NCBI RefSeq assembly: GCF_000319305.2
Contig: NZ_AMWJ02000002.1
Location: 930,001 to 994,000 of the forward strand
Source of the DNA: Pseudomonas bharatica CSV86
Lineage (GTDB): Bacteria; Pseudomonadota; Gammaproteobacteria; Pseudomonadales; Pseudomonadaceae
Length of the DNA: 64,000 bases
Reading direction: 5' to 3'
A program made the translations under genes and the position numbers. Shown in pieces: positions 1 through 64,000 of the stretch; the stretch's first letter is position 1; each line of letters opens with the position of its first letter. The notes under the pieces were generated by a model that was not told where the DNA came from, made no database searches, and worked only from the letters and a program-made list of their open reading frames with translations.

Positions 1-2
1 TA

Positions 3-767
3 AAACCGTTCAAGCCAATCGGATGTGCCGAGTGCCGCAATCCTGACGGCCTGGGATTCGACTTCACCATGGCGTTCCAACCCATCTTCAATGTCACCAC
101 CGCAAAGCCTTATGCCTACGAGGCTCTGGTTCGGGGCCTTGATGGGCAGTCCGCGGCCAGCATCCTGGCCAGGGTCAATGAAACCAACCGCTATCGATTC
201 GACCAGGCGTGCCGGGTCAAGGCGATCGAGTTGGCGGCACAGCTCGGTATGCCGGCAATACCGGACTGCAAGCTGAGCATCAACTTTCTTCCCAACGCGG
301 TCTACCGCGCCGAGACCTGTGTTCGCGCAACGCTGGAAGCCGCCAGTGAATGGGCATTCCCCATCGACCGGATCATGTTCGAAGTCACCGAAGGTGAGCA
401 GGTCGAGGATCCAGACCATCTGAAATCCATCTTCCTCGAATACGAGCGCCAGGGATTCACCACGGCAATCGATGATTTCGGCTCGGGGTATTCAGGCCTC
501 AACCTGCTGGCCATGTTCCAGCCCCAGGTGCTGAAAATCGACATGGCGCTGACCCGCGGCATCGGCCAGGACAGTGTGCGACGCGCCATTGTCGAAGGGA
601 TCGTCCTGGTTTCCAGGCGCCTGGGCATCACCGTCATCGCGGAGGGTATCGAAACACGCGAGGAACGAGACGCCCTTGCAGCACTGGGTATCGAGTTGAT
701 GCAGGGGTACCTGTTCGCGAAACCGAGCATCGGCGTATTGCAATCGATGCCAACGGAGCTGATCTGA
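3..767 (+). CDS. EAL-domain c-di-GMP phosphodiesterase, 5'-truncated
   Basis: The reading frame is open to the window edge, so the start lies outside; the ATG at 69 is internal. Visible protein begins with a short Cys-containing segment (GCAECRN) and a GFDFTMAFQPI stretch, then a full EAL domain. Residues expected for activity are present: EAL in YEALVRG, Asn in INFLP, Glu in FEVTE, DDFGSGYS, the Lys of KIDMAL, AEGIE and the QGYLFAKP end. It should hydrolyse c-di-GMP to pGpG in the cytoplasm. The N-terminal Cys motif resembles small single-domain EAL proteins rather than GGDEF-EAL hybrids. It runs opposite to the catabolic cluster that follows and has no obvious link to it. Confidence 0.85.
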   Translation, partial: KPFKPIGCAECRNPDGLGFDFTMAFQPIFNVTTAKPYAYEALVRGLDGQSAASILARVNETNRYRFDQACRVKAIELAAQLGMPAIPDCKLSINFLPNAVYRAETCVRATLEAASEWAFPIDRIMFEVTEGEQVEDPDHLKSIFLEYERQGFTTAIDDFGSGYSGLNLLAMFQPQVLKIDMALTRGIGQDSVRRAIVEGIVLVSRRLGITVIAEGIETREERDALAALGIELMQGYLFAKPSIGVLQSMPTELI

Positions 768-895
768 ACGCTGGCTGGCCTCTGGAAACCCCATGAACGA
801 AAAAGCCCGCTGACCGTCACCGGCAGCGAGCCATTTCATCTTTCATTCACCTTGAAGCGCGCCCGGGTTTGCTGATCAAGCGAGCTGCCGGCGAG

Positions 896-2326
896 TCACT
901 GCTGTCCCCAGCCGACGATGCCCTTGATCTCCAGGAAGTCATGGATACCCCACCCCGCATACTCGCGTCCGTTACCCGACTGCTTGTAGCCACCGAAGGG
1001 TGCGAAGGTGTCCCAGCTTGGGTAGTTCAGGTAGACCGAGCCGGCCCGCATGCGACCGGCGACGGCGCGGGCTTTTTCGAGATCCCGTGACTGCACGTAG
1101 GCCGCCAGGCCGTAGACCGTGTCGTTGGCCATCTCGATCGCCTGTTCCAGCGTGTCATAGGGCATGATCGACAGCACGGGACCGAAGATTTCCTCGCGGG
1201 CGATGGTCATGTGCGGCGTGACGTTGCCGAACACGGTCGGTCGCACGTAATAGCCTTTGTCCAGCCCGTCAGGCCGCCCGAGGCCGCCGGCGACCAGCGT
1301 GGCGCCCTCTTCGATGCCGCTGGCGATCAGCCCCTGGATCTTGTTGAACTGTGCCTCGCTGATGACCGGCCCCAGATTGGTTTTTTCGTCCAGCGGGCTG
1401 CCGGTGACCAATTGCCCGGCAGTCAGCCTGGCGATCTCCAGCGCGCGGGCATGCAGGCTGGCCGGCACCAGCATACGGGTCGGCGCGTCGCAGGATTGCC
1501 CGGAGTTGGAGAAACAGCCCTGCACGCCCTTGGCCACCGCCACGTCGAGGTCGGCGTCCTCGAGCAGGATATTGGCCGACTTGCCGCCCAGTTCCTGGGC
1601 CACGCGCTTGACGGTATCGGCCGCTGTCTTGGCGACGATGATGCCGGCGCGAGTGGAGCCGGTGAACGAGACCATGTCCACTTTCGGGTGGCTCGCCATG
1701 TGCTGGCCCACGTCGGGACCGGTGCCGTTGAGCAGGTTGAACACCCCCGCCGGCACGCCGGCCTCATGCAGGATCTCGGCAAAGATGATGCCGGTGAGCG
1801 GCGCGATTTCGCTGGGCTTGAGTACCACGGTGCAGCCGGCGGCGATGGCCGGCGCCACCTTGCAGACGATCTGGTTCAGCGGCCAGTTCCACGGCGTGAT
1901 CAGGGCGCACACGCCAATGGCCTCGCGCACCACATGGGTGGCACCGTGCTGCTCGCTGAACCGGAAGTTTTCCAGGGCGCTGATGGTGGACTCCAGGTGC
2001 GCGCGACCGCTCCAGATCTGCGCATCACGGGCAAAATGCAGCGGTGCCCCCATCTCCTGGCTGACAGCCTTGACCAGGTCTTCGTAGCGCAGGTTGTACA
2101 CCCGCAGGATTTCCTTGAGCAGGGCCAGGCGTTCAGCAACGGACGTATTCGAGAACGCCGGGAAGGCCCGGGCAGCGGCCTCGACCGCCTTGTCGACATC
2201 CCGGGCGTCGCCCACGGCGATCTGGATGAACGCCTGCTCGGTGGCAGGATCGATCACGTCCAGGGTGTTGCCGGCATGCGGGGCTACCCACTGGCCGTCG
2301 ATGTAAAACTTCAATGCGTTGTTCAT
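896..2326 (-). CDS. NAD(P)+-dependent aldehyde dehydrogenase
   Basis: A full-length aldehyde dehydrogenase of 476 residues. The general-base motif ELGGKS (Glu about 245) and the catalytic Cys in GQSCDAP (about 279) are present, as are the cofactor motifs PWNWPL and FTGSTRAG. It oxidises an aldehyde to the carboxylate with NAD(P)+ in the cytoplasm. I chose the ATG at 2326, which has GGAGA upstream, over a GTG four codons earlier. It is the last gene of the leftward cluster, after mmsA with a 75-bp gap. The context suggests it acts on the aldehyde released by the upstream amine oxidases; the exact substrate cannot be read from the sequence. Confidence 0.88.
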   Translation of the reverse strand: MNNALKFYIDGQWVAPHAGNTLDVIDPATEQAFIQIAVGDARDVDKAVEAAARAFPAFSNTSVAERLALLKEILRVYNLRYEDLVKAVSQEMGAPLHFARDAQIWSGRAHLESTISALENFRFSEQHGATHVVREAIGVCALITPWNWPLNQIVCKVAPAIAAGCTVVLKPSEIAPLTGIIFAEILHEAGVPAGVFNLLNGTGPDVGQHMASHPKVDMVSFTGSTRAGIIVAKTAADTVKRVAQELGGKSANILLEDADLDVAVAKGVQGCFSNSGQSCDAPTRMLVPASLHARALEIARLTAGQLVTGSPLDEKTNLGPVISEAQFNKIQGLIASGIEEGATLVAGGLGRPDGLDKGYYVRPTVFGNVTPHMTIAREEIFGPVLSIMPYDTLEQAIEMANDTVYGLAAYVQSRDLEKARAVAGRMRAGSVYLNYPSWDTFAPFGGYKQSGNGREYAGWGIHDFLEIKGIVGWGQQ

Positions 2327-2401
2327 TTCTGTCTCCACGGTGAGCAGGACGCCGCGTTAGGCTCATCGCCCACGCGGCAGGATTGACCTGACCTTGGCCA
2401 C

Positions 2402-3901
<1,500 letters not shown>

Positions 3902-3942
3902 GCATATTCTCCGATGCCGAAAGCCGGCTGTTCAGGGGCCGG

Positions 3943-4302
3943 TCAGGCCTTGACCGCTGCCTGCAGGGCGATTTCGACGAGGATGTTCTCCGCCGCCATG
4001 TTGGCCTCCACCGTGGCCCGTGCCGGCAGCGCGTCCTGCGGGATCCACTCGCGCCACACGGCGTTCATGGCGGCAAAGTCCTGCACGGCATGCTTGAGCC
4101 AGATCTGCGCGAACAGGATGTGCGACTTGTCGGAACCGGCTTCGGCCAGCAGTGCATCGATCCGCGCCAGGACCTGGGCAGTCTGCCCGGAGACATCCTG
4201 GGTGCGGTCGGCCGGCACCTGGCCGGTGATGTAGACGATGCCGTTGTGCACCAGCGCGTGGCTGAGCAGGCCGGGGTTGGGTTGCAGACGAGTGATGGTC
4301 AT
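3943..4302 (-). CDS. RidA family imine/enamine deaminase
   Basis: A 119-residue RidA/YjgF/UK114-type protein. Family members are cytosolic homotrimers that hydrolyse reactive enamine/imine intermediates made by PLP enzymes or flavin amine oxidases. The N-terminal core contains VYITGQVPAD and the C-terminal half ends ATVEANMAAENILVEI, matching the family fold. The conserved Arg seen in RidA proper is in LPARATVE. I start at the ATG at 4302 because AGGAATCACC precedes it and the family begins here; an 18-codon upstream extension is not conserved-looking. Its place in a cluster with two FAD amine dehydrogenases fits clearance of their imine products. Confidence 0.85.
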   Translation of the reverse strand: MTITRLQPNPGLLSHALVHNGIVYITGQVPADRTQDVSGQTAQVLARIDALLAEAGSDKSHILFAQIWLKHAVQDFAAMNAVWREWIPQDALPARATVEANMAAENILVEIALQAAVKA

Positions 4303-4348
4303 GAGGTGATTCCTGTTGGGTGGGTGAATGCTGTTGAAGGTGAATAGC

Positions 4349-5383
4349 TCAGGCAATTTTCAGCACCGTGCGGCCCACCAACTGGCCCTGGCGCATGCGT
4401 GCAAAGATGTCGTTGATGTCGTCCAGGCGCTCCAGGTTGACCTGGGCCTTGACCTGGCCGCGGGCGGCGAAGGCCACCGCCTCGTTGAGGTCCTGCCGGG
4501 TGCCGATGTTCGAGCCGGTGATGGACAGCTCCCAGCCGCTGATGCTGGAGATCGATGCGCGCACCGTATCGGCATCGCCACCGGGCAGGCCGATGAACAC
4601 CGCCGTGCCGCCAGGGCGCAGCATCCTCACCGACTGCTCGAAGGCGGCATTGGCAGTGGCCGTCACCAGTACCGCGTGGACGCCACCCGGAATGTGCCGC
4701 TTGAGGGTTTCCACCGGGTTATCGAGGGCGTCGACCAGGCACTCGGCGCCGTAACTGCGTGCAAGCTCCAGCTTGTCGGCGGACACATCGATGGCCGCCA
4801 CCCGCAAGCCCATAGCGACGGCGTACTGCACCGCCACATGGCCCAGGCCGCCGATGCCCATGACCGCCACCCACTGCCCCGCCCGGGCGCGGGAGCGCTT
4901 CAGGCCCCGGTACGTGGTCACTCCGGCGCAGAGGATGGGCGCCAGGGCGTAGAGATCGGCCCCAGGCTCGATGGTGGCGACAAAGCCTGCCGGCGCCACC
5001 ATGTACTCGGCGTAGCCGCCCTGCTTGCTGTAGCCGGTGGATTCGCGCTGGGCGCAGATGGTTTCCATGCCGCCCAGGCAGAACTCGCAGGTGCCGCACG
5101 CGCTGTACATCCACGGCATGCCAACGGCTGCGCCGATCGGCGGTTCGCTGACCCCGGCACCATGGGCCGCCACATGCCCGGTGATTTCATGACCGGGGAT
5201 CAGCGGCAAGGTCGGCAACGCGGACCAGTCGCCATCAATCGCATGCAGGTCGCTGTGGCACACGCCACAGGCCGCGATACGAATGAGGATTTCGCCGGGG
5301 CCGGGCTTCGGAATCGGCACTTGCTCGATACGCAGCGGCTCACCTACAGCGTGCAGGACCGCAGCCTTCATGGTCTGACTCAT
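4349..5383 (-). CDS. Zinc-dependent alcohol dehydrogenase (AdhP type)
   Basis: A 344-residue medium-chain dehydrogenase. Catalytic zinc ligands are visible as C39 in CGVCHSD and the PGHE pair near 65-66; the structural zinc cysteines are in CGTCEFC and a fourth Cys near 110. The NAD-binding loop is GIGGLGHVAVQ. It interconverts primary alcohols and aldehydes with NAD(H). The start at 5383 has an excellent AAGGAGAG ribosome site; a longer upstream frame lacks one. It follows the iclR gene by about 100 bp in the same direction and probably handles alcohol/aldehyde interconversion in the cluster. Confidence 0.87.
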   Translation of the reverse strand: MSQTMKAAVLHAVGEPLRIEQVPIPKPGPGEILIRIAACGVCHSDLHAIDGDWSALPTLPLIPGHEITGHVAAHGAGVSEPPIGAAVGMPWMYSACGTCEFCLGGMETICAQRESTGYSKQGGYAEYMVAPAGFVATIEPGADLYALAPILCAGVTTYRGLKRSRARAGQWVAVMGIGGLGHVAVQYAVAMGLRVAAIDVSADKLELARSYGAECLVDALDNPVETLKRHIPGGVHAVLVTATANAAFEQSVRMLRPGGTAVFIGLPGGDADTVRASISSISGWELSITGSNIGTRQDLNEAVAFAARGQVKAQVNLERLDDINDIFARMRQGQLVGRTVLKIA

Positions 5384-5486
5384 AACTCTCTCCTTCACGT
5401 ACGCCTGGATTTCGGGCAATGGGGCACCTATACCGCCGGCCAGGGCCGGCAGCAGGGTGTTCGGGTGCAAGGGGTTCCCCGGGGCG

Positions 5487-6278
5487 TCAGCCCACGGGGC
5501 GTAAACTGCGCGTCGCGCTGGCTATGTTTCGGGCGGTGTTGATGACCTTGGGCGCCAGTTGGCTACGCGCGTCCTCGAGGGTCCAGCGGCTGAACGGCAC
5601 GGAAATGTTGACCGCGCCCAACGGATAGCCATCGGCATTGACCACAGCGGCGGCAACGCTGATATCGCCGGCGAAGTACTCTTCCTGGGCATAGGCATAC
5701 CCGGCGCTGCGGGCTTCGGCGACCAACGCACGCAGTTGGTCCAGTTCCGTCACCGTGCTGGCGGTATAGCCCTGACGCTCGGAGGCCATCAGGATCGCGT
5801 CGGACTCGTCCTCCGGCAGCGCTGCCAGGTAAGCACGGCCCGCCGATGTGCAGTACATGGGCAGGTGCCGGCCCAATGGCATGTGGATGGCGATCTGCTT
5901 GTGGCTTGGGAAACGTGCCACGTAGAGCATGTCCAACCCGCAGGGTTCAAGCAGGTTGCAGCTTTCCTCGACATTGCGGTTGAGCTCATGCAGGTACGGA
6001 TTGGAGCGCTCGATCAATTCGCTGGTCTGCAGATAGCCGGTGCCCAGGTCCAGTGACTTGGGCGCCAGGCGAAGACGCTTGGTCACCGGCTCCTTGTACA
6101 GATAGCCCAGCGCTTCGAGGGTAAAGGCGGAACGCTGCACGGTGCTTTTGTTCAGCCCCGTGTGTTCGGCCAGCTCGACCAGGCTCATGCTCGGCCGCCC
6201 GGCTCGGAATGCCGTCAGGATCGAAAGCCCTTTCGACAGGGCAGTGATGAAAAGTGGTGAGTCTTCCAGGGAACTCAT
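5487..6278 (-). CDS. IclR family transcriptional regulator
   Basis: A 263-residue IclR protein. An N-terminal winged helix-turn-helix (about residues 15-75, with LVELAEHTGLNKSTVQR) precedes the GAF-like effector domain, which contains MPLGRHLPMYCTSAGRAYLA and GDISVAAAVVNADGYPLGAVNIS. IclR proteins act as tetramers that bind promoter palindromes and respond to small acids or amines. The ATG at 6278 is preceded by AAGGAT. The frame continues upstream in a non-homologous extension that I discard. The gene sits inside the catabolic cluster, between the FAD dehydrogenases and adhP, and is the obvious candidate for its substrate-responsive regulator. Confidence 0.88.
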   Translation of the reverse strand: MSSLEDSPLFITALSKGLSILTAFRAGRPSMSLVELAEHTGLNKSTVQRSAFTLEALGYLYKEPVTKRLRLAPKSLDLGTGYLQTSELIERSNPYLHELNRNVEESCNLLEPCGLDMLYVARFPSHKQIAIHMPLGRHLPMYCTSAGRAYLAALPEDESDAILMASERQGYTASTVTELDQLRALVAEARSAGYAYAQEEYFAGDISVAAAVVNADGYPLGAVNISVPFSRWTLEDARSQLAPKVINTARNIASATRSLRPVG

Positions 6279-6370
6279 GGATTTATCCTTATTCTGCAGC
6301 ATCGGCATACGCATCACGGTACGTTTCAGGTTATGCGGGTTCGAGGGCGTACGGTACCCGTTTGGCTCGC

Positions 6371-7540
6371 TCATTCGAAATGACTCAGTACGATGCCAGG
6401 TTCTACCACTGGCCGGTTCAGTTCGAATCGGTCCACGGCGAACGGGCGCATGCGCTCGTCCACCTGCCCGCTGACAATTGCCTTGGCCAACAACTCGCCG
6501 GCAGCCGGAGCGCCTGCGTGGCCGTAACACCAACCAGCGCTGACAAACAGCCCCGGCAACGCATGATGGGCGCCCAGCAGCGGCCCGAAATCCTTGGAGA
6601 TGTGTACCAGCCCCGCCCATTGGCGCAGGATCCGGGCGTGGCCCAGTTGCGGAAACATCTCCACATACGCCCGCGCGGTGGCTGCCATCACGGGCACATC
6701 GGCATTCAGGGTGTGTTGCGGGCGCTCGGCCACCTCGGCCCCTCCCACCACTTCCCCACGCGCGGTCTGATGCATATAGCAAAGCCGATCCAGCAACGCC
6801 ACGGCCGGACCGATCAGGGGCCGCGTGGGTTCCAGCGCCATGGCTTCCAGGCGCATCGGGTAGCCATCCAGCGGTACTCCGGCCATCTGCGCCAGGGCAT
6901 TGCTCTGGGCACCACCGGCCAGTACCAGGGTGTCGCTGGCAATCCGCTGGTCGCCGACCCGCACCCCGGAAACCCGCCCGGCGCTCTGGTCGATGGCGGT
7001 GACGCAGGTCCGATAGTGAATGCTTACGCCCCGGGCCTCGCACGCCCGGCGATAGGCGTGCATGGCGGCATGATGAGGCGCCACGCCACTGTCAGGCAGG
7101 TGCAACGCCGCGCTCACCCGTTCATGGGCCAGGGCGGGTAGCACTTCACGCAACCGGCCCGGTGTCAGCAGGTGGGAATGGATCCCGCATTCCTTGTGCA
7201 CGGCCAGCGTGCGGTCGAGCAATCCGGCCGTGGCACTGCGCTCGCCCACCATGGTGTAGCCGCGGCGGGAATACATGACGTTCTCGCCCAGGCGCCTGGA
7301 CAGGCCTTGCCACAATTCGCAGGAATGGGCGAAGAAACGTGTCCATTCGGGAGAGCTGAAGGCACCGCGAATCAGCGTACCGTTGCGGCCCGAGGCTCCG
7401 CCCTGCCAGTAGCCGGCGTCGAGCACGAGTATGTCGCGCACACCCAGTTCCGCCAGGTTGAACGCCAGCGACAGGCCCTGGATCCCTGCGCCGACAATGA
7501 TGATCGATGCCTTGGCAGGCAAAGGATTAGGCATACTCAT
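6371..7540 (-). CDS. FAD-dependent amine/opine oxidoreductase, HcnC/OoxB/DadA-like
   Basis: A 389-residue DAO-superfamily flavoprotein. The N-terminal Rossmann motif GAGIQGLSLAFNLAELG binds FAD; a second typical segment is WGPLLGAHHALPGLFVSAGWCYGHAGAPAAGELLA near the C-terminus (here GRCWAP-like wording differs by frame; the true frame reads KDFGPLLGAHH then SAGWCYGHAG). Family members oxidise secondary amines, D-amino acids or opines. The ATG overlaps the stop of the upstream OoxA/HcnB-like gene (ATGA at 7537-7540), so the two are translationally coupled and probably form a membrane-associated heterodimeric dehydrogenase as in HcnBC or octopine/nopaline oxidase. Substrate is unknown. Confidence 0.85.
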   Translation of the reverse strand: MSMPNPLPAKASIIIVGAGIQGLSLAFNLAELGVRDILVLDAGYWQGGASGRNGTLIRGAFSSPEWTRFFAHSCELWQGLSRRLGENVMYSRRGYTMVGERSATAGLLDRTLAVHKECGIHSHLLTPGRLREVLPALAHERVSAALHLPDSGVAPHHAAMHAYRRACEARGVSIHYRTCVTAIDQSAGRVSGVRVGDQRIASDTLVLAGGAQSNALAQMAGVPLDGYPMRLEAMALEPTRPLIGPAVALLDRLCYMHQTARGEVVGGAEVAERPQHTLNADVPVMAATARAYVEMFPQLGHARILRQWAGLVHISKDFGPLLGAHHALPGLFVSAGWCYGHAGAPAAGELLAKAIVSGQVDERMRPFAVDRFELNRPVVEPGIVLSHFE

Positions 7541-9018
7541 TTCAAAGGCTCGACTACATCGGCCAGGCCCGCGGCCTGAGCGACGCTCAGGGCCCGGCGT
7601 GGCGGGCGCAGCGTCGGCCTGGCCAGCAGCTCCAGGGCGATACCGCTTCGGGCACTGACCCAGGCGCGCAGCGAATCCCAGCAGGGTTGTCCCTGGCAAG
7701 GGCCCATGCCGCACGAAGTCAGGCGTTTGATCACTTCCAGATCGGTGATGCCCTGCTCTACCAGCGCTTGTACCTCATGGCTGGACACGTCGAAGCACGG
7801 GCACAACAAGGTGTGACGGGACGCTGGCGCCGCCACGGGCACCGGCTGGTCCGGCTCGGCAGCGGCCCCCACCAGTTGCCAGTCGCAAGGGCGTTGCTCG
7901 TGCAACTGCAGCAAGCCTTCGGCGCGGCCCTGGAAGGTCAGGCTGGCCTCTGTCAGCCAAGGGCCGGAATGTACGAGCGCATCGCAGGCAATGCGCTCGG
8001 CAAAATACGCTGCCTTGACCCTGTTGCGCCCCGCTACCCGACGCAAATCGCCCAACGGACGCACCGCCACGACCTTCACGCCCAACTGGCGCAAGCGCCT
8101 AGCCAATGCCTCCTGATCACCGTTGCCCACCACGACCACCCGCTCGCCCGGCGCCACGGCCTGCTCACTGGCCATGATCAGGGCCGTGCGTGCCTCCATC
8201 ACCCCCGGCAGCCACATACCGGGGACCACCGGCGGGCATGCGCGCCGTCCGGTGGCGAGGACAATCTCCTCGGCCTCGAGCGCCAGCGCACCCAGGCTTG
8301 GGTCATGGGGCGCGCCCAGTAGCAGCGCGCCCTCGCGGTAGGCACCAAACACCTCGACGCCCGTGACCAGCGTTACCCGCTCATCCAGGACTGGCCGAGC
8401 CAAGCCGGCGGCCCGCGCATACCGCGCCAGGTCATGACCACGGGTGACCAGCACCACATCCAGCCCTTGCGCAGCCGCCTCGTTGGCCGCCGCGCAGCCG
8501 GCGGGCCCGCCACCGATCACCAGGCGCCCGGCGCTCAAGCGACGGGCCGGCGGCACCGCGACCTCCCCGGTGTGGGTGGCCGGCCTGGCCGACCCGGCGA
8601 GAAACGCCAGGATCGCTTCCCAACGCTGGAACAACGCCGTGCCACTGGGCACCAGGTTGGTGTGCTCGAAACCGCCCTGGATCCAGCCCGACGGAATCAG
8701 CCGCGACAGGCGCAACACATCGAACGCCGGGCTCGGCCAGCAGTTCTGCATCTCCACCCGCACTCCGGCCGCCACCGGGAACAAGTCCAGACGCACGTTG
8801 GGCACGCCATCCACCCGCGCAAGCACACCGCTCAGGTAATTGCCCGAGTAGCCCAACGGCCGGTGGGATTTGCGCGTCCAGGCCAGCACCTTGATGCCGT
8901 TGGCCAACAAGGCCGTGGCCAGGCTTTCGCCCCGGCGTCCCTGAACCGGGCGATCGTTCCAGAAGAACCCGACCACCTCGCCGCTGGCGTGTTCGAGCCG
9001 CAGGTCGACTCTCCTCAT
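7537..9018 (-). CDS. Three-domain (2Fe-2S)/FAD oxidoreductase, OoxA/HcnB-like
   Basis: 493 residues in three parts. Residues about 1-110 resemble the ferredoxin-like N-terminal domain of sarcosine oxidase alpha/HcnA (RPVQGRRGESLATALLANGI, then HRPLGYSG). The middle is a pyridine-nucleotide disulphide-type FAD domain with GGGPAGCAAANEAA. The C-terminal BFD-like domain has cysteines in CPCFD and CGMGPCQGQPC that could hold a [2Fe-2S] cluster. In HcnA/HcnB the first two parts are separate genes; here they are fused, as in OoxA-type opine oxidases. Both ends overlap neighbours by 4 bp (ATGA at 9015-9018 and 7537-7540), so it is coupled to the permease and to the partner dehydrogenase. Confidence 0.83.
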   Translation of the reverse strand: MRRVDLRLEHASGEVVGFFWNDRPVQGRRGESLATALLANGIKVLAWTRKSHRPLGYSGNYLSGVLARVDGVPNVRLDLFPVAAGVRVEMQNCWPSPAFDVLRLSRLIPSGWIQGGFEHTNLVPSGTALFQRWEAILAFLAGSARPATHTGEVAVPPARRLSAGRLVIGGGPAGCAAANEAAAQGLDVVLVTRGHDLARYARAAGLARPVLDERVTLVTGVEVFGAYREGALLLGAPHDPSLGALALEAEEIVLATGRRACPPVVPGMWLPGVMEARTALIMASEQAVAPGERVVVVGNGDQEALARRLRQLGVKVVAVRPLGDLRRVAGRNRVKAAYFAERIACDALVHSGPWLTEASLTFQGRAEGLLQLHEQRPCDWQLVGAAAEPDQPVPVAAPASRHTLLCPCFDVSSHEVQALVEQGITDLEVIKRLTSCGMGPCQGQPCWDSLRAWVSARSGIALELLARPTLRPPRRALSVAQAAGLADVVEPLK

Positions 9019-9830
9019 GCCGCCGCCCTCCGGGCCTTGCGCTGGGCCATGATGCTGATGCACAGCATGCTGATCGACAGCAGCGTCATCAGTGTCGCTA
9101 CCACCGCGATCAGCGGATCGATCTCCGAGCGCAGCGAACTGAACATGCGCTTGGTCAGGGTGGAACTGTCACCGCCACTGATGAACAGCGAGATCACCGC
9201 TTCGTCCAGGGAGATGGCAAAGGCGAACATGGCGGCGGCGATTACCGAAAAGCGGATCTGCGGCAAGGTCACGTCGAAGAACGCTCGCAGCCGGGTCGCC
9301 CCGAGAATGCATGCGGCCTGCTCCAGGGTCATGTCGTAGCTGCGCAGGCCGGCGCTGACGTTGATTACCACGTAAGGCAGCGCCAACAGCGTGTGCGCCA
9401 GCACCAGGCCGGGGATGGTGTTGTTCATGTCCATGCGGGCATAGACAAAGAACAGGCCGATGGCGATGAAGATCGTCGGCACGATCATCGGCGCCATCAG
9501 CAGGCCGCGCAGCACGCCCGTCAGCCGCGACTGGGTGACATGCAGCGAATAGGCGGCCGCCGTGCCCAGCGTGGTGGCCAGCAGCATGGTCAGCGTCGCG
9601 GTGATCAGCGACACCACCGTCGCGCTGCGCCACTCCAGGGAGGCGAAATAGCTGAAGAACGGCTCGATGCTCAGCGACTTGGGCGGAAAACTCAGGTAGC
9701 GCGCATCGGACAGCGACATGGGGATCACGATCAGGGTCGGCAGGACCAGGAACAGCATGGTCGCCAGGACCAGCACGTACAGCCAGCAACCACGCAGGGC
9801 AGCCATCAGGGTTTGCTTGAATCCGATCAT
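9015..9830 (-). CDS. ABC transporter permease, PotC/spermidine-putrescine type
   Basis: A 271-residue inner-membrane permease of the PotC type. Hydrophobic helices are clear, for example LYVLVLATMLFLVLPTLIV near the N-terminus and LIAVVATLMTLLSISMLCI near the C-terminus. The EAA-loop that contacts the ATPase reads EQAACILGATRLRAFFDVTLPQI. It starts 4 bp after the corrected stop of permease 1 and overlaps the following oxidoreductase by 4 bp. As the sequence stands, a base loss in permease 1 makes the frame run straight through into this gene, giving an artificial 566-residue fusion; I treat them as two genes. Confidence 0.85.
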   Translation of the reverse strand: MIGFKQTLMAALRGCWLYVLVLATMLFLVLPTLIVIPMSLSDARYLSFPPKSLSIEPFFSYFASLEWRSATVVSLITATLTMLLATTLGTAAAYSLHVTQSRLTGVLRGLLMAPMIVPTIFIAIGLFFVYARMDMNNTIPGLVLAHTLLALPYVVINVSAGLRSYDMTLEQAACILGATRLRAFFDVTLPQIRFSVIAAAMFAFAISLDEAVISLFISGGDSSTLTKRMFSSLRSEIDPLIAVVATLMTLLSISMLCISIMAQRKARRAAA

Positions 9831-9834
9831 GATC

Positions 9835-10715
9835 TCACTCGCTGCGCCGGCTGAGGCCGGCGCCCTTCTTGACGATGAACAACATGAGCAGGGTGGCCAG
9901 CAACAGCACCACGCCCAGCGAAGACGCTGCCCCCAGTTGGCGTACATCGAGACATCGCTCTCGATCCGCATGGAGATCATCTGCACCTTGCCACCACCCA
10001 GCAGCGCAGGCGTGACGTAGAAGCCCAGCGTGATCACGAATACCAGGGTGGCACCGGCCGCCAGCCCTGGCAGCGACAACGGTAGGAACACATCGCGAAA
10101 GGCCCGGGAAGGCGACGCGCCGAAGGTGGCAGCCGCCTGGTTGTAGATCGGGTCGATGCTCTTCATGGCGGCATACAGAGGCAGGATCATGAATGGCAAC
10201 ATGATGTGCACCATGCCGATCACCGTGCCGGTCAGGTTATGCACCAGTGCCAGCGGCGTGTCGGTCAGGCCCAGGCTCATCAGCAGGTCGTTGGCGATAC
10301 CGCGACGCTGCAGGATGATCAGCCACGCGTAGGTACGCACCAGCAGCGAGGTCCATAGCGACACCAGCAGCAGCCCCATGGCCAGGTTGGCCAGCCAGCG
10401 CGCGCCCTTGACCATGAAGTAGGCGTAGGGGTAGCCGATCAGCACGCAGGCGATGGTGACAATGATGCTGATCTTGAAGGTCTGCACGAACGTCAGCACA
10501 TAGATCGGCTCCAGCAGCCGGGTGTAGTTCTCCACCGTCAACTGGCCGTTGGCATCGAACAGCGACAGCCAGAACAACCAGCCGATCGGCAGGACGAAGG
10601 TCAGCAGCACCAGCAGCAACGCAGGCAATCCCGAGCCGAACAGATACCAGCGGTGACGCCGCTCGGCACTGCGCAAGCGACGGGCATTCAACGCGTCCAG
10701 ATCGCCAATGCTCAT
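9835..10715 (-). pseudogene. ABC transporter permease, PotB type, with C-terminal frameshift
   Basis: The first permease, about 293 residues if repaired. It has the PotB-like start LLVLLTFVLPIGWLFWLSLF, several membrane helices and the EAA-loop QAAATFGASPSRAFRDVFLPLSLPG. After YANWG the frame turns into a Cys/Trp/Arg-rich nonsense stretch. Adding one C to the C5 run at 9930-9934 restores a hydrophobic helix (GVVLLLATLLMLFIVKKG) and a stop at 9835, 4 bp before permease 2. GGAGACGAACC precedes the ATG, which overlaps the ATPase stop (ATGA at 10712-10715). This is probably a sequence error, not a real fusion. Confidence 0.8.
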
Positions 10716-11794
10716 GGTTCGTCTCCAACCACCAGGGTGTCCTGTGGGTGCAGGCCAAGCACCACGGCCTCGCCACGGGCTGGCAGGCGGCCGCTTTCGG
10801 AGCTGCGGGTCGGCCGGCGGATGGCGACCGACATGCCCTCGCCCAGGTCGATCTGCACCAGTTGGCTCTCACCCTGGAAAATCACATCGGTGACATGGCC
10901 GTAAAGTTGGTTGTACTCAGTGGCATCGGCCGAAACGAATTGCAGTTTTTCCGGACGAACCACCAGGCTAGGGTTCTTGAGCCCGGCCACCGCGCTGACA
11001 GTGGCCAGGGAACGTCCCTGGAATCGAGCGCCCCCTTCGTGCGGCACCACCGGCAGACAGGACGACTCGCCGACGAACTCTGCAACGAAGCGATTGGCCG
11101 GGCGCTCGTAGAGATTCACCGGCGTATCGATCTGGCGAATCCTGCCCTTGCTCATCACCGCAATGCGGTCGGACATGGTCAAGGCTTCGCGCTGGTCGTG
11201 GGTCACGTAGACCACGGTCATGCCCAGGCGCTCATGCAAGCGGCGCAGTTCCAACTGCATGGTTTCCCGCAGGCGTTTGTCGAGCGCCGACAGCGGCTCG
11301 TCCATCAACAGGATCTTCGGCTCGAAGACGATGGCCCGGGCCAGGGCAATCCGCTGGCGCTGACCACCCGACATCTCGGTGATATTTCGCTCGATCAAAT
11401 GGTCGAGCTCTACCGTGGCCAACGCCTGCTCCACCCGCTGGCGAATGTCCGCCCGTGCGTAACCACGCAGCTTCAGCGGGTAGGCAACGTTCTGGAACAC
11501 GTTCATGTGCGGGAACAGCGCGTAGCTCTGGAACATCATGCCGACATCGCGTTTGTGTGGCGGCTCGAAAATCATCTCCCGACCGCCAAAGCGAATACTG
11601 CCGGCGTCAGGGCGAACAAAACCGGCCAGCGCCATCAATAGCGTGGTCTTCCCGGACCCCGAGGAACCGAGCAGAGAAAGGAATTCGCCACTCTTGATCG
11701 AGAGTGAGACATCATCCAACGCAGCAAAGCTGTCGTAGGTCTTGGTAAGGTTCTCGATGTCGATCGACATCGAAAGTTTAGGATCTTCGGACAT
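10712..11794 (-). CDS. ABC transporter ATP-binding protein, PotA type
   Basis: A cytoplasmic ATPase of about 360 residues that powers the PotBC-like permeases. Walker A is GSSGSGKTT (about 43-51), the Q-loop lies in MMFQSYALFPHM, the signature is MSGGQRQRIALARA, Walker B is ILLMDEPLSALD, and the switch His is in YVTHDQREA. The last third is a TOBE-type regulatory/sugar-like beta domain typical of PotA. No strong ribosome site marks the start; I use the ATG at 11794, with ATG 11770 (MSIDIENL) as a good alternative. It overlaps permease 1 by 4 bp. Confidence 0.88.
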   Translation of the reverse strand: MSEDPKLSMSIDIENLTKTYDSFAALDDVSLSIKSGEFLSLLGSSGSGKTTLLMALAGFVRPDAGSIRFGGREMIFEPPHKRDVGMMFQSYALFPHMNVFQNVAYPLKLRGYARADIRQRVEQALATVELDHLIERNITEMSGGQRQRIALARAIVFEPKILLMDEPLSALDKRLRETMQLELRRLHERLGMTVVYVTHDQREALTMSDRIAVMSKGRIRQIDTPVNLYERPANRFVAEFVGESSCLPVVPHEGGARFQGRSLATVSAVAGLKNPSLVVRPEKLQFVSADATEYNQLYGHVTDVIFQGESQLVQIDLGEGMSVAIRRPTRSSESGRLPARGEAVVLGLHPQDTLVVGDEP

Positions 11795-11885
11795 ACACAC
11801 ACTCGGCACACGGGCAACTTCAGCCCTTTTTATTGAAGCAGGGACGCCGAGGCGCCCCTCCTCACTTCGCGTCTGGCAGCAACCG

Positions 11886-12920
11886 TCAATGCGCCAGGAA
11901 CAAGGCGAAGCGCTGGCGAACGGCAGCTTGATTGCTTACCCACCACTCGGGAGACACCGAGACCACCTTGTCGATGTTCTGCGGCGAGGTTGGCAAGCGT
12001 GCCGCCAGCTCCTCGGTGATCACCGGCTCCTGGTATGCCTGGCTGTTGACCGGCGAGTAGGGAATGAGCGTCGCCAGGGCTGCCTGGCTCTGCGGCGTCA
12101 TGATCTGGGCGATCAGCTTCATTGCCAGGTCCTTGTTGGCCGCCCCCTTGGGAACGATCAGGCAGTCATGGCTCAACAGGGCGCCGTCGAAGCTGTAGTT
12201 CACCTTCTCGCCGCTGGCCTTGACATCATTCACCCGTCCGTTCCAGATCGCCAGGAAGTCGACCTCGCGGCTACGCAACAGCTGCGCCGAGTCGGCACCG
12301 GCACTCCACCAGTTGACCACCTGTGGCTTGATCCGCTCGAGTACCTTGGTGGCGCGCTCGACATCCAGCGGATACAGGTCTTTCGGCGCAACGCCGTCAC
12401 CCAGCAACGCCGCCTCCATGGTCAACCAGGGTTGCCGATACAGGGCACGGGCGCCCTTGACCTGCGGATCGAAAAACTGCTGCCAGTTCTTCGCCACGGG
12501 AGCACCGGTGTCGTCGGCCCAAGCCACGACGGTGGCGTAGGCATGACTGGCGATCCAGTGACTGCTGACCACGCTCTTGTCGACATGAGTCGCATCGATC
12601 ACCGAGTAGTCGAGGGGTTCGACCAGGCCTTCCTGCTGGGCCTGGGCGCACTCCGTACTGCCCAACTCCACGACATCCCATTTCGGCTTGCCCGACATGA
12701 CCTGGGCGCGCACCGCCGCCAGGCCATCCATGTTGTCTTCTTTGATCGTCACGCCCAGCGCCTTGGCCGCAGGCTCCAAGTAGGCCTTGCGCTCGGCATC
12801 CTGCAATGCCCCACCCCAGCCCGAAAACGTCAGGCTGTCCGCCAGCGCGGTACAGCTTGCGGCGAGGGCCAATGCGGCCACGACGGCCGTATGCAAAGTT
12901 TTCCTCTTGAAACCGGACAT
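11886..12920 (-). CDS. Periplasmic polyamine-type solute-binding protein (copy 1)
   Basis: A 344-residue PotD/SBP_bac family protein with a Sec signal peptide (basic MSGFKRKT, hydrophobic core, cleavage after CTALA). The mature part starts DSLTFSGWGGALQDAERKAY. It would capture the substrate in the periplasm and deliver it to the PotABC-like complex. The ATG at 12920 has GGGAGG seven bases upstream. It is 14 bp downstream of a very similar paralogue and the two share most of their length (for example GALQDAERKAYL and NMDGLAAVRAQVMSGKPKWD), so this is a local duplication with possible split specificity. Confidence 0.87.
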   Translation of the reverse strand: MSGFKRKTLHTAVVAALALAASCTALADSLTFSGWGGALQDAERKAYLEPAAKALGVTIKEDNMDGLAAVRAQVMSGKPKWDVVELGSTECAQAQQEGLVEPLDYSVIDATHVDKSVVSSHWIASHAYATVVAWADDTGAPVAKNWQQFFDPQVKGARALYRQPWLTMEAALLGDGVAPKDLYPLDVERATKVLERIKPQVVNWWSAGADSAQLLRSREVDFLAIWNGRVNDVKASGEKVNYSFDGALLSHDCLIVPKGAANKDLAMKLIAQIMTPQSQAALATLIPYSPVNSQAYQEPVITEELAARLPTSPQNIDKVVSVSPEWWVSNQAAVRQRFALFLAH

Positions 12921-12934
12921 ACCCGAGCCTCCCA

Positions 12935-13966
12935 TCAATTCTGGATGAACAAGTCAAAACGACGCTGGACTTCCGCCTGGTGCGCCTGCCACCAGACCGG
13001 GTCGAAGAACACCACCTTGTCGACGTTCGCAGGTGCGGTTGGCAAGGTCGCGGCCATGGCGGGCGGGATGATGTCGGTGTCGTAGGCCTTGACGTTGATG
13101 GGCGGGTTTGGAATCAGGGTGACCAGTGTCGCCTGGCTTTCCGGCTTCATGATCTGCGCTATCAGCTTCATGGCCAGTTCCTTGTTCGGCGCGCCCTTGG
13201 GCACGACCACACAGTCGTAGTCGAGCAGCGCGTGGTCATAGGTGTAGTCGACGTTCTCACCGGACTTCTTCAGGTCCTCGACCCGCGAGGCCCAGATCGC
13301 CAGGGCGTCCACTTCGCGGCTGCGCAGCAATTGCGCCGAGTCGGTACCGCTGCGCCACCAGTTGACCACTTGCGGCTTGATACGCTCCAGCACCTTGAAG
13401 GCACGGTCGACATCCAATGGATAAAGGGCCTTGGGCGACACGCCGTCAGCGATCAGTGCCAGTTCCAGCGTGGTATAGGGCTGGCGATACATGGCGCGGG
13501 AGGCCTTGACCTGGGGATCGAAGAATTCTGTCCAGGTTTTTGGCGCATTGCCGTTGGCATCGTTGGCCCAGGCCAGCACGGTGGAGTAGGCATTGCTGGC
13601 GATCCAGTTCTTGCCGTAGAAGTTGGCTGCCACGCCTTCGGTGCTGATCACCGAGTAATCGAGGGGTTCGGTCAGGCCCTGTTCCTGGGCGAGCACGCAA
13701 TCATTGGAGGCCAGCTCGACCACGTCCCACTTCGGCTTGCCCGACATCACCTGAGCACGCACTGCAGCCAGACCGTCCATGTTGTCTTCCTGGATCCTGA
13801 TCCCCAGGGCCGCCTCTGCCGGTTTGAGATAGGCCTTGCGTTCAGCGTCCTGCAACGCCCCGCCCCAACCAGCGAATGTAACGGTACCCGCAGCCTGCAC
13901 AGGGGCCACGGAACACACGGACAAGGCCAGCGCCACGCCAGCCAAGCGCTTATTGATCGAATGCAT
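12935..13966 (-). CDS. Periplasmic polyamine-type solute-binding protein (copy 2)
   Basis: A 343-residue paralogue of the next gene. The signal peptide is MHSINKRLAGVALALSVCS with cleavage near VQA, and the mature protein starts AGTVTFAGWGGALQDAERK. The ribosome site CAGGAGTTGAAA fixes the ATG at 13966. The core NMDGLAAVRAQVMSGKPKWDVVEL is identical in both copies, while the ligand-contacting stretches differ more (for example STEGVAANFYGKNWIAS against DATHVDKSVVSSHWIAS). It is probably the first gene of the transporter operon, so its upstream region (13967-14110) should hold the operon promoter. Confidence 0.87.
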   Translation of the reverse strand: MHSINKRLAGVALALSVCSVAPVQAAGTVTFAGWGGALQDAERKAYLKPAEAALGIRIQEDNMDGLAAVRAQVMSGKPKWDVVELASNDCVLAQEQGLTEPLDYSVISTEGVAANFYGKNWIASNAYSTVLAWANDANGNAPKTWTEFFDPQVKASRAMYRQPYTTLELALIADGVSPKALYPLDVDRAFKVLERIKPQVVNWWRSGTDSAQLLRSREVDALAIWASRVEDLKKSGENVDYTYDHALLDYDCVVVPKGAPNKELAMKLIAQIMKPESQATLVTLIPNPPINVKAYDTDIIPPAMAATLPTAPANVDKVVFFDPVWWQAHQAEVQRRFDLFIQN

Positions 13967-14110
13967 TTTCAACTCCTGAGTTATTTTAGTTAGACAGTTG
14001 AATCGAACGCGGGGCGATATCACCCGAACCACTCTTTTTATAATGACGGAGGCAGCACGGGTGCCTCTCTAATTCCGGCCTCTACCGCAAACATACGGGA
14101 TGCGAAAAGC

Positions 14111-15448
14111 CTATTGGGAATCCTTGAAGCGATACCAGGCGTAAGTCATGCGTTGCCCCAACCGCAGGAACGGCTGGAAGGGAAAACGCTTGGGAACCTG
14201 GTGCAGGAAATCGATCGAGGTGGGCTGCGTTGTCCCCGTCAGCATCTGCGCCAGGCGCTTGCCGGTCTGCACCGAGAACGACACACCGCTACCGGCATAA
14301 CCCCCACCGGCATACACGTTGTCGAGCCCCGGCACCCGGCAGATGAAGGGCAGCGAGTTTTCGCTGACCGCGACCCAGCCGCCCCAGTTGTAATCCACTT
14401 CAATACCGGCCAGTACCGGAAACTTGCGGCACAGCGCGTCGTGCAGGTTCTGCCTGTGACGAGGATCGTCCGCCTCCCGACCGGTAATGGCGCTGCGTCC
14501 ACCGAACAAAATGCGGTCGTCCGGCAGGCGTCGGTAATACGAGAGCAGGTTGCGGGTATCGAACATGCATTCGCTGCCTGGAAGGCTGAGCCGCTTCTCT
14601 TCCGAAGTCAGGGGGCGGGTCACGATGATTTGCGAATGAACCGGCAGCACACGTCCGGCAGTGGCCCTGTTCAGTGCTGGCGAGGTGTAGCCATTGGTCG
14701 CCACCACGACCTTGCGGGCCGTAACCACACCACCAGGCGTGACCAAACGATGAACACCGTTGCTGCTGTGCCACTCCATCACCGGTGACGAGGTGTGTAC
14801 CCTGGCACCGGCCGTGCGCGCCATGCGGTGAAGCCCCCAGGCCAGCTTGAGTGGGTGCATGGAAAACCCGTCCGGCATATACAAGGCACCGAATGCCTCG
14901 GCGCCGCTGTGCACCGAATGCACCTGGCTGCCACTGACAAACTCGGCGCGGTAGTTCAATACATCGTTGTACAGGCCCACCTCGTGCTTGAGTGCCTCGA
15001 CGTGTGACGCATGGCTCGCCACCTTGTAAACGCCATCGGGCTGTGGATCGCATGCGATCGCTCCGTCGCGGATCAGTCCGCGAACGGTGTTGAGCCCGTC
15101 GGACATCTCCTCGAAATAGGCCTTGGCCCTGGTTGCGCCGTAGCGCTTGATCAACTGTGCCAGCGGCACACGACCACCGGAAATACGCGCAAAACTGCCA
15201 TTACGACCGCTGCACCCCCAGGCCACCTGATTCGCCTCCAGCACCACGGCATTGATCCCATGATCACGAGCCAGATGCAGCGCGCAACTGAGCCCCGTGT
15301 AGCCGGCCCCGATGATGGCAACCTCTACATCGACAGCCCCCGAGACCGGGCCATCGTCATCCGGGGCCTCACCCGCTGTATCAACCCAATAGGAGGGCGA
15401 ATGTGGCATTCCTGCGCCTGGGGTAGCACTGACAAGAGGATCGTACAA
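14111..15448 (-). CDS. FAD-dependent oxidoreductase, gamma-glutamylputrescine oxidase (PuuB)-like
   Basis: A flavoprotein of about 445 residues in the DAO superfamily. Visible features are the FAD motif GAGYTGLSCALHLA, the GCSGRNGSFARISGG segment typical of PuuB/OrdL proteins, and the C-terminal GGYAGSGVSFSVQTG. Relatives oxidise gamma-glutamylputrescine or similar N-substituted amines to an aldehyde with H2O2 release. I place the start at a TTG at 15448 because ACGGAGTC lies seven bases upstream and the family begins (L)YDPLVSATPG; ATG 15409 would remove this conserved segment. It heads the leftward cluster and supports an amine or polyamine-like substrate. Confidence 0.82.
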   Translation of the reverse strand: MYDPLVSATPGAGMPHSPSYWVDTAGEAPDDDGPVSGAVDVEVAIIGAGYTGLSCALHLARDHGINAVVLEANQVAWGCSGRNGSFARISGGRVPLAQLIKRYGATRAKAYFEEMSDGLNTVRGLIRDGAIACDPQPDGVYKVASHASHVEALKHEVGLYNDVLNYRAEFVSGSQVHSVHSGAEAFGALYMPDGFSMHPLKLAWGLHRMARTAGARVHTSSPVMEWHSSNGVHRLVTPGGVVTARKVVVATNGYTSPALNRATAGRVLPVHSQIIVTRPLTSEEKRLSLPGSECMFDTRNLLSYYRRLPDDRILFGGRSAITGREADDPRHRQNLHDALCRKFPVLAGIEVDYNWGGWVAVSENSLPFICRVPGLDNVYAGGGYAGSGVSFSVQTGKRLAQMLTGTTQPTSIDFLHQVPKRFPFQPFLRLGQRMTYAWYRFKDSQ

Positions 15449-15933
15449 TTTAGACTCCGTATCGCTGTGCGATTCGACAAAATCACTTAACAAAAATAAT
15501 CCGTCACATATCGATCCATGTCAATCGAATTGATGGAATGCAGGGCATTTTTTGATTTACTAAGGGGAACCTTCAGAAACAAGCCGTGCTGTTCGAGCAA
15601 CCGCTTGCGGGGTGTAGCAGGTGCTGCCTGTGCTGCTCGTTGTAGCCACTAGGCGATGCTGCTGGGATGCAGTAATGACTATGCGTAGCTGAAATCGCCG
15701 GCTGGGACGCTGGCGGCGCTATATGGGGGCCGGGAGGCGACGAAATCCTCTGCTAGGCTTTTATAACTCCCAGTGGAACGCGGAGCAGTCCGGGAGCTTA
15801 TTTGCCATATTGGCAGAAATCCGTAGGAATCACGGGCGCAGGACCTGCAAGGTATTGTGTTGAGCGAGTCCGGTTTACAAATACAGATGTAGCCCGAATT
15901 TCTTAACTTGATGCAACACCAGGGATAAAGCAG
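15449..15933. other. 485-bp intergenic region with no gene
   Basis: I see no open frame with a ribosome site and no clear terminator or repeat. It must hold the promoter of the leftward PuuB-like gene and of the rightward thioredoxin-fusion gene. GC content falls around 15490-15560. Confidence 0.5.
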
Positions 15934-16830
15934 ATGAGCGACAACGATTACGAACTTCGCATGCTCAAGGTCATGGAATCAATCACTAACTTTTTCGGGC
16001 CGGGCCATTCAAAGCCGCAGGAGAAAGTTTACGAGCACCAAAAAAGCTGTGTTAAGTCGATCACGCTTCATATCGGGAACCACAGCTGGTATTTACTGAA
16101 GCTCGATTCGAAATCCGTGATAGGAAAAGTTTTTTCTGACGCCGGACCAGACATCACTCCCACGGGGCTGAAATACGACGTCGTTTGGGCTGCGGGCGCC
16201 CACTCTATGAACGAGGAGGTTCGTCTGCAATTGAACTACGAGCTCAAGAAAGGGAACTCGTCCCCCGAGGTCGACAGCCCCATCCGCATCGCCATCGAAA
16301 TCGCGGACGGTCCGGACGGGATGCCCTTCAACGTGACTTGGTCGGGGCCCGATACGAACGCCTTATACGAGCGCGGACTGGAGCTGACGCACACTACGCT
16401 GGTCGAGGGTAGCCATTGGGTGGTCGGCGTCAATCTCACTCAAGAAGGGTTTCCAGAGCATAGCGCGAAGCCTGTCGGCGCCCGGCCCGCAGCGATAGTA
16501 GATTGGGTGCCGGGCGGTGTCACCACGTTGACCGACGATAACTTGCCTGAGGCAATCAAGAGTTCGACGCCGGTCCTGATCGATTTTTGGACGGAGTGGT
16601 GCGGCCCATGCAAGGCGCTGGAAAAGACACTGCGTGAGCTATCGCCACAGTACGGGGGGAATCTGCGGGTCGCGAGAGTGAACACTGATGAAAACTCTGC
16701 TTCCGGGAGCAAGTTTCACATCACCAGTGTTCCGGTCATGAAGCTGTTCAAGAACGGGGAGGAACTCGAAACTATTCCGGGAAACCAGCCCGAGAGTCGG
16801 ATCAAGGAAATATTGTCTCGGCATATGTAG
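15934..16830 (+). CDS. Thioredoxin-domain protein with uncharacterised N-terminal domain
   Basis: 298 residues. The last 110 form a thioredoxin domain with the active site WCGPC in DFWTEWCGPCKALEKT, and the cis-Pro loop ITSVPVMKLFKNGEE. No signal peptide is visible, so it should work in the cytoplasm. Residues about 1-185 are an acidic soluble domain I do not recognise; it has a Trp-rich stretch (GNHSWYLLKL) and PFNVTWSGPDTNALYERGLE. A TerD-like fold is possible from the pattern of a stress-protein domain preceding thioredoxin, but I cannot confirm it. It stands alone between the catabolic cluster and the ICE boundary. The ribosome site is weak (AGGGATAAAGCAG). Confidence 0.75.
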   Translation: MSDNDYELRMLKVMESITNFFGPGHSKPQEKVYEHQKSCVKSITLHIGNHSWYLLKLDSKSVIGKVFSDAGPDITPTGLKYDVVWAAGAHSMNEEVRLQLNYELKKGNSSPEVDSPIRIAIEIADGPDGMPFNVTWSGPDTNALYERGLELTHTTLVEGSHWVVGVNLTQEGFPEHSAKPVGARPAAIVDWVPGGVTTLTDDNLPEAIKSSTPVLIDFWTEWCGPCKALEKTLRELSPQYGGNLRVARVNTDENSASGSKFHITSVPVMKLFKNGEELETIPGNQPESRIKEILSRHM

Positions 16831-16941
16831 TGCGTGCGGAACAATGTGCTGGTGGACCTGACGCCGGTTATTACAAAGCACGCCCGCATCCTATTTGGAG
16901 TTATGACTGCTAATGAGGCGTGGTATCGCTGGCGGGACCAA

Positions 16942-16975
16942 AGAAAAAGCCCGCGAACCTGTACAGGCCGCGGGC
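16942..16975 (-). terminator. Rho-independent terminator of the disrupted tRNA-Lys unit
   Basis: Arms GCCCGCG (16949-16955) and CGCGGGC (16969-16975) pair, and on the minus strand the stem is followed by a T-rich run. Its leftward direction fits a tRNA-Lys transcribed leftward whose 3' end is at 17090. Confidence 0.75.
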
Positions 16976-17089
16976 TATTTCATATTTACATCACATCGAA
17001 GCGACTCTAGGGCTCACTTCATACGGCATCATGACTGGGCTGGCTCTTACAGGCCTTCCCTTCCTAGTACATACGAACCGCTGTGAAAA

Positions 17090-17134
17090 TGGTGGGTCGT
17101 GTAGGATTCGAACCTACGACCAATTGGTTAAAAG
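17090..17134 (-). other. ICE attachment site: 45-bp 3' end of tRNA-Lys
   Basis: On the minus strand this reads as the 3' part of tRNA-Lys(UUU): anticodon-loop end CTTTTAACC, the T arm GGTTCGAATCC, the acceptor end and an encoded CCA. Identity to a tRNA stops abruptly at 17134, and no 5' half follows. PAPI-1/pKLC102-type ICEs integrate at the 3' end of tRNA-Lys and leave this duplicate at the soj end. The complete tRNA gene should lie at the other ICE end, outside the window. Confidence 0.85.
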
Positions 17135-17225
17135 ACAATTGGATCTGGGCCGGAATGTCCACCTAGGGAGGGGTTTTACGCCTAGACACGCAGCCTCTAA
17201 TGAAATCCACATTAGAGGCATGGCA

Positions 17226-18109
17226 ATGACACACCCGAAGAAAGCAAAACGAGCAGGCCAGGTTTCCACCAAAGGCGGCACCGGAAAATCCACCGGGTCC
17301 ACCAACCTGGGCGCATTCATCGCTGACGCAGGCCTGCGTACCCTCCTCATTGATCTGGACCCAGTCCAGCCCTCAGCATCCTCCTACTATCCTCTCGAAT
17401 ACACCGCCCCGGGCGGAATTTTCGAGTTGCTGTCCTACAACGAGACGGGCAGGGATAAGATCATCTCCCGCACCTCGATCAAGAACCTGGACGTCATCAT
17501 CTCGAACGACGCCAACAACCAACTGAACAACCTCATACTGCAGGCCCCCGACGGGAGACTGCGACTAGCGAACCTGATGTCGGCTTTCGATGCCGATTAC
17601 GACCTCATCCTCTTCGATACCCAGGGCGCCCGCTCGGCCATGCTGGAAATGGTCGTTCTTGCATCCGATATCATCCTCTCCCCCCTCCCCCGAACATGTT
17701 GGCCGCGCGCGAATTCAGCCGTGGGACCATCCACATGATGGATGGCCTGCGCAGTTACGCACGCCTTGGCCTCACCATTCCCCACATCAACATCATCATC
17801 AACGGCCTGGATGAAACCGCAGACGCGCGCGAGATCCATCGCACCGTCCGCGAGATTTTCGACGGGAACCCCGACTACACCGTCCTGCAATCGATCATTC
17901 CTGACGCCGTCATCTTCAAGAAAGCCGCAAGCCAAGGTGTACCGGCGCACCGGCTGGAATACCGCCAACCTTCGAACCGTAAGTCACCGGCGGCGCTGAA
18001 CATTATCCGCAGCTTGGCGATCGAGGCCTTTCCAGAGTGGACGGACCGCTTCGAAGCAATGACCGAAGAGCGAGTAGCCGAAATCGTCAAGGAGGCACGT
18101 CGTGACTAA
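17226..18109 (+). pseudogene. soj: ICE ParA/Soj partition ATPase, frameshifted
   Basis: About 294 residues if repaired. The deviant Walker A is KGGTGKST near the N-terminus, followed by LRTLLIDLDPVQPSASSYYP and the second motif LILFDTQGARSAMLE. After LASDIILSPLP the frame fails; adding one C to the C5 run at 17687-17691 joins it to NMLAAREFSRGTIHMMDGL and the rest of the protein to 18109. Soj is needed for ICE maintenance in PAPI-1-type elements and is typically the first gene next to att. I use ATG 17226, which has AGAGG at good spacing; an ATG six bases earlier is too close to it. Confidence 0.83.
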
Positions 18110-18851
18110 GCCTCAAATGTCTCAAGCAGTTGGTTTTACCCCTGACGAGGTTGCCCGGCTCGGGAACATGTTCAGTTCCCAAAACCTGCGCAGCGTTCAG
18201 ACAAAGCTCACCGCGACAGCGACTGAGTTGCGGAACCTTGCAAACGGACGCCAGCGCGGCGGAGGTCTCATAGCAAATTTGGGCGCACTTCTAACTCCAG
18301 AACAGTGCCAACTGCTGTGGGATGCCTCCCGACTTGTAGAGTCGGTCGGCCAGAGCGTGACCCATGCAAAAGAAAAGCGCGTTCGGAGCGAGAAAAATAC
18401 GAAGCGCCGACAAGATGCGCGGGACGCACTGGCGAAGCAGTTGGTTGCCCGTACATTCCCATTGCCCACCGACGCCCATAACGAGCTGCTGGACACCATT
18501 AAAGCTGCACTCATCCTGAATCGTGCACGGCAGTTCTACACCACCTACAACCCTTCTGAATTCAACGTTTACCTCAGAAACGAGCTGAAAACACCTGATC
18601 GGCTCTTCGGACAATCGGCTGAGCAACACCGTGTTGGCAATATCAGATCACTCCGTTACTTCATGATCAGCGACCTGACCAGCCACCTTGCTTATGACGA
18701 TGGTTCATCGGTTGAGGAACGCCTGCGACTTCTTCAGGAAGAGGTGGCCGAAGCTGTTGCCGTGACTGCCTTGACGGCAGACGAACGCGAGACACTGCGC
18801 CAGTGGAAAGCGGCCTTGCTCCAAAGTAGTGGACAAGGGGAAGCGCCATGA
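18102..18851 (+). CDS. Conserved ICE protein of unknown function
   Basis: 249 residues, soluble, no recognised motif. It is rich in charged helices (AKEKRVRSEKNTKRRQDARDALAK). It starts with GTG behind a strong AAGGAGG and overlaps the soj stop by 8 bp, so it is coupled to soj and probably belongs to the partition/replication block. I do not assign a function. Confidence 0.7.
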   Translation: MTKPQMSQAVGFTPDEVARLGNMFSSQNLRSVQTKLTATATELRNLANGRQRGGGLIANLGALLTPEQCQLLWDASRLVESVGQSVTHAKEKRVRSEKNTKRRQDARDALAKQLVARTFPLPTDAHNELLDTIKAALILNRARQFYTTYNPSEFNVYLRNELKTPDRLFGQSAEQHRVGNIRSLRYFMISDLTSHLAYDDGSSVEERLRLLQEEVAEAVAVTALTADERETLRQWKAALLQSSGQGEAP

Positions 18852-19219
18852 AGGTATCCCTCCCTAAAACACTCACGCTGGGAATGCTCCAGGATCGCCT
18901 AGCAACGATCAGGCAGGAGCACCAAGAACCCGCCTGGGCGCCTGTAAAAGTGGAGCTGAATGGAATGCCATTCCAGCTCAACACCGGCAATTTCACGGTG
19001 GGCGACGATGGCACTTTTGCGTTTGATCTGTGCCTTCCCAATGCAGCTGTGGCGGCTATCCAGTATGTCCTAGAACATCCATGTGAGTCCCCCATGGAGT
19101 TCCTGCGCTGCTGGAACGAGGGCAATTTTGCAGCTCTCCGCGCTGAGTGGCCAGCTGTGCCTGCGGAGGTTTTCATCGGTGCGGACCCTCTCTACAAGAA
19201 TGCAGGAGGCGATGAATGA
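18848..19219 (+). CDS. Hypothetical ICE protein, 123 residues
   Basis: A small acidic soluble protein with no motif I recognise. Its ATG overlaps the previous stop (ATGA at 18848-18851) and its own stop overlaps the next start (ATGA at 19216-19219), so it sits inside a tightly coupled operon that leads to dnaB. The coupling and steady codon use support real translation. Confidence 0.65.
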   Translation: MKVSLPKTLTLGMLQDRLATIRQEHQEPAWAPVKVELNGMPFQLNTGNFTVGDDGTFAFDLCLPNAAVAAIQYVLEHPCESPMEFLRCWNEGNFAALRAEWPAVPAEVFIGADPLYKNAGGDE

Positions 19220-19332
19220 ACATCGTCCCCATTCGCCTATGTGAGCTGATTGACTTCGGTTCGCTGAAAACCCTAGCCGCGTTCACATCTTCCTTGATCA
19301 GTCGGCCTCTTCGCTTCAGGGAGGGTTCCTGA
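19216..19332 (+). CDS. Small coupled ORF, 38 residues
   Basis: A short frame MNIVPIRLCELIDFGSLKTL... ending FREGS, between two longer genes. AGGAGG lies five bases before its ATG. The ATG overlaps the upstream stop (ATGA) and its TGA overlaps the downstream ATG (TGATG at 19330-19334), which closes an otherwise unexplained 110-bp gap. It may encode a micropeptide or act only to pass ribosomes on to the next gene. Confidence 0.5.
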   Translation: MNIVPIRLCELIDFGSLKTLAAFTSSLISRPLRFREGS

Positions 19333-20030
19333 TGGACAAGGAAAAGATCCTCGACAAAGTCACCAAGCTGATGGCCTTGGCCTACAACCCAGGGGCAAAC
19401 ACCAACGAGGCAGCAACCGCATTGCGCCAGGCCCGCTCTCTCATGGCCCGGTACAACATCGAGTCCGACGAGCTTCGTGCCAGTCTCGTTCTTGAAGCAA
19501 GCATTCCAACGGGGACTCGTCGCTCGCCAGCAGACTGGCTGCACTCTCTAGCCGCTACGTGCGCGACCGCGTTCGACTGCAGCCACCTTTCCTACTACCA
19601 CCCATCGAAGGGGTACTGCTTCAAATTTCTGGGCAAGGGGATAGGTGCGGAGCTGGCTGCCTATGCCTACAGCAGTTTGATCGTGCAGTTGCAAAAAGCC
19701 CGTCGCGAGCATGTCTCGCAGCAGAAACGATGCCAGCTGAAAACCAAACGTCGTCGTGGGCAACTATTTGCCGAAGGATGGATCGCTGCGGTGGCATTCA
19801 AAGTTCGAGAGTTTGCCGGTGACCTAGATCCAGAGACCCAGGCTGATATCACTGCGTACTTAAACCTGCATCACCCACAGTTGGAACGTTCCACAATCAC
19901 GCCGAGCGAAGCCAAAGGCCATGACAGTAGCTCACTGCAAGCTGGAATTCAGCAGGGCCAGCGGGCACAGCTCCACCGTGGAGTCGGTCGCGATACACAG
20001 CCAGCCATTGCCCTCGGAGGTTCCAGATGA
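19332..20030 (+). CDS. DUF2786-domain protein
   Basis: 232 residues. The first 40 (EKILDKVTKLMALAYNPGANTNEAATALRQARSLMARYNI) match the DUF2786 pattern seen in phage and ICE proteins. A middle basic stretch QQKRCQLKTKRRRGQLFAEGW suggests nucleic-acid contact. The last 40 residues look low-complexity. It is coupled to the 38-residue ORF before it and overlaps dnaB by 4 bp (ATGA at 20027-20030). Function is unknown; the place beside a replicative helicase suggests DNA metabolism. Confidence 0.75.
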   Translation: MDKEKILDKVTKLMALAYNPGANTNEAATALRQARSLMARYNIESDELRASLVLEASIPTGTRRSPADWLHSLAATCATAFDCSHLSYYHPSKGYCFKFLGKGIGAELAAYAYSSLIVQLQKARREHVSQQKRCQLKTKRRRGQLFAEGWIAAVAFKVREFAGDLDPETQADITAYLNLHHPQLERSTITPSEAKGHDSSSLQAGIQQGQRAQLHRGVGRDTQPAIALGGSR

Positions 20031-21373
20031 TCGATCTGAACCTCTCACCACCTCACTCGATCGAGGCCGAGCAGGGGGTCTTGGGCGGGCTGATGCTAGA
20101 TAACGATGCCTGGGACCTGGTTGGTGATCGGCTACAAGCTGACGATTTCTTCCGGGGCGAGCACAAAAAAATCTTCGCGGCGATCCAGAGTTTGTCCGAG
20201 AAGAACAGCCCATTCGATGTGGTGACCATTTCCGAAGTCTTGCCGGCGCCTGAAGAAGTCGGTGGCTTGGGGTACCTCGGCGAACTCGCGAAGAACACGC
20301 CCTCCGTTGCAAACATCGTTCACTACGCGGAGATAGTTCGAAACCGCTCGCACCTTCGCCGCCTCATGTCGTTGTGCTTCCAAGGCTCCCGCGAGGCGGC
20401 CGATCAGCAAGCAGAAGCGACGGCGGTCCAGGAATTGCTCGAGCAGAAGCTCTATGCCTTGGGCGAAGGCCGCGCTGTCGGCGAATTTGCTGATTTGAAC
20501 AGCGCTCTTCTAGCGGTCGTTGAAAAGATCGACGCTCACTTCAATGGCAATGTAACCGTCACGGGCGTCCCAACCGGGATCACTGATCTCGATGAAATGA
20601 CAGGGGGTCTCCAACCCGCAGATCTGATCATCGTAGGTGCACGCCCCTCCATGGGTAAGACCTCCTTCTGCCTAAGCGTAGTAGACGCCGCTCTCACTAG
20701 TTCGCCAGACAAAATCGTCGTGATCTACAGCATGGAGATGCCAACTGAGGCGCTGATTTATCGGATGTTGGCCATCCTGGGACACATCGACTTGAGCAGA
20801 CTGTTGAAAGGCAAACTGCTGGATGAGGACTGGCCAAAACTGACTGCTGCGGTCCACAGGATGAATAGCTACGGCAACCGCCTGGTCATCGACGACAGCG
20901 CGAATCTCACCCCTGCAGCAATGCGTGCGAAAACACGGCGTGCGAGCCGGCGGTTTGGAAAGCCATGCCTGATCATGGCCGATTACCTGCAGCTAATGCA
21001 CTGTCCTGGGCAAGAAAACCGGGCAAATGAGATCGGGAAGATTTCAAACGGTCTCAAGGCAATTGCGAAAGAGTTCCACTGCCCCTTGATCGCCCTATCA
21101 CAGCTCAACCGCGAGCTGGAGCGACGGCCAAACAAGCGTCCAATCAATGCCGATCTCCGCGATGGCGGCGCCATTGAACAAGACGCCGACGTGATCATCT
21201 TCGTCTACCGGGATGAGGTCTACAACAAGGACTCCGAGCACAAGGGCATCGCCGAGCTGATCCTCGGCAAGCAGCGCCAAGGGCCGACTGGATATGTCCG
21301 TGCAGCCTTCATTGCCAATCAAACCCGCTTCGCAAACCTCACTGCCGATCACTGGCAAGGAGCCTCAGCATGA
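20027..21373 (+). CDS. dnaB: ICE-encoded replicative DNA helicase, DnaB family
   Basis: 448 residues, full length. The N-terminal DnaB domain (SIEAEQGVLGGLMLD, residues 11-25) is followed by the RecA-like motor with Walker A GARPSMGKTS (204-213), the H2 motif IMADYLQLM and the DnaB arginine-finger region near RPNKRPINADLRDGGAIEQDAD. It would form a hexamer that unwinds DNA at the replication fork. PAPI-1-type ICEs carry their own DnaB, consistent with autonomous plasmid-like replication after excision. Together with the STY4528-like protein and the iterons at 27.7 kb it forms a plausible self-contained replication module. Confidence 0.93.
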   Translation: MIDLNLSPPHSIEAEQGVLGGLMLDNDAWDLVGDRLQADDFFRGEHKKIFAAIQSLSEKNSPFDVVTISEVLPAPEEVGGLGYLGELAKNTPSVANIVHYAEIVRNRSHLRRLMSLCFQGSREAADQQAEATAVQELLEQKLYALGEGRAVGEFADLNSALLAVVEKIDAHFNGNVTVTGVPTGITDLDEMTGGLQPADLIIVGARPSMGKTSFCLSVVDAALTSSPDKIVVIYSMEMPTEALIYRMLAILGHIDLSRLLKGKLLDEDWPKLTAAVHRMNSYGNRLVIDDSANLTPAAMRAKTRRASRRFGKPCLIMADYLQLMHCPGQENRANEIGKISNGLKAIAKEFHCPLIALSQLNRELERRPNKRPINADLRDGGAIEQDADVIIFVYRDEVYNKDSEHKGIAELILGKQRQGPTGYVRAAFIANQTRFANLTADHWQGASA

Positions 21374-21558
21374 CGCGCGTTCAATCACCAGCGCTCACCC
21401 ACATGTGCCGCAACTGCGGCCGGCATTTTTCCCTGCACCAGGTGCGCGAAGTTCATGCTGCAGAGCACACGCCAGAAGGTGAAGCAGAGGTCCTAGTATG
21501 CCCGGTCTGCGGCAGCTACGACCTCGATCCTCTTTCGGAGGTGCCCAATGCAGGCTGA
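21370..21558 (+). CDS. Small zinc-ribbon protein, 62 residues
   Basis: Contains two CxxC pairs (CRNCG and CPVCG) about 30 residues apart plus several His residues, a likely zinc ribbon. It overlaps dnaB by 4 bp and the next gene by 11 bp, so it belongs to the same operon. Such small zinc ribbons often assist nucleic-acid enzymes; the partner is unknown. Confidence 0.65.
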   Translation: MTRVQSPALTHMCRNCGRHFSLHQVREVHAAEHTPEGEAEVLVCPVCGSYDLDPLSEVPNAG

Positions 21559-22075
21559 GCAGATCTACCCTTCGATCTCTGCGATCGCAAACACCGACCA
21601 ATCGGCTTTGGCCTTTGCGCACCGGTCAGGTGTAAACGCGGTTTGGCTGGAGGCTCTCGGCCAGGTTGTCTCACGACTCACCCAGTTCGGTGAGGCCACG
21701 GTGCCTGTTGAGTTGAATGAGGCTCTGCAAGAGCTTGCACGGCTGAAGTACATCGAGCTGGAGAGCGATTGTGCTGGAACGCTGGCAGCCACCCTTCTTG
21801 GCCAACCAGCCTTGCTGACCAATTACTTCTGGTCCGTATGGGTACCAAGGCACCTCCTGAGCTGCGGTCTGAAGGTCGCAGTAACCCCCCATCTGACCGA
21901 CTCCGTGGACGAGGCCAATCACTGCACCGTGGTCTTCCGCATTCCTGGATCGCGCGAAACAGCACGTGAGTTCCTCACCGACCTGGCGACCCAATACCCC
22001 GGCTGCACCCCGGAGATCGTGGCCATCCAAGCCGGTGATGCACTTTGCCAGAAGGAGGTCGGATCCAATGCGTAA
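21548..22075 (+). CDS. Hypothetical ICE protein, 175 residues (DUF2857-unrelated)
   Basis: I do not recognise this protein. It has no membrane segment or catalytic motif. The C-terminal half (HCTVVFRIPGSRETAREFLTDLATQYPG) has an alpha/beta look. It overlaps both neighbours (11 bp with the zinc ribbon, 8 bp with the HicA-like gene) and is therefore probably co-translated with the replication block. Confidence 0.65.
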   Translation: MQAEQIYPSISAIANTDQSALAFAHRSGVNAVWLEALGQVVSRLTQFGEATVPVELNEALQELARLKYIELESDCAGTLAATLLGQPALLTNYFWSVWVPRHLLSCGLKVAVTPHLTDSVDEANHCTVVFRIPGSRETAREFLTDLATQYPGCTPEIVAIQAGDALCQKEVGSNA

Positions 22076-22301
22076 CCTACTTCGCGGCGCGCACGACAGT
22101 GTCCGTCGGCTTGCCGAATTCGCCCTCTCCGAAGGCTGGACTCTCTCCCGCTCCAGCAGCGGGCATCTGAAATTCAGCAAGTCAGGCTTTACACCGATCT
22201 TCACGTCTTGCACGCCCAGCGATCGCCGTACCGAGCGTAATACTCGGGCGCTGCTCCGCCGGGCCGAGACCCAAAACACCACCTCCCGGGGGATTCAATA
22301 A
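22068..22301 (+). CDS. HicA-like small protein (YcfA/dsRBD fold)
   Basis: 77 residues. The segment [18 protein letters not shown] followed by [18 protein letters not shown] follows the HicA/YcfA pattern, in which a G-x-H histidine lies in a small double-stranded-RNA-binding-like fold. GAAGGAGGTC precedes the ATG at 22068. No HicB antitoxin is adjacent, so it may be an orphan nucleic-acid-binding protein instead of an active mRNA interferase. It overlaps the upstream gene by 8 bp and the downstream gene by 1 bp. Confidence 0.6.
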
Positions 22302-23326
22302 TGCCGATTCGACATGCAATCTTTCACCAGCTCGATAAGCAGCCCGACGGCAACCCGGCCATCCTTCACGCGCGTGACTCAGAGCTCCCGGCCACGGATG
22401 CCGTCGAGGCTCTCCAGGCTGACCTGAACGACAGCTACAACGCCAAGCAAGGCAAGGTGTGGGGCTTCTTCCACGGGGAGTCGGGAGCGTACCCATTCAG
22501 CGGCTGGCTGAAACAGTACCTGGATGAGAAGCAAGACTTCACCGGCTTCACCCGTGTGTCTGTCGAGCACCTGCAGAAACTGATTGAAGAGATCAACCTG
22601 TCCACCGGTGGCCACGTGCTCTTCAGCCATTACCAGCAAGGCCTGACTGAATACCTGATGATCGCAGTCCTCCAGCAGGTCCAGACCGTTGGCCTGGATG
22701 ATGATCTCAACGTTGTCGTCTCCCGCTACCTGGACACCAATAATTTCTCCTGCGCAGCCCGGATAAACCTGAGCGAGTGGCGGAACAATCCAAACTCGAA
22801 GCAGTACATCTCAATCGTCAAAGGGAAGACTGGCAGGAAGAGCTCGGACTACTTCCGCGACTTCATCGGCTGTCAGGAAGGCGTCGACGGACCAGGTGAA
22901 ACCCGCACGCTCCTCAAGGCGTTCACCGAGTACGTCGAGAAAGAGGACCTGCCTGAAGAAAGCGCGCGTGAAAAAACCCATGCGCTCCTTGATTACGCCA
23001 CGACTCAAACGAAGCTCGGCCAGCCCCTCCATCTGCAGGAACTGTCAGAAGTCCTCGATGAAGATCGACCCCAGGCGTTCTACGACCACATCCGCAACAG
23101 GGATTACGGCTTGTCACCCGAGATCCCGGCTGACAAGCGGGTGCTCAACCAGTTCCGCCGTTTCACCGGCCGAGCCGAGGGTCTGTCCATCAGCTTTGAA
23201 GCGCATCTGCTCGGATCCAACGTCACCTACGACGCCGGCACCGGTTCCCTGACGATCAAGAACTTGCCCACTCAGCTCAAGGACCAGCTGAAACGTCGTG
23301 TCACGGAATCGGGAGAGCTTCAATGA
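22301..23326 (+). CDS. Nucleoid-associated protein, YejK/NdpA family
   Basis: 341 residues, the usual YejK length. It has the N-terminal AIFHQL core, a Phe-rich middle ([17 protein letters not shown]) and [26 protein letters not shown], typical of NdpA. Family members bind DNA or nucleoids. Mobile elements often carry copies, presumably to coat incoming DNA or modulate host expression. It is coupled to its neighbours: ATG 22301 overlaps the previous stop and its own stop overlaps the methylase start (ATGA at 23323-23326). Confidence 0.83.
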
Positions 23327-24204
23327 AAGAAGTTCAGCGCCCGATACTGAGGTATCACGGGGGGAAGTGGAGACTTGCTGAGTGGATCATCCAGCACTTA
23401 GCTCCCCACCACACGTACGTAGAGCCGTTTGGTGGTGCAGCATCTGTTCTGCTGCGCAAGCCTCGAAGCTCTGCGGAGATCTATAACGACCTGGACAGTG
23501 AAGTAGTCAACCTGTTCCGTATGGCCCGGGACCGTGGTGATGAACTTCGCAACGTCCTCGCACTGACCCCCTTCGCCCGGGAAGAGTTTGCTGCAAGCTA
23601 CAGCGAGACGGCAGATCCTCTTGAGCGTGCCCGGCGGATGGTACTCCGCTCCTTCCAAGGGTTTGGTAGTGCAGCTGCCAGCGGGGAGCGCACGGGGTTT
23701 CGCTCAACATCAGTTCGATCAGGCACCTCACCTGCGGTGGACTGGCGTAACTACCCCGATGCTTTAGCCACGATCATCGAGCGCTTACAGGGAGTCGTGA
23801 TCGAGCATCGCGACGCTCTGGCGATCATGGAGCACCACGATCGGCCGAGCACTCTGCATTACGTGGATCCACCCTATGTGCACTCCACTCGTAGCACGAA
23901 AGTTCGCCACACATCCACGGGCAAATCCTATCGGTACGAATTGAGTGACGAAGAACACCTGCAACTCGCCACCTTCTTGCAGAGCAGACAAGGGATGGTG
24001 GTGCTCTCAGGTTATCCCTGCGCTCTTTACGACGATCTCTACAAAGACTGGTACCGGGTAAGTAGGCAGGCATACGCCGACGGTGCGCGAGGGCGGACCG
24101 AATGCCTCTGGCTGAACCCCTCAGCCTTTCAAGGCCTGTCTCAGTTCGATTTTTTCGCTGCTGTTCCAGACCACAGCTACCGCCCCCTCATTGCCCGGCG
24201 CTGA
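23323..24204 (+). CDS. D12-class DNA N6-adenine methyltransferase
   Basis: 293 residues. The AdoMet-binding region is [13 protein letters not shown] plus [14 protein letters not shown], and the catalytic motif DPPY occurs in YVDPPYVHS (about residue 182). It transfers a methyl group to adenine N6 in DNA, Dam-like. No cognate restriction enzyme is adjacent, so it is an orphan methylase that could protect the ICE from host restriction or mark its replication origin. It overlaps the YejK-like gene by 4 bp. Confidence 0.88.
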
Positions 24205-24231
24205 GCGCTCCCGCATTTTTTGGAGAACATC

Positions 24232-24579
24232 ATGAATGCAACCAACTCCCGTACCGCCGACAAATTCGTAGTTCGCCTGCCGAATGGCATGCGTGAGCAA
24301 GTCGCGGAAGTGGCCCGCAAGAACCATCGGTCCATGAATAGCGAGATTATCGACCGCCTCGAACAGTCACTGAACACCCAGTTCGAGCCGGCTCAGCCGA
24401 TTCTGGACGGTTCCCTCAATGCCGAAGAACTGAAAGCCGAGCTGACCCGCGCATACCGGGTCATCGATCGCCTGCTGCAAAACGCCGCTCCTACCCAGGA
24501 CGATATCCAAGAGGTGCTGCACCTGGTCCGCAAGCAAACTCCACTGGGCCAGTCTCACGTCGCGACGGTAGGAGCTTGA
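24232..24579 (+). CDS. Arc-family ribbon-helix-helix DNA-binding protein
   Basis: 115 residues. The N-terminal 45 match Arc/MetJ-type repressors: [21 protein letters not shown] then [11 protein letters not shown]. The remaining part is a helical extension with [19 protein letters not shown]. It should bind DNA as a dimer of dimers and may regulate the parB/replication genes that start 2 bp downstream. TTTTTGGAGAACATC supplies a good ribosome site for the ATG at 24232. Confidence 0.83.
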
Positions 24580-24580
24580 T

Positions 24581-26285
24581 ATGGCCGTTACAGACCTGAA
24601 ATCCAAGCTCCTAGCTCCAGGCTTCAGCCCCACAGCCTCCAGCGCTGCCATGACCGACCCTATCGCTGATACGCCTATGGTGCTGAGCGTCGACGTTGTT
24701 CTCCCTTGGGAGGACAACCCTCGGACCACACGCAATCCCCGGTACGACGAGCTCAAGGAATCGATTCGCAACCGGGGCCTCGACACCCCCCGCCGATTAC
24801 ACGCCGTCCAGGTGAGGAGAAGTTCCGGATCCGCAACGGTGGCAATACTCGACTCACGATTCTAAAGGAGTTGTTTCAGGAGACTGGTGATCCCAAGTTC
24901 CAGACGATCAATTTCTTGTTCCGCCCTTGGGACCAAGCCCGCGGCGAGATCATCATGCTTACCGGGCACCTGGCTGAGGATCTCAAGGGTGAACTCAAGT
25001 TCATCGAACGCGCCGTGGGTGTAGGGAACGCAAAAGCGCTGTATGAATCCGAGAGTGGGGAGGTGATTGGGATTCGAGAGCTCTCTCGCCGCCTGACGAA
25101 GGACGGATACCCAATCTCCCCTTCTCATATCAGCAGGATGCTGGACACCCTGCAATATGTGTTGCCAGCCGTCCCTGGCTTGCTCTATTCAGGCCTCGGT
25201 ATCGACCGTATCACTAAGATAATTGCGCTGAGAAAATCTGCGTTGGCATGCTGGGAAAAGCATTACAGCAATGAAGGCGTCGACTTCGAAATGCTGTTCC
25301 AGGACGTCCTTGCTCAGTTCGAAGGTGAAGCAGAAGAGTTTCTGTTCCAGCGTTTCCAGGACGAGCTCATCGGCACGATGAAGAAATCGCTCCCACTGGG
25401 ATATGAGGACATTCTGCTAGAGATCACTCAACAGCAGGACAGACTTCGTCGCTCAACGCCGGTGGTTGAGCTGCCTGCAGCAGCCCCTGCTCCTGCCACT
25501 ACTCCCCCTCCTCCAGCTGCTGGTGGAGACTCGGCACCTCCCCTCCACGCCAGGCGTCTGGAAATACCGGAGGTTCTCAGAACCCCGCATCTGCACCACT
25601 TCCTCCACCTGGTCCGGCGCCGGGCACCTCGCTCACTTCTGAGGAGCAGCAGGCAAGGATTGCAGGGCATATTGTTTCCCCTGCGAACCTCAGCCAGCGG
25701 GTGATAGAGACAAAAGCGAAGCTGGCCGCACTCAGTGGCGAGACACTACCCGACTTCAACTCGAACTGCTTGGTCGCGATCCCTGTCCAGGCCGGTGGAC
25801 TGCACCCCATCACAGACCTTTGGTACATCGAACGGCAGACTGACCACCCTGCAGAGTTACGCAAGCAGGTAGCCCAGCTGGCGGTGGAGATTCTCGAGTC
25901 CGTGAACGGCCCTGGCGATATCCAGGCAATCGATGGCGGGATCGGTTTCAAGTACAAACGGCCGGACACCGAAGTTGAAGTCACTGCAACAGCTCAACAT
26001 ACGCTGACACTGCTTCAGTCATTGAGCGGGGCCATGGCCATCGCTCTGAAGATGCTGAACGAGCAACCAGATCCTGCCAGCGCATTAGCTGAGTTTGAGT
26101 TTGCAGCCGGCCTAGGCCAACTGCTGCTGGGCCAGCCCTTGAGTGCTGAACAGTCCCCAGGAGACGACGGCCGTTTGAGCGACGGAGCGCTGGTCAAGTT
26201 GTTCCGCATCATTCGGCTAGCTCGCAGGTTGATCGACTTGGAAATCGAAGAGTTCAAACGGTCCTCGGAAGCCCAGGGCAACTGA
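24581..26285 (+). pseudogene. parB: ICE ParB-family protein (PFGI-1 type), two frameshifts
   Basis: About 568 residues if repaired. The N-terminal ParB/Spo0J box reads DVVLPWEDNPRTTRNPRYDELKESIRNRGLDT. Two single-base losses interrupt it: C6 at 24786-24791 (C7 expected, giving DTPPPITRRPGEEKFRIRNGG) and C4 at 25540-25543 (C5 expected, giving SAPPPPRQAS). The central part has a helix-turn-helix (GIRELSRRLTKDGYPISPSHISRML). A Pro-rich linker near 25480-25650 leads to a C-terminal domain LSQRVIETKAKLAAL... ending RSSEAQGN. It would bind partition sites and work with Soj. Both lesions are in C runs, so artefact is likely. Confidence 0.8.
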
Positions 26286-26317
26286 ACACTCGATGAGATG
26301 AATGGGAGGGAGTCTCA

Positions 26318-27012
26318 ATGTCCAAGTCAACACTTAACGAAGCAGTTCTGTCGCAGCTTCTTGACCTGATGCGCAATGGTCAACTTCAGCGCTGTGTGGA
26401 GATGGGGGTGGAACCTGAGGTGCTGGGCCAGATCCAGCATCCCACAGTTCTCAGCTTGCTCCGCAACACACCGGTCAGTTGGGTCAACGTGTCTATCAAC
26501 AGTTCGATGATCCTCAAGCTTCTGACCGGGGCTGCGCGCTCAGAAGAGGAAACACGTCTTATTGATCGAGCGATCCGCCTGGGGCCACTACCAGCTTGCT
26601 CAACAAGTTCTTCGGGCTCACACCTCAAGAGATCGCACTGCAGCGTACCGTTATTGGGGTTCGAGCCCCGCGCGGACGGTGGCCCGAGCTTTCCGAGGAT
26701 CAAGACCATCATATTTGGCATCGCTGGACCAAGTTGATGGATGAAAACCAAGTGGAGCTCGAGGACAGCCTGGCCATGCTTGACGTTGCCATGCTGGTTG
26801 CTGAAGAGCTGAGCACAGATGGCTTAACACTTGCGCAGATCTGGTCTCGTATCACTCAGTGGATCGAACAAGGCCTGTATCCAGGCAGCAAGGAAAAGTC
26901 CCGAATATCTGAGCGTCGACAACTCACTCTGCTGGACGAGGGTGGCATACGCCGTGTCGAAGAAAGCTGCCCCGCCTCTGCCCACTTTGGAGAAGGCGAA
27001 CATAGAAAATGA
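26318..27012 (+). pseudogene. STY4526/DUF2857-like ICE protein, frameshifted
   Basis: About 231 residues if repaired. The 5' part is NEAVLSQLLDLMRNGQLQRCVEMGVEPEVLGQI and the 3' part is SLLNKFFGLTPQEIALQRTVIG. Adding one G to the G4 run at 26581-26584 joins them as RLGATTSLLNKFF. The pattern resembles the STY4526 family found beside STY4528 in Salmonella SPI-7-type and PFGI-1-type elements; this is from memory of gene order and motif, not a search. It lies directly before the candidate initiator gene and overlaps it by 4 bp (ATGA at 27009-27012). Confidence 0.68.
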
Positions 27013-28310
27013 AGCTCTCCCGGTTCCCGATTTCCACGCTCCTAGATTCGGCCTCGGGGCAACTCGAGGCCCATGTACAGAAGAAGAGAGCTGAGGACAC
27101 CGCCCCTACTGCAACACCTGCTACACCTTACTCCGGGATCATCTTCAGCGGTAATCCGCATGAAACGGTCCCGCGTAAGCTCCTGCTCGACAATCGGCTG
27201 ACCCCCTTGGAACGCAATTGTTGGCAAGTTTTCCGACTACTTGTCAATGAGGATGGAATCACTGCCTTCCCCACCTATGACCAGCTACGGCCGTACCTGG
27301 GCATGATCCCAGGGAAACATGCTTCTAGAGAAACCGTGGCAAAGGCATTGACCGTGCTCCGTCTAACCCGGTGGTTAAGCTTGGGCAGGACAGTCCGCAA
27401 TGAGATCAACGGACAGGTCCAGGGGAATGTCTATCTGCTCCACGACGAGCCTGTAACACCGGCGGAAGCGCTGGAGTTCGACAAGGACTACATGACCTTG
27501 CTGATGGATTCCATGGAGCATCAGAACAAAGCGATCAAGGACATCGCGGCCATCACCTGGCGCGAATTCACCAGCGATCCCGACGTGGGCCGACGACTCC
27601 CCTCACGCATTGACACGATTAGCGATCGGCTGAATGCCCAGACTTGGGCTGTAGAGACCAAGCAAAAAGCGCTGACCGCCCCTGAGTTCGGAATCCGAAC
27701 TCAGCAAGATTTAGCCCCGGAAACACTGGGTTCGGATTCCGAACTCAGCGCGAACTCAGCGAAACAGGGTGACCTGCCCCTCAGTTCGGAATCCGAACCC
27801 AGCCTAAAACCACTGAGTACGCCCTCAGTTCGGAATCCGAACTCTGACAGTACGTATACAAATACAGACCAGTCTGTATCTAAAAGCTTTGTACAACCGC
27901 GCGAGAGTGCAGGTGTGAATTGGTTGCTTGCCCTGGATCTACTCAGGCCAGAGGACCGTGTGAAGGCACGAGAGATCATGGGGCCAGTACCGGAGCATGT
28001 CCGAGAGGCGGTGATCAACCAGTGGAAACATCGATGCACAACTGGGAGCGTGGCCAAGCCGCTTGCATACCTGACGTCCCTTGCTGGCAAGGCCATCCGG
28101 GGCGACTTCAATGCCGAGTGGACCCCTTCAGCGCCCGCTGCAACTCCGACGCCAACGCCTCCAGCGGCACGGACGGTTGCACGCCCTGCCCAGCCCCCCG
28201 CCCAGAAGCCGGCACCGACAGCGACCGCGATGCAGACGGCGAACTCCGCGCTGAGTTCGCTCCAAGCCCTGCTTGATCCACGTCGCCGCGCGGAGCCCAC
28301 CGATGAGTGA
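27009..28310 (+). CDS. STY4528-like ICE replication protein with internal iterons
   Basis: 433 residues. The N-terminal part (RKLLLDNRLTPLERNCWQVFRLLV ... FPTYDQLRPYLG ... SRETVAKALTVLRLTRWLSL) is a winged-helix replication-initiator-like domain. The middle (residues about 220-295) is a Ser/Glu/Asn-rich linker encoded by four palindromic iterons. The C-terminal domain (VNWLLALDLLRPEDRVKAREIMGPVPEHVREAVINQW ... PLAYLTSLAGKAIRGDFN) resembles primosomal helicase-loading domains, followed by a Pro/Ala-rich tail. The order DNA-binding domain, ori-encoding linker, helicase-recruiting domain recalls lambda O. It probably recruits the ICE DnaB. The family name is from recall; the lambda parallel is inference. 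Confidence 0.72.
   Translation: MKLSRFPISTLLDSASGQLEAHVQKKRAEDTAPTATPATPYSGIIFSGNPHETVPRKLLLDNRLTPLERNCWQVFRLLVNEDGITAFPTYDQLRPYLGMIPGKHASRETVAKALTVLRLTRWLSLGRTVRNEINGQVQGNVYLLHDEPVTPAEALEFDKDYMTLLMDSMEHQNKAIKDIAAITWREFTSDPDVGRRLPSRIDTISDRLNAQTWAVETKQKALTAPEFGIRTQQDLAPETLGSDSELSANSAKQGDLPLSSESEPSLKPLSTPSVRNPNSDSTYTNTDQSVSKSFVQPRESAGVNWLLALDLLRPEDRVKAREIMGPVPEHVREAVINQWKHRCTTGSVAKPLAYLTSLAGKAIRGDFNAEWTPSAPAATPTPTPPAARTVARPAQPPAQKPAPTATAMQTANSALSSLQALLDPRRRAEPTDE
27684..27879 (+). other. Candidate replication origin: four iterons plus AT-rich palindrome
   Basis: Four odd-length palindromes with the core TTCGGAWTCCGAA occur at 27687, 27731, 27785 and 27829 (spacing 44, 54 and 44 bp). Outer bases extend to GAGTTCGGAATCCGAACTC in the best copy. 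The second copy is in the opposite orientation at the central base. They are followed by an AT-rich stretch (27849-27895) with a second palindrome ATACAGAC-CA-GTCTGTAT (27862-27879). All lie in the initiator-like gene. Iterons then an AT-rich unwinding element is the standard layout of an iteron origin. Confidence 0.6.
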
Positions 28311-29022
28311 TTGGATAAGTTCTGAGATCGGACTGGGACTTGGCTCCATCCCGTTGGGCATGCTGGTGGGTCGCCTGTGTGCCTGGGTCGCCCGCTGGCT
28401 GCCGGCCCTCCTCGAGCACCAATGGCAGCGTGATGCCCGTGAGGTACTGCGATTGGATCCCGAGAAACCTTCCGACCTTCAAGCGGCCAGAGCCCCATCG
28501 CTCAGAACCTGGACCGCGCAGATCAGCTGCGCCGCCTTGTCCCTCGTGGTGACAATGCATTGTGGGCCAACTATGCAGGCCTTCTGTGCCCTGCTGTTCT
28601 CCTGGCTGCTTCTGACTTTGAGCTTGATCGACTTTGAGCACCAATTGCTGCCAGATGCGCTGGTAATGCCAGGACTATGGGCTGGCTTAGTCCTCAACTC
28701 CTTCGGATTGTTCATAGCACTGCAGGACGCACTTTGGGGATGTGTTGTTGGCTTTGGGAGCCTCTGGTCTGTCAGTCAAATAACCGGACTAATTACTGGA
28801 CGAGAGAGCATCGGAAGAGGAGACATCAAGCTATTCGCCTTGATGGGCGCGTGGGGCGGCCTACAGCTTCTTGGTTGGACACTGGTTTGCTCTCTGCTAG
28901 GTGCGGCTCTCGCCTCCTTGTTTCTCATGCTCCTCGGAAAACTATCTACCGACACAAAAATTCCATTTGGGCCGTTCATCTCCGCCGCAGGCTGGAGCGG
29001 ATTTCTTATTCTCATTCATTAA
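28303..29022 (+). CDS. ICE prepilin peptidase (A24 aspartyl protease)
   Basis: 239 residues and strongly hydrophobic with about six membrane segments. Catalytic aspartates sit in SLIDFEHQLLPD and in GRGDIKLFALMGAW, the conserved pair of TFPP peptidases. It would cleave and methylate the prepilins PilS and PilV of the ICE pilus; their Gly-before-Phe/Met cleavage sites match. It is placed far upstream of the pil operon. The ATG at 28303 overlaps the initiator gene by 8 bp. It lacks the N-terminal zinc Cys motif (CxxC...CxxC) of chromosomal PilD. Confidence 0.85.
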   Translation: MSDWISSEIGLGLGSIPLGMLVGRLCAWVARWLPALLEHQWQRDAREVLRLDPEKPSDLQAARAPSLRTWTAQISCAALSLVVTMHCGPTMQAFCALLFSWLLLTLSLIDFEHQLLPDALVMPGLWAGLVLNSFGLFIALQDALWGCVVGFGSLWSVSQITGLITGRESIGRGDIKLFALMGAWGGLQLLGWTLVCSLLGAALASLFLMLLGKLSTDTKIPFGPFISAAGWSGFLILIH

Positions 29023-29077
29023 TTAGCAACCCTGGGAACACCACTTGGATGAGTAGTGCAAGCGGCACTACCTGGCA

Positions 29078-29581
29078 GTGTTGCGGCCCGCAACACCCAA
29101 CGACCTGGCCACCGGCGCAGACGGGATAGGTGAGTGGTGCTACTAGCACCACCTGCCAGTGTTGCGGCCCGCAACACCACCGACCTGGCCAGCGGCGTCG
29201 ACGGGACAGGTGAGCGCTGCTACTGGCACCACCTGCCAGTGTTGCGGCCCGCAACACCCAACGACCTGGGCACCGGCACCGACGGGAAAGGTGAGCGCTG
29301 CTACTGGCACCACCTGCCAGTGTTGCGGCCCGCAACACCCAACGACCTGGCCACCGGCGCCGACGGGACAGGTGAGTGGTGCTACTAGCACCACCTGCCA
29401 GTGTTGCGGCCCGCAACACCCAACGACCTGGGCACCGGCACCGACGGGAAAGGTGAGCGCTGCTACTGGCACCACCTGCCAGTGTTGCGGCCCGCAACAC
29501 CCAACGACCTGGCCACCGGCGCCGACGGGAAAGGTGAGTGGTGCTACTAGCACCACCTGCCAGTGTTGCGGCCCGCAACAC
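29078..29581 (+). repeat. Seven-copy 81-bp palindromic tandem repeat array
   Basis: The palindrome GTGTTGCGGCCCGCAACAC recurs at 29078, 29159, 29239, 29320, 29401, 29482 and 29563, a period of 81 bp except for one 80-bp unit. Each unit also has a second inverted repeat near its end, GTGGTGC-tacta-GCACCAC, in one of two variants (ctactagcac or ctactggcac). Variants alternate in units 3 to 6, giving a 162-bp higher-order unit. No gene with a ribosome site lies in it. In pKLC102, 57-bp direct repeats mark oriV, so this array is a candidate origin, partition or incompatibility site. Confidence 0.85.
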
Positions 29582-29699
29582 CAGGACAGTGTGCACCGAC
29601 TAGGACAAATCCAGCACCCCGGGTTCTTCATTTATTACTGCGCCACAAACGGCCCGACAGCAGCATGGACATCGTTCACCCACCTTATATAAGGAAACC

Positions 29700-30431
29700 A
29701 TGTCCATGGCTGACAACTATCAGCTCAACATCGGCTCCCTCAGGAGCCAGGTCCAGCTGACTCTCCACACTCACCATGCCGCCCGAATCTGGCTGGGTCG
29801 CCAGAAGACCGACGACAAACACAGCATTCTTGGGCTGGCTGGCTTCTGCCTCAAGATCAACCAGATCGATCGCGCCGCCGCACAAGACGACCCGTACTCC
29901 GACTGGTGGATGATCAGGATCGAGGAGAAAATCCAGGAGGTAGATGATGCCCTCAAGGCCATCGACAGCCGCCTTGATGGAGTGATGGCCCAACTCCCCA
30001 AAGCACTCGAAATCGGCGAGAACCTCTCCATCCAGCCGCTGAAGCTGCCGCTCTTCATCTCCAACCCGCTGGGCTTCAAGGGCGTCCATCTGCTGACTCA
30101 GTACGACGAAGTCGTCCGTCGCATCCTGCTGGCTCAGCACGTCGCCATGATCGGTCGCCGCGATGGCGAGATCTGGATCGATGAAGGTGCTCACCTGCTT
30201 CGCAGTCTTTTTGGGCTGGCCCAGCTCCATCGCTTCTCCGGCGCATCGCGCGACGACTTCGCCGCCAACAATGCCCGAGCTGAAAACGCGCGCGAAATGT
30301 ACAAGCGCCACGGCGATATCCCCCAGGACATCCTGGAAGGCACCCGCCGCTCGAACTTCGCCCCGCCCATCCGCCGTGGCTCCGCAGGCCCGGTCGAGGA
30401 TGTGGATGACGAATTCGAAGGCGAGGCATGA
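29700..30431 (+). CDS. PFL_4669 family ICE protein (TIGR03761-like)
   Basis: 243 residues. It has the family look of the PFGI-1 class protein PFL_4669: LNIGSLRSQVQLTLHTHHAARIWLGRQ near the start and LPLFISNPLGFKGVHLLTQYDEVVRRILLAQHVA in the middle. No catalytic motif is evident and function is unknown; it is a backbone marker of this ICE family. AAGGAAACC precedes the ATG. It follows the 81-bp array directly and overlaps the next gene by 4 bp (ATGA at 30428-30431). Confidence 0.78.
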   Translation: MSMADNYQLNIGSLRSQVQLTLHTHHAARIWLGRQKTDDKHSILGLAGFCLKINQIDRAAAQDDPYSDWWMIRIEEKIQEVDDALKAIDSRLDGVMAQLPKALEIGENLSIQPLKLPLFISNPLGFKGVHLLTQYDEVVRRILLAQHVAMIGRRDGEIWIDEGAHLLRSLFGLAQLHRFSGASRDDFAANNARAENAREMYKRHGDIPQDILEGTRRSNFAPPIRRGSAGPVEDVDDEFEGEA

Positions 30432-30988
30432 CGCTCATGCGATCGGACACCCGACCAACGGAGGCACTGCAACAGGGTGCCTTCAAACCGCTGCAACAGG
30501 GTGCCTATCAGGGACTGCAACAGAGTGCCTCACTAAAAGGCCTTTTAAAGCCCTTTAAAGGTAAGGGGGAGCTGGTCCAGTTGGCGGAGCAGTGCGCATC
30601 GCTGGAGGCGGGGCTGCGCACCCTTACCCAAGAAGTGCTGGCCCAGGTTCGCCAACATCCATTTGCTCTGCTGCCCGTTAGGCTCATCGAGCAAAACACA
30701 GCCGCTGGCACAACCTTTCTTCGCTGGCAAAGCGTGCAAGAGCGGCGCATGGGTGTCGGCGTATGGGCTCAGATGGTTCACGCCCCCAAAACACCAATCC
30801 ACTTGCTGCAGGACCTGTTTGCCCTGGAGCAACACCGAATCACCCTGAACATGCAGATCAGCCTCATCCACTCCATCGGCAAACAGGCCGCCGAGTGCGC
30901 AGAAAAGATGGGGCAGGCCGAGGCCGAATATCAGGCTCGACTGCAGCAGGTCATGAAGGCCGACACGGCTCACCGACCGCAACCTTGA
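30428..30988 (+). CDS. DUF3158-like ICE protein
   Basis: 186 residues, helical, resembling DUF3158 proteins that follow PFL_4669 in PFGI-1-type ICEs. The N-terminus carries three 8-residue repeats (LQQGAFKP, LQQGAYQG, LQQSASLK) from a 24-bp DNA repeat at 30467, 30491 and 30515. The rest has GELVQLAEQCASLEAGLRTL and LLPVRLIEQNTAAGTTFLRW. Function is unknown. It is translationally coupled to the PFL_4669 gene and ends 3 bases into the repeat block before rha. Confidence 0.7.
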   Translation: MTLMRSDTRPTEALQQGAFKPLQQGAYQGLQQSASLKGLLKPFKGKGELVQLAEQCASLEAGLRTLTQEVLAQVRQHPFALLPVRLIEQNTAAGTTFLRWQSVQERRMGVGVWAQMVHAPKTPIHLLQDLFALEQHRITLNMQISLIHSIGKQAAECAEKMGQAEAEYQARLQQVMKADTAHRPQP

Positions 30989-31045
30989 GGAGTGTACACA
31001 GCGCAATTTTGAGGAGTGTCGAGTGCACAGCGCAATTTTGCGGCG
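30985..31045 (+). promoter_or_regulatory. Direct repeats in the rha leader
   Basis: TTGAGGAGTGT occurs at 30985 and 31009, each followed by ACAGCGCAATT. The same word recurs inside rha at 31272 as part of a palindrome CACTCCTCAA-TT-TTGAGGAGTG (about 31259-31280). This may be an operator set for autoregulation by Rha or another repressor. Confidence 0.4.
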
Positions 31046-31093
31046 GTAGCCCGAAAGCACCAAGCCACCATAGACCTAGACGGAGCAATACCC

Positions 31094-31909
31094 ATGACCA
31101 CAAATCAACTGAACACCAACCAGGCCTCTACTGAGGTCAGCGTCGAAATCATCGATGGCAAGCCGACCACCACCAGCCTGGATGTGGCTAAGCATTTTCG
31201 TAAGCGCCATGACAATGTGATGCGAGATATCAAAGGACTAGATTGCTCCTCTGAATTTGCACTCCTCAATTTTGAGGAGTGTTCACGTATCGGCTCCAAT
31301 AACAAACCCGAACCCTATTACCGCATGACCCGCGACGGCTTCGTGTTCCTCTGCATGGGCTTCACCGGCAAGGAGGCCGCACAGTGGAAAGAGGCCTACA
31401 TCGGGGCCTTCAACAAAATGGAACAGGTGATCATCGATCAACCCGAGATCCTCAGCCACAAGCACCTGCTCAACTTTGCGTTGAAAACCCTCGAGCTCAT
31501 GCGTGAGCGTGAGGTCAACCAATCACCTCGCCCGACTACCGAGCATGTGGTGTTGAACTACCTCAACATCGATTCGCTGGACCAAGCGACGCCAGAGCAG
31601 CTCGAGCAAGCCATCACCTTTGTTCAAGGACAGATGATCGGCGAAGGAACCGCAGCCAAATCTCTTCCAGGTGTCGCGGGTACCTCCATTGCCAAAGACC
31701 TTCTCTACGGCCTGCTGCGTTCGTCACACGATGCCGAACTGCTCTTCAACTCGCTGTACGACAAAGGCGTCGAGAAGCTGACCAGCGAGGTCTTCAAAGC
31801 CCATATGTCTGACAAGTTGGCCGAGACCTCGCAGCAAGCGCGGGATCTCCTCGGCTACATCACCCGCAATGCTCTCCGTACTCCCTACACCCCCAAGTCC
31901 ACTCACTGA
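31094..31909 (+). CDS. Rha family phage-type regulatory protein
   Basis: 271 residues. The N-terminal domain matches Phage_pRha: TTSLDVAKHFRKRHDNVMRDIKGL, then EPYYRMTRDGFVFLCMGFTGKEAAQWKEAYIGAFNKME. Such proteins act as antirepressor-like or DNA-binding regulators in phages and islands. The C-terminal half is helical and unrecognised. I take the ATG at 31094 because Rha similarity begins soon after; an upstream in-frame ATG at 31016 lies inside the repeat leader. Its codons also encode a palindrome that is repeated in its own leader. Confidence 0.82.
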   Translation: MTTNQLNTNQASTEVSVEIIDGKPTTTSLDVAKHFRKRHDNVMRDIKGLDCSSEFALLNFEECSRIGSNNKPEPYYRMTRDGFVFLCMGFTGKEAAQWKEAYIGAFNKMEQVIIDQPEILSHKHLLNFALKTLELMREREVNQSPRPTTEHVVLNYLNIDSLDQATPEQLEQAITFVQGQMIGEGTAAKSLPGVAGTSIAKDLLYGLLRSSHDAELLFNSLYDKGVEKLTSEVFKAHMSDKLAETSQQARDLLGYITRNALRTPYTPKSTH

Positions 31910-31919
31910 GGAAAAAATC

Positions 31920-32426
31920 ATGGGTACACCAGTAGTTTGGGAAGGCAACGTCGGCAACGCTGCTGAGCACCGGTCGTTCCCCAACGGCAACAAAGATCCG
32001 CGGCACATGCTGCGACTCAACGTGATGTTCGACAACTCGATTCCTGACGGCCAGGGTGGCTACAAGGATCGTGGTGGCTTCTGGGCAAACGTCGAATGGT
32101 GGCACCAGGATGCCGAGCGGTTTGCGGCTCTATTCCAGAAGGGCATGCGCGTGGTGGTGATTGGCCGCGCGATCATGGACAGTTGGACGGACAAGCAGAG
32201 CGGCCAGGAAGTGTCCGCCCTCAAGGTCGAAGCCAGCAGGGTCGCGATTCTTCCTCATCGGATCGAACACGTGTCTCTGTCTGGTGGCGGTCAGCGCCCC
32301 ACCAATCAACCGCAGGGTCAGGCGCGAGGTCAGACCAACGGCGGCCAGGCTCAAAACGCTCCTCAGCCGAGCCCCGAAGAAATGCGCCACTACGGCGAAG
32401 GCTTTGACGACGACATCCCCCTGTAG
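31920..32426 (+). CDS. ssb: ICE single-stranded DNA-binding protein
   Basis: 168 residues. An OB-fold SSB domain (GNVGNAAEHRSFPNG ... FWANVEWWHQDAERFAALFQKGMRVVVIG) is followed by a Gln/Gly-rich linker and the acidic tip GFDDDIPL, which recruits partner proteins in bacterial SSBs. It would coat single strands during ICE replication or transfer. GAGGAAAAAATC gives the start at 31920. The tip ends in Leu where host SSB ends in Phe, as is common in ICE SSBs. Confidence 0.9.
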   Translation: MGTPVVWEGNVGNAAEHRSFPNGNKDPRHMLRLNVMFDNSIPDGQGGYKDRGGFWANVEWWHQDAERFAALFQKGMRVVVIGRAIMDSWTDKQSGQEVSALKVEASRVAILPHRIEHVSLSGGGQRPTNQPQGQARGQTNGGQAQNAPQPSPEEMRHYGEGFDDDIPL

Positions 32427-32596
32427 CCCCCTCTTAATTTGGCGCGCTACATCGTGAAGCTCCTGGTGACAAGGACGTCTCTTCGAGCTTCTCCTCCCTT
32501 CGATGCAGCTCAGCCAAGCATGAAGTCACCAGCCCAAGCACCGGCCTGGTGGGGGCCGGTAGGCCCAGTCTTGCACTGGGCTTCCAAATCCAGCGG

Positions 32597-33106
32597 TCAA
32601 ATCTGATGGCTGTAGAACAAAGCAAACGACTCAATGCCATCATTGGGTTGTTTGAGTCCGGCGTTGGAGTAGTGGATAGCTCGGATGCCGACCCGCTGCG
32701 ACTCGCCGAACTTCAAACCAGCCCCAATCCTGTCCTCAAAGTTGAAGGCTGATCCGAGGTCCTGATCACCGGCTGTGGAACCTGAAAACACAGCGACACC
32801 AACACCGGCCTCAATGAAGGGCTTGATATCTCCGCCGGCAAACTCATACACAAACACTGGTGAGAACGATAGGGAATGCCTCCCTCCAGCGGCATCACCA
32901 GACTCCCAGTAGGTGTAACCTACGTCCCAATACCCGGTGAGCCGACCGGTTTCACTTTGGAACCAACTCTTGTCCCAATCGAAACCAACCCCTGCTCGCG
33001 CGGTTAGGCCGCCCTGGCCTGTCGCGCCAATCGATCCTGAGAGCTCTGCAGCGTGGGAGGTACAGGCTATGAGCGAGAGTACAGCTGCAGCGAAGGTGGT
33101 CTTCAT
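32597..33106 (-). CDS. pagL: Lipid A 3-O-deacylase PagL, ICE cargo copy
   Basis: 169 residues with a Sec signal peptide (cleavage after SHA). It is an outer-membrane eight-stranded beta-barrel enzyme of the PagL family. The catalytic set is visible in AIHYSNAGLKQPNDGIES: His and Ser in HYSN and the Glu of GIES. It removes the 3-O acyl chain from lipid A, which alters endotoxicity and polymyxin/TLR4 responses. It runs opposite to the ICE backbone genes and sits alone between ssb and topB, the mark of an acquired cargo gene. A divergent, AT-rich relative lies at 62.5 kb. The ATG at 33106 is preferred over a GTG two codons upstream. Confidence 0.9.
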   Translation of the reverse strand: MKTTFAAAVLSLIACTSHAAELSGSIGATGQGGLTARAGVGFDWDKSWFQSETGRLTGYWDVGYTYWESGDAAGGRHSLSFSPVFVYEFAGGDIKPFIEAGVGVAVFSGSTAGDQDLGSAFNFEDRIGAGLKFGESQRVGIRAIHYSNAGLKQPNDGIESFALFYSHQI

Positions 33107-33739
33107 GATCACGGTTATCCATATTTCACTGAGTTATTTTGATAGCTCACTATCAGAATCATTGTGCTATCAAATCGTTCCGGGGTACGAGAAATTTTCT
33201 TGCACGGAAGTTCCAATAACTTGAGGATCGATCGGCCCCCCCTGAAAATCAGCTCGCCTCTTCGTAAAGTACCTGGGAGCAAGGACGACAATCCGGGCTG
33301 CATTTCCTCAGCCTGAACCTACTCCTCAGTCAGCGTGCCAGAACTTATTAGGCGTTTTTAAAGCGCCTTCCGTGGAGTCAACGGTGGCAAGGACCGTATT
33401 ACTTCGCTACCTCACTCCTCGGCGCCACTCCCCTGCCGGACCAGTTTCCGGAGAGGAATCCACCCATTGATCCGCCCGTACCACCAACAGCAGAAAGAAC
33501 GACAAGTCACAGCGCTAGGGGCGCTGCAAGCAGCGCTTGCCCAGGTCAAGGCCTGGTAGGAAATCGTCGCTTTGGCAATTTTCCATTTCCTGAAGGCATC
33601 TCCGCCCTACAGCTGCTAACTTGTAGCTAACTCAGCTACTGAGCCCGTAAAAATCGCCTGGTCGTGAGATTGCCGGTATCAAGGTCGTTTGAGGCGTGAC
33701 TTGCTCGGCAGGAACAGGGGCGCTGGTGAGGAGCATTCG
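33107..33739. other. 633-bp mostly non-coding region between pagL and the CrpP-like gene
   Basis: Contains the pagL promoter at its left side (AT-rich 33115-33180). A possible 29-residue frame starts at a TTG at about 33470 behind GGAGAGG and ends QAALAQVKAW; I cannot support it as a gene. Several short inverted repeats (for example GGGCGCTGC with GCAGCGCTTGCCC near 33510-33535) suggest regulatory RNA structure, but nothing definite. Confidence 0.35.
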
Positions 33740-33937
33740 ATGCAGAACGAAGTTGCCCAGGAGCGAAAAGCTGATAGACGCCAGTTCAATAACCCCCACC
33801 CTACGGTGGAGGCCGCAGGGGTAGAGGCCGCCGAAAAAGGGCTTCCCGTGTATGCCTGCCCGTACAAGCACCCCGCCATGTTGGCCTCCTGGCTGAAAGG
33901 GTACAGGCGCGCCCAGCAGCTCACCCTTAATTTTTGA
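33740..33937 (+). CDS. CrpP/Rmf-like small protein
   Basis: 65 residues. The C-terminal core AEKGLPVYACPYKHPAMLASWLKGYRRA has the CPY...WLxGYR pattern shared by ribosome modulation factor and the CrpP family. CrpP homologues are common on Pseudomonas ICEs and plasmids and one was reported to affect ciprofloxacin susceptibility, though that activity is disputed. GAGGAG lies six bases before the ATG at 33740. It stands alone before topB. I call it CrpP-like by pattern only; a role in ribosome binding or drug response is not shown. Confidence 0.6.
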   Translation: MQNEVAQERKADRRQFNNPHPTVEAAGVEAAEKGLPVYACPYKHPAMLASWLKGYRRAQQLTLNF

Positions 33938-34023
33938 CCCCTGCTCCATAACCGTGGCCCTCCCGAATTCCCTCCCTGCCAGTTGACCATTTCGCGTTGT
34001 GGCCTCCCCGCTGGGCGGCAAGA

Positions 34024-34052
34024 GTGCCCCTGATTTAACTGTTCAGGGGCAC
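34024..34052 (+). promoter_or_regulatory. Hairpin that sequesters the topB ribosome site
   Basis: GTGCCCCTGA (34024-34033) pairs perfectly with TCAGGGGCAC (34043-34052) around a 9-nt loop. The 3' arm contains AGGGG, the likely Shine-Dalgarno of topB, whose ATG is at 34056. Confidence 0.6.
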
Positions 34053-34055
34053 CTT

Positions 34056-35966
34056 ATGAAACTCATGATCATCGAGGCACCGGGCAAGCTGAAGAAGCTT
34101 GGGCCCATGATGAAGAAAATCCGCCCTGGCGAGCACTGGGTGGTGGTGGCTTCTGGCGGCCACATCCGTGACCTCCCCCAGTCTGGCCAGGACGACACGA
34201 TGATCACAACCGGCGTGTTGAAGACCCTCCGTCCGGTCTACGAGATCCTGCCCAAGAGTGCCCGCAACGTCAGCACCATGCGTAAAGCGCTCAAGGACGC
34301 CACGGAGGTGTACATCGCCACCGACCCGGACCGGGAGGGGGAAAGTATCGCGTGGCACATCCAGCAGACATTGGGCATCCGCGAGTACAAGCGAGTCACG
34401 TTCAACGAGATTACCCAAGCCAGGGTGCGTGAGGGCCTGGCCAACGCCCGAAGAATCAACGGGCAGCTCGTTGCCTCACAAGAGTGCCGCCGGGTGCTGG
34501 ACCGCCTGGTGGGCTATCTGGTCACGCAGGAGCTTCGCCGAGTCCTGGGCCAACCTACCTCCGCTGGTCGAGTCCAGTCGCCTGCCCTCTACCTGGTGGT
34601 GCTGCGCGAGCGCGAGATCAGGAACTTCAAGGTGGTCCACCACTTCGGGGTAGAGTTGACCTTCAAGGACGGCACCACCGGTATGGACTGGACCGCTGTA
34701 TGGCAGCCGATCCCCGACTTCGCCAGTAAGGAGACCCCCTACATTCAGGACGGCACGCTCGCGGCAAGGGTTGCCGCGACACGAGCGGTAATTGTCGAGT
34801 CGTGTGAAGACGGCAAGAAGCGGCGCCCGCCACCGCCACCTTTCATTTCATCCACCCTGCAGCAGGCAGCCAGCGTAGCGCTGAAGTGGGACCCGGATAA
34901 GACCATGCAGGTCGCGCAGCGCCTGTACGAGCAGGGCGTGATCACCTATCACCGGACGGATAACCCCAACTTGGCCGATGAGGCCATGCCGGATATCCAG
35001 GCTGTGGCTCGCAGACAAGGCCTCGACGTGGTGGGCGAGCGCCGGACGTTCAAGGCTGCGGATAGCGCCCAGGAAGGCCACCCCGCGATTGCGCCAACGG
35101 CGTGGGAGGATGAAGTCGCAGGCGAGTCAGCTGAAGAACAAGCGCTGTACAAGCTCATCCGGATCAGGGCGCTGGCCAGCCAGCTCGCAGACGCCATCTA
35201 CGACGTGCGCACCGCGAAACTGCTGGCCAGGGGGCCGGATCAGCGGCCTCTGCGCTTCGCCGCGACTGGCAGCACAGTAGCCTATCTGGGCTGGATGAAG
35301 CTTCTGCAGCAGGACGACACGGATGAGGAGTCGACCGACATTCCCAAGAACCCGGTACCGGTACTCGAACCCAAGCAGATCCTCAGCGTCATCCAGGGCG
35401 AGGTGCTGAACCAGAAGACGAAGGCGCCGCCACGCTTCACCAAGGCCAGCCTGATCAAAGAGCTCGAGCGGCTGGGGATCGGACGACCCAGCACGTTCTC
35501 ATCGATCGTCAAGAACATCACCGGCAAGGGCCTGGTGGTCGAGGAGAAACGCAAGTTGGTCCCTGGCCCCTTGGGGGTGAGCACCATCGACCAGTTGGAG
35601 GGCCGCTTCAGCTTCGTCAAGCTGGCGTTCACCAGCACGCTGGAAAAGGATCTAGACCGAATTGCCCGGGGAGAGGAACAGTACGGCTCAGTGGTCGCTA
35701 AGTTCTATCAGCACCTGCAGACGGAGCTCGCAGCCCTCCGCCAGGCGCCCACAGTGGCGGTGCAAACGCGATCGCCTCAAGCCCCTTCGGGCTCCGAGGG
35801 CGGACATTCCTGTGGCAAGTGCGGGATGCCGTTGGCGCGCCGGCAGAAGCGCGGTGAAGGCGGGTATGACTTCTGGGGGTGCACCGGGTACAAGGTGAAC
35901 AACTGCCGTGTGAGCTACCCCTCAGTGAAAGGCAAACCGGATATGTCCAAGCCCAGGGGGATGTAA
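34056..35966 (+). CDS. topB: ICE type IA DNA topoisomerase (TopB/TopA-like)
   Basis: 636 residues. The Toprim domain (MKLMIIEAPGKLKKLG, later ATDPDREGESIAWHI) is followed by the central domain with the active-site Tyr in GVITYHRTDNPNL (about residue 298). A GRPSTFSSIV segment precedes the C-terminal zinc finger CGKCGMPLARR...WGCTGYKVNNC. It relaxes or decatenates DNA and is a backbone gene of PFGI-1/ICEclc-type elements, probably acting in ICE replication or transfer. The start at 34056 has AGGGG upstream within a hairpin. Confidence 0.9.
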   Translation: MKLMIIEAPGKLKKLGPMMKKIRPGEHWVVVASGGHIRDLPQSGQDDTMITTGVLKTLRPVYEILPKSARNVSTMRKALKDATEVYIATDPDREGESIAWHIQQTLGIREYKRVTFNEITQARVREGLANARRINGQLVASQECRRVLDRLVGYLVTQELRRVLGQPTSAGRVQSPALYLVVLREREIRNFKVVHHFGVELTFKDGTTGMDWTAVWQPIPDFASKETPYIQDGTLAARVAATRAVIVESCEDGKKRRPPPPPFISSTLQQAASVALKWDPDKTMQVAQRLYEQGVITYHRTDNPNLADEAMPDIQAVARRQGLDVVGERRTFKAADSAQEGHPAIAPTAWEDEVAGESAEEQALYKLIRIRALASQLADAIYDVRTAKLLARGPDQRPLRFAATGSTVAYLGWMKLLQQDDTDEESTDIPKNPVPVLEPKQILSVIQGEVLNQKTKAPPRFTKASLIKELERLGIGRPSTFSSIVKNITGKGLVVEEKRKLVPGPLGVSTIDQLEGRFSFVKLAFTSTLEKDLDRIARGEEQYGSVVAKFYQHLQTELAALRQAPTVAVQTRSPQAPSGSEGGHSCGKCGMPLARRQKRGEGGYDFWGCTGYKVNNCRVSYPSVKGKPDMSKPRGM

Positions 35967-36102
35967 CCGAAATGCTTCGAGGGCGGTAATCCATTTCTCC
36001 TATAGCCGTTCTCCTCCTGCTGACATTCTGCTCGCTCTCACGGGTGCGGGCAGGCGCACCTTGAATGATGACGTGTTGCCTACTCTTTCCCCGGAGGTGC
36101 TT

Positions 36103-36402
36103 GTGGCTCGTTCCCAAAAAGTCCTTGATCGTCTGAAAGCCGAGCAAGCGGACAATCCGAAGATCCCACATTATGAATCCCGGCCAGGCGAGTCCTGCTG
36201 GCCGTTACAACCTGACGACATCAAGACCGCCGGGTACTGGAAGCAGGAACGCAGACGTGTGCTGAAGGACGCAGAACCAGCTGCCTATGTAATCAGTGGC
36301 CAGGGTGGATCGCTTCACGGCTCAGTGCTCTTAACTCGCTGGGTGCCTGCTTACCATCTCGACCAAACGGTGCCAATGAAGTCCAAGAGCGCGGACAATT
36401 GA
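36103..36402 (+). CDS. Small conserved ICE protein, 99 residues
   Basis: A soluble, basic protein with no recognised domain (RSQKVLDRLKAEQADNPKIPHYESRPGESCWPLQ ... YWKQERRRVLKDAEPAAYVIS). I choose a GTG at 36103 because GGAGG lies seven bases upstream; a TTG 42 bases earlier has no such site. Its stop overlaps the TTG start of the helicase gene, so the two are probably coupled. A small hairpin GGTGCG-ggcagg-CGCACC lies just upstream (about 36044-36061). Confidence 0.65.
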   Translation: MARSQKVLDRLKAEQADNPKIPHYESRPGESCWPLQPDDIKTAGYWKQERRRVLKDAEPAAYVISGQGGSLHGSVLLTRWVPAYHLDQTVPMKSKSADN

Positions 36403-38365
36403 AGCGGCCACGCCTCCTCAATAGCCAGCCAGTGCTGCTCGAAGCCGCCGTGTTTGACGGCTACGACATGGGCATCCTCATGCCCTACATCGAAGGCGCT
36501 AACAAGGTCATGTTTGCGCGTAGCGGTTTCTTCATCCGCCGCGGCGACCACCCGCTCTGCCGATATTGGCGCGTGCCCAAGGCCAAGCTCATCGACGAGC
36601 TTGACCTGGTGTACCACCAGCTAGTCGAGCTGGCCGGTGACAAGGTCACGGAATCATGGCAGGCGTTCCGCCAGAAGATCGAGACCGCGTTGAGTGCTCC
36701 CCGCCGCGACGCTTTCACCTGGGGGATGCTGCTGCGCATCGCGCCGCTAGCCGACGGCGGTGTGCTGCTGTCCGGAGATTATCATCCTGGAGTCGTTGCA
36801 GTGGCCCGCCGGATGCGGGGAGTGTTCCTGGGAAAATCCAGCTCGTGGCGAGTCAACGCCACCGCCGAGATCCTGCGCAGCAACCTGGTCCTGGAGCTCG
36901 GTCTTGTAGAGGACCAGTTCGAGATCCTGGACGTTGTACAGGAGCTCCTGGGTGATGGCTCTGTTACTCCAGCAGCAGACATCCCGCGCATCAGCCTGGG
37001 CGGTACTCCTCAGGAACCCTCGACAGCCACCAGCGGTGAGGAGAGCTCCAACGACATCTACCTCGCTGCCGTCTCGCCGATCGAACGCACCGAGTTCTCA
37101 GATGCCACGATCGCCCAGGCCCTGGTCGGCTATTCCCTGCTCGATCACCAGCCTGCTGGCATCGCTCACCTGCTCCAGCGCACCAGCGCACTGCTGGCTG
37201 ACGATATGGGCCTCGGCAAGACACGCCAGGCCGTCATCGCGGCGCATATCAGTGCAGCCGGTCGCCCGATCCTGGTGGTGACCCTTTCCTCGTTGCTGAT
37301 CAACTGGCAGCGTGAAATCCTGGCGGTCTACCCCGACGCGACAGTCGCTGTGCAGAAACACGACCCGCTGGTCCAATGGATGCTGATCAACTACGAGCGT
37401 CTCGGCGACTACGTGCTGCTGGCTGAGCATTACCACGTTCTAGTGGTCGACGAGGCGCACCAGTTGAAGGAGCCGACTGCCGAGCGTACACGCCATGGCT
37501 TCGACATCGCAGCCAAGGTGCCGAATCGCTATCTGCTGACAGGCACGCCTGTCCTCAATCGCGAGACGGAGCTGCACACCCTGCTACGTCTATCGGGGCA
37601 CCCGGTCGGCCAGTTGCCCCTCAGCGATTTCTGCGAACGCTTCGCCGGCAGCCCAGAGTTCCGGCAAAACCTCCGGGCAGAACTGGGCGACTGGATGCTT
37701 CGCCGGCGCAAAGACGTTCTGCCCGGGCTCAAGGGTAAGCACCGGCAGTTGCTGCCCGTGGCGATGGGGGTGGAGGAGCGGAAGAAGTACGACAGCATTC
37801 GCTTCGAGGACAGGCCCATCTTTGCCAGGCTCGGCGCGCTTCGCCATTACCTGGAACAGGTGAAGGTCAGAGTCGCTATGGACCTGCTGGGCGAGCTGGA
37901 CCCCGAAGACAAGGTCATCCTGTTCTGCGAGTTCAAACCCACCGTCGCCCGCCTCAAGGAGCTGTGCGATGCAGCCGGTATCGGGAACATCACCCTGGTC
38001 GGCAGTGACTCACTCACCAAGCGCCAGAAGGCGATCGACAAGTTCCAGGGCGACCCCGACTGCAGGGCTTTCATCTGCACCACCCAAGCCGCCGGTACAG
38101 GCAACAACCTCACGGCGGCCAACTATGTCTTCTTCCTGGGCCTGCCCTGGACACCCGGACAACAGGATCAGGCCGAGGACCGGGCGTACCGGAATGGTCA
38201 GCTCAGGACGGTGATCGTGAAGATCCCCTCGTGGAGAACAGCATCGATCAGCAACTCTGGCAGATGCTCTTAGCGAAGCGCCAAGTCAGCTTGGAGCTCA
38301 TTGAGCCGGAAGAGCAGCAGGACGCCTTGGCCAAAGCTATGCTCGCCGCGACCATCAGCCAGTAG
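36399..38365 (+). pseudogene. ICE SNF2/DEAD-like helicase, C-terminal frameshift
   Basis: About 655 residues if repaired. Motif I is DDMGLGKTRQ (about 268-277), motif II DEAH in VVDEAHQLK (about 350), motif III LLTGTPVLN, and the C-terminal lobe has VILFCEFKPTVARL and FICTTQAAGTGNNLTAA followed by DQAEDRAYRNGQ. The N-terminal 200 residues resemble the HARP-like region of SMARCAL1-type proteins. After VKIP the frame breaks; adding one C to C4 at 38225-38228 gives LVENSIDQQLWQMLLAKR and a stop at 38365. A TTG start overlaps the preceding stop. It may remodel DNA forks during ICE replication. Confidence 0.82.
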
Positions 38366-39029
38366 ATCCGCGTGGGAGGTCGACCAGCAAGCGTGCGATC
38401 TCCCAGGCCCATCCAAACTCAACGTAGATTGGTGAACCATATTTGTCGCCGGTCTTCCGACAGACCCAGCATTCGCCATCAAAACGCACTCCCCTGATGA
38501 TCTCGGTAACGTCATAAACATCATCAGGTACGAGCACCCCTTCCCCGCCCAGAATGCCTTGGGCGATCGAATGGTTACCGCCGTTGACCCAAGCTATGTT
38601 CAACGGCTGCATCAGGGTCACGCTATGGTTTGGATCCTGCACGAACGCGCCGAGTTCTCGCCCCTCGCCGATCATGCCGAGGCTGTTGAGTATGCTGCTT
38701 TCCGACCACAAAGTTGGGATTACCATGTCACTGGCCAACCGGATGCTTGAGCTCTGATCAACTGGCCGGCGGCAATTCTTCAGCAGAAATGCGGCCCAAG
38801 TGCCGTTATCGGCGTAACCATCCCACAGCCCACCAAGTGAGCTCATCCAGTGCAGCGACTGAGGGCCCGCATGCCGAGGTCGAAGCAGTGCGTCTCGTAA
38901 GTGAACGGCCTGAACGGGCCTGAGCACAATTTTTATGAGGTCTTCCAGGCCGCGCCGATTGTGCTCAGCGCTGAGGCTGTTCGCCCAGTCCATCAGGTGT
39001 TCGAAAGCGGCGATCCGACTGTCGAGCAT
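38355..39029 (-). CDS. ICE protein of unknown function, convergent with the helicase
   Basis: 224 residues, soluble, with Trp-rich patches (GLWDGYADNGTWAAFLL; FGWAWEIARLL), a CWVCRKTGDKYG motif and NIAWVNGGNHSIAQGIL. The pattern may be DUF6710, but I am not certain. GGAGGTGATA precedes the ATG at 39029. Its stop overlaps the repaired helicase end by 11 bp tail to tail. It is divergent from the pilus operon, so 39030-39205 holds promoters in both directions. Confidence 0.7.
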   Translation of the reverse strand: MLDSRIAAFEHLMDWANSLSAEHNRRGLEDLIKIVLRPVQAVHLRDALLRPRHAGPQSLHWMSSLGGLWDGYADNGTWAAFLLKNCRRPVDQSSSIRLASDMVIPTLWSESSILNSLGMIGEGRELGAFVQDPNHSVTLMQPLNIAWVNGGNHSIAQGILGGEGVLVPDDVYDVTEIIRGVRFDGECWVCRKTGDKYGSPIYVEFGWAWEIARLLVDLPRGSTG

Positions 39030-39205
39030 TATCACCTCCGTTGATCATTTCCATTTCTAGGTCAGGCCAACCTCGGCACCCTAAGCGGCAACCTGCTTGC
39101 GTTCCATCAAGCGCGCCGGAAATTCTAACTCTGTGTGATATTGATTTCCTGCTGCATGAGAATTTGCTGGCTGTCACCGTGCCCTCAATGACTACAGGGG
39201 GCCTC

Positions 39206-40343
39206 ATGATCAGGCATTTGACCACTCTCTCGCTCGTCGCACTCGTTGCGGGTTGTGCGATTCAGAAGGCTGAGCAGCCGTCGAAGCCGGCGTTCGATAG
39301 CAGCCGCAATCCCGAATGGCTGTCTCCGGACATCTACCCGAACGGGGCGACCCCGGAAAAAGAGCCGGTCGTTCGGTATGGCCGCTACACCTTGGTGAGC
39401 ACACAACCCGACGCAAGCCAGCGCGACCTGATGGCACAGATCATCGACGTGACCATCCCGTCCAGCATGAACCCGAGTGTTCGGGACGCCATGCTCTACG
39501 TGGTCGACCGGTCAGGCTATGTCCTCTGCCCACCCAGCTCCCAGCACGTCGACATCCTGTACACCCGTCCTCTGCCGGCGGCTCAGTACAAGCTCGGCCC
39601 GATGACGCTGCGGAACACCCTGCAGGTCCTCGCGGGCCCGGCCTGGCAGGTTAAAGTCGATGAAGTGAACCGCCAGGTGTGCTTCGTGCTTCGCCCTGGA
39701 TACCAGTTGCCAACCCCATCGGCGCCGACGGGCCAGCTCTACGCCGATAAAGTGCGGGCACCTTCCACCAGTTCCGCCACGCCGGCCACGGCGTCAGGCG
39801 TTGTAGTCGCCGCTGTAACTGCTCCTACCCCAATCACCGCTACTCCCCCGCTGTCGCAGTCCCAGCGCCAGTGGGCCCCGCGCTCCCCCAGTGGCACCTG
39901 CCAAGGATGGCTCTATCCCAGCTGCGACTTTAACCGCCGTGGCAAAACCTTCAACAACTGCGCCCATAGCACCAACAGCGCCCAACCACCTCGCAGATGC
40001 CAAGTCGGCGTCGGCCGTAACCACTCCCGCAATAGCGGCCCCGGCCATCGAGGTCAAGCCCGCCCCGCCACCCCGGCCGCTGCCTCAGGTATGGACGGCC
40101 GAAGTTGGCTCAACACTGCGCGACAGCGTTGAGGAATGGGCCAAGAAAGCCAGGTGGCGAGTTATCTGGGCCCAGGAAGACCTCAACTATCCGATCGAGG
40201 CACCGCTGCACTTCGAGGGCTCGTTCCAGGAGGCCATCAAGCAGTTATTCCCGCTCTACGACAATGCGCCGCGATCTTTCGTAGTTGACGGAAGCGAAGG
40301 CTCCCAGAGCGTGTTGTACGTCGCAGAGAGGAAAAAGAAATGA
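39206..40343 (+). pseudogene. pilL: Type IVb conjugative pilus lipoprotein PilL, frameshifted
   Basis: About 379 residues if repaired. A lipoprotein signal (SLVALVAGC, Cys17) precedes a PilL domain with GRYTLVSTQPDASQRDLMAQIIDVTIP and RNTLQVLAGPAWQVKVDE. A Pro/Ala-rich linker has two single-base losses, both C5 where C6 is needed (39845-39849 and 39885-39889). These restore TPPAVAVPAPVGPALPPVAPAKDGS. The C-terminal TcpQ-like domain is WTAEVGSTLRDSVEEWAKKARWRVIW ... PLHFEGSFQEAIKQLFPLY. It probably supports the secretin at the outer membrane. It heads the operon whose order matches the PAPI-1 pilus. Confidence 0.82.
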
Positions 40344-42172
40344 TCAAGTCACCTCGGGCGCACTGGGCACTTGCCCCTGTTGCAGTGGCGCTCTTAAGCA
40401 GTTGCGCAGTCCAACGAGTCAATGAGTCCTTTGACCGTGCTGAACAGCAAGGGCATACCACGGGGCAATACGCAAAATTCCTGCAGAACCAGCAACCGGA
40501 GCAAAACCGGGAGACCGTCGTCTTCAGCCATAAACCCTGGGTTTCCACTCAGCCCCTGGAGATGAAACGCGGCCTACCTTTCGCCTTAGACCGCGACATT
40601 GCCTATCGACCGGCTTTCGCAGTCAGCATCACAGAACTGGCCCAGTACATCACGAAGCAAACCGGACTCCCGGTTGTGGTCGCCCCGGATGCTGTCAACC
40701 CGTCGATCTTGTCCACAAATACATCAACTGGCTCAGTCACGAACGCCCCTGCTCCATTGCCAGTCAACAACCCAGACAGCTTGGCCGGATTAATGCCTGC
40801 CGGTGTGACAGGAAGTGTTCCTTCCGGATCTCGAGGCGTTGACTCCTTGCTCACCGGTGCAGGGCTCATTAATGAAATCAAATACTCCGGTCCAGTATCC
40901 GGGCTCTTGAATCAGGCTACGTCCCGACTCGGTCTTTCCTGGCACTACGACCCTCAGATCAAAGGAGTGAGAATCACCTATTTCGACACCAAGGTGTTTG
41001 ACGTTTGGGCCTTCGGCGACGACCAGGTGATCGAAAGCACGGTCAGATCCGGATTGGTGACTTCGACAGGTGGTGGCTCGAGTGGCGGGACCTCATCCGG
41101 CTCTGGGGCTACAGGGGAATCTGGAAGCAATCAAAGCACCACCGTGCTGATCAAAACATCGTTGCTCAGCGACATCGAGAACAACGTCAAGGCGATGCTA
41201 AGCACTCAGCCCCAAGGCAGGCTGTTCATGGCCCGTTCAACGGGCACCCTGACGGTAAGCGATCGCCCAGAGGTTTTGCAGCGAATCACGACCTATCTGC
41301 AGAGCACCAACCGCAGCATCACGCGGCAAGTGCTTTTCAACGTCAAGATCTTTGAGGTCAACCTGGTCGACCGCGACCAGACGGCCGTGGACTGGGCAGC
41401 AGTCTACAAATCGGTTTCGGGAAAATGGGGTTTTTCACTGACGAACCAGGTAACCGGCATCGCGTCAGACGCCGTGTCTGGATCAGTTAGCATCCTTGAT
41501 ACCTCCAGTTCTCCCTGGGCCGGATCCAACGCAGTTATGCAGGCGCTCTCCGAACAGGGGCGAATTTCGGGCGTCCGATCGCCATCCATAACGACCCTTA
41601 ATCTCCAACCAGCGCCTGTACAGATTGGCAACGTCCAGAGCTATATCGCCTCGAGCACAACCAGTACCACTGCTTCGGTGGGCTCAAGCACCTCGCTGAC
41701 GCCGGCGACTATCACCAGCGGCTTCAACATGACGTTGATTCCTAAGGTCCTGGACAAAGAAAACATGCTGCTCTGGGTCAACCTGGCCATGAGCAGCAAG
41801 CCGGAGTTTCAAACCTTTACCAGCAACGACTCCAGCGTTCAGACAGCAAACTACGACACCAAGAATACTGCCCCCAAGGTTCTCCTTCGAAGCGGGCAAA
41901 CACTGGTCCTCACGGGTTTCGAGGAGACCAATGAGAACGCGACCAAGCGAGGAGTTGGCAGCGCCAGTTTCTTTGGATTGGGTGGTGGAAGCATCCGCAG
42001 CAGCCAGCAAACGGCCCTGGTCGTTCTGATCACGCCAGTCGTCATGTCTGACAACCTTAGCGGCAGCATCCACAACCGCTTAGCGCCTTTCATTTCTGTC
42101 GCATCCCTCCTTGCCACTCCCCAGTCGAAGCGGAGCTGCGCTACACAGCCCCGCGGCTGTGTCGGGCTTTGA
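40340..42172 (+). CDS. pilN: Outer-membrane secretin PilN of the conjugative pilus
   Basis: 610 residues. A lipobox (ALLSSCAVQ, Cys22) anchors it to the outer membrane. An N-terminal STN-like segment (PAFAVSITELAQYITKQTGLPVVV) precedes a Gly/Ser-rich linker and the secretin core: ISGVRSPSITTLNLQPAPVQIGNV, then FNMTLIPKVLDKENMLLWVNLAMSS and LLRSGQTLVLTGFEETNE. It forms the pore through which the pilus leaves the cell. It overlaps pilL by 4 bp (ATGA at 40340-40343). Confidence 0.88.
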   Translation: MIKSPRAHWALAPVAVALLSSCAVQRVNESFDRAEQQGHTTGQYAKFLQNQQPEQNRETVVFSHKPWVSTQPLEMKRGLPFALDRDIAYRPAFAVSITELAQYITKQTGLPVVVAPDAVNPSILSTNTSTGSVTNAPAPLPVNNPDSLAGLMPAGVTGSVPSGSRGVDSLLTGAGLINEIKYSGPVSGLLNQATSRLGLSWHYDPQIKGVRITYFDTKVFDVWAFGDDQVIESTVRSGLVTSTGGGSSGGTSSGSGATGESGSNQSTTVLIKTSLLSDIENNVKAMLSTQPQGRLFMARSTGTLTVSDRPEVLQRITTYLQSTNRSITRQVLFNVKIFEVNLVDRDQTAVDWAAVYKSVSGKWGFSLTNQVTGIASDAVSGSVSILDTSSSPWAGSNAVMQALSEQGRISGVRSPSITTLNLQPAPVQIGNVQSYIASSTTSTTASVGSSTSLTPATITSGFNMTLIPKVLDKENMLLWVNLAMSSKPEFQTFTSNDSSVQTANYDTKNTAPKVLLRSGQTLVLTGFEETNENATKRGVGSASFFGLGGGSIRSSQQTALVVLITPVVMSDNLSGSIHNRLAPFISVASLLATPQSKRSCATQPRGCVGL

Positions 42173-42181
42173 GGTGAACCG

Positions 42182-43510
42182 ATGAACACAGAAGCGCCAA
42201 CCACTCGTGCCTCTCGAGTACAAACCCTCCAGTACAAAGGGAGAACTTTTGTAACCGGCCTTCGCTGGCACCCGCTCGGCAGCATCACAGGTCACATGAA
42301 AGAGGCACGGCAGTTCGGCAAAGAACACCAACTGGATATCGTCACGATCAGACGCACGCCACGAATCATTCAAGCAGGTTTTGTTTCTCGATCGGATGGG
42401 GTCACCAAGGGTATGTACTCCCTAGCGTCCACTCTGGCTGGTCAGCTTGGTGAGTCTTGGATTGCAGCATGGAAGGTCTCCCAGGATGAAGACAGCTACG
42501 CCGTCGTGGCCGTCCATAAAGGGGGCATCATCCCTGGCTGCGACCTCATCAGTACTGCAGCCGAGGTACGTAAACGAGTAGCGCAACAACGAAGCCGCGG
42601 AATCGAATTTGAGCAGTGGTATCTCCCGCCCGAGTTTGAAATGGGTGGACAGCCGCTTGATATTGAAGAGTTCCTTGTCCCTTCCCGGCTCAAACGGGAA
42701 TATCGACTGCGCCCGTTGGTGTTCGGCCTGTCCCGCGCGGAGTTGGTCCAACTGGCGTTGCTGGCGATGTTGGTCGCCGGCGGGGTAATCGGATACACCC
42801 AGTGGAAGTCCTACGTAGAGTCCGAGGAGCTCAAGAAGCGCATCGCTGCAGAACAAGTACGGCTGGATGCGCTGGCACGAATGGAGGCGGAAAGCGGTAG
42901 CGCGCAACCTGTCCAAGCACTCGAGCATCCCTGGGCGAATCAGCCATCTGTCCTGAGCTTTCTGGAGGGTTGCAGCTCAATCATCTATCACCTCCCACTG
43001 AGAATTCACGGGTGGTACTTCAGTGATGTTCAGTGCAATGGCAAGCAAGTCGTCGCGACCTACAAACGCTCTGGAAACAGCACCTCAGCCGAGTTGCTGA
43101 CTGCCATCGGTGAAAGGTTTTCAACTCGACCGGCATTCTTTGAGCAAGGCAATGCGACTGCCTTGAGGTATGACATTTCGCTTCCAGTTGCTGGAGACGA
43201 GCCACTGCAGGACTCGCCCCAGGTTCTCTCCGAACTGAGCTCCTGGCTGCATGGTTTTTCCCAGGATCCAACTCTCAACGAAGTTCCTGTAGTCGTACCT
43301 CAGGAACCGGCACTCCCTGGCCAGCCTGCCCCTCCGCCGCCTCCACCTCCTCAGTGGAAACACTTCGAGATCAGGTACACAACCGGCGTTCCCCCGTACG
43401 ACTCGATTGGCTCGGCTCCGATCAGCGTTCTGAGACTTCGGGAAATTAAGGCCGAACTTCAAACCACCCACCTCATGTGGACTGTGACAGGTGACCTGTA
43501 TGCAAAATAA
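42182..43510 (+). CDS. pilO: Pilus assembly protein PilO2 family
   Basis: 442 residues. A cytoplasmic N-terminal domain (VQTLQYKGRTFVTGLRWHPLGS) is followed by one membrane segment (VQLALLAMLVAGGVIGYTQW, about 182-201), a short coiled coil with EELKKRIAAEQVRLDALARME, and a periplasmic domain with a Pro-rich stretch (PAPPPPPPPQW). It is an inner-membrane platform component that should connect the assembly ATPase to the secretin. GAGGTGAACCG precedes the ATG; it overlaps pilP by 11 bp. Confidence 0.82.
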   Translation: MNTEAPTTRASRVQTLQYKGRTFVTGLRWHPLGSITGHMKEARQFGKEHQLDIVTIRRTPRIIQAGFVSRSDGVTKGMYSLASTLAGQLGESWIAAWKVSQDEDSYAVVAVHKGGIIPGCDLISTAAEVRKRVAQQRSRGIEFEQWYLPPEFEMGGQPLDIEEFLVPSRLKREYRLRPLVFGLSRAELVQLALLAMLVAGGVIGYTQWKSYVESEELKKRIAAEQVRLDALARMEAESGSAQPVQALEHPWANQPSVLSFLEGCSSIIYHLPLRIHGWYFSDVQCNGKQVVATYKRSGNSTSAELLTAIGERFSTRPAFFEQGNATALRYDISLPVAGDEPLQDSPQVLSELSSWLHGFSQDPTLNEVPVVVPQEPALPGQPAPPPPPPPQWKHFEIRYTTGVPPYDSIGSAPISVLRLREIKAELQTTHLMWTVTGDLYAK

Positions 43511-44054
43511 CTCCCTGGGACTGGCGTTGCTTTGCCTGTTCGCTGCTGAGGCGGTCGCCTCCCCTGCGGATTTGTCAGGAATCGACGTTGGCGAACTCGG
43601 CAGGATCCAAAGCCAGACCATTCTGCTCAAGGCACGGGCTGAGCTTGAAAAAGCCGAACGTGAAGTAAACGACGTTGGTAACGCGGCGCAAGCACCGCAA
43701 ACAACTCATGGTGCCTTCCCATCTGGAGCTGCATCGCAGGCACCCGACGGTGGAAGGCAGCAACTCCAGCATCCGGATATTCCGGTGGTCAAAGCGATCA
43801 CTGGATCATCAATCAAGCTGCAGGCAACTCTGCTCTTTAGTGGTGGAGTTGAGGTTGAGGCCGGACTTGGTCGTGAGCTCCCTGGCGGGTTCCGAGTACA
43901 ACAGATCACGCTCGACGGTGTAACGCTCGAGCGGAAAGGCCAGCGTTATCCCTTGGGGTTCTCTAACCAGGTCCCGGTACCAGCGAGCCCCCAATTGCCT
44001 GCAATGAGCCAGCCAGCAGCACCGCTGCCGGGCGTAACGCAGACTTACCCCTGA
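43500..44054 (+). CDS. pilP: Pilus assembly protein PilP
   Basis: 184 residues with a signal peptide (MQNNSLGLALLCLFAAEAVAS). A helical QTILLKARAELEKAEREVNDV region is followed by a small beta domain with ATLLFSGGVEVEAGLGRELPGGFRVQQI and a Pro-rich tail. It is periplasmic and probably links PilO to the secretin. The ATG at 43500 has AGGTGA upstream and lies inside the pilO end. Confidence 0.78.
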   Translation: MQNNSLGLALLCLFAAEAVASPADLSGIDVGELGRIQSQTILLKARAELEKAEREVNDVGNAAQAPQTTHGAFPSGAASQAPDGGRQQLQHPDIPVVKAITGSSIKLQATLLFSGGVEVEAGLGRELPGGFRVQQITLDGVTLERKGQRYPLGFSNQVPVPASPQLPAMSQPAAPLPGVTQTYP

Positions 44055-44063
44055 GGGCGGGCA

Positions 44064-45619
44064 ATGAACACCACCATCGCCGAGCCCGGCTCCAAAAGTG
44101 TTGAGCTGCCTCCTGGAACGAATCTAGGCGTCTATTCTGCGTCGGGGAAGGTCTTAACAGGTCCTGGTGGACGCTTCGAACTCAAGCCAGAGCTGAGGCT
44201 GTTCTGTGCTCTAACCGATGACGGAACGCTTCACCTTTCGGCGCAACACTTGAGCGACCCATACATTATGGCGTTCATGGACCGACTGGAACATGAGGCG
44301 TTCGAATTTACGGTATCCGCTTGTTCAATGACGGATATCAAAGCCATCTACCAGAATTCCACTCAGGTAAAGAACAGAACAGCCTCAGCCGGTACCGACC
44401 GCCAGGCGCAAGTGCTACACATTTTGGATGACGCACATCAAAGCGGAGCGAGTGACGTCCATCTTGTGGTAGGACACGAAATCACAAAAATCTTCTACCG
44501 GATCCACGGCTTACTTTGGGAGGCTCGCCAGGAAAAAAGCCAAGTTGGATTAGAATTATGTTCCGCACTCTACAACAGCATGTGCGATGTAACAAAAGAT
44601 CACTACCAACCGCAAATACCACAAGATGCACGCGTTGCTCGCAGCTTTGTACAAGAGTTGGGATTGTTTGGTGCGCGAGTTGCTACACGCCCCTTGGTTG
44701 ATGGTCCATTGATGGTCATGCGTCTTTTGTATGACGATAAAACGAAGGCGACTTTAGAGTCTTTGGGGTGGTTACCAAGCCAGCTGGCCCAGCTTGCAAG
44801 GCTGAGAAGTCTTCCCTACGGAGTAAACTTATTTACTGGACCAACCGGGTCAGGCAAATCGAAATCACTGCAACAAAACCTGGACAAGCTTTACGAGGAA
44901 ACACAGGGCACAAAGCACATCTTAAGTTTAGAAGACCCGCCTGAATATCCATTGAAAGCCAACCAGTCGCCATTGGGCCCTAACGAAACTTGGGCGGATG
45001 GCATTAAAAACACAGTGCGACTAGACCCCGACGTCCTTTTATTTGGTGAGATGCGAGACTCCGAATCTGCTGTGGCAACCTACCAGGGCGGACTGACCGG
45101 GCATTTGGCTTGGTCAAGTTTACATTCGAATAACGCACCAGCGTCACTGCAGCGTCTAATTGACATGGGCGTGCCAAGCTACCTAGTGACAGATCCTGCT
45201 TTAACTACTGGCCTCATAAACCAGTCGCTACTACCTGTTCTTTGCCCAAGCTGCCGAATCCCATTAAGAGAGAACTTAGGCATATTGGAAAAAGGTCTTC
45301 TCGATCGCCTTAAAAACTTGATCTTGTAGACCAAGTCAATCTGCGCGGGGAAGGTTGTGCGTGCTGCAGAAAAATGGGGGTCATTGATCGCACAGGTGTA
45401 GGCGAAATCATACTACCTGATTTGTCTTTCATGCGAACCTTTGAAAAAAGCGGAACTGGAGCAGCTCGGAGATATTGGGTGAACGAGATGGGTGGGATCA
45501 CCAAGATCGCCCATTCCATCACTAAAATTGCAAGCGGCATTGTAGACCCTCGGCTTGCAGAGAGAATAGTCGGCCCTCTGGACTTTGATCGACAACTAGT
45601 TGAGCTATCAAATGTTTGA
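44064..45619 (+). pseudogene. pilQ: Pilus assembly ATPase PilQ, frameshifted near the C-terminus
   Basis: About 518 residues if repaired. It is a GspE/VirB11-class ATPase: Walker A TGPTGSGKSKS (about 259-269), the Asp box LSLEDPPEYPL, Walker B LLFGEMRDSESA and a His box HLAWSSLHSNNA. The C-terminal zinc module starts CPSC (about 394). The frame then fails at 45320, where a lost G gives LKNLIL-stop. With the base restored, it continues LDLVDQVNLRGEGCACCRKMGVIDRTGVGEI and the second Cys pair is recovered. It powers pilus extension. Base composition becomes clearly more AT-rich from here to about 49.7 kb. Confidence 0.82.
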
Positions 45620-46778
45620 CATCTTTAGGGATTTCACTTCAGGCGTAAAGGAAGCTAGCCATGCTTGGGTAGAGTCTTTCTACGCTATGCAATTTGGCAA
45701 AAAAGAGCGCATACAGTTTTATGAAAGTCTTATGGGAGTTTTGGAAGACGGCATTCCTATAGATGTAGCGTTGGAAACCGTTGAAAAAGCATTCAGCAAT
45801 GACGGCAAAGAACTGCATCCGGTTTCAATCATCTGTGGCGAAATCACAATGTCAGTTCGCTCAGGGAAATCTCTTGCACAGTCATGCAGGTCTCGCGTTC
45901 CTCCTGATGAAGCTTCTCTCATTGAAACCGGCGAGGAAACAGGAAATCTGGTGCAGTCTTTTCGAGACTGCGTGAGGATTATTGAGATCCGTCAACGAAT
46001 CGCAAGGCTGGTTCGTTCAGTTGTATCTCTGCCCTCGTTAACCTGGAGTCTGATGTGGGCCCTACTGTATGTGATCGCACTGTGGATGGTTCCTTCAATG
46101 TCGCGCCGTTCTGATCCAGATAATTGGACCGGAATACCCGCGCTCCTGTATCACATGTCGAACTTTGTAAGCAGCTATGGCGTATTCCTACTTTTATCTC
46201 TCGTTGCAGCAACAACACTTTCACTTTCCACCTTATCCATATTCTGCGGATTAAAAGTTCGCCCTGACAGCCCAATCTGGAAAATCAAAGCCAGCAACTT
46301 CCTACAACGCGCTCGCTTATTAGTCGAGCCTGCCCCTCCGTGGTCTATTTACAAAGCCCTCCATGGCTCCATATTCCTACTAAACATGTCAGTCATGCTA
46401 AGAACAGGAATAAACCAACTTGACGCCCTGGCCATTCTAGAAAGAAGCGCCTCACCCTGGATGCAGGAGCGCTTAGCGGCGATTCACTACGGTGTTAGTT
46501 CAGGGAAGAACTTCGGTGAAGCATTGAAGCTCGCTGGACACCAGTTTCCAGACACCATGGCCATTCACTACCTCGGAGTACTCGCTACCAGGAAAGGGTT
46601 CGCTGAGTCGATGGAACGCTTCGCCAACCGCTGGCTTGAGCAAACACTACTTCGAGTCGAGGCCACCTCCAATTTCATCATTGCAATGTCATCAGTATTC
46701 ATGGGCGTGCTCATGATCTTGGTCGTGATAGGGATTTTCCAGATGGCAGGCGGCGCTATGGAATCAGCAACACTTTAA
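45612..46778 (+). CDS. pilR: Inner-membrane pilus platform protein PilR (GspF-like)
   Basis: 388 residues with the T2SS-F duplicated domain. Three hydrophobic stretches are clear: LTWSLMWALLYVIALWMVP, FLLLSLVAATTLSLSTLSIF, and FIIAMSSVFMGVLMILVVIG near the end. The first domain has EETGNLVQSFRDCV and the second NFGEALKLAGHQFPDTMAIHYLG. It anchors the ATPase PilQ to the membrane. I take ATG 45612, with a TTG four codons upstream as an alternative. It overlaps the repaired pilQ by 8 bp. Confidence 0.83.
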   Translation: MFDIFRDFTSGVKEASHAWVESFYAMQFGKKERIQFYESLMGVLEDGIPIDVALETVEKAFSNDGKELHPVSIICGEITMSVRSGKSLAQSCRSRVPPDEASLIETGEETGNLVQSFRDCVRIIEIRQRIARLVRSVVSLPSLTWSLMWALLYVIALWMVPSMSRRSDPDNWTGIPALLYHMSNFVSSYGVFLLLSLVAATTLSLSTLSIFCGLKVRPDSPIWKIKASNFLQRARLLVEPAPPWSIYKALHGSIFLLNMSVMLRTGINQLDALAILERSASPWMQERLAAIHYGVSSGKNFGEALKLAGHQFPDTMAIHYLGVLATRKGFAESMERFANRWLEQTLLRVEATSNFIIAMSSVFMGVLMILVVIGIFQMAGGAMESATL

Positions 46779-46812
46779 TTCAACCAACTGAGATACAACA
46801 AGGAAATAACAT

Positions 46813-47328
46813 ATGAAAAATTTCAACGTAAAGAAACAAGACGGCTTTCTCTCAATCGACGGTGTTTTCTGGCTCATGTTGATAGCCATAGCTTTAGGTT
46901 TCATTCTATGGATGGGCTGGAAAATGGTAGGAAACTCCGACGTGGCGATCGAACAGAGTAATGTCAGCTCTCTGATTGCCAACACCAAGAAACTGAAGGG
47001 ATCTACCGGCTATGGCGCCTCAGGCCAGAACCTGGTTCCTTCGCTAATCAACATTGAAGGCACTGGATCTATGGGGATTTCCGGAACCAGTCTTGTGAAC
47101 CAATGGAACGGTTCTGTAACCGTAGTCAGCAATGGCATGACCTTCACCATTACCGAAGCCAACGTTCCTAAAAGTGGCTGTATCACCCTTGCAACAAAAG
47201 TCGCTAAGGACAAGCAGACCTCGACTGTGATCAACGGCGGAACAGCAACCACCGGGGAGATTCTGGCCAGCTCCGCCTCGACGAGTTGCTCAAATGATGC
47301 GAACACAATCGCCTGGACTACTTACTAA
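46813..47328 (+). CDS. pilS: Major type IVb prepilin PilS
   Basis: 171 residues. The prepilin peptidase site is KKQDG|FLSIDGVFWLMLIAIALGF: a Gly before a hydrophobic N-terminus, with the class-b feature of a short basic leader. The globular part has two cysteines (SGCITL and TSCSND) that probably form the disulphide loop of the pilin. After processing by the ICE peptidase it would form the conjugative pilus that stabilises mating pairs. A ribosome site AAGGAAATAAC lies just upstream. Confidence 0.85.
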   Translation: MKNFNVKKQDGFLSIDGVFWLMLIAIALGFILWMGWKMVGNSDVAIEQSNVSSLIANTKKLKGSTGYGASGQNLVPSLINIEGTGSMGISGTSLVNQWNGSVTVVSNGMTFTITEANVPKSGCITLATKVAKDKQTSTVINGGTATTGEILASSASTSCSNDANTIAWTTY

Positions 47329-47343
47329 CTGAAGGGGTCTGAC

Positions 47344-48287
47344 GTGAGTGAAATCTCCGAAGCCACATTCGTCGACCTCTACCTCGGCGACGGTTTCGCA
47401 GACGTGAAGGGGCTGCTCGGGCAGCCCACTCGTGTTTCCGTGCCTCTTAATTGGCACGAGGATGTTGAGGAGCTTCGAGCTCTTTGCCAGGCACACTTTG
47501 ACACAACTGACGAACCGGAATTTTCCCTTATTTTCCATGGATTGGTGTATCGAGTAACACAACTACTTGACCTTAATGCTAAACCGCTATTTGTCTTGAA
47601 CAGATCAGCAGTAAAAATTATACCTATTGATGATATCGGTCTTCCTGAAAACATTCTCACAGATATGTTTAGACCGACACTTCGCGGACTGGTATATGTC
47701 TGTGGCGAAATGGGTACCGGAAAAACATCCACTGCTGCATCGATGCTGGTAGCGAGACTAAGCCGTCTCGGCGGTGTAGCCTTGACTGTCGAAGACCCAC
47801 CTGAGCCACTCTTACATGGAGAGCACGGACTGGGAAGATGCATTCAAATACCAGTCTCAAGGAAAAAAGGGGATATGAAGAAGCGCTTATAAGAGCACTG
47901 AGAACTCGCGCAGACATCCTTTTAGTTGGAGAGGTGCGTGATACTCCAACCGCAGCTCAGGTCGTCCAAGCAAGTATCAATGGAAACTTCATATTTTGCA
48001 CCGGTCATGGAGGGTCCGCCCTTCATGGTATTGAGCGCCTGGCATCGCTAGCTGAGCCAAAAATTCCCAATGCGTTGCACATTTTGTCTCAAGGCTTGAT
48101 AGCGGTGATCCATCAGACACTCCTGCCAGATCCAACCGGCTTTAAAAGGTTAAAACTGCAATGCCTTTCACTTACTGGTGACGATGCGCCAGGCATTCGA
48201 GAAAAACTGCGCCATTGGGAACACTTACAGAAGATCGAACAGGACATAGCCAATCAGTCCACCAGGAGTCTCTGGAATGATCAATAA
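47344..48287 (+). pseudogene. pilT: Pilus retraction-type ATPase PilT, frameshifted
   Basis: About 314 residues if repaired. Walker A is CGEMGTGKTSTAA (about 118-130). The Walker B and His-box-like regions follow the break: DILLVGEVRDTPTAAQ and FCTGHGGSALHGIERL. The break falls in the A6G4 run at 47863-47872; one added base gives SRKKGGYEEALIRALR or a near variant. It is an ATPase related to PilT and may power retraction or fibre dynamics. A GTG start at 47344 has AAGGGG upstream. Its end overlaps pilV by 11 bp. Confidence 0.8.
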
Positions 48288-49625
48288 ACGCGACCAACTG
48301 GGTATGCTAAGCATTGACGGCGTATTCGTACTCATTCTTGTCAGTATCTTGCTCACACTGGGCACCTACTGGACGAGCAAACAGATGGCCGCTCAGGATC
48401 ATCGAATCGCAGCAGATAAGCAGCGGATAGTTGCGGAAGCTGTCAGCAAATATTTAAAAGACAACTTTTCCGCTGTACTTGCCAGCGCCAGCCCAACTTC
48501 TCCTGCTGAAATCACAGTCGCAATGCTCAGAAACACCAATTACCTGCCTAATGGTTTCTCTGACACTAATGGATTTGGTCAAGCTATTGTTGGACTAGCG
48601 CGAAAACCAAATCCTGACCAGCTTGAGGTTATTGTCCTAACCACTGGGGCCAGCCTATCTCTGAGATTGGAGTAAGAGAGGTAGCTGAAAGTCTAGGTGG
48701 ACCTGGCGGATTTATTTCGTCGTCGAATCCGAGCGTAGTTCAAGGTGTACGAGGTGGGTGGCAGGTTGCGTTGAGTAACTATGGCGTTAATCCAGGTCCC
48801 GGCCATACAGCAAGCGCTTTATTTCTAATGGATGGCGAGCTAGCGAACGACTACCTGTACCGTAACGCCGTGCCCGGTCAGCCTCAGCTGAATAAAATGA
48901 ATACGGCCCTCAACATGGGAGATAATGACATTAACAGCGTTGGGGCAATCACCGCCAACGGAGCTATCACTACTAGCCAGAGTGTTAATGCGACTGACGT
49001 GGTCGCGACCGGAACTATTACTGGCGGTCAAGCCAATATAACTGGAGAAACTTACACTACTGGCTGGTTTAGGACTCGAGGCGACACTGGATGGTTCAGT
49101 GAAAAATGGGGCGGAGGCATCTATCAAACCGACCCTGACTGGGTAAAAGTCTATAACGACAAAGGCTTCAAAACTGGCGGAGCTGTTGATGCCGGATCAA
49201 TAGTATCTAACACCACCATTACAGCAACAGGCCGCCTCGCCACTAGCGAATTTATTTCTATTGGAGGAATCGCAACCGAAGGAACTCCTTGTAGCGATAG
49301 TAAGCTGCTTGCAAAAACCTCAACTGGCGGAGCCCTCACATGTCAATCCGGAATGTGGACCAGCATCGCTACTGACATAGCCTACTACGAGTTCGACATG
49401 GCGGGTGTCGGTTACCGCTACCGAGGTATTGGCAAAGTAATAGATGGTAAATTCTGGGGAGACGCATGGTGCACTGCCAACGTCTACTGTGGCACAACTG
49501 GATATAACTACTGCGGCTCGAACACCGCGTGCGTTAACGCCAGCGGGCAATATGCAAACAATACCGGAAAAGTCGGTCTGGCAAGCATGCCGGTGTACAA
49601 CTTAAGCAAAATGCCAGGCTGGTGA
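48277..49625 (+). pseudogene. pilV: Minor pilin/tip adhesin PilV, frameshifted
   Basis: About 449 residues if repaired. The prepilin-like N-terminus is QLG|MLSIDGVFVLILVSILLTLGT. The frame breaks at the G4 run 48646-48649; one added G gives TTGGQPISEIGVREVAESLGGPGGFISSSN and joins the long C-terminal part. That part has collagen-like/beta-helical repeats (MGDNDINSVGAITANGAITTSQSVNATDVVATGT) and a Cys-rich end (CTANVYCGTTGYNYCGSNTACV). PilV sits at the pilus tip and in R64 selects recipients. No shufflon inverted repeats or Rci recombinase are seen here, so a single tip type is encoded. Confidence 0.8.
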
Positions 49626-49741
49626 GTGCTTGAATAATCAATGAGCTAGCCCCTGACAAGCCACTGACATCAGAAGCTACACGTTGCTTTGAAGCCAGGC
49701 ACTACGTGCAGCTTTCGCTCAGAAACCCTTAGAGATACGTC

Positions 49742-50182
49742 ATGTCGTTACAATGGATAGTGCTAACATTTTTGCTCCTTGCCGTGGGTGTGATTGATCA
49801 TTACAAGGATCAGTCAGCTCACGACGCAGACTCTGCCACTATTGATGCAGTTTGCAGAGGCCTGCTTGTGTACCGTTCCGCAGCTGCTGAATTTGCAAAG
49901 GACAACCCATCCTTCACTGGTTATCCGGATGAGGATGACCTCAATCTGCCAGGCTGGTACTCGAAACCAACCGGTGTGGCAGCATTTATCGCTGCCGGTC
50001 AAAGCTTCACCTATTACACGGGACATGCAGCAGCGGGATTGCCAGCGGAGCTCGTTAGAGCCACCAGGTCAGTATCGGTTGGCGTAAACCGCTCAGGGAT
50101 CCTGGTATCACCGTCAACAGGCCAAACGGGCATCAGCATACCCGCCTCAGTTCCTGAAGGTGCGGTGGTAGCCGTCAACTAA
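49742..50182 (+). CDS. pilM: Pilus biogenesis protein PilM (PAPI-1/R64 type)
   Basis: 146 residues. An N-terminal membrane segment (WIVLTFLLLAVGVIDHY) is followed by a soluble domain with VCRGLLVYRSAAAEFAKDNPSFTGYP and LPGWYSKPTGVAAFIAAGQSFTYYT. This is the small PilM of IncI1 and PAPI-1 pili, not the actin-like PilM of type IVa systems. It is the last gene of the pil operon, as in PAPI-1. Confidence 0.78.
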   Translation: MSLQWIVLTFLLLAVGVIDHYKDQSAHDADSATIDAVCRGLLVYRSAAAEFAKDNPSFTGYPDEDDLNLPGWYSKPTGVAAFIAAGQSFTYYTGHAAAGLPAELVRATRSVSVGVNRSGILVSPSTGQTGISIPASVPEGAVVAVN

Positions 50183-50477
50183 AGATTAACCAGCCAGAAA
50201 CCTCAGCTGCTTGCATATGCGCCTGTGCGACAACATAATGACATCACTCAGATGTTCAACCCCGCTGGCTACTGACGGTCATCAGTAGCGCCCAGGTGTT
50301 GCGGTTCGCCTCAACACCAAACCGTAAGCACGCTATAGCTCCGGGAAGGGCGTGCGGATCTGGTTGAAGCTCTCCCTGTGTCTCCCTGCTCTCTCTAGTC
50401 GCGCAGCCGTCTAACTCGTGATGATCGAGTTCACAGGCACATAGGGTTTCAAGAGGTTCGGTGCTTCTTTGATCCAA

Positions 50478-50510
50478 GGGCCACATTGGTAATGTGGCCC
50501 CTCCTCTTTT
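50478..50510 (+). terminator. Terminator after the pilus operon
   Basis: GGGCCACATT (50478-50487) pairs with AATGTGGCCC (50491-50500) around a 3-nt loop, followed by the pyrimidine-rich CTCCTCTTTT. Confidence 0.7.
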
Positions 50511-50519
50511 ACTCCCTTT

Positions 50520-50560
50520 GGGTAGCCTGATGGACTTGTAGAAGGTCCATCAGGCTACCC
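50520..50560 (+). other. 16-bp perfect inverted repeat
   Basis: GGGTAGCCTGATGGAC (50520-50535) and its exact complement (50545-50560) flank a 9-nt loop. No T run follows, so it is not an ordinary terminator. It may be a small-RNA stem, a second terminator of unusual type, or a protein-binding site. Confidence 0.65.
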
Positions 50561-50819
50561 AATGGGTACTCTCTCCTATGCCGGTGGCCCGCCGGCGATA
50601 AGCCGGGCTCCTTTTGTGCGCGGATGCGTGCCTCATGTTTGCTGGCCAAAGCCACGAGAATGGCCAGGTGATAAGAATCGAGACGATCAATGCCCAGGGA
50701 TCGACGATTCCGACACAGGTGGCTCCTTCAACGTTTTTCCAATTCACGGCTGGATCACCTTCGAGGTCTGATCCAGCCGGCCTTCTCCTTCCCGCGCTTC
50801 CCTTCCATCCCCCTCCCGC

Positions 50820-50876
50820 TTGACATAACCCCTCCCCGCTCCGATTATTAAGCCGTGATCTGCTGACGTCGTCAGC
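50820..50876 (+). promoter_or_regulatory. Promoter with palindromic operator (copy 1)
   Basis: TTGACA (50820-50825), a 17-bp spacer and GATTAT (50843-50848) form a sigma-70-type promoter. GTGATC follows, then the odd palindrome GCTGACGTCGTCAGC (50862-50876). The same layout recurs at 52312-52369. It should drive the small genes from 51070. Confidence 0.6.
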
Positions 50877-51005
50877 AACATGCCCAATGCAGCTCGGATC
50901 CGTAATGCTGCAGCACGCCTATCGTGTGATCCTCCCGAAGGTCGTTTCAGCTTCTGGTAGCACGACCGGTCGACTTTTCGTCGATAGAAGCTCCTTCCGC
51001 AAACC

Positions 51006-51046
51006 CAGTGGGGAATCACTTCCCTGCCGGGCAAAGTGTTCCCCTG
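51006..51046 (+). promoter_or_regulatory. Leader hairpin, GGGGAA type
   Basis: CAGTGGGGAATCACTT (51006-51021) pairs, with two single-base bulges, with AAGTGTTCCCCTG (51034-51046). It lies just before the ribosome site of the gene at 51070. Related hairpins occur at 51472 and 52515. Confidence 0.55.
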
Positions 51047-51069
51047 CATTTTTCCAGCAGGAGACACCC

Positions 51070-51426
51070 ATGACCCTACTTTCTGAATTCGAACTTCACG
51101 AAGACGCGCCTGTTTACCAAGGCACGGCCTCACCTGAAGCCATTGAAATCACTGTCGGCAAGCTATACAGCGAAGTAGTACATCGCTACTCCACCTATGA
51201 GGCAGTAGTTCGCTCGCATTTCTGCCAAAGGATGCGAGAAGCTTACGGCGACGACGAAAACCTCGATCCTGAAGTTCAGTATGCGTTCGCTTTCGCCAGA
51301 CACACCTACGACTACGTCTCTGAAGAAGAGTTGCTCGAGATTGAAGCCGAAGATAGTAACAACGGTATTTGCTCCCACGGCCTCAATTGGTTGACCTGCC
51401 CTTGTGGCTGCTTTGAAGTCGATTAA
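51070..51426 (+). CDS. ICE protein of unknown function with C-terminal Cys cluster
   Basis: 118 residues, acidic. The C-terminus CSHGLNWLTCPCGCFEVD has four Cys and a His, a plausible metal site. The rest is helical (VRSHFCQRMREAYGD; FARHTYDYVSEEELLEIEAED). No family is recognised. GCAGGAGACACCC precedes the ATG. It is the first gene after promoter copy 1 and its hairpin leader. Confidence 0.7.
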   Translation: MTLLSEFELHEDAPVYQGTASPEAIEITVGKLYSEVVHRYSTYEAVVRSHFCQRMREAYGDDENLDPEVQYAFAFARHTYDYVSEEELLEIEAEDSNNGICSHGLNWLTCPCGCFEVD

Positions 51427-51471
51427 AGCGTCCCTCGATTTACCCAGTGTTCCACACGCCGCAAAAACCCA

Positions 51472-51510
51472 ACGGGGAAACCACTCCCCTTGGGGTCAGG
51501 GTTTCTCCGC
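51472..51510 (+). promoter_or_regulatory. Leader hairpin, GGGGAA type
   Basis: ACGGGGAAACCACT (from 51472) pairs imperfectly with GGGTTTCTCCGC (51499-51510). It shares both arms with the leaders at 51006 and 52515 and precedes the gene at 51535. Confidence 0.5.
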
Positions 51511-51534
51511 ATCCCAAACCGCAGGAGAACCATC

Positions 51535-51885
51535 ATGACCGCAATATCTGCACCATCGACCAGCTTTCGTTTTGGCTACGCGCTCGGCACCCTCACCCGA
51601 GAGTTCATGCGCTCTATGAAGCGGGCAACGCCAGCTGTCCAAACCCAGGCCCAGCCTGCTATTCATCTCGCGAACATCAAGCCCACCCGCAACGACTGGG
51701 ATGAGCTCTGCCGCATACCTACCCTCGCCCGCCGCGGCGTTGATCTGAACCGGTGGTTCGATGCCAATACCAAAGCGGTACCCCCGTCCAAGCGCCGCGC
51801 CCGCCAGCGCAAGCCAAGCAAACCCAAAGCACCAGATCTACGTATGGGCTCGCTGGACGATCTCATAGCTCCAGTTGCGATCTAA
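51535..51885 (+). CDS. Basic ICE protein of unknown function, 116 residues
   Basis: A small, strongly basic protein. The C-terminal stretch PPSKRRARQRKPSKPKAPDLR suggests nucleic-acid binding; the first 40 residues have an amphipathic look (FGYALGTLTREFMRSMKRA). GCAGGAGAACCATC precedes the ATG. No domain is recognised. It follows the hairpin leader at 51472 and is followed by another hairpin at 51900. Confidence 0.65.
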   Translation: MTAISAPSTSFRFGYALGTLTREFMRSMKRATPAVQTQAQPAIHLANIKPTRNDWDELCRIPTLARRGVDLNRWFDANTKAVPPSKRRARQRKPSKPKAPDLRMGSLDDLIAPVAI

Positions 51886-51899
51886 TCCCCTTCAACCTC

Positions 51900-51928
51900 A
51901 CCTTGCCAGGTACCCCACCTGGCAAGGT
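51900..51928 (+). promoter_or_regulatory. 12-bp perfect leader hairpin
   Basis: ACCTTGCCAGGT (51900-51911) and ACCTGGCAAGGT (51917-51928) pair perfectly around ACCCC. It lies between two genes, 27 bp before the start at 51955, with no T run after it. Confidence 0.65.
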
Positions 51929-51954
51929 GAGGGCCTGGCGATCAAAGGAACGCC

Positions 51955-52131
51955 ATGGCATCAAAAAAACGCGCAGCTGTAGCAGACGACCTACGTAAGA
52001 TCGGGACCACTGCCGTCGCGGCCGCCCTCGTAGGTATCTTCCTCAGCACTAGCCGTCTCCTGACCGCTTTCGCCCTCGTGGTAGGTGTTGTAATCTGGAT
52101 TACAGGCATCTACCTCACCCCGGAGGAATGA
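51955..52131 (+). CDS. Small membrane protein, 58 residues
   Basis: MASKKRAAVADDLRKIGTTA then two hydrophobic helices (VAAALVGIFLSTSRLL and TAFALVVGVVIWITGIYL) ending TPEE. AAAGGAACGCC precedes the ATG. It is likely an inner-membrane protein with a basic cytoplasmic N-terminus. Its stop lies 1 bp before the next start, so the two are probably a coupled pair. No family is recognised. Confidence 0.6.
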   Translation: MASKKRAAVADDLRKIGTTAVAAALVGIFLSTSRLLTAFALVVGVVIWITGIYLTPEE

Positions 52132-52132
52132 C

Positions 52133-52258
52133 ATGAGCCAAACCACATTCGGCATCCTCATGTTCACCGCTCTGCTGTTCATCTGTGCTGGTATGGCAGT
52201 ATGGGCTGACTGGCCCAACATCAAACGCCGGTGCCAGAAGATTCTCAAAGCACATTGA
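52133..52258 (+). CDS. Small single-span membrane protein, 41 residues
   Basis: One membrane helix (TTFGILMFTALLFICAGMAVW) followed by a basic tail (NIKRRCQKILKAH). GGAGGAATGAC gives a good ribosome site. It is followed by a strong terminator at 52280, so it ends the first small-gene operon. Confidence 0.6.
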   Translation: MSQTTFGILMFTALLFICAGMAVWADWPNIKRRCQKILKAH

Positions 52259-52279
52259 TCATCGACCTTCTCAACTAAA

Positions 52280-52306
52280 CCCTCCGCCTGGAGGGTTTTT
52301 TCTTTT
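52280..52306 (+). terminator. Rho-independent terminator
   Basis: CCCTCC (52280-52285), GCCT loop, GGAGGG (52290-52295), then TTTTTTCTTTT. It ends the transcript from promoter copy 1. Confidence 0.9.
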
Positions 52307-52311
52307 AAGGC

Positions 52312-52369
52312 TTGACAATGGGTTTCTTCATTTACATTCTTGTGATCGTGAGCTGCTGACGTTGTCAGT
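52312..52369 (+). promoter_or_regulatory. Promoter with palindromic operator (copy 2)
   Basis: TTGACA (52312-52317), a 17-bp spacer and CATTCT (or a TACATT two bases earlier), then GTGATC and the palindrome GCTGACGTTGTCAGT (52355-52369). The distance from TTGACA to the palindrome is 43 bp against 42 bp in copy 1, so a single regulator probably controls both operons. Confidence 0.6.
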
Positions 52370-52514
52370 AACCCAAGCCCGAGCAGTCATGATCTGGAAG
52401 ACTGCTACACCCACTGCGGTGTTGATCTCCCCAAAATCGCCAAGCTTCCGGAAGCGCGATTGATCAATCTCTCGATTGATGGAAGCCTACCCAACTCGCT
52501 CCATCCCAACCCAC

Positions 52515-52554
52515 GCGGGGAATACTTTCCCCCATGGGCGAAGTGTTTCTCCGC
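52515..52554 (+). promoter_or_regulatory. Leader hairpin, GGGGAA type
   Basis: GCGGGGAATACTT (52515-52527) pairs imperfectly with AAGTGTTTCTCCGC (52541-52554). It is the leader of the DUF3577-like gene at 52582 and shares arms with the leaders at 51006 and 51472. Confidence 0.5.
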
Positions 52555-52581
52555 TTTCGCTTTTGAAACTGGAGAATCACC

Positions 52582-53127
52582 ATGAGCAACCAATCCAACG
52601 AAGCCAAATTCTTCGACCTGCACACCACTGGCATCGGATACCTCAACCGTATCCGTCAAGTTAGTCCCCGCAAGGGCAAACCGTTCACCTGTGTCACCGT
52701 CGCGGCATTGCACGGCGCAACTGAAAAAGCTGAGTACTCCTACATCGACTGCAACGTTGTCGGTGCCGAGGCAGAATCGCTGGTTAAACGCTGCCAGCAA
52801 GCTGTTGAAGCCAATAAGAAGGTGCTCGTCTCCTTCCGAATCGGCGACATCTGGGCTGATGCTTTCACCTATGAAAAAGGTGACAAGAAAGGTCAGGCCG
52901 GCGCAAGCCTCAAGGGCCGCCTGCTCTACATCGGCTGGATCAAAGTTGACGGCAAGCTGGTCTACGAAGCGAAACCGAAAACCATCAACACCCCAGTGGA
53001 CAATCAGGAGCTTCCTGCTCCTGAACAACCTCTGAACCAGGAACCGCCAGTAGCCGACCAGTTTGGTGAACAGCGCCAACCTAACTTCGGTGATGATGAT
53101 CCGCAGCAGGCCGACCAGGCTGCTTAA
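52582..53127 (+). CDS. STY4534/DUF3577-like ICE replication protein
   Basis: 181 residues. The pattern (FFDLHTTGIGYLNRIRQVSPRKGKPFTCVTVAALHG ... YSYIDCNVVG ... VLVSFRIGDIWADAFTY ... LKGRLLYIGWIKVDG) matches DUF3577 proteins, an OB-fold-like group found beside ssb-type genes in ICEs. The tail is Pro/Gln-rich and ends acidic (NFGDDDPQQADQAA), like an SSB tip. It may bind single-stranded DNA during transfer. CTGGAGAATCACC precedes the ATG. It follows promoter copy 2. Confidence 0.75.
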   Translation: MSNQSNEAKFFDLHTTGIGYLNRIRQVSPRKGKPFTCVTVAALHGATEKAEYSYIDCNVVGAEAESLVKRCQQAVEANKKVLVSFRIGDIWADAFTYEKGDKKGQAGASLKGRLLYIGWIKVDGKLVYEAKPKTINTPVDNQELPAPEQPLNQEPPVADQFGEQRQPNFGDDDPQQADQAA

Positions 53128-53366
53128 CCTCTATCAAGGCGCTGATTTCAGCGCCTTTGTTTTCTGCCAAGAGGGCATGCGAGCAACTGCGATGTTTGTG
53201 CCTACCGCCCGGCCAACGAATTCCGTATTGGTTCACTGTCGTCGACAGTGCCTCCCGGAGCCAGGGTTTAAGGCTCCAGCGCATTGCGCTAACCCACCCA
53301 AGATCGCATAGCACTCGGCGGCGCGATCACATCACCTGGTGATGGAGTGCTTTCTACTTTACCTAC

Positions 53367-53389
53367 CCGCGAGGATCTCATCCTCGCGG
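53367..53389 (+). promoter_or_regulatory. 10-bp perfect leader hairpin
   Basis: CCGCGAGGAT (53367-53376) and ATCCTCGCGG (53380-53389) pair around CTC, before the gene at 53421. Confidence 0.6.
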
Positions 53390-53420
53390 ACTGAGGACTC
53401 GCTCATTCTGGAGACCTCTG

Positions 53421-53741
53421 ATGTCCATACCCTCCGCCTCGACCGAGGCATATCTCACCCTTCCGGTTGTCCTGGACAACACAGCGTGGATGCGCACGAT
53501 CTATCTCGAAAACCCAGCACGGGTAGCCGAAATGAGCCAGCGTCTTGCCACCGTCGTCCAAACGGCATGGCAGGAGCTCAAGCAACAACCTCTGGCCACG
53601 GCACTCAACTTCGGCGTGTACACGAAACAACATACCGGCAGCCAGCGGGACTGGGTCGAACTCGCCTTGCGAGTCGTCACGCCCGACAATGAGCCGGCCT
53701 ATATCCATATTAAGCTGCAGCCTGCTGCCGCCCCAGCCTGA
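53421..53741 (+). CDS. Hypothetical ICE protein, 106 residues
   Basis: A soluble alpha/beta protein with no recognised family (LTLPVVLDNTAWMRTIYLENPARVAEMSQRL; GSQRDWVELALRVV). CTGGAGACCTCTG precedes the ATG. Its own hairpin leader lies just upstream and another hairpin follows its stop. Codon use is like its neighbours. Confidence 0.65.
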   Translation: MSIPSASTEAYLTLPVVLDNTAWMRTIYLENPARVAEMSQRLATVVQTAWQELKQQPLATALNFGVYTKQHTGSQRDWVELALRVVTPDNEPAYIHIKLQPAAAPA

Positions 53742-53760
53742 CACAACCATCTTTTACTCA

Positions 53761-53782
53761 CCCAGAGGGGTCACCCTCTGGG
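53761..53782 (+). promoter_or_regulatory. 9-bp perfect leader hairpin
   Basis: CCCAGAGGG (53761-53769) and CCCTCTGGG (53774-53782) pair around GTCA, before the gene at 53810. Confidence 0.6.
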
Positions 53783-53809
53783 GTGGCTTCTCTCCAGGAG
53801 CACGCCCCC

Positions 53810-54219
53810 ATGACACAATCCCCAACCCCTTTCACATCGCTTCAACAGCTCACCTTCTAGCCCATCCCTGCTGCAGCCCAGCTTTCGAAATCGACTCAGC
53901 CCACTTGCCCGAGGCAGACTGGGAAGACCTGCAGACACTCGTTGAGAACGCAGATACATCTTTGCTTCAGTTCGAGTGTTTCACGCTACCTCTTAGTGAC
54001 GCCATCGGCTTCAAAATCTTCAGCACGCCCTGGACCGATGATCATCTCGGAAAGTACTGGGGATACGATCTGCAATCACTTCAAGCTCTCCAGGCAGAAG
54101 AAGGTTTCAGTGATGAAACCATCCGATTACTCACACTTGCCGCTCAAGCAGATGTGAGGTTTCTCGTGATCGACCCCAACAGCAACGTTCTCAACGGTCT
54201 GCCTCTATTCGGCTGCTGA
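53810..54219 (+). pseudogene. DUF5983-like ICE protein, frameshifted
   Basis: About 136 residues if repaired. The ATG at 53810 (CCAGGAG upstream) opens MTQSPTPFTSLQQLTF then meets a TAG. Adding one T at 53855-53856 joins it to LAHPCCSPAFEIDSAHLPEADWEDLQTLVENAD ... GFKIFSTPWTDDHLGKYWGYDL. The family assignment DUF5983 is tentative and from pattern memory. Function unknown. Confidence 0.55.
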
Positions 54220-54236
54220 CTACCTTCCACCCTCGC

Positions 54237-54261
54237 GGGGAACGCCCGCCGGGAGTTCCCC
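54237..54261 (+). promoter_or_regulatory. Leader hairpin, GGGGAA type
   Basis: GGGGAAC (54237-54243) and GTTCCCC (54255-54261) pair around an 11-nt loop, before the DUF3275 gene at 54282. Confidence 0.5.
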
Positions 54262-54281
54262 ATGTTTTACGGGGAGCACAC

Positions 54282-54887
54282 ATGATCTCTATCACAGGCC
54301 AGTTGGCCATCCGCACCATCTCCGGCCGACTTGGACTCTTTAATGTCGGCCGCCTGAGCACCTCGATTGGTGAATTCACGATCAAAGACGCCCTCTTGGA
54401 CCAGTACCAGGAGGGCAAGTACAGAGGTGACTTCGCGATCAAGCAGATTCGCCCCTCGTACTACTCCCACGGCGGCCGACTCGTTGTCGAAATCAGAGCC
54501 GAACTCGAGGGCATGACCCTAGATGATGTCACAGGCCTCAGCCGGGAGGACGAAGAACACCTGCCGACCAATGTTCCCGACCCCTTGGAGGAGAATGGGC
54601 TTGCGCCCCCATTGGCACCGCCCCGACATACTCCAGTTGCTCCCCCACCACCACCCCAAACCGATGCTCTTGCTTCGAATGAGCCATTCGGGATGGATCA
54701 GCCGACATCGTTAACTGCTGACGATCAAGACGCCGAGCTGTTCGGCACGGTCTGGCCGTTGAGCGAAACCGTAAGGCTCGACACCACGGTAGATCGACAA
54801 CGGTTGCGCGCTCAATGCACGCGGCTAGACCAACTCGGTTTCACCATGGACTTCAAAACTCAAACCTGGTCCAGGGTCTCGCCATAA
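54282..54887 (+). CDS. DUF3275-like ICE protein
   Basis: 201 residues. The first 85 (ISITGQLAIRTISGRLGLFNVGRLSTSIGEFTIKDALLDQYQEGKYRGDFAIKQI ... GGRLVVEIRAELEGMTL) match the DUF3275 pattern of ICE proteins. A Pro-rich linker follows (APPLAPPRHTPVAPPPPP) and the C-terminus has LFGTVWPLSETVRLDTTVDRQRLRAQCTRLDQLGF. The role is unknown; it is a backbone gene in this region of PFGI-1-type elements. ACGGGGAGCACAC precedes the ATG. Confidence 0.75.
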   Translation: MISITGQLAIRTISGRLGLFNVGRLSTSIGEFTIKDALLDQYQEGKYRGDFAIKQIRPSYYSHGGRLVVEIRAELEGMTLDDVTGLSREDEEHLPTNVPDPLEENGLAPPLAPPRHTPVAPPPPPQTDALASNEPFGMDQPTSLTADDQDAELFGTVWPLSETVRLDTTVDRQRLRAQCTRLDQLGFTMDFKTQTWSRVSP

Positions 54888-54951
54888 AGCGCCCTGCACC
54901 ACACACCTTGGAGCCTCCTTGGGGTCCCTCTTCAGCATCGGGAGCGAATCC

Positions 54952-55205
54952 ATGAATCCTTTTTTAAAGGCGTGCCTGACGACTATCTGTACTTCGTCGA
55001 AGACTCATTAACAAACGATAATGAGTCGACCGATGAAGAGCTCGTTGAATATTTCATCGGGGAGTTTTATCTCACATCGGAACAGGCTGACGCTGCTGTT
55101 GGGCTTCGCTCACAGTATCTGAGTCAGCGCTTCAAAGAAGGGCATGGCCCTTTGCATCGGCTTGATCCCTTGCCCTTCGATCCCACTACCCGTACCTACC
55201 ATTAA
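54952..55205 (+). pseudogene. Small acidic ICE protein, frameshifted near start
   Basis: About 84 residues if repaired. The ATG at 54952 (GGGAGCGAATCC upstream) leads into a T6 run (54960-54965); T7 would give MNPFFKGVPDDYLYFVEDSL and the acidic frame to 55205 (ESTDEELVEYFIGEFYLTSEQADAAVG). A GTG at 54972 could otherwise start that frame but has no ribosome site. No family recognised. Confidence 0.55.
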
Positions 55206-55216
55206 CTCAATACTAC

Positions 55217-55238
55217 CCAGGGGGCATACGCCCTCTGG
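55217..55238 (+). promoter_or_regulatory. Leader hairpin before the 55266 gene
   Basis: CCAGGGGGC (from 55217) pairs imperfectly with GCCCTCTGG (ending 55238). It precedes the TCGGAGGTTTA ribosome site of the next gene. Confidence 0.45.
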
Positions 55239-55265
55239 AGCGTACGCCTCCAATTCGGAGGTTTA

Positions 55266-55868
55266 ATGACACCTATTCCCCTGTTCCAAATCGAGGAGTG
55301 CCCAGACCTGTACGTCGACGCCTGTGTGTGCGATGAGCAACGCAACCTGGTGTTCTTGTCGGCCTGGGGTCGTGACACCGCACTGCAGGAGTTTCTGGCC
55401 AGGCTCACACTTGGCCGGGAAGAGAATGGGCTTGAGCAGTTTCACATTCTCATCGACGGGCGGAGCATTCCTGTCTTTCCTAACCACGACCTGCTGGAAA
55501 AGCGCACCACACGGCAATTCCGCGGCACCCTATTCGGCAGCATGTTGCACCTTTGGCTATTCGATCGACGCGCCTCGGTGCCCGACCAGGCCAATCACTT
55601 CGCCTTCGCCCTCCTAGAGCGCAATGAAGCCCCACACCAACGGCTCTGGCCGCTGGTGATCGAGACCTGCCCGCTTCCCCTTCTCCTCCACTGGCGCGAG
55701 CCCGTGATGGAAGTCCTCACCCAGCACCAGATGCTGATTGCCCTCCCTGGAGCGATCGGCAATGTCTGCGCCTGGCGACTCGCCATGAAGCTCGAGGTAC
55801 TCGAGCCTGCACTCGGAGAGTTGATTCGCCAGGGAGTACTCACCACTGAAGCTCAGGCGCCTGCCTGA
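55266..55868 (+). CDS. Conserved ICE protein of unknown function, 200 residues
   Basis: A soluble protein without a recognised motif (DACVCDEQRNLVFLSAWGRDTALQEFLARLTLG ... FHILIDGRSIPVFPNHDLLEKRTTRQFRGTLFGSMLHLWLFDRRA ... RLWPLVIETCPLPLLLHWREPVMEVL). CGGAGG six bases upstream fixes the ATG. Proteins of this size are usual before the DUF6094 gene in this ICE family, but I cannot name one. Its 3' end carries a hairpin with the following gap (55851-55870). Confidence 0.65.
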   Translation: MTPIPLFQIEECPDLYVDACVCDEQRNLVFLSAWGRDTALQEFLARLTLGREENGLEQFHILIDGRSIPVFPNHDLLEKRTTRQFRGTLFGSMLHLWLFDRRASVPDQANHFAFALLERNEAPHQRLWPLVIETCPLPLLLHWREPVMEVLTQHQMLIALPGAIGNVCAWRLAMKLEVLEPALGELIRQGVLTTEAQAPA

Positions 55869-55870
55869 GC
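55851..55870 (+). promoter_or_regulatory. 8-bp hairpin spanning the stop of the 55266 gene
   Basis: GCTCAGGC (55851-55858) and GCCTGAGC (55863-55870) pair around GCCT. It overlaps the upstream stop codon and precedes the DUF6094 gene by 35 bp. Confidence 0.5.
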
Positions 55871-55905
55871 TCATTCACCAACTCAACCAACTCAAAGGAC
55901 GCCCT

Positions 55906-57345
55906 ATGGCCCTCATGTTTCCGCGCTTGGCGCACAACTTTGCCCGTAACGGCAACTACCCTACCGATGAAATCACTCTTGAACGCACGCTGCAGGCACT
56001 CACTCCCGCCACTTCTGGCAGGATGAGGATCTGCGATCCCTGTGCCGGTGAAGGTGTTGCCCTTGCTGAAGCGGCTCACTTCTTGGGCCGCGATCAGGTC
56101 CAAGCGTTCGCTGTCGAGTACGATCGCGAACGCGCGGATCACGCGCATGGTCTACTCGACCGGGTGCTGCACAGCGACCTATTCGACACGTTGATCAGCC
56201 GCCAATCGTTCGGTTTGCTCTGGCTCAACCCACCTTACGGTGACCTCGTCGCGGATCACTCAGGTGCATCCCAGTATCAGGGCAGCGGCCGCCGGCGCTT
56301 GGAGAAAGCCTTTTATCAGCGCTGCCTCCCGCTTCTGCAGTACGGCGGCGTGATGGTGCTCATCGTCCCTCACTATGTATTGGACGACGAGTTGACTGGA
56401 TGGCTGAGCAATCACTTCGCCGACCTGCGTGTGTACGGTGCTGCAGACTCCACCTTCAAACAGGTGGTGATCTTCGGCATCCGTGTGCGTCGGCAGGACC
56501 TGGTCCGGGCTTCCACCAGCCAGGTGAGGGTTCATCTGCAGGCGATCGGTGCCGGGCAACAACAACCCGAGGAGATCCCGGCCATCTGGCCATGGGAGCC
56601 ATATCTCGTCCCGTCAGTTGCTGGCGAGCTGGAGCACTTCTACCGCATTAGCCTGGAGCCGGAGCAATTCGCCGCCGAGATTCTGCGGTTGCGAGGTCTC
56701 TGGCCCGATTTCAACTTGCACTTCGGGCAAGCCGGCCTTCAACCCCGAGCCCCTGTCCGCGAGCTTTCTCGCTGGCACCTCGCTCTGGCCCTGGCCGCCG
56801 GCGCAATTTCCGGTGTTGTACGTTCGAAATCGGGGCGGGTCTTGGTCGTGAAGGGTGATACCTACAAAGAGAAGGTGCGCAAGACCGAATTCACCGAGGA
56901 CGAGAAGGGTAACGTCTCAGAAGTCAGAACCCTCACTGATCGCTTCATCCCGATCATCCGCGCTTGGGAAATGACGACCTCCTCGGTGAACCACGGCCAG
57001 GTGCTGATCATCAGCTCCTCGCCGGCGAGCATCGACGAAGCGCCTGCAGCTGAAGAGCTTGTTGCAACGTCACTGTTCAACCCAGGACAAATCGTGATGA
57101 CCGCCGCTATCAGCCATCTGGTGGAAACTGGGCAGCTGAATCCCGCCTCTGTGCTGAAACGCCACCTTGCAGGCGACTGGGGCGAGCTATGCGATGACGA
57201 TAGAGCCTCCAACCAGCTCGCACTTACCCACGGAGACCGTTTGTTCTCAAGCTACGACATCGACGCCGGGGACGAGTCCAGGCTCTGGATCATCACCGAA
57301 GCCGATCGTAGCTACACCACCCTGCTACTTCCCAGCGACTACTGA
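55906..57345 (+). CDS. DUF6094-like SAM-dependent methyltransferase
   Basis: 479 residues. The AdoMet pocket CDPCAGEGVALAEAAHFLG (about 43) and the catalytic N-P-P-Y motif LWLNPPYGD (about 105-113) mark an amino-methyltransferase fold, probably acting on adenine in DNA. The C-terminal half is unrecognised, with VVKGDTYKEKVRKTEFTEDEKGNVSEV. No restriction subunit is adjacent. The family name is from pattern memory. CAAAGGACGCCCT precedes the ATG. It lies beside a large helicase, as in other PFGI-1-type elements. Confidence 0.75.
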   Translation: MALMFPRLAHNFARNGNYPTDEITLERTLQALTPATSGRMRICDPCAGEGVALAEAAHFLGRDQVQAFAVEYDRERADHAHGLLDRVLHSDLFDTLISRQSFGLLWLNPPYGDLVADHSGASQYQGSGRRRLEKAFYQRCLPLLQYGGVMVLIVPHYVLDDELTGWLSNHFADLRVYGAADSTFKQVVIFGIRVRRQDLVRASTSQVRVHLQAIGAGQQQPEEIPAIWPWEPYLVPSVAGELEHFYRISLEPEQFAAEILRLRGLWPDFNLHFGQAGLQPRAPVRELSRWHLALALAAGAISGVVRSKSGRVLVVKGDTYKEKVRKTEFTEDEKGNVSEVRTLTDRFIPIIRAWEMTTSSVNHGQVLIISSSPASIDEAPAAEELVATSLFNPGQIVMTAAISHLVETGQLNPASVLKRHLAGDWGELCDDDRASNQLALTHGDRLFSSYDIDAGDESRLWIITEADRSYTTLLLPSDY

Positions 57346-57382
57346 CCCACGCCACTCACGCCGCAACGGCGTACACATCACA

Positions 57383-57415
57383 ACCCCGCAGGGTATGCCA
57401 ATACCCGCCGCGGTT
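57383..57415 (+). promoter_or_regulatory. Leader hairpin before the interrupted helicase
   Basis: CCGCAGGGTAT (57386-57396) pairs with ATACCCGCCGCGG (57401-57413) with small bulges, about 40 bp before the start at 57450. Confidence 0.5.
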
Positions 57416-57449
57416 TGTGCATGCCCTGCGTTACCTGCAGGAGATGCAC

Positions 57450-58789
57450 ATGAACGCACTGACCCAATCGGCCGCCTCGGCCAACTCCCCCCTGAACATC
57501 AACCTGACCGATTTCATCGACGAGTTCGGCGACGAGCTCCTGAAGTCACTGAACCGCTCCAACCCTCCGGTTTTTAACGGTAGCGTCAACGAACAGCGCC
57601 AGGCCGTGATGGCAAATCTCAAGCGCACGCCATTCGTGGCGCAAGCCGAAGTTGTTCAAGCCATTACGGCGCTACTGCTCGATCGCAACGAGCAAGCCGC
57701 GATCATCAACGCCGAGATGGGTACCGGGAAGACGATGATGGCCATCGCAGTCGCTGCCGTGCTCCACGCGGCAGGCTACCGTCGTACCCTCGTCGTCTCG
57801 CCACCCCACCTGGTCTACAAGTGGCGACGCGAAATCCTAGAAACGACGCCTGGCGCCCGCGTCTGGGTACTCAACGGCCCGGATACACTGGTGAAACTTC
57901 TCAAGCTGCGTGACCAGCAGTGGCAATCCTATGACGGCCGGCCGGAGTTCTTCATCCTCGGCCGTGTACGGATGCGGATGGGCTTCCACTGGAGGCTCGC
58001 CTGCTGGAAGCGACGTGCTGCATGCGGCCAACTGTTGGCCGCATGCCCAGACTGTGGCCAGGTCCTCGAGGATCTGGAACGCAACCTGGTCACCGTGGAC
58101 GAGTTCAAGCGCGGAGACCGCCGTCGCAATTGCACCGCCTGCAACGCTGCCCTCTGGACGCTTATGCGTCCAGGCAAAACCGATGGTGGCGACCGACGCT
58201 CGACGATCCTGAAGTCGATGTGTCGAATCCCAACGATCGGCCCGGTTCGGGCAGAACGTCTGCTGAATGACTTCGGCGAGGACTTCTTGGCCTCGATGCT
58301 GGTCGACAACGTCTCGGAGTTCATCAATCTGATGGACGCGAAAGGCAACTTCGTCTTCAGCGACCGCCAGGCCAAGCGCATGGAGCGAGCAATGGCAAAC
58401 ATCGAGTTCGGTTTCGGCGAAGGCGGCTACCAGCCGACAGAATTCATCAAGCGCTACCTACCCGATGGTTTCTTCGACCTGCTGGTGGTCGACGAGGGGC
58501 ATGAGTACAAGAACAGCGGTTCGGCCCAGGGCCAGGCCATGGGGGTGTTGGCCGCGAAGGCGCGTAAAACCGTGCTTCTCACCGGGACCTTGATGGGTGG
58601 TTACGCCGACGACCTGTTCTACCTTCTGTTCCGCATCCTCACCCGGCGCATGATCGAGGATGGCTACCGACCCAACGCACGCGGCAGCATGGCTCCTGCA
58701 GCCATGTCGTTCATGCGCGATCACGGCGTGCTCAAGGACATCTACACCGAGCGCGATGGCGATTCGCACAAGACCGCCAAGGGCAAGAA
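57450..58789 (+). pseudogene. ICE SNF2/DEAH-like helicase interrupted by a Tn3-family element
   Basis: About 446 residues remain. Motif I is AEMGTGKTMMA (about 88-98), motif Ia VVSPPHLVYKWRRE, motif II DEGH in VVDEGHEYKN (about 346) and motif III LLTGTLMGG. A zinc-binding insert has CPDCG and CTACN. The whole second helicase lobe is missing: after AKGKK the sequence enters the 38-bp inverted repeat at 58790 and a stop follows at 58826. The rest of the gene should lie beyond the far end of the transposon. GCAGGAGATGCAC precedes the ATG. The frame is otherwise intact, so the insertion looks recent. Confidence 0.85.
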
Positions 58790-58827
58790 GGGGGCGCCTC
58801 AGAATTCGGAAAAAATCGTACGCTAAG
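58790..58827 (+). mobile_element. Left terminal inverted repeat of a Tn3-family (Tn501/Tn21-type) transposon
   Basis: The 38 bp begin GGGGG and contain AGAATTCGGAAAAAATCGTA followed by CGCTAAG, which I recall as the inner part of the Tn501 inverted repeat (differing only in bases 6-10). Length is exactly 38 bp, the Tn3-family value. It falls where the helicase loses homology. The transposase, resolvase and matching right repeat are not visible up to 64000. Confidence 0.8.
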
Positions 58828-58891
58828 CTTCGCGAGTTCTCGTAACCAATTCACTGTTTTTCAATGTGTGAAAGAAAATGGCGAAAGCTGC

Positions 58892-58940
58892 TTGACAAGC
58901 GAACCGTCGACTTCCATTCTACCTACCAATTAGTCGGTAT
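58892..58940 (+). promoter_or_regulatory. Promoter and TetR-type operator of the bicupin operon
   Basis: TTGACA (58892-58897), 17 bp, CATTCT (58915-58920), then the palindrome CTACCAATTAGTCGGTAT (58923-58940). The same palindrome, CTACCATTTAGTTGGTAG, lies before the SDR gene. Confidence 0.65.
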
Positions 58941-58954
58941 ATGAAAATAAAGCC

Positions 58955-59635
58955 ATGAAACTTAATTCAGATCTTTCGCAGCGTGTCGTCGTCGAGCCTT
59001 CAAGCTTACAGTGGGTCGATTCGCCAGCGACTGGGATTCAACGCCAGTTACTGGAGCGTGATGGCGACGAAGTGGCGAGGGCCACCTCGTTCGTGCGATA
59101 TGCGCCAGGATCGAGGTTCAAGCGCCATGTTCATCACCTGGGCGAAGAAATCCTCGTTCTTGATGGTATGTTCACCGATGAGTCCGGAACCTTCGGGCCT
59201 GGGACTTATATCAAGAATCCACCAGGTTCTTCGCATGCACCAAGCTCCGCGACGGGTTGCACGTTGTTCGTCAAGCTGCGCCATCTTGATCTAGCCGACA
59301 GCCAACGCACCGTGGTCGACACTCGTAACGGACCCTGGTTTCCAGGCCTCGTGCCGGGTCTGTCGGTGATGCCACTTTCTGAGTTCGACACCCAACATAC
59401 GGCTTTGGTGCGCTGGGCTCCGGGGACACGATTCAATTCGCATCGTCACTACGGCGGTGAAGAAATCTATGTGTTGGAAGGCGTCTTTGAGGATGAGTTC
59501 GGAAGCTACCCTGCCGGCACATGGATGCGCAGTCCGCATTTGAGTGCTCACCGCCCCTTCAGCAATGAAGGCTGCACTATCCTGGTCAAGACAGGCCATC
59601 TGCCAGTCGCTGAATCAAATGAGGCACTTGCATGA
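58955..59635 (+). CDS. Bicupin protein, ChrR-like cupin domains
   Basis: 226 residues made of two homologous cupin repeats. Each has a metal-binding set: HVHHLGEEILVLDG then SSHAP in the first (about 50-95), HRHYGGEEIYVLEG then SAHRP in the second (about 160-205). The pattern resembles the ChrR anti-sigma cupin fold and related oxidative-stress or dioxygenase-like proteins. No signal peptide. The enzyme or sensor role is unknown. It overlaps the TetR gene by 4 bp (ATGA at 59632-59635) and is expressed from the promoter with the TetR-type operator. Confidence 0.8.
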   Translation: MKLNSDLSQRVVVEPSSLQWVDSPATGIQRQLLERDGDEVARATSFVRYAPGSRFKRHVHHLGEEILVLDGMFTDESGTFGPGTYIKNPPGSSHAPSSATGCTLFVKLRHLDLADSQRTVVDTRNGPWFPGLVPGLSVMPLSEFDTQHTALVRWAPGTRFNSHRHYGGEEIYVLEGVFEDEFGSYPAGTWMRSPHLSAHRPFSNEGCTILVKTGHLPVAESNEALA

Positions 59636-60216
59636 AGCATTTCTCCGAAATCTCGCCGACCGCCGAGCGCGTGGTCGATGCCGCTGAAGGCTTGGTACAG
59701 CGGCATGGCTACAACGGCTTCTCATACGACGACGTGGCCCAGTTGGTAGGCATCAAAAAACCAAGCATCCACCACCACTTCCCCAAGAAGGGAGAACTCG
59801 TGGCCGTGGTCGCACAGCGCTACACGCACCGGTTTCGTGAGGAGTTGCTGAGCATCGAAGGGCAGCATGCGAAAGCGCCTGATAGGCTAACTGCGTATGC
59901 GGCACTTTTCGAACGCACCTTCGCCAAGGACCGGCGCCTTTGTGTCTGCGGCATGTTGGGTGCCGAGTCGGACTCGCTGCCGGACGCCGTTGTGAGCGAG
60001 GTCAAGCGATTCTTTAAAGTCAATCTCGACTGGTTGACTCTTGTCGTTGCCGACGGTCAGCGTGCCGCGCTGATCACCTCAAATTCCGCCGCAGAGGCTC
60101 TCGCAGAGGCGTTCTTGTGCGCGTTGGAGGGCTCGATGGTGGTGGGCCGTGGCATGCGATCGCCACGCGGACCGGCCGATGTTGGAAACACTTTTCTTTC
60201 TACCGTGTTGACCTAA
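59632..60216 (+). CDS. TetR family transcriptional regulator
   Basis: 194 residues. The N-terminal helix-turn-helix (RVVDAAEGLVQRHGYNGFSYDDVAQLVGIKKPSIHHHFPKKGELVAVV) is classic TetR; the C-terminal ligand domain contains DRRLCVCGMLGAESDSLPDAV, close to the TetR_C regulators of quinone or aldehyde stress (a Cys pair CVC may sense redox). It is coupled to the bicupin gene and probably binds the palindrome CTACCAWTTAGTYGGTA in both promoters, repressing itself and the SDR-OsmC pair. Confidence 0.87.
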   Translation: MKHFSEISPTAERVVDAAEGLVQRHGYNGFSYDDVAQLVGIKKPSIHHHFPKKGELVAVVAQRYTHRFREELLSIEGQHAKAPDRLTAYAALFERTFAKDRRLCVCGMLGAESDSLPDAVVSEVKRFFKVNLDWLTLVVADGQRAALITSNSAAEALAEAFLCALEGSMVVGRGMRSPRGPADVGNTFLSTVLT

Positions 60217-60241
60217 GGTCGGCACTTTTTGCTACATGATC

Positions 60242-60259
60242 CTACCATTTAGTTGGTAG
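60242..60259 (+). promoter_or_regulatory. TetR-type operator before the SDR gene
   Basis: CTACCATTTAGTTGGTAG, an inverted repeat CTACCA/TGGTAG with six bases between, 15 bp before the SDR start. It matches the site at 58923-58940 with three mismatches. Confidence 0.65.
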
Positions 60260-60273
60260 TTTAAGAGGTTATT

Positions 60274-61050
60274 ATGAACACTGAATTTAATGGCAAGAAG
60301 CTGTTGGTCATCGGCGGCACTAGTGGGATGGGATTGCAAACTGCCCGCATGGTTCTCGAGCAAGGCGGAAGCGTCGTCATCGTCGGTCACCGCGAAGACA
60401 AAGCCGAAGAGGCCCGCAAGGAGCTGTCGTCGTTGGGCGCCGTGACAGCCCTGACTGCCGATCTCTCGCGGGTCGAAGATGTGAAGCGACTCCTGCATAC
60501 CATCGATGAGAACCACAAGGACATCAATCTTCTGGTCAACGCTGCTGGGGTGTTCTTCCCGAAGGCGTTTCTTGAGCACACGGAAAGTGATTACGAGCAA
60601 TATTTGTCGTTGAATAAAGCGTTCTTCTTAATCACACAAAAGGTCGTGGCCAACCTCGTGGCCAGCGAGCGTCCCGGCGCCATCGTGAACATCGGCTCGA
60701 TGTGGGGCAAACAGGCGATCGCGGCTACGCCGTCGTCCGCGTATTCGATGGCAAAAGCAGGTTTGCATTCGCTGACCCAGCACCTTGCGATGGAGTTGGC
60801 ATCCAAACAAATCAGGGTCAATGCCGTTTCTCCGGCGGTTGTCGAAACGCCGATTTACGAGGGTTTCATACCCAAGGCCGAGGTTCATGGCGCCTTACAG
60901 GGATTCAACAGCTTCCACCCAATCGGCAGGGTTGGGACGCCACAAGACGTAGCCGAGGTCATCATCTTTCTGTTGTCGGACAAGGCAGCATGGGTGACGG
61001 GCGCAATCTGGGACGTTGACGGCGGTGTGATGGCCGGGCGTAACGCATAA
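60274..61050 (+). CDS. Short-chain dehydrogenase/reductase
   Basis: 258 residues, a classical SDR. The cofactor motif is GGTSGMGLQ (about 14-22), NAAG follows (about 89-92), the Ser of the catalytic triad is in NIGSMWGK, and YSMAK holds the Tyr and Lys. The Arg/His-rich [10 protein letters not shown] after strand 2 favours NADP(H). It reduces a ketone or aldehyde. Together with OsmC and the bicupin it may form a redox or electrophile-detoxification unit under TetR control. AAGAGGTTATT precedes the ATG; its stop overlaps the next start (TAATG). Confidence 0.87.
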
Positions 61051-61064
61051 TGGGGGAACGAGAA

Positions 61065-61366
61065 ATGAACACAAACATTAAAGGAACGCCCGACAACGGG
61101 ATCAACGTCGGTACATTGCGGGAGTTTGCAGATCAGGTCGCAGCAAAGCCCGCCGCAGGCATCGCGACGTTTGGCGTCGTGACAACCTGGAAGGGGGGCA
61201 CCCGGACGCGTGCGCGAACCATGCCGCTCGTCCTGGGTGACACAGCCTTGGCGCGCGGCTTTGTCATCGACGCGGACGAACCGGCAGAATTGCTCGGTAC
61301 CGACACGGCCGCTAATCCACAAGAGTTGATCATGGCTGCGTTGAACGCATGCATGACTGTGGAGTC
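61065..61366 (+). pseudogene. OsmC family protein, 3'-truncated
   Basis: About 100 residues of an OsmC/Ohr-like protein: GIATFGVVTTWKGGTRTRARTMPLVLG then ELLGTDTAANPQELIMAALNACMTVE. This ends at the catalytic-Cys helix (NACM); the second half, with the other Cys, is absent. From about 61360 the sequence changes to a DUF2807 gene in another frame. Intact relatives reduce peroxides or lipoyl-linked hydroperoxides. The break is a recombination junction, not a homopolymer slip. Confidence 0.75.
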
Positions 61367-61719
61367 GCACTGCCTGAAGCGCCAAGCATCCGCATCAAGG
61401 GCAGGGGCGATGTGACTTTGTATGCCCTTCAGCAGGCTGTGCTCGATCTCCGTGTCCAAGGATCGGGTGACATCACGGCCTTTGGCCAAGTGGATCTTCT
61501 GGTCGCCGAGATGGCCGGTTCGGGCGATGTCGATGCCAGTGAGCTGGTGGCTAAGTCCGCCAAGCTGTCGATGGTTGGCTCCGGCGATATCGACGCTTAT
61601 GTCAGCGACTCCGTGAAGGCCAGAGTGATGGGTTCTGGCGACATCGTGATCCGCGGTAACCCACCGATCCGCGATCATCGGTTGCCGGCTCAGGCGACAT
61701 CAAGTTCAAGAAGAAGTAA
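61367..61719 (+). pseudogene. DUF2807 (head-GIN) domain protein, 5'-truncated and frameshifted
   Basis: Repeats of the head-GIN type (IRIKGRGDVTLYALQ, LRVQGSGDITAFGQ, AEMAGSGDVDASEL, LSMVGSGDIDAYVS, ARVMGSGDIVIRG) form a right-handed beta solenoid. The gene has lost its 5' end and signal peptide at the OsmC junction. Near 61675 one more frame change is needed to reach the last repeat SSVAGSGDIKFKKK and its stop at 61719. Such proteins are normally periplasmic; function unknown. Confidence 0.7.
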
Positions 61720-61800
61720 CGCTCCAGCCGGAAGTGACTGTTACAGAACGCCGGCAGAGCATCCACTTTGTACCGACCATTGATCAGGAGTAACCCGATC

Positions 61801-62074
61801 ATGGCAACTACCGCAAAAACCCGATCTGTCACGGCTCACGTCCCTGTGCAACTGGCCGAAAAGGTCGATTTGATGGCTGAGCGCCTGTAGCGCTCCAAGA
61901 ACTGGATCGTCAAGCAGGCCCTGTCCGCCTGGATCGACCAGGAAGAAGAGCATAGTCATCTGACCCGTCAGGCTTTGGGCCAATGTGGATGCTGGCCGCG
62001 TGATTGATCACCGGGCTGTCCAAGCCTGGGCTGATAGCCTTAGCACCGACACGCCGTTGCCTGTACCGCGCTGA
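61801..62074 (+). pseudogene. parD: ParD-like ribbon-helix-helix antitoxin, broken
   Basis: MATTAKTRSVTAHVPVQLAEKVDLMAERL then an in-frame TAG (61888-61890) and SKNWIVKQALSAWIDQEEEHSHL, a clear RHH antitoxin. A second defect, one extra G near 61977-61979, is needed to reach NVDAGRVIDHRAVQAWADSLS. The TAG is a substitution (GAG expected), not a homopolymer slip, so this gene is really damaged. The stop overlaps the parE start (TGATG at 62072-62076). Confidence 0.75.
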
Positions 62075-62348
62075 TGGAGCTGAAGTGGACAAACAAGGCG
62101 CTTTCCGCCATTGCCAGGCTGTACGAGTTTCTGGCGGCGGTGAATCAGCCTGCTGCCGCACGCACGGTACAGCAACTCACGGCTGCTCCGACCACGCTGC
62201 AGGCCAATCCGCGCATTGGCGAACGCCTGGAAGAGTTCGACCACGGGATGTGCGCCGAATTCAGATCGGCCACTATGAAATGCGCTATGAGATTGCAGAC
62301 TCTACTATTTACCTGCTGCGTTTATGGCAAACCCGCGAGGACCGCTGA
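62074..62348 (+). pseudogene. parE: ParE-like toxin, frameshifted
   Basis: About 91 residues if repaired. The N-terminus MELKWTNKALSAIARLYEFL is a RelE/ParE-fold pattern; the C-terminal half RDVRRIQIGHYEMRYEIADSTIYLLRLWQTREDR is in another frame and joins after one C is added at 62241-62242 (EFDPRDVRR). ParE poisons DNA gyrase. With the antitoxin broken, an intact toxin would be lethal, so a real toxin lesion is plausible here, although the form of the lesion also fits a base-calling slip. Confidence 0.75.
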
Positions 62349-62486
62349 TGATCGCAACTGTAGGGTTGCAAGCTGCTTAGCCAGAAATTCATGCTTATTC
62401 CAAGGATCCTCATGTAAGCTAGGCTCGGTGTTCGAAGTAGCTGCTCGTGAATACACTGTCAAAATTTGGTTTATTAGGGTTATACC

Positions 62487-62998
62487 ATGAAAAAATTAGC
62501 TATTTTAGGTGCTGCTTTGTCAATTTCCTGTCTTAGCGTTGATGCGGCAGAGCTGACCAGTGCAGTCGGCGCCACAAGTCAGGGCGGCGGAACTGCTCGT
62601 CTTGCCCTTGGGTTCGACTGGGAAAAATCTTGGTTTCAAACTTCTATCGGGAAAGTAACTGGCTATTGGGATTTAGGATATACCTACTGGCAAGCAGGGG
62701 ACCAAGCTGGCGGCCGTCATAGCGTATCCTTCGCGCCGGTTTTTGTGTATGAGTTTGGCGAAGGAAATATTAAACCTTTTATTGAAGCAGGAATTGGCGC
62801 TTCTATATTTAGCGGAACTAATGCTGGGGATCAGAATTTTGGTTCAGCTTTTAATTTCGAAGACCGCATAGGGGCTGGGTTAAAAATAGGTAATACACAA
62901 AAATCGGTATTCGCGCTATTCACTATTCAAATGCCAGTATAAAACAGCCAAATGATGGAATCGAATCTTACTCACTCTTTTATAGTCATTCGCTTTGA
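62487..62998 (+). pseudogene. pagL: Second PagL lipid A 3-O-deacylase, AT-rich, frameshifted
   Basis: About 170 residues if repaired, closely similar to the ICE copy at 32.6-33.1 kb (for example GYWDLGYTYWQAGDQAGGRHSVSF; SAFNFEDRIGAGLK). A signal peptide ends near VDA. The frame fails at A5 62899-62903; A6 gives IGIRAIHYSNASIKQPNDGIESYSLFYSHSL, restoring the catalytic His, Ser and Glu. The DNA is much more AT-rich than the ICE copy and its surroundings, so it was acquired from a different source and not copied locally. Confidence 0.83.
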
Positions 62999-63061
62999 AT
63001 AAAACGGAGCGCAACTGACTGTACTATTGGAAGTCGTTGCGCTTCGAAATTATTTTTTCTA

Positions 63062-63193
63062 TTAAAAGCATGCTATTCCTAGACTAGCGGCGATTAACAA
63101 AAGGATCAGGCCACTAAGGCCTGTTATTTCTAAAGGCCTAGATAGGTCGATTTCATCATAGCTGGCATCATTCTCAATTATTCTGCGTTTCAT
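63062..63193 (-). CDS. Small membrane protein, 43 residues
   Basis: MKRRIIENDASYDEIDLSRPLEITGLSG then a membrane helix (LILLLIAASLGIACF). AGAGGACTACAGT precedes the ATG at 63193. It is AT-rich like pagL next to it and runs the other way. No family recognised. Confidence 0.45.
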   Translation of the reverse strand: MKRRIIENDASYDEIDLSRPLEITGLSGLILLLIAASLGIACF

Positions 63194-63736
63194 ACTGTAG
63201 TCCTCTGCATTCACTGTAGATCCTTTCTTTCGAAAGTTCAGAAGAGTAGACAGCCAGGCAAAATACACGTTCGCGTTATTTTAATGGCAATTTGTTATTT
63301 TTAGTATAGCATATATAGCTTTTAGATATATGCGAGAAGAGGGAAGCTAAAGAGAGAAACTCTGTACTACAGATGCTTTTGGCTAAAGTGCTGAGGCCAG
63401 CGTTTGGCCTGAGGATTCCCCTGACGTGACCATTCTGGCTGACGTTACCTCCGCTGCCTCCGGTGCGTTCTCGACCGAGCAAACTGGCCGGATGACCGTC
63501 TTATAGAGCGCTACCTGCTGAGGCGCTGTAACAGAACCACATGGAGCATTGCCGTTCGCAATGCTTCGTGAAGGGTCAATCAGGGCTAGCAAGGAGCAGT
63601 AAAGGTAGGAGTACCGAAGCAGATTTAAAGACATATGAACCCATCGTTGTAGGCATGGGGAACTAGAGCAAAGCACAGGAATCAAAGGGTAAGAGAAAGC
63701 CGGAATCAGCCTCCATTACAAAATCAGAAGGACGCT
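63194..63736. other. 543-bp region without a supported gene
   Basis: AT-rich on the left (63260-63340), GC-rich afterwards. The frame around 63425-63505 (ILADVTSAASGAFSTEQTGRMTVL then stop) looks like the tail of a lost gene. No tRNA, transposon end or clear terminator is seen. Confidence 0.35.
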
Positions 63737-63961
63737 ATGAAAATTAAAAATCTTAATATAGTTGCTGTGTTTTTTTATTGTGTATTACTGGCCGGGTGTT
63801 CTACCACCACAGTGGTTACCCTTCAGGACGGCACACAATATATCACCAAAGATATACCAAAGACCAAAACAAAAGACGGTTTCTATGAGTTCGATGATGT
63901 GTCAGGTAAACATGTGAAAGTGAGATCTGATGAGGTTGCTACGATAAAAGAAGAGGATTAA
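63737..63961 (+). CDS. YgdI/YgdR family lipoprotein
   Basis: 74 residues. The lipobox is LLAGCSTT (Cys about 21), and the mature part VVTLQDGTQYITKDIPKTKTKDGFYEFDDVSGKHVKVRSDEVATIKEED is the SH3-like YgdI/YgdR fold. It is anchored to a membrane facing the periplasm; function unknown. AGAAGGACGCT precedes the ATG. Codons are AT-richer than the backbone. Confidence 0.83.
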   Translation: MKIKNLNIVAVFFYCVLLAGCSTTTVVTLQDGTQYITKDIPKTKTKDGFYEFDDVSGKHVKVRSDEVATIKEED

Positions 63962-64000
63962 TCTATCCGGACTATGATGTTGTGCTTATGGCAGTAACGC

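Follow-up and report, generated by a model that had tools for sequence, protein, structure and literature searches.

Results

A Tn3-family element splits a helicase gene

Judging from sequence comparison, the SNF2-type helicase gene of a pKLC102/PAGI-5-like ICE in Pseudomonas bharatica CSV86 was almost certainly the target of transposition by a Tn3-family element that belongs to the Tn21/Tn501 group. The element spans 8,729 bp (L005 3791-12519) between its paired terminal repeats and is flanked by AAGAA. The window, the whole stretch of 64,000 nucleotides that we analyzed, covers bases 930001-994000 of C1, a 2.71-Mb contig in a 6.79-Mb assembly of nine contigs. Features beyond the window are given by their position in L005 (C1:985000-1004999), where a position equals the window position minus 54999 (Table 1).

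Table 1. Features of the element, the interrupted gene and the host island. Plain numbers are window positions; other coordinates carry the name of their sequence.
Feature	Position	Strand	Basis or remark
SNF2 helicase, another, with both domains	36399-38273		host island
SNF2-type ICE helicase (SNF2-rel_dom), N-terminal part cut by insertion	57450..58789	+	domain match
Target-site duplication AAGAA, left copy	58785..58789	.	sequence
Left terminal inverted repeat, Tn3-family element, 38 bp	58790..58827	+	sequence, paired right repeat
Bicupin protein (ChrR-type Cupin_7 + Cupin_2), cargo	58955..59635	+	95.6% over 226 aa to pSTY protein
TetR/AcrR regulator, cargo	59632..60216	+	96.4% over 194 aa to pSTY protein
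SDR family oxidoreductase, cargo	60274..61050	+	96.9% over 257 aa to pSTY protein
OsmC-family protein, truncated (98 of 188 residues), cargo	61065..61358	+	pSTY/pWW0 homology ends there
DUF2807 gene fragment fused to truncated OsmC gene	61358..61684	+	relative on pCAR1
Broken parDE: ParD in two frames, ParE in two frames	61801..62345	+	protein matches
175-bp arm of internal parDE inverted repeat	61989..62163	+	other arm L005 11535-11709, beyond window
PagL-type lipid A deacylase gene	62487..62995	+	frame broken near end in assembly
YgdI/YgdR-type small lipoprotein, cargo	63737..63961	+
Group II intron piece	L005 9204-9426		Rfam RF02005
Right terminal inverted repeat, 37 bp	L005 12483-12519 = C1:997482-997518	-	inverted match to left end; about 3.5 kb past window
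Target-site duplication AAGAA, right copy	L005 12520-12524 = C1:997519-997523		sequence
Helicase_C (Pfam) part of helicase	L005 12520-13434		beyond window, directly after right repeat
Tyrosine-recombinase gene	L005 16617-17774		beyond window

The first-pass annotation had placed a 38-bp Tn3-family end inside the helicase gene and proposed a search to the right for its complement. The end is present as described, and its inverted partner was found on the same contig. Aligned without gaps, the two ends are identical at 28 of 38 positions, including all 21 inner positions; the next best inverted match within the same 16 kb reached 21 positions, and the best in 60 Markov shuffles 24. With up to three mismatches allowed, the inner 21 bp occur at exactly two sites in the 6.79-Mb assembly, C1:988807-988827 (+) and C1:997482-997502 (-), which are inverted and lie 8.7 kb apart, and a reversed-pattern control at the same threshold gave no sites in the whole assembly. 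The presence of only two sites assembly-wide and the 28 identities, as against 24 in the shuffles, rule out a chance repeat. Both ends are of the GGGG...CTAAG type and about 38 bp long, although the right one measures 37 bp in CSV86 versus 38 bp in pPUV-4, pCAR1, and RW109, which counts against our reading. The outer 17 bp of the left repeat are identical on pCP7-41 and pD2RT, where they stand beside other flanks, while the exact 27-bp outer left repeat had no match in the named genome collection, which therefore gave no further insertion sites.

The predicted 5-bp duplication of AAGAA is present at both ends, and its length agrees with uninterrupted copies of the gene. Our search with the left flank covered 298 genomes of the genus and gave matches in 24, CSV86 included; of the 29 loci besides the query, L046 matched the left flank only and was left out, leaving 28 for comparison. 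The gene was uninterrupted at the insertion place in all 28, and the separately searched flanks overlapped by exactly 5 bp in every one of them. In 26 of the 28 the reading frame runs through the site uninterrupted for 756 codons or more, counted from stop to stop, the exceptions being L029 (513) and L043 (541). In the closest uninterrupted copy (L018), the left flank is 96.9% and the right flank 93.0% identical.

The earlier claim that the insertion cuts the helicase was borne out, with the break falling between the two lobes, the SNF2-related one on the left and Helicase_C on the right. The left frame continues past the junction into the end of the transposon and meets a stop at 58826, giving 458 codons when those inside the repeat are counted, and the remaining part was found past the right end, where the annotation had suggested looking. 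The helicase is presumably not made as a whole protein. The annotation would have been refuted by the lack of a matching repeat or transposase downstream, or of the second helicase lobe; the right repeat, a tnpA remnant, and the remaining lobe are all located beyond the left end. CSV86 has a second copy of the helicase on C2 at around 297-299 kb (L007, L043) that shows 71-73% DNA identity and carries no transposon; its frame is broken shortly past the equivalent insertion place (L043).

Cargo and interior remnants

The left 2.56 kb of the element is 94.1% identical in DNA to the copies in pSTY and pWW0. It holds the four-gene cargo orf41-43-44-45 of Tn6603 (cupin, TetR/AcrR, NAD(P) oxidoreductase, and osmotically induced detox protein), the fourth gene being truncated. 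Tn6603 is a 7,315-bp element of the Tn21/Tn501 family with the same four-gene cargo, and its description reports that these genes have no known phenotype (PMC7765201). All Tn6603 homologues reported there are at least 99% identical, which places the CSV86 copy outside that set. Among 398 genomes of the genus searched with the left 2.57 kb, 21 matched, CSV86 included. Five of the others are 94% identical along almost the full query, one of these with two matches; another is 99% identical at positions 32-2142; and in the remaining 14 the match is limited to the SDR gene, at 71-76%.

The interior continues after the OsmC break with, in order, DUF2807, parDE, pagL, the lipoprotein, the intron piece, IS110-type pieces (named partly by eye), the inverted parDE, and the tnpA remnant. 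Relatives of the DUF2807 fragment and of parDE stand together on pCAR1. Plasmid pCP7-41 (NZ_CP089552.1, L012) is 98.8% identical over element positions 1-5702 and has the same outer left repeat beside a different flank, but its interior block is in another order, and no paired right repeat was seen in the 26-kb stretch of the plasmid that was compared. Plasmid pD2RT is 99.7% identical over element positions 32-3690. These two matches indicate that the cargo block with the OsmC break exists outside the CSV86 ICE. The idea that the cupin-TetR-SDR-OsmC group, ParDE, and pagL are transposon passengers held in that all of them lie between the paired ends, with OsmC truncated and both ParD and ParE broken.

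Just past the window, a 921-bp block (L005 9493-10413, C1:994492-995412) consists of pieces of 168, 513, 39, 110, and 93 bp, the order and orientation of which are unlike pCP7-41; they are at least partly of IS110 type and reflect either rearrangement or misassembly. None of the 45 plasmid records matching L005 9400-10500 covers 80% of the query in one place, and none of 3,404 plasmid records covers 80% of the stretch where the inverted parDE meets the tnpA remnant. In pD2RT (L015 4503-6001), the left transposon repeat holds an IS110-family element annotated as IS1492, which sits near position 32 of the 38. IS1492 is found at the same point of the repeat in pWW53 (L016, around 6001), and L069 (around 212) has the same preceding sequence there; the outer part of the left repeat was not found in L016.

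Loss of the transposase and a hybrid origin

The proposed search for tnpA and tnpR succeeded for the first, as a C-terminal remnant, and failed for the second. The remnant corresponds to residues 747-988 of the 988-residue pSTY TnpA, the C-terminal quarter, read in two frames, and gives a match to PF01526 (E 2.9e-59), the trace of a Tn3-type DDE transposase. With tblastn, pSTY TnpR had no match in L005, the 20 kb holding the element. PF00239 had no match in the element and none on C1; on C2 there were two adjoining partial matches, one scoring 25.4 against a curated cut-off of 23.3 bits. An intact autonomous transposon of the Tn6603 kind, with complete tnpA and tnpR, is ruled out by the C-terminal quarter and the absence of a TnpR match. 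PF01526 had no other match in the assembly, which is an estimated 88% complete and could therefore lack a helper transposase. As no other Tn3 transposase was found in this incomplete assembly, the element looks non-autonomous.

The right 757 bp, comprising the tnpA 3′ end and the right repeat, are 99.3% identical to elements on pCAR1 and P. aeruginosa plasmids among the matches listed, versus 92.2% to pSTY. This difference marks the element as a hybrid: it is composed of two lineages in one group, with a Tn6603-type left end and cargo and a Tn1013/Tn1403-like right end. The label of the latter comes from the pPUV-4 element (L153, Pseudomonas aeruginosa), which is ∼99% identical over these 757 bp and whose cargo is like that given for Tn1013/Tn1403 in PMC7765201. 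Unlike the CSV86 element, that of pPUV-4 has full tnpA and tnpR and other cargo (an anion transporter, a universal stress protein, and others). The term Tn501-type used in the first-pass annotation is correct as far as the Tn21/Tn501 group goes, an assignment that rests on the relationship to Tn6603 and on PMC7765201; by cargo, the nearest named element is Tn6603/Tn4653.

A relative on plasmid pNY11382-NR (L159) combines Tn6603-type cargo with a right repeat whose outer sequence is the same as in CSV86. Less than 1 kb separates its tnpR from the right repeat, too little for a tnpA of 2,967 bp, and it is a hybrid-ended, transposase-deleted relative. It differs from the CSV86 element in its length of ∼4.65 kb, in having kept tnpR and a whole OsmC gene, and in its insertion site.

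The insertion would have followed the replicative (paste-and-copy) route usual for the family, with a cointegrate that was then resolved. TnpA may have come from the element's own tnpA before its loss or from another TnpA acting in trans, and the element would be immobile at present unless a compatible transposase is supplied. A variant of our reading, to which we give a clearly minor share of belief, would make the element a TIME-COMP-like unit: plasmid DNA captured by Tn3-type repeats and moved in trans, the tnpA remnant being incidental. The different lineages of the left and right ends would fit such a unit, and non-autonomous mosaic elements are documented in Pseudomonas, including Tn3-family elements with 5- or 6-bp duplications (PMC4133298). 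Against it, the Tn6603-type cargo and the tnpA 3′ end keep their usual places, beside the left and the right end respectively, an arrangement that a decayed ordinary transposon would show. A related proposal, somewhat less doubtful but still tentative, is that a hybrid non-autonomous unit with ends of different Tn21/Tn501-group lineages might have been mobilized in trans into the ICE. If true, it would in effect be a vehicle by which decaying gene blocks of plasmid origin can pass between plasmids and ICEs although it has no transposase of its own.

Single-base gaps and weaker alternatives

Compared with near-identical stretches of pCP7-41, pD2RT, and pPUV-4, the element contains 12 distinct one-base gaps; at eight of these a base is missing from the CSV86 assembly and at four there is an extra one. 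All but one of the 12 sit where the same base occurs at least twice in a row, and gaps of this homopolymer type would suit sequencing error, either in the CSV86 assembly or in the other records. Conversely, the helicase part right of the insertion aligns with L068 over 917 bp without a gap, and the left flank's 15 gaps form three clusters, all outside coding frames, which together speaks against frequent sequencing error. Sequencing error is a possible cause of the missing base in the right repeat and of the frame breaks in pagL, the tnpA remnant, and the C2 helicase, on which the evidence is mixed. The OsmC break is common to the relatives and more secure than the other broken frames. Given the one-base gaps and the 88% completeness, which is the tool's estimate, broken frames within L005 3791-12519 call for caution.

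The same figures are what could be said for the helicase split being an assembly artefact: the estimated completeness and the scattered single-base differences from near-identical relatives, mostly in one-base runs. We regard this as highly improbable, since the junctions show the exact ends and the 5-bp duplication expected of the transposon group and lie inside a 2.7-Mb contig. Hardly more credible is a one-sided, stranded 38-bp relic whose neighboring cargo arrived by homologous or illegitimate recombination rather than as a transposition unit; the heavily rearranged interior and the mostly lost transposase would suit it, but it is contradicted by the presence of both ends, inverted and with the same 5 bp on either side, and by the exact 5-bp overlap in uninterrupted copies.

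The host island and related insertions

The window contains the type IVB pilus genes (homologues of PilN-type secretin, PilO, T2SSE, and T2SSF), a topoisomerase, and a DUF6094 gene adjoining the split helicase. This set of pilus, topoisomerase, helicase, and DUF6094 genes we take to be of the pKLC102/PAGI-5 type, and the host element looks like an ICE of that type. PMC7765201 also supports linking the type IVB pilus module to pKLC102/PAGI-5-type ICEs.

According to that study, Tn6603* is the base element of Tn4653 in pWW0, Tn6603 is inserted in PAGI-5v, an ICE-family island, and Tn6603 insertions have 5-bp duplications with two exceptions (PMC7765201). The CSV86 element is like Tn6603 and Tn6603* in its four cargo genes beside the left end, its terminal repeats, and its 5-bp duplication. 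It is unlike Tn6603 in the truncated OsmC, the lack of a detected tnpR, and the absence of three quarters of tnpA, and in having extra plasmid, IS, and intron remnants and a right end of another lineage. The pSTY transposon, in turn, is intact, with both 38-bp ends, a GTCTA duplication, tnpR, and a TnpA of 988 residues.

The insertion accounts for the broken ICE gene and corrects the island annotation, since the neighboring cargo genes belong to the transposon as passengers rather than to the ICE. Both the entry of Tn6603-type cargo into an ICE and the transposase-dead relatives with clean ends gain a further example. We found no paper in open-access full text on such a helicase insertion by a Tn3-family element in an ICE of Pseudomonas putida. 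The element is a clean but ordinary example that leaves the general picture unchanged: a transposase-deleted, hybrid-ended plasmid relative and a Tn6603 in another ICE-family island are already known.

Two further loci have lengths that agree with published sizes, as given in the Tn6603 description. A related ICE of Pseudomonas putida KH-21-134 contains an element 6,693 bp long from end to end (L074 8836-15528), the size of Tn6603*, which lies ∼3 kb downstream from the same helicase gene. On the left its flank leads into a umuD-like gene (named by eye), on the right the flank has no match in L005, and four of the five flanking positions agree. In Pseudomonas turukhanskensis, a whole contig of 7,315 bp (L077), the size of Tn6603, begins and ends with the transposon repeats, the appearance expected of a collapsed multi-copy transposon.
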